From Deltaproteobacteria bacterium (GTDB lineage: Bacteria > Desulfobacterota > Desulfobacteria > Desulfobacterales > Desulfatibacillaceae), in the NCBI GenBank assembly GCA_019308705.1, contig JAFDHW010000057.1, positions 1 through 10,116 of the forward strand: a DNA stretch of 10,116 nt, in the 5' to 3' direction. Made by a program: the position numbers and the translations under genes. Under the pieces are notes generated by a model that was not told the origin of the DNA, searched no databases, and worked only from the letters and a program-made list of their open reading frames with translations. This document shows positions 1-10,116 of this stretch, piece by piece. Positions within the stretch are counted from its first letter, which is position 1; each line of letters begins with the position of its first letter.

Positions 1-340
1 GCCGTGACATCATTTCCGCCACACAGGCCAATTCGTCAAGGGCCTGTTGAAAACCCGGGGTTCGGGCAAGCTTCCCGTACAGCACCCGGCCGTCTTCGTC
101 GTAGAGGGATTCCCCGGCGGGCACACCCCCCAGCCGGCCCCCCAGATACAGGTACTCCAGGCCCCGGTCCGCCCGGGCCGCAGCCGGTTTTTCCTGGCCG
201 CTCCAGGGCGCCCGGCGACTGCCGGGATACGACCGCACGTCCGCCACCGCCTCCACCCCGTGCATCTCCAGGAGCCCGAAAAACCACTCCGCCCGGTGGT
301 CGGAGTGACCGATGGTGTAGATGACCCGGCGGCTCGCCAC
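1..340 (-). CDS. DUF488 family protein, 3' end outside window
   Basis: This is a partial gene of 113 visible codons that runs off the left edge. Reading from a GTG at 340, the product starts MASRRVIYTIGHS and continues with the DUF488 hallmarks: YTIGHS (residues 8-13), a hydrophobic stretch leading to VADVRSYPGSRRAPW (about 32-46), and an LGGRLGG segment in the middle. The family's usual C-terminal cysteine/CHR region would lie outside the window. The family has no settled biochemical function. The reading frame is closed upstream by the TGA of the DUF362 gene at 344-346, so GTG 340 is the only reasonable start; it lies one codon after that stop, suggesting translational coupling. An ATG at 347 overlapping the stop (ATGA) is in a different frame and gives a low-complexity shadow product. 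The family assignment is confident; the exact start is moderately so. Confidence 0.82.
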   Translation of the reverse strand, partial: MASRRVIYTIGHSDHRAEWFFGLLEMHGVEAVADVRSYPGSRRAPWSGQEKPAAARADRGLEYLYLGGRLGGVPAGESLYDEDGRVLYGKLARTPGFQQALDELACVAEMMSR

Positions 341-343
341 GGT

Positions 344-1669
344 TCATTCCACGGCGAAGAAGCTTTCGTCGTATTCCGGCTTGCCCGCGTACCGGGCCAT
401 GAAGAACCCGGGCAGTTGATCCACGTGGGCGAAGAGATTTTCGTCCGCGTCGATGCCCGCGGCCTTGAGCGCCTCCACGATCTTGTCCGGCGCCGGCGGG
501 CAGCCCTTGATGGGCAGGGCGTCTGCGATGGCCGGGTGGTTCTTGTTCTTCTCCCACATGCACTTGCCCACCAGGATGGTGTGCTTCATGCCCGGGGCGG
601 GCTCCATCATCTTGCCGGTCAGCACCTCCACCTGGTCAAAGGGCGTGCCCTTGTAGGCGGCGCGGATGGCGGTGAGGATGAGCCCGTTCAACGCGGAGCA
701 GTAGGTGCACATGGAGGTGTCGAACTTGCGGTAGAAAAGGCCCCGGATACCCTGCTTGGCGAGCGGCACGGGCATCTCGCCGGTCTCGTCGCTCTTGTAG
801 GGGAAGTCGAACTCGTGCGGCGTTGCCGCGGCGGCGATGTCCTCCCCCCGCACGTCCAGGGAAGCGATGTCCAGGGACCGGCCGTGCGTCTTGGCGCAAT
901 GCGTCAAGTGGGGCACCTGTTCGGGTTCGTAACCCAGGAGAGCCGCCCCGACCATGTCCGCGGCCAGGATATCCCAGGAGGCGACCAGCAGGTTGGAGCG
1001 GTGGATGCGGCCGTCGAAGGCCGGGCCCCGTTCCAGGGTGTAGATGCCGTCGATCACGGTGAGGATGGACTTCATGGGGTCGGCCAGGCGCGATACCCAC
1101 CAGTGCAGGTCCTTTTCAGGGTCCGCGCTGTGGCATTTTTTCCGGGAGGGGATGTCGATGGTGCCCTTCAGGTTCTTGATGCCCAATGACACCGTGGTCT
1201 GGTTGTGGGTCTTCATCACGGGCAGGTCCACCACCAGGTCGGCTTCCAGCACGTCCTTGAAAAACCGCAGGGTGCGGCCGCCGCCTATGTCCGCCTTTGC
1301 AAACGGCCCCTCCATGGCGTTCTTCACCTTCACGCCGTAGCGTTCCGCGAGCTTGGCGTACCCCAGGGAGGAAAAGGCGTGGGCCGGGGTTTCCTTGTCC
1401 TTGGGGTCCGCCACCACGCCCTCGCCGATGGTGATGTCCGTGACCCCATGGTCCGCCAAAAGCTTCACCATGTCCTGCACCACCCGGGAGGTGGTGATGA
1501 CCCCCCACTTGGGAAAGGCCGTGGCCTTGGTCCAGAACACGATGTTGGGCTTGATGAAGACCCTTGTCTGCGCGGAGACCCGGGAGAGCCCCCCTGCGAG
1601 GTCCACCACGCCGGCCACGGACTCTCCGGGCCTTTCGTACTTTCCAACTCCGACAACGGGTTTTTCCAT
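344..1669 (-). CDS. DUF362 domain protein with NuoB-like cysteine C-terminus
   Basis: The product is 441 aa. The N-terminal two thirds match DUF362: VFIKPN at about 37-42, the segment ending in DITIGEG (about 78-84), DLPVMKTH near 148-155, SLGIKNLKGTID at about 161-172 and TVIDGIY near 204-210. DUF362 proteins are poorly characterised and often carry iron-sulfur domains. Here there is no ferredoxin CxxCxxCxxxC motif; instead residues 321-392 contain CTYC, then VGKC (Cys370), then KGCPP (Cys390). This resembles the [4Fe-4S] ligand layout of NuoB and hydrogenase small subunits, so cluster binding is my inference. ATG 1669 is chosen because AGGGAGG ends five bases upstream; an in-frame ATG at 1690 would add seven residues but has no such site. 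There is no signal peptide, so it is likely cytoplasmic. It probably forms a unit with the downstream DUF488 gene; substrate unknown. Confidence 0.88.
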   Translation of the reverse strand: MEKPVVGVGKYERPGESVAGVVDLAGGLSRVSAQTRVFIKPNIVFWTKATAFPKWGVITTSRVVQDMVKLLADHGVTDITIGEGVVADPKDKETPAHAFSSLGYAKLAERYGVKVKNAMEGPFAKADIGGGRTLRFFKDVLEADLVVDLPVMKTHNQTTVSLGIKNLKGTIDIPSRKKCHSADPEKDLHWWVSRLADPMKSILTVIDGIYTLERGPAFDGRIHRSNLLVASWDILAADMVGAALLGYEPEQVPHLTHCAKTHGRSLDIASLDVRGEDIAAAATPHEFDFPYKSDETGEMPVPLAKQGIRGLFYRKFDTSMCTYCSALNGLILTAIRAAYKGTPFDQVEVLTGKMMEPAPGMKHTILVGKCMWEKNKNHPAIADALPIKGCPPAPDKIVEALKAAGIDADENLFAHVDQLPGFFMARYAGKPEYDESFFAVE

Positions 1670-1674
1670 CCCAT

Positions 1675-1681
1675 CCTCCCT
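1675..1681 (-). promoter_or_regulatory. Ribosome binding site fixing the DUF362 start
   Basis: The minus strand reads AGGGAGG followed by ATGGG and then ATG at 1669. Five-base spacing to 1669 is near ideal, whereas the upstream ATG at 1690 lies before this site. This decides the start codon of the DUF362 gene. Confidence 0.75.
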
Positions 1682-1732
1682 TTTGGTCATCGACCGGCCG
1701 CCGAAGAGCCGAAAACTTTTTGTTTGCAGGTA

Positions 1733-1758
1733 GTTGCGGCTTTGCGGCCCGCCGCAAC
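1733..1758 (-). terminator. Hairpin between TPR lipoprotein and DUF362 genes
   Basis: GTTGCGGC (1733-1740) and GCCGCAAC (1751-1758) form a perfect 8-bp G/C-rich stem with a 10-base loop, just past the TPR lipoprotein stop codon. No clean U-run follows on the minus strand (the next bases read TACCTGCAAACAAAAAG), so it is not a textbook intrinsic terminator. It could be a weak or factor-assisted terminator or a transcript-end stabiliser separating the mla operon from the DUF362 pair. I see no convincing promoter in the rest of this 96-base gap. Confidence 0.35.
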
Positions 1759-1765
1759 AGGGAAA

Positions 1766-2704
1766 TCATTCGCAAGGCGCTTCCAGGGTGTAGCCCTCGC
1801 CCCACCAGGCAAGGAAGTGGCGGGTCACCACAGCGCCTTCTCCGCCGTCGGCCGCCTCCAGGCGCGAAAGGGCGTCCTGCGCCTTGCCGTCCATGCCCAA
1901 AAGTCCGTACACCTGGGCCGCGTCCGCGTAATACCCGGCGGCTTCGGATAGGTTTCCAAGGGCTTCGGCCACCCTGCCCAGGCCCAAAAGGTCGTCGGCC
2001 ACGCCGGGGAAGTAGCCATCCTGCCGGTCCGCGGAAAAAGCGGTGGAAAAGTGCTCTTGTGCGGCATCCAGCTTGCCGGTTTCGAGCATGAGCCTGCCCA
2101 TGGAATAGTGGGCCGCCGCCCGCCCCCCCTCCGGGCCGCCGGGAGCAGCGAGCGCCCGGTCCAGGCATTTTCCCGCTTCTTCCAGGTCTCCGGCGTCAAG
2201 GGCCATGATGCCCCGCACGTTCCACAGGGGCCAGTAGTCCGCGCCTCCGGGCAGGGCCAGGGCCCGGGAAAGCTCCCTTTTGGCCGAATCCGCCCGGCCG
2301 GCGTCGGCCAGGGCCGCAGCCAGGTTGATTCTGGCCCGGATCTCGCCGGCGGCGTCGCCTGCCCGGGAGAACATCTTTGCCGCCTCTTCGAGAAAGGCCG
2401 CCGCGGTCTGGGGGTCCCCCAGCATGCGGTGGCAGTTGCCCATGTTGTTCAAGGCCACGGCCTTCTTGTCCGTGTCGGCGGCGAGGACCTCCAGCTCCCA
2501 GGCCCGGGTGAAGTGCTTGAGCGCCTTTTGCCAGCAGCCCTTCCGGTATTCCTTCTCGCCTTGGACGGACGCGGCGTTGCCCCCGGCCAGATGGGCGGGA
2601 ACTTCCCTGGCCCCGCCGCCAAAGCACCCGGGCAGCGCCAGGAGCAGGACGGCGGCCAAAACCAGCCCCGCCGGACGGGGCATCTTGACTTCCCGGGTCC
2701 TCAT
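1766..2704 (-). CDS. TPR-repeat lipoprotein of the mla operon
   Basis: The product is 312 aa. The N-terminus has a basic start, a hydrophobic segment (about 13-24) and a lipobox-like LPGC with Cys27 as predicted lipidation site; FGGG follows, without a +2 Asp, so outer-membrane sorting is plausible. The mature part consists of about six degenerate tetratricopeptide repeats: helices beginning near GEKEYRKGCWQKALKHF, ALNNMGNCHRMLGD, INLAAALADAGRADSA, IMALDAGDLEEAGKCL, SMGRLMLETGKLDAAQ and LLGLGRVAEALGNLSEA. TPRs mediate protein-protein contacts. ATG 2704 overlaps the MCE gene stop as ATGA (2701-2704); an in-frame ATG at 2683 would shorten the leader by seven residues without removing the lipobox. 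Position suggests it is the accessory lipoprotein of the transport system, where other MCE systems have MlaC or PqiC-like partners. That role is inference from context. Confidence 0.85.
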   Translation of the reverse strand: MRTREVKMPRPAGLVLAAVLLLALPGCFGGGAREVPAHLAGGNAASVQGEKEYRKGCWQKALKHFTRAWELEVLAADTDKKAVALNNMGNCHRMLGDPQTAAAFLEEAAKMFSRAGDAAGEIRARINLAAALADAGRADSAKRELSRALALPGGADYWPLWNVRGIMALDAGDLEEAGKCLDRALAAPGGPEGGRAAAHYSMGRLMLETGKLDAAQEHFSTAFSADRQDGYFPGVADDLLGLGRVAEALGNLSEAAGYYADAAQVYGLLGMDGKAQDALSRLEAADGGEGAVVTRHFLAWWGEGYTLEAPCE

Positions 2705-3714
2705 CGGACTCTCATTCCGCTTTCGGTGGGGGTGCCTTCGGGCTTCGGCGGAATGCCGCCTCTCACCAGGGGGTTCTTCTTGATGGCGTCGGCCACCTGC
2801 TCCATCTTGCCCATGCCCCGCCGGAAGTCCTCGATGCCCTTGCGCATCCCCCGGGTGACCTCGGGCACGTCCCTGGAGCCCTTTTCCACGTTGGCGGCAA
2901 TGACCTCCACCGAGGCCGCCACCTCGCGGGAGGCCGCCGACAGCCGGTCCACCATCTCCCGGATGCCCCGGGCGCTTTCCCGCACCTGTTCGGCGGTTTC
3001 CGGGGCGGTCCTGGCCGTCTGTTCCAGGGTGGACAGGATCTCCTCCACGGTGGCGATGTTGTCTTGCACCCGGGCCAGAAGCTCGTCGGAGCGAAGCAGG
3101 CCGCCCACGGTTCCCTCGCCGCGTTCCAGCCCCGCCACCACGGCCTCCACGTGGCTCATGGTGCGCCGGGCGGAGTGCAGGGTGGCCAACAGCGGCCCCT
3201 TGGGGTCGCTCAGGGTGTCGGCGGTGTCGGAAAGCTTCTGCACCGCGGCCACGAACTTCTTGGCCGTCTCCTCCACCTGGAACTCCTCCAGGATGTCGGA
3301 AAACGACTTTTTTTCCATGGACAGGATTCGGCCGCCTTCCTTCTTGACGGGCAGGTCCTGGCGGCCGGGCTTGATGGACAGGTACTCGTCGCCGATCAGG
3401 GTGGGGCTTTCCACCGTGACTGTCGTGTCGCCCCGGATGCGGGAGGCGTATTCCTCCTGGATGGCCAAATCCACCCGCACGCCCTGGTCGGTGAGGGTGA
3501 TCTTCTCCACCCGGCCCACGGTGGTCTTGGCGATCTTCACGTCCGCGCCCTCCTGGAGGTTGTAGCTCTCCTCGAACACGGCGTAAAAATCCACGTAGCT
3601 CTTGAACCAGTCCTTGCCCCGGCCGATGGAAACCACCGTGGCCAGGCCCAGGAGCACCACCAGGACCAGGAACGCGCCCACGATCTTTTCCCGGCTTTTG
3701 AATTCTAGTTCCAA
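2701..3714 (-). CDS. mlaD: MlaD-type MCE domain protein with long helical tail
   Basis: This is the MCE subunit of a lipid transport ABC system, about 337 aa. A short basic cytoplasmic end (ELEFKSREK) precedes one membrane anchor (about 11-30). The MCE domain spans about 40-118 and shows the family pattern: YAVFEESYNLQEGADVKIAK, TVGRVEKITLTD, then SPTLIGDEYLSIKPG. Residues from about 135 to 310 are helical and Gln/Glu/Arg-rich without prolines, resembling the coiled-coil tails that form tubes in Mce-type hexamers. The last 30 residues are Pro/Gly-rich. The only initiator that keeps the basic flank before the anchor is TTG at 3714, overlapping the upstream stop by 10 bases; AAGGGG lies 10 bases ahead of it. 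A GTG at 3681 is the alternative. Family membership is certain; the start is less so. Confidence 0.88.
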   Translation of the reverse strand: MELEFKSREKIVGAFLVLVVLLGLATVVSIGRGKDWFKSYVDFYAVFEESYNLQEGADVKIAKTTVGRVEKITLTDQGVRVDLAIQEEYASRIRGDTTVTVESPTLIGDEYLSIKPGRQDLPVKKEGGRILSMEKKSFSDILEEFQVEETAKKFVAAVQKLSDTADTLSDPKGPLLATLHSARRTMSHVEAVVAGLERGEGTVGGLLRSDELLARVQDNIATVEEILSTLEQTARTAPETAEQVRESARGIREMVDRLSAASREVAASVEVIAANVEKGSRDVPEVTRGMRKGIEDFRRGMGKMEQVADAIKKNPLVRGGIPPKPEGTPTESGMRVR

Positions 3715-4436
3715 GCGATGACATCCCCTTCGCCGGGCCGGGGCCCTGCGGGAATCTCCTTGCTGCTGCCGTAAAGGCGGCCGTTTTCGATGGACACGGC
3801 CCGGTTGCACAGGGTGCCGGCGGTCTGGTCCATGGAATAGAGGACCAGCGCCGTGCCCTGTTGCTCTCTGCGCGTTCTCAGGATCTCCAGGAACTTGTGG
3901 TACCGCCAGACGTCCAGCTCGTGGTCCGGCCGCTCCACCAGGAGGATCTCCGGGTTCTTGCAAAGCTCCCGGACGATGAGCGCCAGCCGCACGTCCTCGG
4001 GGTTGGCCGCCGCGGGCCGGTGGCAGAGCTTCTCCTCGATGCCGAAGAACCGGCACAGGGACAGGATATCCTGGTGTCCGGAGTCCTCCTCGAAGTACTT
4101 GCGGGCAAAGACGAGGTTTTCGCCCAGGGAGCGGTTGCACAAAAGCACCGAATCCGCGCCAATGTATCCCACCTTGCGCTTGTAGGGCAACAGCCCGCGG
4201 TAGCCCGCGCCCTCCAGGTATTGCCCCCGGTAGGAGAAAATCCCCGACAGGGGGGGGGCCAGGCTGGCCAGGGCCCGTAGAAACAACCGGGCGTCCTCGC
4301 CCCTGTCCGCGCTCACGAACACTCCCTCGCCCTTCTCCAGGGTGAACTCCGGAACCTCGAAGGTCCGCCCTTCGGGGGAGGAGCGGTACATGCAGTCTTT
4401 CATTCGGAGGAGCATGGGCTGATCCGGAACCGTCAC
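3705..4436 (-). CDS. MlaF-position ABC-fold pseudo-ATPase
   Basis: The product is 243 aa and follows the layout of an ABC nucleotide-binding domain, but every nucleotide-contacting motif is changed. The Walker A position reads SADRGEDAR (42-50), with no GKS/T; the Q-loop residue is Ala94 (VGYIGADS); the LSGGQ position reads AANPE (143-147); Walker B reads ILLVERP (164-170), replacing Asp-Glu with Glu-Arg; the H-loop His is Met202 (YSMDQ). Fold landmarks persist, including PLSGIFSYRG (62-71), LALIVRELCKNPEILL and HELD (172-175). The frame is intact and codon use matches the neighbours, so this is not an obvious decaying pseudogene. GTG 4436 overlaps the permease stop as GTGA; ATG 4415 or 4403 are alternatives. 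It sits where MlaF is expected, between MlaE and MlaD. It probably binds MlaE but should not hydrolyse ATP in the usual way. Confidence 0.85.
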   Translation of the reverse strand: MTVPDQPMLLRMKDCMYRSSPEGRTFEVPEFTLEKGEGVFVSADRGEDARLFLRALASLAPPLSGIFSYRGQYLEGAGYRGLLPYKRKVGYIGADSVLLCNRSLGENLVFARKYFEEDSGHQDILSLCRFFGIEEKLCHRPAAANPEDVRLALIVRELCKNPEILLVERPDHELDVWRYHKFLEILRTRREQQGTALVLYSMDQTAGTLCNRAVSIENGRLYGSSKEIPAGPRPGEGDVIAWN

Positions 4437-5227
4437 AGGTAGAACACGGTGGAGATGAAGATATTGGCCGCCAGGAGGTAGAGCACGGCCTCTATGGCCG
4501 CGCGGGAACTCTGGGGGGGAATCGCCGTCATGCTGCGGGCCACGGTGAACCCCCGGTACAGGCTCACCACGGAGATGATGACCCCGAAAAACAGCGCCTT
4601 TAACGCCCCCACGGCGATGTCCGCGCCGGAGATGGCCTTGGCCACCTGGGCCAGGAAGTGGGCCAGGGAAAGGTCCGTGGCCAGCCAGGTTGCGGTGTAG
4701 CCGCCGAACACCGCGGCAAGGTCGAACAAGAAGAACAGGCAGAGCATGGCCACGGTGATGCCCACCACCCTCGGATAGCCCACCAGGTACAAGGGGTCGA
4801 TGCCCGACATCTCCATGGACTCGATCTCGTTTAGGACCCGCATGTAGGAGACTTCCACGGTGACGGCGATGCCCGAGCGCAAAAGCACGATGAACGCGGT
4901 GACCACGGGGCCCAGTTCCCGCACCAGCAGGAGCACCGCCACCTTGCCCAGGTCCATGTGGGAGGCGATGCGGGAGAACTGCGCCACCAGGAGGCTGCCC
5001 ACCACCACGGCCACGGGGATGAGCACCCACAGGCCCTGCACGGCGGTGAAGTAGATCTGCTCCACGGCGATGCGGTTGGCGAGCTTCCGCCCCTCCCTCG
5101 GGGGCGCCGCCACCATGCGGGCCATGCGGGCCGTCAGGGCGCAGAGGTCCAGCAGGCTTTCGGTGCGCTCGATGAAGGACCGCCCGAGGCGGCCGAGGAA
5201 GATTCCCGGAGCACTGGCGGGTGTCAT
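4433..5227 (-). CDS. mlaE: MlaE family permease of an MCE lipid transport system
   Basis: The product is 264 aa, a normal length for MlaE. An amphipathic N-terminal segment is followed by about five membrane segments (near 61-85, 95-120, 150-175, 203-225 and 243-262). The diagnostic block is present: RELGPVVTAFIVLLRSG (103-119), then MRVLNEIESMEMSGIDP (129-145) and YPRVVG. In this family the permease sits in the inner membrane as a dimer beneath an MCE hexamer, moving phospholipids or related lipids. ATG 5227 is chosen because the upstream in-frame extension (starts at 5326, 5317 or 5314) uses codons unlike the gene and looks like promoter DNA; no start has a strong ribosome binding site. It is the first gene of the operon, and its stop overlaps the next start (GTGA). 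Confidence 0.9.
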   Translation of the reverse strand: MTPASAPGIFLGRLGRSFIERTESLLDLCALTARMARMVAAPPREGRKLANRIAVEQIYFTAVQGLWVLIPVAVVVGSLLVAQFSRIASHMDLGKVAVLLLVRELGPVVTAFIVLLRSGIAVTVEVSYMRVLNEIESMEMSGIDPLYLVGYPRVVGITVAMLCLFFLFDLAAVFGGYTATWLATDLSLAHFLAQVAKAISGADIAVGALKALFFGVIISVVSLYRGFTVARSMTAIPPQSSRAAIEAVLYLLAANIFISTVFYL

Positions 5228-5270
5228 AGAAGAAACCGTCCGTTGGGTGGCGGGGTTGCCATTTGCAAGG

Positions 5271-5305
5271 AATCCTGAGATAAGCTCTTGGTATAAATCC
5301 TTATC
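5271..5305. promoter_or_regulatory. Inverted repeat GATAAG-N15-CTTATC, possible operator
   Basis: GATAAG (5279-5284) and CTTATC (5300-5305) form an inverted repeat whose half-sites are 21 bp apart centre to centre, about two helical turns. They bracket the TATAAA at 5292-5297. AATCCT also occurs twice in direct orientation (5271-5276 and 5296-5301). The arrangement fits a dimeric regulator acting on one or both divergent units, but no regulator is identifiable and a 6-bp repeat can arise by chance. Confidence 0.3.
5289..5297 (+). promoter_or_regulatory. Extended -10-like promoter element for the cyclase gene
   Basis: TGGTATAAA at 5289-5297 fits the extended -10 pattern TGnTATAAT with one mismatch. 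No good -35 lies at normal spacing (a TTGCAA at 5263-5268 is 23 bases away). Transcription would start near 5304 and give a leader of about 80 bases before ATG 5384. Confidence 0.35.
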
Positions 5306-5383
5306 GGAAAGCATCATCCCGGTCAATCGGCATGCGCCGGGCGGCCCGGAAATTTCGGCGTTTTTTCACCCCGGAGACCTTTC

Positions 5384-7681
5384 ATGCTGGAAAAAGCAAA
5401 GGGCCTCTTCACCATCCGGCCGCTGACCATCACCATCCTGGTGCTCCTTTTGGTGGGCGGGGCCTACGTGGTCGGCGTCCCGTTTCTGGACCTCATGGAG
5501 TTCCGCACCGTGGACCTCCGTTTCCGGTTCCGCGGGGAGCAGCCGCCGCTCGACAAGGTGGCCCTGGTGGTCATCGACGAAAAGAGCATCGCCGAGCAGG
5601 GCAAGTGGGTGTGGCCCCGGTCCAAGATGGCGAAGCTGATCACCGCCATTTCCGACGCCGGCGCGGCCTGCGTGGGCCTGGACGTGGGGTTTCTGGAGCC
5701 CGACGATAACGCCGCCGGCAAGGTGGTTTCCAGAGTGCGGAAGCTATTGGCCCGGGAGGGGGTCAACAGCCGCCGCATCGAACGGGGGCTTGCCGCCCTG
5801 GAGAAGGCCGGGGACCACGACGCGGCCTTGGCCGGGGCCATCAAGAACTCCAAGTGCCCGGTGGTGCTGGGCTACTTTTTCCAGCTTTCCGCCGAGGGCT
5901 TGGGCGAGCTTCACCAGAAGGCCAAGGAGGAAAACTTAAAAAACGCCAGGGCATCCCTGTACAACACGGTGCGCCGGTCCCCCGGCGCCCGCGACGCGGG
6001 GCTCATTCCCGCCTTCGCGCCGGAATCCAACGTGACGCCCATCGCCCAGGCCACGGACTTTGCCGGGTTTTTCAACATGGTCCCGGACCGCGACGGCACG
6101 GTGCGCCGCCTGCCCATGGTGCTCGCCTGCGAGGGCGGCATGTATGCGCCCCTGTCGCTGAAAACCCTCCAGGCCTACTTGCGCCGGCAGAACCCGGACG
6201 CCCGGGAGAACCTCCATCTTGTGCTGGACGCCTTCGGCGTGTCCGAAGTGCGCGTGGGCAGCCGGGACATCCCCGTGGACGAGCATGGCCGGCTGCTCAT
6301 CAACTATATGGGCGGTCCCAAGACCTTTCCCCATGTTTCCGCCACGGACCTGTTGGAGGGCCGCAAGCTTCTGGTGGACAAGGGCATGGGCAAGGCGGAG
6401 ATTTCCCTGAAGGACAAGATCGTGCTGGTGGGCGCCACGGCCGTGGGCATCTACGACCTGCGGGTCACCCCTTTTTCCGAAATCTACCCCGGGCTGGAGA
6501 TCCACGCCAACGTGGTGGACAACATCCTTTCCAGGAGATTTTTGCGGCAGCCCAACTGGGTGCGGCTCCTGGACCTTTTCGCCATCTTCGCCGTAAGCGC
6601 GATTCTGGGCGGTCTGCTCCCCAGGTTGAACATCTACACCGGCGGCCTCATGTCCCTGGGGCTTTTCGCCGGATACCTGGGCGCGGGCCAATACCTGTTC
6701 GCCAAGGGGGCGGTGGTGAACCTGGTCTATCCCTTGGCGGCCCTTCTGGTCATGTACGTGTCCACCACCCTCTACAAGTACCTCACCGAGGAACGGGAAA
6801 AGCGCTTTTTGCGGGGCGCGTTTTCCACCTACCTGGCCCCTTCCGTGGTGGACCAGATCCTCAAGAGCCCGGACAAGCTCGCCCTGGGCGGGGAAAAGCG
6901 GGTCATCACCGCGTTTTTCTCCGACGTGCAGGGGTTCACCTCCATCAGCCAGAAACTGGACCCCGAGGAGCTGGTCGAGCTTCTAAACGAGTTTTTGACC
7001 GAGATGACGGACATCATCCTCCAGAACGAGGGCACGGTGGACAAGTACGAGGGCGACGCCATCATCGCGTTTTTCGGCGCGCCGGTGGAGATGCCCGACC
7101 ACGCGGCACGGGCCTGCGTGGCGTGCGTGCAGATGCAGAAGCGCCTGGTGGACTTAAGGGCCAAGTTCGCCGCCGAAGGCCGGCCGCTTTTGCACATGCG
7201 CATCGGCATGGACACGGGCTTTGCCGTGGTGGGCAACATGGGCTCGTCGCTCCGCATGGACTACACCATGATGGGCGACATGGTGAACACCGCCGCCCGG
7301 CTGGAGGGCGTGAACAAGGCCTACGGCACCTACACCATGGTGAGCATGGCCACTTACCAGCAGGCGAAGGACCAGGTGTTCGGCCGGGAATTGGACGCGG
7401 TGAACGTGGTGGGCCGGGACGAGCCGGTGCGCGTGGTGGAGATCCTGGACCTGGCGGGCGAGGTGCCCGGAAACCTGCTGGCCCTGGCGGAAAACTACGA
7501 GAAGGCCCTGGCCGCCTACCGGAACCGGGACTTCGCCGGGGCGCTCAAGCGCTTCGAGGCCATCCTGGAAACCGAGCCCAACGACGGGCCTTCGGCGACC
7601 ATGGCCGCCCGGTGCAGGGAGTATCTCGAGAACCCGCCGCCCGAGGACTGGGACGGCTCTTACACCATGACCAGCAAGTAG
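5384..7681 (+). CDS. CHASE2 domain class III adenylate cyclase
   Basis: This 765-aa inner-membrane sensor is predicted to make cAMP from ATP. One membrane helix (about 13-34) is followed by a periplasmic CHASE2 domain (about 38-385) with FRTVDLRFRFRG, VALVVIDEKSI, PDRDGTVRR and LVGATAVGIYDLRVTPFSEIYPG. Three further helices follow (about 393-412, 418-437 and 445-465). The catalytic domain (about 505-690) keeps both metal aspartates (Asp514 in FFSDVQGFTS, Asp558 in KYEGDAI), Lys554 and Thr628 at adenine-selecting positions, and Asn635 and Arg639 in VNTAAR, so it should be active. Residues 701-750 form one or two TPR-like helical pairs. ATG 5384 is preceded by GGAG eight bases upstream. The CHASE2 ligand is unknown. 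Guanylate cyclase activity is unlikely given Lys554. The gene diverges from the mla operon and lies upstream of two envelope-protein genes. Confidence 0.93.
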   Translation: MLEKAKGLFTIRPLTITILVLLLVGGAYVVGVPFLDLMEFRTVDLRFRFRGEQPPLDKVALVVIDEKSIAEQGKWVWPRSKMAKLITAISDAGAACVGLDVGFLEPDDNAAGKVVSRVRKLLAREGVNSRRIERGLAALEKAGDHDAALAGAIKNSKCPVVLGYFFQLSAEGLGELHQKAKEENLKNARASLYNTVRRSPGARDAGLIPAFAPESNVTPIAQATDFAGFFNMVPDRDGTVRRLPMVLACEGGMYAPLSLKTLQAYLRRQNPDARENLHLVLDAFGVSEVRVGSRDIPVDEHGRLLINYMGGPKTFPHVSATDLLEGRKLLVDKGMGKAEISLKDKIVLVGATAVGIYDLRVTPFSEIYPGLEIHANVVDNILSRRFLRQPNWVRLLDLFAIFAVSAILGGLLPRLNIYTGGLMSLGLFAGYLGAGQYLFAKGAVVNLVYPLAALLVMYVSTTLYKYLTEEREKRFLRGAFSTYLAPSVVDQILKSPDKLALGGEKRVITAFFSDVQGFTSISQKLDPEELVELLNEFLTEMTDIILQNEGTVDKYEGDAIIAFFGAPVEMPDHAARACVACVQMQKRLVDLRAKFAAEGRPLLHMRIGMDTGFAVVGNMGSSLRMDYTMMGDMVNTAARLEGVNKAYGTYTMVSMATYQQAKDQVFGRELDAVNVVGRDEPVRVVEILDLAGEVPGNLLALAENYEKALAAYRNRDFAGALKRFEAILETEPNDGPSATMAARCREYLENPPPEDWDGSYTMTSK

Positions 7682-7684
7682 GCC

Positions 7685-7708
7685 GGCGGCCCCTGGGGAA
7701 ACGCCGCC
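7685..7708 (+). terminator. Hairpin downstream of the cyclase gene
   Basis: GGCGGC (7685-7690) pairs with GCCGCC (7703-7708) around a 12-base loop that can itself pair partly (CCC with GGG). It starts four bases past the TAG stop of the cyclase. No U-run follows (TCCTGTGC), so termination would be weak or factor-dependent. Confidence 0.3.
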
Positions 7709-7713
7709 TCCTG

Positions 7714-7722
7714 TGCTATAAA
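7714..7722 (+). promoter_or_regulatory. Extended -10-like element before the LPP20-like gene
   Basis: TGCTATAAA at 7714-7722 matches TGnTATAAT except for the last base. At a 17-base spacer the -35 position reads TGGGGA (7694-7699), a weak match. A start near 7729 would leave a leader of about 30 bases ending in GGGGAG (7747-7752), five bases before ATG 7758. It suggests the last genes can be transcribed separately from the cyclase. Confidence 0.4.
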
Positions 7723-7757
7723 GAGGTGACAGGATCTTTCGGCCCTGGGGAGATTGC

Positions 7758-8690
7758 ATGAGGCGAAACAACCGGCGACACCTGCTTTTTTTCGCAGCAA
7801 CGGCCGTCTGCCTGGCCTGCGCGCTTTCCCCGGCCGCCGCGGGCCGACACGCGCCCGTGGTCCAGGCGGTGGGGGACTTCGGCTACATCCGCTGGTCCTC
7901 GGACCCTCCCCGCAGCCTGGCCATGGTTGTGGGCAGGGGCGTGGGCGCACCTCCCGACGGCGGCGGCCGGGCCCTTTCCGGCCCCCTGGCCCGGGCCAGG
8001 GAACAGGCCCTCGAAAACCTCCTTTCCGTGTGCATGAACGTGCGGGTGACCGCGGATTCCACCATCGGCGACGCGGTGGCAAAAGACCCGGGAGCGCTTG
8101 CGCAGATCAAGGAAATGGTGGAAACGGCCAGGATGTGCAACCGGGAATACCTTTCCGACGGCACGGTGCTGGTGCGTATGGGCATTCCCCTGTACGGGGG
8201 GCTGGCCCAGGTGGTCCTGCCCCCCACCATCGTGCAGGTGCCCCAGGTGCGCCAGGTGCAGGCCCAGCGGCCGGCCCGGGCCGAGGCAAAGGCCGTGACC
8301 CCGGCCGGGGAGGAGCCCGAGCCGCCCAAGACAGGGCTTCTGGTGGACGCCCGGGGGCTTGCCGCGGCCCCTGCCATGGTCCCCCGCATCCTGGACGAGG
8401 ACGGCCGGGAGGTCTACGGCCCGGCCTGGGTGAGCCGGGAGTACGCAGTCTCCGGCATGTGCGGCTACACGCGGGACCCGGACCGCGCCGCCAGCCATCC
8501 CCGGGTGGGGGAAAACCCCCTCACGGTGAAGGCCCTTTCCGTGCGCGGCGAGGGGCGATGCGACCTGGTCATCTCCAATGCGGACGCCGCCCGGCTCAGG
8601 GGGGCTTCGGAAAACCTCTCCTTTTTACGCCGGTGCGGGGTCGTGGTGCTCCTGGACCCCGCCACCCAAGACCCCTGGGAGGACGGATGA
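7758..8690 (+). CDS. Secreted LPP20/FlgT-like envelope protein
   Basis: The product is 310 aa. A basic start and hydrophobic core (about 8-23) ending SPAAAG suggest a type I signal peptide cut near 28-29. Cysteines 18 and 21 lie inside the core and do not form a good lipobox. Residues about 35-155 contain a conserved-looking ARAREQALENLLSVCMNVRV helix and VRMGIPLYGGLAQVVLPP, as in LPP20 or FlgT N-terminal-type domains. A linker (about 157-190) starts with repeated QV units and turns Pro/Ala/Glu-rich. The C-terminal region (about 191-300) reads TGLLVDARGL, PRILDEDGREVYG, VSREYA, then NPLTVKAL, DLVISNADAARL and CGVVVLLD, a block I associate with uncharacterised deltaproteobacterial secreted proteins. 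GGGGAG lies five bases before the ATG. The stop overlaps the next start (ATGA). The biochemical role is unknown; an envelope or surface-assembly role is inferred. Confidence 0.72.
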   Translation: MRRNNRRHLLFFAATAVCLACALSPAAAGRHAPVVQAVGDFGYIRWSSDPPRSLAMVVGRGVGAPPDGGGRALSGPLARAREQALENLLSVCMNVRVTADSTIGDAVAKDPGALAQIKEMVETARMCNREYLSDGTVLVRMGIPLYGGLAQVVLPPTIVQVPQVRQVQAQRPARAEAKAVTPAGEEPEPPKTGLLVDARGLAAAPAMVPRILDEDGREVYGPAWVSREYAVSGMCGYTRDPDRAASHPRVGENPLTVKALSVRGEGRCDLVISNADAARLRGASENLSFLRRCGVVVLLDPATQDPWEDG

Positions 8691-9778
8691 GGCCGGTTCT
8701 TTTGATCCTGGCGGCGGTCCTGCTGGCGGCCGCCGGGGCCTGCGCCCCGGTGCGCCAGGGGCCCGTGGGCCTGGACACCCCCCAGCACCACCGGAAAATC
8801 GGGCGCAAATTTCTGGAGTTGGAGAAGTACGCCGACGCCTTGCGGGAATTCACCCGCGCCAAGGATCTCCAGGAAAACAGCCTCTCCTGGATGGGCATCG
8901 CCCTGGCCGAGGCGGGCCTCGGCCGCATGGACCAGGCCATGGAACACCTGGACCAGGCCATGCGCTACGCCTGGATCGACGGCCACGTGGTCGAGGTGTA
9001 CACGGCGCGCATCCGCGCGCTCACCATGGGCGGGGACGCCTGGTCGGCCAACTGGCTGGAGCAGGCCAAGTACGCCTTTGACCGCGCCCGGGGCATGGAT
9101 CCGGACGACGACGCCCCCTTCTTCTACATGGGCCTGGCCTACAAACAGGGGTTGAAGTTCGTGGAAGCGGGCCGCCTGTTCGCCGCGGTGATCCAGAAAA
9201 ACGGCGACTACGCCGCCCGGGCGGACAAGGAATACGCGGAGGTGCAAAAGATCCGCCGGGCAAAGCCCCGCTCGGAGGTGGGCAAAAGAATCGCCCTGGC
9301 CGACCGCATCACCCGGGCCCAGGCCGCGGCCCTGCTGGTGGCGGAAACCGACGCCGAGGCGCTTCTGGGCGGCACGGAAAGAGACCCCCGCCTGCCCACG
9401 GACATAACGGGCCACCCCCTGGCGCCGGAGATCATGGCCGCGGTCCGCCTGGGCATCGACGGCCTGTCCCTTTACCCGGACGGCTCCTTCGGCCCGGACG
9501 AACCCGTTACCCGCTGCCAGTTCGCCACGGCTGTCCAGGATTTTCTCATCCGGGCCTCCTCGCGCCCCGTCCTGGCCACGGAATTTTCCGGTGTCAGCTC
9601 CCCCTTTCCGGACGTGAAAAAGGATTCCCCCTGTTTCAACGCGGTGATGGTGTGCACCACCCGGGGGCTGCTCCAGGCCAGGGATCTGTCCACGGGCTGT
9701 TTCGCCCCTGCGGACGCCGTTAGCGGCATAGACGCCCTGTGCGCGGCGTCCGCCTTAAGAAGCCTTCTTACGCGCTGA
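8687..9778 (+). CDS. TPR and S-layer-homology domain lipoprotein
   Basis: The product is 363 aa. A short leader (MRPVLLILAAVLLAAAGAC) ends in a relaxed lipobox AGAC, predicting a lipid anchor on Cys19; the -3 residue is Ala rather than Leu, so this is less certain. Residues 35-190 hold about four TPR-like units, such as RKFLELEKYADALREFTRA, WMGIALAEAGLGRMDQAMEHL and FFYMGLAYKQGLKFVEAGRLF. Residues 202-361 contain S-layer-homology material: a partial unit ending ITRAQAAALLV (208-218), a clear unit with LSLYPDGSFGPDEPVTRCQFA (about 260-280), and a third with FPDVKKDSPCFNAV and ARDLSTGCFAPADAV. SLH units normally bind cell-wall polymers; here they may face peptidoglycan. The start overlaps the previous stop by ATGA (8687-8690), so the two proteins are likely made together and may interact. 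Confidence 0.85.
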   Translation: MRPVLLILAAVLLAAAGACAPVRQGPVGLDTPQHHRKIGRKFLELEKYADALREFTRAKDLQENSLSWMGIALAEAGLGRMDQAMEHLDQAMRYAWIDGHVVEVYTARIRALTMGGDAWSANWLEQAKYAFDRARGMDPDDDAPFFYMGLAYKQGLKFVEAGRLFAAVIQKNGDYAARADKEYAEVQKIRRAKPRSEVGKRIALADRITRAQAAALLVAETDAEALLGGTERDPRLPTDITGHPLAPEIMAAVRLGIDGLSLYPDGSFGPDEPVTRCQFATAVQDFLIRASSRPVLATEFSGVSSPFPDVKKDSPCFNAVMVCTTRGLLQARDLSTGCFAPADAVSGIDALCAASALRSLLTR

Positions 9779-9870
9779 GCCAACGCGCCGGATGGGAGTG
9801 TTGCCGCCGCCCGGCCGGCTTATTAGTCCGGGGATGAGTCTCCCGCGCAAGGGAACGGCAGGAGGAAGCC
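9779..9870 (+). other. Intergenic spacer with weak hairpins
   Basis: The 92-base gap contains GCCGG (9787-9791) and CCGGC (9815-9819), which could pair over a 23-base loop and are followed by TTATTAGT, a poor terminator. Other pairings are only 4 bp. I see no convincing -35/-10 pair. It ends in the strong ribosome binding site of the next gene. Confidence 0.25.
9860..9865 (+). promoter_or_regulatory. Strong ribosome binding site of the last gene
   Basis: A full AGGAGG sits five bases (AAGCC) ahead of ATG 9871. It is the best Shine-Dalgarno in the window and is the main evidence that the plus-strand frame here is a real gene. Confidence 0.8.
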
Positions 9871-10116
9871 ATGAACGAAAAGCAGGTCGAGGTGGGAAGC
9901 TTTACGCTTTCCGGCTGGCAGGCCGTTGCCGGGGTGGTGGTGATACTGGCCCTGGCCGTGGGAAGCCGGTTTTTCTTCATGCACTCCTTGGACAACACGG
10001 GAAAGGAAGCGGCCAGGCAGTACCTGGCCGTGGAGTACATCCGCGAAAACATGCCCGCCGCAGACAGCGTATCCTCCATGACCGCCGCCAAGGCTTCGGC
10101 CTTAGCCGACACCCTG
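9871..10116 (+). CDS. Unidentified single-pass membrane protein, 3' end outside window
   Basis: Eighty-two codons are visible and the frame is open to the window edge. The product begins MNEKQVEVGSFTLSG, followed by a membrane segment (about 16-37, WQAVAGVVVILALAVGSRFFF) and then a charged, probably periplasmic part (KEAARQYLAVEYIRENM). Few basic residues flank the helix on the N-terminal side, so topology is uncertain. I do not recognise the family from this fragment. The start is well supported by AGGAGG at 9860-9865 and by G/C-rich third codon positions. It follows the TPR/SLH lipoprotein gene by 92 bases on the same strand and may belong to the same unit, but nothing shows a functional link. 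Confidence 0.7.
   Translation, partial: MNEKQVEVGSFTLSGWQAVAGVVVILALAVGSRFFFMHSLDNTGKEAARQYLAVEYIRENMPAADSVSSMTAAKASALADTL

What the first reader, a model, noticed from the sequence alone, without database searches (positions are those of the whole stretch)
3705..4436. ABC-fold protein in the MlaF position has lost all nucleotide-binding motifs
Seen: Walker A reads SADRGEDAR, the Q-loop Gln is Ala94, the signature reads AANPE, Walker B is LLVERP, and the H-loop His is Met202, while the fold landmarks and D-loop-like HELD survive in an intact, coupled reading frame. Known: MlaF hydrolyses ATP to drive MlaE/MlaD lipid movement. Inference: this system is either not ATP-driven, borrows an ATPase encoded elsewhere, or uses the protein as a structural or regulatory cap on MlaE. 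Retention of an open frame with every motif gone points to selection for a non-catalytic role.
Basis: partly seen in the sequence, partly recalled or inferred. Interest (0 to 1): 0.78.

Follow-up and report, generated by a model that had tools for sequence, protein, structure and literature searches.

The report
Lipid transporter with dead ATPase subunit
In many bacteria, a membrane lipid transporter of a kind that normally burns ATP carries an ATPase subunit that has lost every part needed to use ATP yet is kept by selection, which suggests that this transporter works without ATP.

Summary
The protein (3705-4415, minus strand, 236 aa) has a confident predicted ABC-ATPase fold but no Walker A, signature, catalytic Glu or H-loop, and lies between an MlaE permease and a long MCE protein. 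It is no local pseudogene: 54 of 194 genomes of the order, own included, carry it. In the 53 aligned copies the Walker A Lys and the catalytic Glu occur 0 times. Median dN/dS is 0.19 (58 pairs). In a wider scan of one MlaE clade, 66 of 75 neighbouring ATPases lost Walker A and 9 keep it; the tree needs at least three changes. In two lineages MlaE lacks the subunit, and there its coupling-helix motif is destroyed (0-20% of conserved residues kept, against 60% or more in 89 sequences with the subunit). So docking is selected and catalysis is not. Four genomes with the operon show no other MlaE, and their best MlaF-like ATPases belong to other transporters, which speaks against a borrowed MlaF. 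Best reading: a non-catalytic cap on MlaE in an ATP-independent MCE lipid conduit. Motif loss, operon, selection and the coupling-helix link are shown; transport, its direction and the cap's exact role are inferred.

The parts
   Evidence: open frame; aligns with 52 relatives from the ATG; complete predicted ABC fold
4287..4313 (-). former Walker A, SADRGEDAR (residues 35-43); Lys position is Ala42
   Evidence: Lys in 0 of 53 copies, Ala in 44 of 53; predicted helix starts at residue 39, loop of 2 residues against a 5-residue loop with the helix starting at the Lys in the Walker-A-intact relative L210
4155..4157 (-). former Q-loop Gln, Ala87
   Evidence: Gln in 2 of 53 copies
3996..4007 (-). 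former signature LSGG, here ANPE (residues 137-140)
   Evidence: the two Gly positions are Gly in 0 of 53 copies each
3927..3944 (-). former Walker B, LLVERP (residues 158-163); catalytic Glu is Arg162
   Evidence: catalytic Glu in 0 of 53 copies, Arg in 34 of 53; Walker B Asp in 10 of 53, Glu in 41
3831..3833 (-). former H-loop His, Met195
   Evidence: His in 2 of 53 copies
4433..5326 (-). MlaE-type permease (MlaE'), upstream partner
   Evidence: PF02405 E 8e-43; distinct clade from canonical MlaE, 100/100 support
4790..4834 (-). coupling-helix segment of MlaE' (residues 165-179, LNEIESMEMSGIDPL)
   Evidence: lines up with E. coli MlaE EQLSSMEMMAVDPL; kept in all 89 sequences with pABC, destroyed in the 5 without it
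2701..3711 (-). MCE/MlaD-type protein with long helical C-terminal part, probable TTG start overlapping the pABC stop
   Evidence: PF02470 E 1.9e-16; same place and strand in 51 of 53 relatives' loci

Best explanation
The gene encodes a non-catalytic NBD (pABC) that docks on the coupling helix of its own MlaE-type permease, as MlaF does on MlaE, but cannot bind or hydrolyse ATP in the usual way. The MlaE'-pABC-MCE' operon is a three-part MCE lipid transporter that has stopped using ATP. The most likely working is a passive, gradient-driven lipid conduit: pABC holds the MlaE' dimer in its nucleotide-free, outward-open state and stabilises the assembly with the MCE hexamer, so that lipids pass between the inner membrane and the MCE tunnel without a power stroke. 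Shown by sequence: motif loss, conserved operon, purifying selection, dependence of the coupling-helix motif on pABC. Shown by prediction: ABC fold, P-loop replaced by a turn and helix. Inferred: docking itself, lipid as substrate, passive transport, its direction, the cap role.
For: Motifs: Walker A Lys 0/53, 0/7, 0/54 and 0/12; catalytic Glu 0/53, 0/7, 0/54 and 1/12 in four sets, the third overlapping the first. Operon order MlaE'-pABC-MCE' on one strand in 47 of 53 relatives' loci. Co-occurrence in 194 genomes: MlaE' in 59, pABC in 54, both in 53. Selection: 58 pairs, median dN/dS pABC 0.193 (0.093-0.337), MlaE' 0.142, MCE' 0.149. Coupling helix: 10 conserved positions kept at mean 0.85, minimum 0.60 in 89 sequences with pABC, Glu167 and Gly175 in 89 of 89; 0.00, 0.10, 0.20, 0.20, 0.20 in the 5 without pABC, whose other conserved positions stay at 0.54-0.70. 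Far relatives with an NBD keep 0.40-0.80 of the helix though their core falls to 0.36-0.53. In E. coli MlaF the single changes Lys47Ala or Glu170Gln already abolish function (PMC7367683, passages); pABC has both positions changed. Nucleotide-free MlaE is outward-open and ATP-independent lipid transfer from MlaD to MlaC has been reported (PMC10212509, passages).
Against: pABC evolves faster than its partners: its dN/dS exceeds MlaE' in 48 and MCE' in 47 of 58 pairs. No complex was modelled and no lipid transport, ATP binding or phenotype was measured. Loss of pABC together with the coupling helix rests on two lineages, f66 (one clean case, G145; in G167 a 28-N gap separates MlaE' and MCE') and f51 (three genomes, MCE' not adjacent). 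If MlaE' and MCE' work without any NBD in G145, pABC is not strictly needed for the basic function. The review that reports ATP-independent transfer also reports that ATP hydrolysis blocks it and favours retrograde transport for E. coli.
Confidence: 0.62

Rival explanations
1. pABC is mainly a regulator: a gate or brake on MlaE', perhaps reading a ligand, a partner protein or membrane state, rather than a static cap. Lipid movement may be driven by another energy source or be passive.
For: pABC has family-specific nearly invariant residues that the ABC fold alone does not explain, such as Asn94, Glu150 and Lys153. The operon often faces divergent envelope or signalling genes, e.g. a CHASE2-cyclase in 14 of 55 loci. 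Some relatives lose pABC and keep MlaE' and MCE' (G145), as expected of an accessory part.
Against: No ligand site, partner or regulatory domain was found. Outside the three genes the neighbourhood is not conserved.
Confidence: 0.22
2. The transporter is still ATP-driven: a catalytic ATPase encoded elsewhere replaces pABC on MlaE' (as one shared ATPase serves several Mce systems in mycobacteria, recalled), and pABC is a chaperone or competitor.
For: The own genome encodes three canonical MlaE with an MlaF next to each. The coupling-helix motif of MlaE' still resembles that of E. coli MlaE.
Against: A pABC/MlaF heterodimer would have no canonical composite site, as pABC lacks both Walker A and signature (inference). 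No orphan MlaF in the own genome: the next best to the MlaE-linked ones is a ProV-type ATPase. G189 (one 3.4-Mb contig), G181, G042 and G147 have a single MlaE, the MlaE', and their best MlaF matches, 111-130 bits against 209-529 for MlaF in three other genomes, name as other transporters' ATPases. These four genomes are estimated 87-97% complete, and only the best match of each was named.
Confidence: 0.12
3. pABC binds nucleotide in a non-canonical way and uses it as a signal, without hydrolysis.
For: The ABC fold is otherwise complete.
Against: Walker A Lys, Q-loop, signature Gly and catalytic Glu are gone together, and in the model the P-loop is rewound into helix.
Confidence: 0.03
4. A decaying pseudogene or an assembly error.
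For: dN/dS is a little higher than for the partner genes.
Against: Open frames and the same motif losses in 52 relatives and in 66 loci of named genomes; dN/dS at most 0.337 in 58 pairs.
Confidence: 0.01

Closest known systems
E. coli MlaFEDB (Mla phospholipid transporter)
   Same: MlaE permease family (PF02405), MCE protein (PF02470), an ABC-fold subunit encoded beside MlaE, a matching coupling-helix motif
   Different: ABC subunit has no catalytic motifs; long MCE protein; no MlaB or MlaC was seen among the conserved neighbours. MlaF Lys47Ala and Glu170Gln are dead in E. coli (PMC7367683, passages). MlaE' has Asn288 where E. coli MlaE has Asp250
Veillonella parvula three-gene MlaEFD with long MlaD
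   Same: three-gene layout, long MCE protein, no MlaA or MlaC beside it
   Different: the paper treats its MlaF as closely resembling that of Proteobacteria (PMC10665443, passages); here it is non-catalytic. I saw no mention of degenerate MlaF in the passages shown
Mycobacterial Mce1/YrbE with MceG
   Same: MlaE-type permeases (8fed chains match A2) with MCE proteins; the ATPase is encoded apart (recalled)
   Different: there an active shared ATPase exists; here no orphan MlaF was found in the own genome and the operon keeps a dead one
PqiABC and LetAB (YebST) MCE systems
   Same: MCE systems that work without an ABC ATPase (recalled)
   Different: their membrane partner is not an MlaE permease (recalled)
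ABC transporters with one degenerate ATP site (TAP, TM287/288 and the like, recalled)
   Same: an NBD with degenerate motifs
   Different: those keep one canonical composite site through a partner NBD; no partner NBD is encoded in this operon

Membership tests
ABC ATPase (NBD) fold | complete NBD fold | tested here: met
ABC ATPase (active enzyme) | Walker A Lys and catalytic Glu | tested here: not met
   0 of 53 and 0 of 53; control: own-genome canonical NBDs 20 of 20 and 20 of 20
ABC ATPase (active enzyme) | LSGG signature Gly pair and H-loop His | tested here: not met
   Gly 0 of 53 at each position; His 2 of 53
MlaF | encoded beside MlaE and an MCE protein | tested here: met
   47 of 53 relatives' loci complete; of the other 6, five are cut by contig ends and in G072 MlaE' lies on another scaffold beside an N gap
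MlaF | NCBI MlaF model PRK11831 | tested here: not met
   not among the best 25 families for the window protein, though it is the best for the own genome's canonical MlaF; 77 families matched and only 25 were shown
MlaF | C-terminal extension that clasps the neighbour subunit | tested here: inconclusive
   window residues after about 216 are unstructured with low pLDDT; dimer not modelled
MlaE | PF02405 above cut-off and coupling helix between TM2 and TM3 | tested here: met
   146.9 bits, cut-off 22.5; alignment to 6xbd_G
MCE/MlaD | PF02470 above cut-off | tested here: met
   60.5 bits, cut-off 25.1
FtsE | NCBIfam FtsE above curated cut-off | tested here: not met
   47.2 bits, cut-off 264.85
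MceG-like borrowed ATPase | orphan MlaF-like ATPase in the genome | tested here: not met
   own genome: 30 PF00005 loci scored, the two full MlaF and one contig-end fragment lie beside MlaE, next best is ProV
Mla lipid transporter | moves phospholipids between membranes | not testable with these tools
   needs biochemistry

The most novel reading that the evidence does not exclude
A whole clade of MlaE/MCE transporters, spread over several phyla, has given up ATP. Decay goes stepwise: the H-loop and the Gly pair of the signature first (8 Walker-A-intact relatives: His 0 of 8, signature Gly 2 of 8), then Walker A, by at least three changes on the MlaE tree, and at the end the NBD gene itself with the coupling helix. 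The dead NBD locks MlaE outward-open, so these systems are ATP-free lipid conduits, possibly feeding lipid outward (anterograde).
Probability: 0.45. Interest if true: 0.9.

Novelty: new variant of a known kind. Interest (0 to 1): 0.8.

Why it matters
What ATP hydrolysis does in Mla-type transport, and in which direction lipid moves, is debated (PMC10212509, passages). A natural clade that kept permease, MCE tunnel and a dead ATPase separates the tunnel from the motor. It gives a direct test of ATP-free transport by an MlaE/MCE complex and of what an NBD does for an ABC permease besides hydrolysis. Complete or isolate genomes that carry it include Desulfosarcina alkanivorans PL12, Desulfoluna limicola ASN36 and Desulfobotulus alkaliphilus ASO4-4. 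Genome surveys that call MlaF from synteny and ABC models would count these as ordinary transporters or as lacking MlaF.

Tried and rejected
Local pseudogene or sequencing error: rejected by 52 relatives with the same losses. FtsE/LolD as the true identity: top NCBIfam and PDB sequence matches but far below the FtsE and LolD cut-offs, and the gene neighbours are MlaE and MCE. Heterodimer with MlaF: rejected by motif logic, not by experiment. Orphan MlaF: not found. A conserved fourth gene: none found; clusters beyond the three genes reach at most 20 of 55 loci, apart from overlapping-frame clusters on the opposite strand. The MlaF profile was built partly from the own-genome MlaF that it then scored, so their scores are inflated. 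The tree has long branches (L218, L213, L222, L228) and used a chosen subset of Thermodesulfobacteriota rows. dN/dS pairs are not independent and the window itself is not in them. Paper searches showed no report of degenerate MlaF; most subscription papers and all bioRxiv preprints are outside that library, and most hits were seen only as listings.

Full report

2. It is a family. The window protein was searched against 194 genomes of the order, own included. 54 match at E 2.7e-16 or better; the next match, G021 (2.1e-14), has an intact Walker A and no MlaE or MCE beside it. Of 53 relatives' loci, 47 show MlaE'-pABC-MCE' in this order on one strand; five are cut by contig ends, and in G072 MlaE' sits on another scaffold beside an N run. 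In alignment (window plus 52, one fragment left out) the Walker A Lys occurs in 0 of 53, the catalytic Glu in 0 of 53, each signature Gly in 0 of 53, Gln in 2, H-loop His in 2, Walker B Asp in 10, D-loop Asp in 4. The control set of 20 own-genome NBDs has Lys 20 of 20 and Glu 20 of 20. Other residues are nearly invariant instead: G58, L76, R149 and P163 are invariant in 42 rows, with A50, P55, K79, N94, N100, E150 and K153 above 90%.

3. Spread. With the family profile, 395 genomes of the phylum were searched: outside the order G455 scores strongly (1.5e-71) and G324 and five genomes of family f90 stand above the bulk (1e-30 to 3e-36). All seven have the same three-gene operon and a degenerate NBD. 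A scan of named genomes with the MlaE' alignment gave 242 relatives, of which the best 80 were returned. 75 of these 80 have an NBD next to MlaE; the other five end at a contig end beside MlaE. Walker A is present in 9 (L202, L203, L205, L208-L211, L222, L223) and absent in 66. Carriers of the degenerate form are mostly Desulfobacterales, e.g. Desulfosarcina alkanivorans PL12, Desulfoluna species and Desulfobotulus alkaliphilus, but also records named Syntrophales, Desulfobacca, Myxococcota, Oligoflexia, Muproteobacteria and Sumerlaeota. L223 (Zetaproteobacteria) is fully canonical. In the other eight Walker-A-intact relatives (Elusimicrobia, Bdellovibrionota and others) Lys is 8 of 8 and catalytic Glu 6 of 8, but the signature Gly pair is 2 of 8 and the H-loop His 0 of 8. 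So decay began before Walker A was lost.

4. Tree. On a maximum-likelihood tree of 63 MlaE sequences (a chosen subset), the MlaE' clade separates from canonical MlaE with support 100/100; the state of Walker A needs at least 3 changes, absence of the NBD 2. The window groups with its genus and family, which fits vertical descent. Some rows have long branches and their place is unsure.

5. Selection. 58 pairs with dS 0.1-1.5 in all three genes, from 92 distinct pABC genes, give median dN/dS 0.193 for pABC (range 0.093-0.337), 0.142 for MlaE' and 0.149 for MCE'. pABC is constrained, somewhat less than its partners.

6. Natural control. In the 194 genomes MlaE' (230 bits or more; canonical MlaE reach about 152) occurs in 59 and pABC in 54, both in 53. 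G104 has pABC only, at a contig end; G113 has MlaE' at a contig end. Five genomes have MlaE' with no pABC anywhere at this sensitivity: in G145 MlaE' is followed 15 bases later by MCE' with no gap; in G167 a run of 28 N lies between them; in G140, G058 and G106 MlaE' has neither gene beside it, though MCE'-like genes lie elsewhere in G140 and G058. In these five the coupling-helix motif is gone: 0.00-0.20 of ten conserved positions kept, while 119 conserved positions elsewhere are kept at 0.54-0.70. In 89 MlaE' with pABC the values are mean 0.85 (minimum 0.60) and 0.81 (minimum 0.55); Glu167 and Gly175 are 89 of 89. More distant relatives that have an NBD keep 0.40-0.80 of the helix with a core of 0.36-0.53. 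The segment corresponds to EQLSSMEMMAVDPL of E. coli MlaE, and the MlaE coupling helix mediates contact with MlaF (PMC7790496, passages). Hence the helix appears to be kept because pABC sits on it.

7. No motor to borrow. The own genome has four MlaE: three with PF00005 beside them and the window's. With an MlaF profile, the MlaE-linked ATPases score 439 and 417 bits, a contig-end fragment 104; the next is 198 bits and is ProV by NCBIfam. Of 54 pABC genomes, G189 (a single 3.4-Mb contig), G181, G042 and G147 have one MlaE each, the MlaE'. Their best matches to MlaF are 111-130 bits, against 529 in the own genome, 340 in G145 and 209 in G140, and by NCBIfam resemble PhnT/Pot, Opp/Dpp, ProV and Wtp ATPases, not MlaF (only the best match per genome was tested). 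A pABC-MlaF mixed dimer would have no canonical site, as pABC lacks both Walker A and signature.

8. Mechanism. In E. coli MlaF Lys47Ala or Glu170Gln abolishes function (PMC7367683, passages), so this system cannot work as E. coli Mla does. Nucleotide-free MlaE is outward-open, and transfer of lipid from MlaD to MlaC without ATP has been reported, which ATP hydrolysis prevents (PMC10212509, passages). A permanently nucleotide-free complex would therefore favour passive exchange with the MCE tunnel, and possibly outward flow. That is inference. MlaE' keeps Arg and Glu of the buried charge cluster and the Lys, but has Asn for Asp250.

9. Print. The V. parvula study describes three-gene MlaEFD with long MlaD as widespread and notes uncertain MlaF annotation (PMC10665443, passages). 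Eight searches of the held library showed no report of degenerate MlaF.

Noticed in passing
window 5384-7681 (+): Divergent CHASE2 plus adenylate/guanylate cyclase gene (PF05226, PF00211); related ORFs lie near the operon in 14 of 55 loci.
   Followed up: partly
window 7758-8690 (+): 310-aa protein with no Pfam match, yet relatives lie near the operon in 20 of 55 loci, on the opposite strand to it.
   Followed up: no
window 8687-9778 (+): TPR protein with two S-layer homology stretches (PF00395 E 1e-12).
   Followed up: no
window 1766-2704 (-): TPR protein with a lipoprotein-like N-terminus; its ATG overlaps the MCE stop, so it may be coupled to the operon here, but it is not conserved in most relatives.
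   Followed up: partly
window 347-1690 (-): DUF362 protein (PF04015 E 7e-37).
   Followed up: no
window 4460-4470 (MlaE' residue 288): MlaE' has Asn where E. coli MlaE has Asp250 of the buried charge cluster; Asn is invariant in 24 aligned MlaE'.
   Followed up: partly
L228 3936-5785: G145 keeps MlaE' and MCE' 15 bases apart with no NBD at all: an MCE system with an MlaE permease and no ABC subunit.
   Followed up: yes
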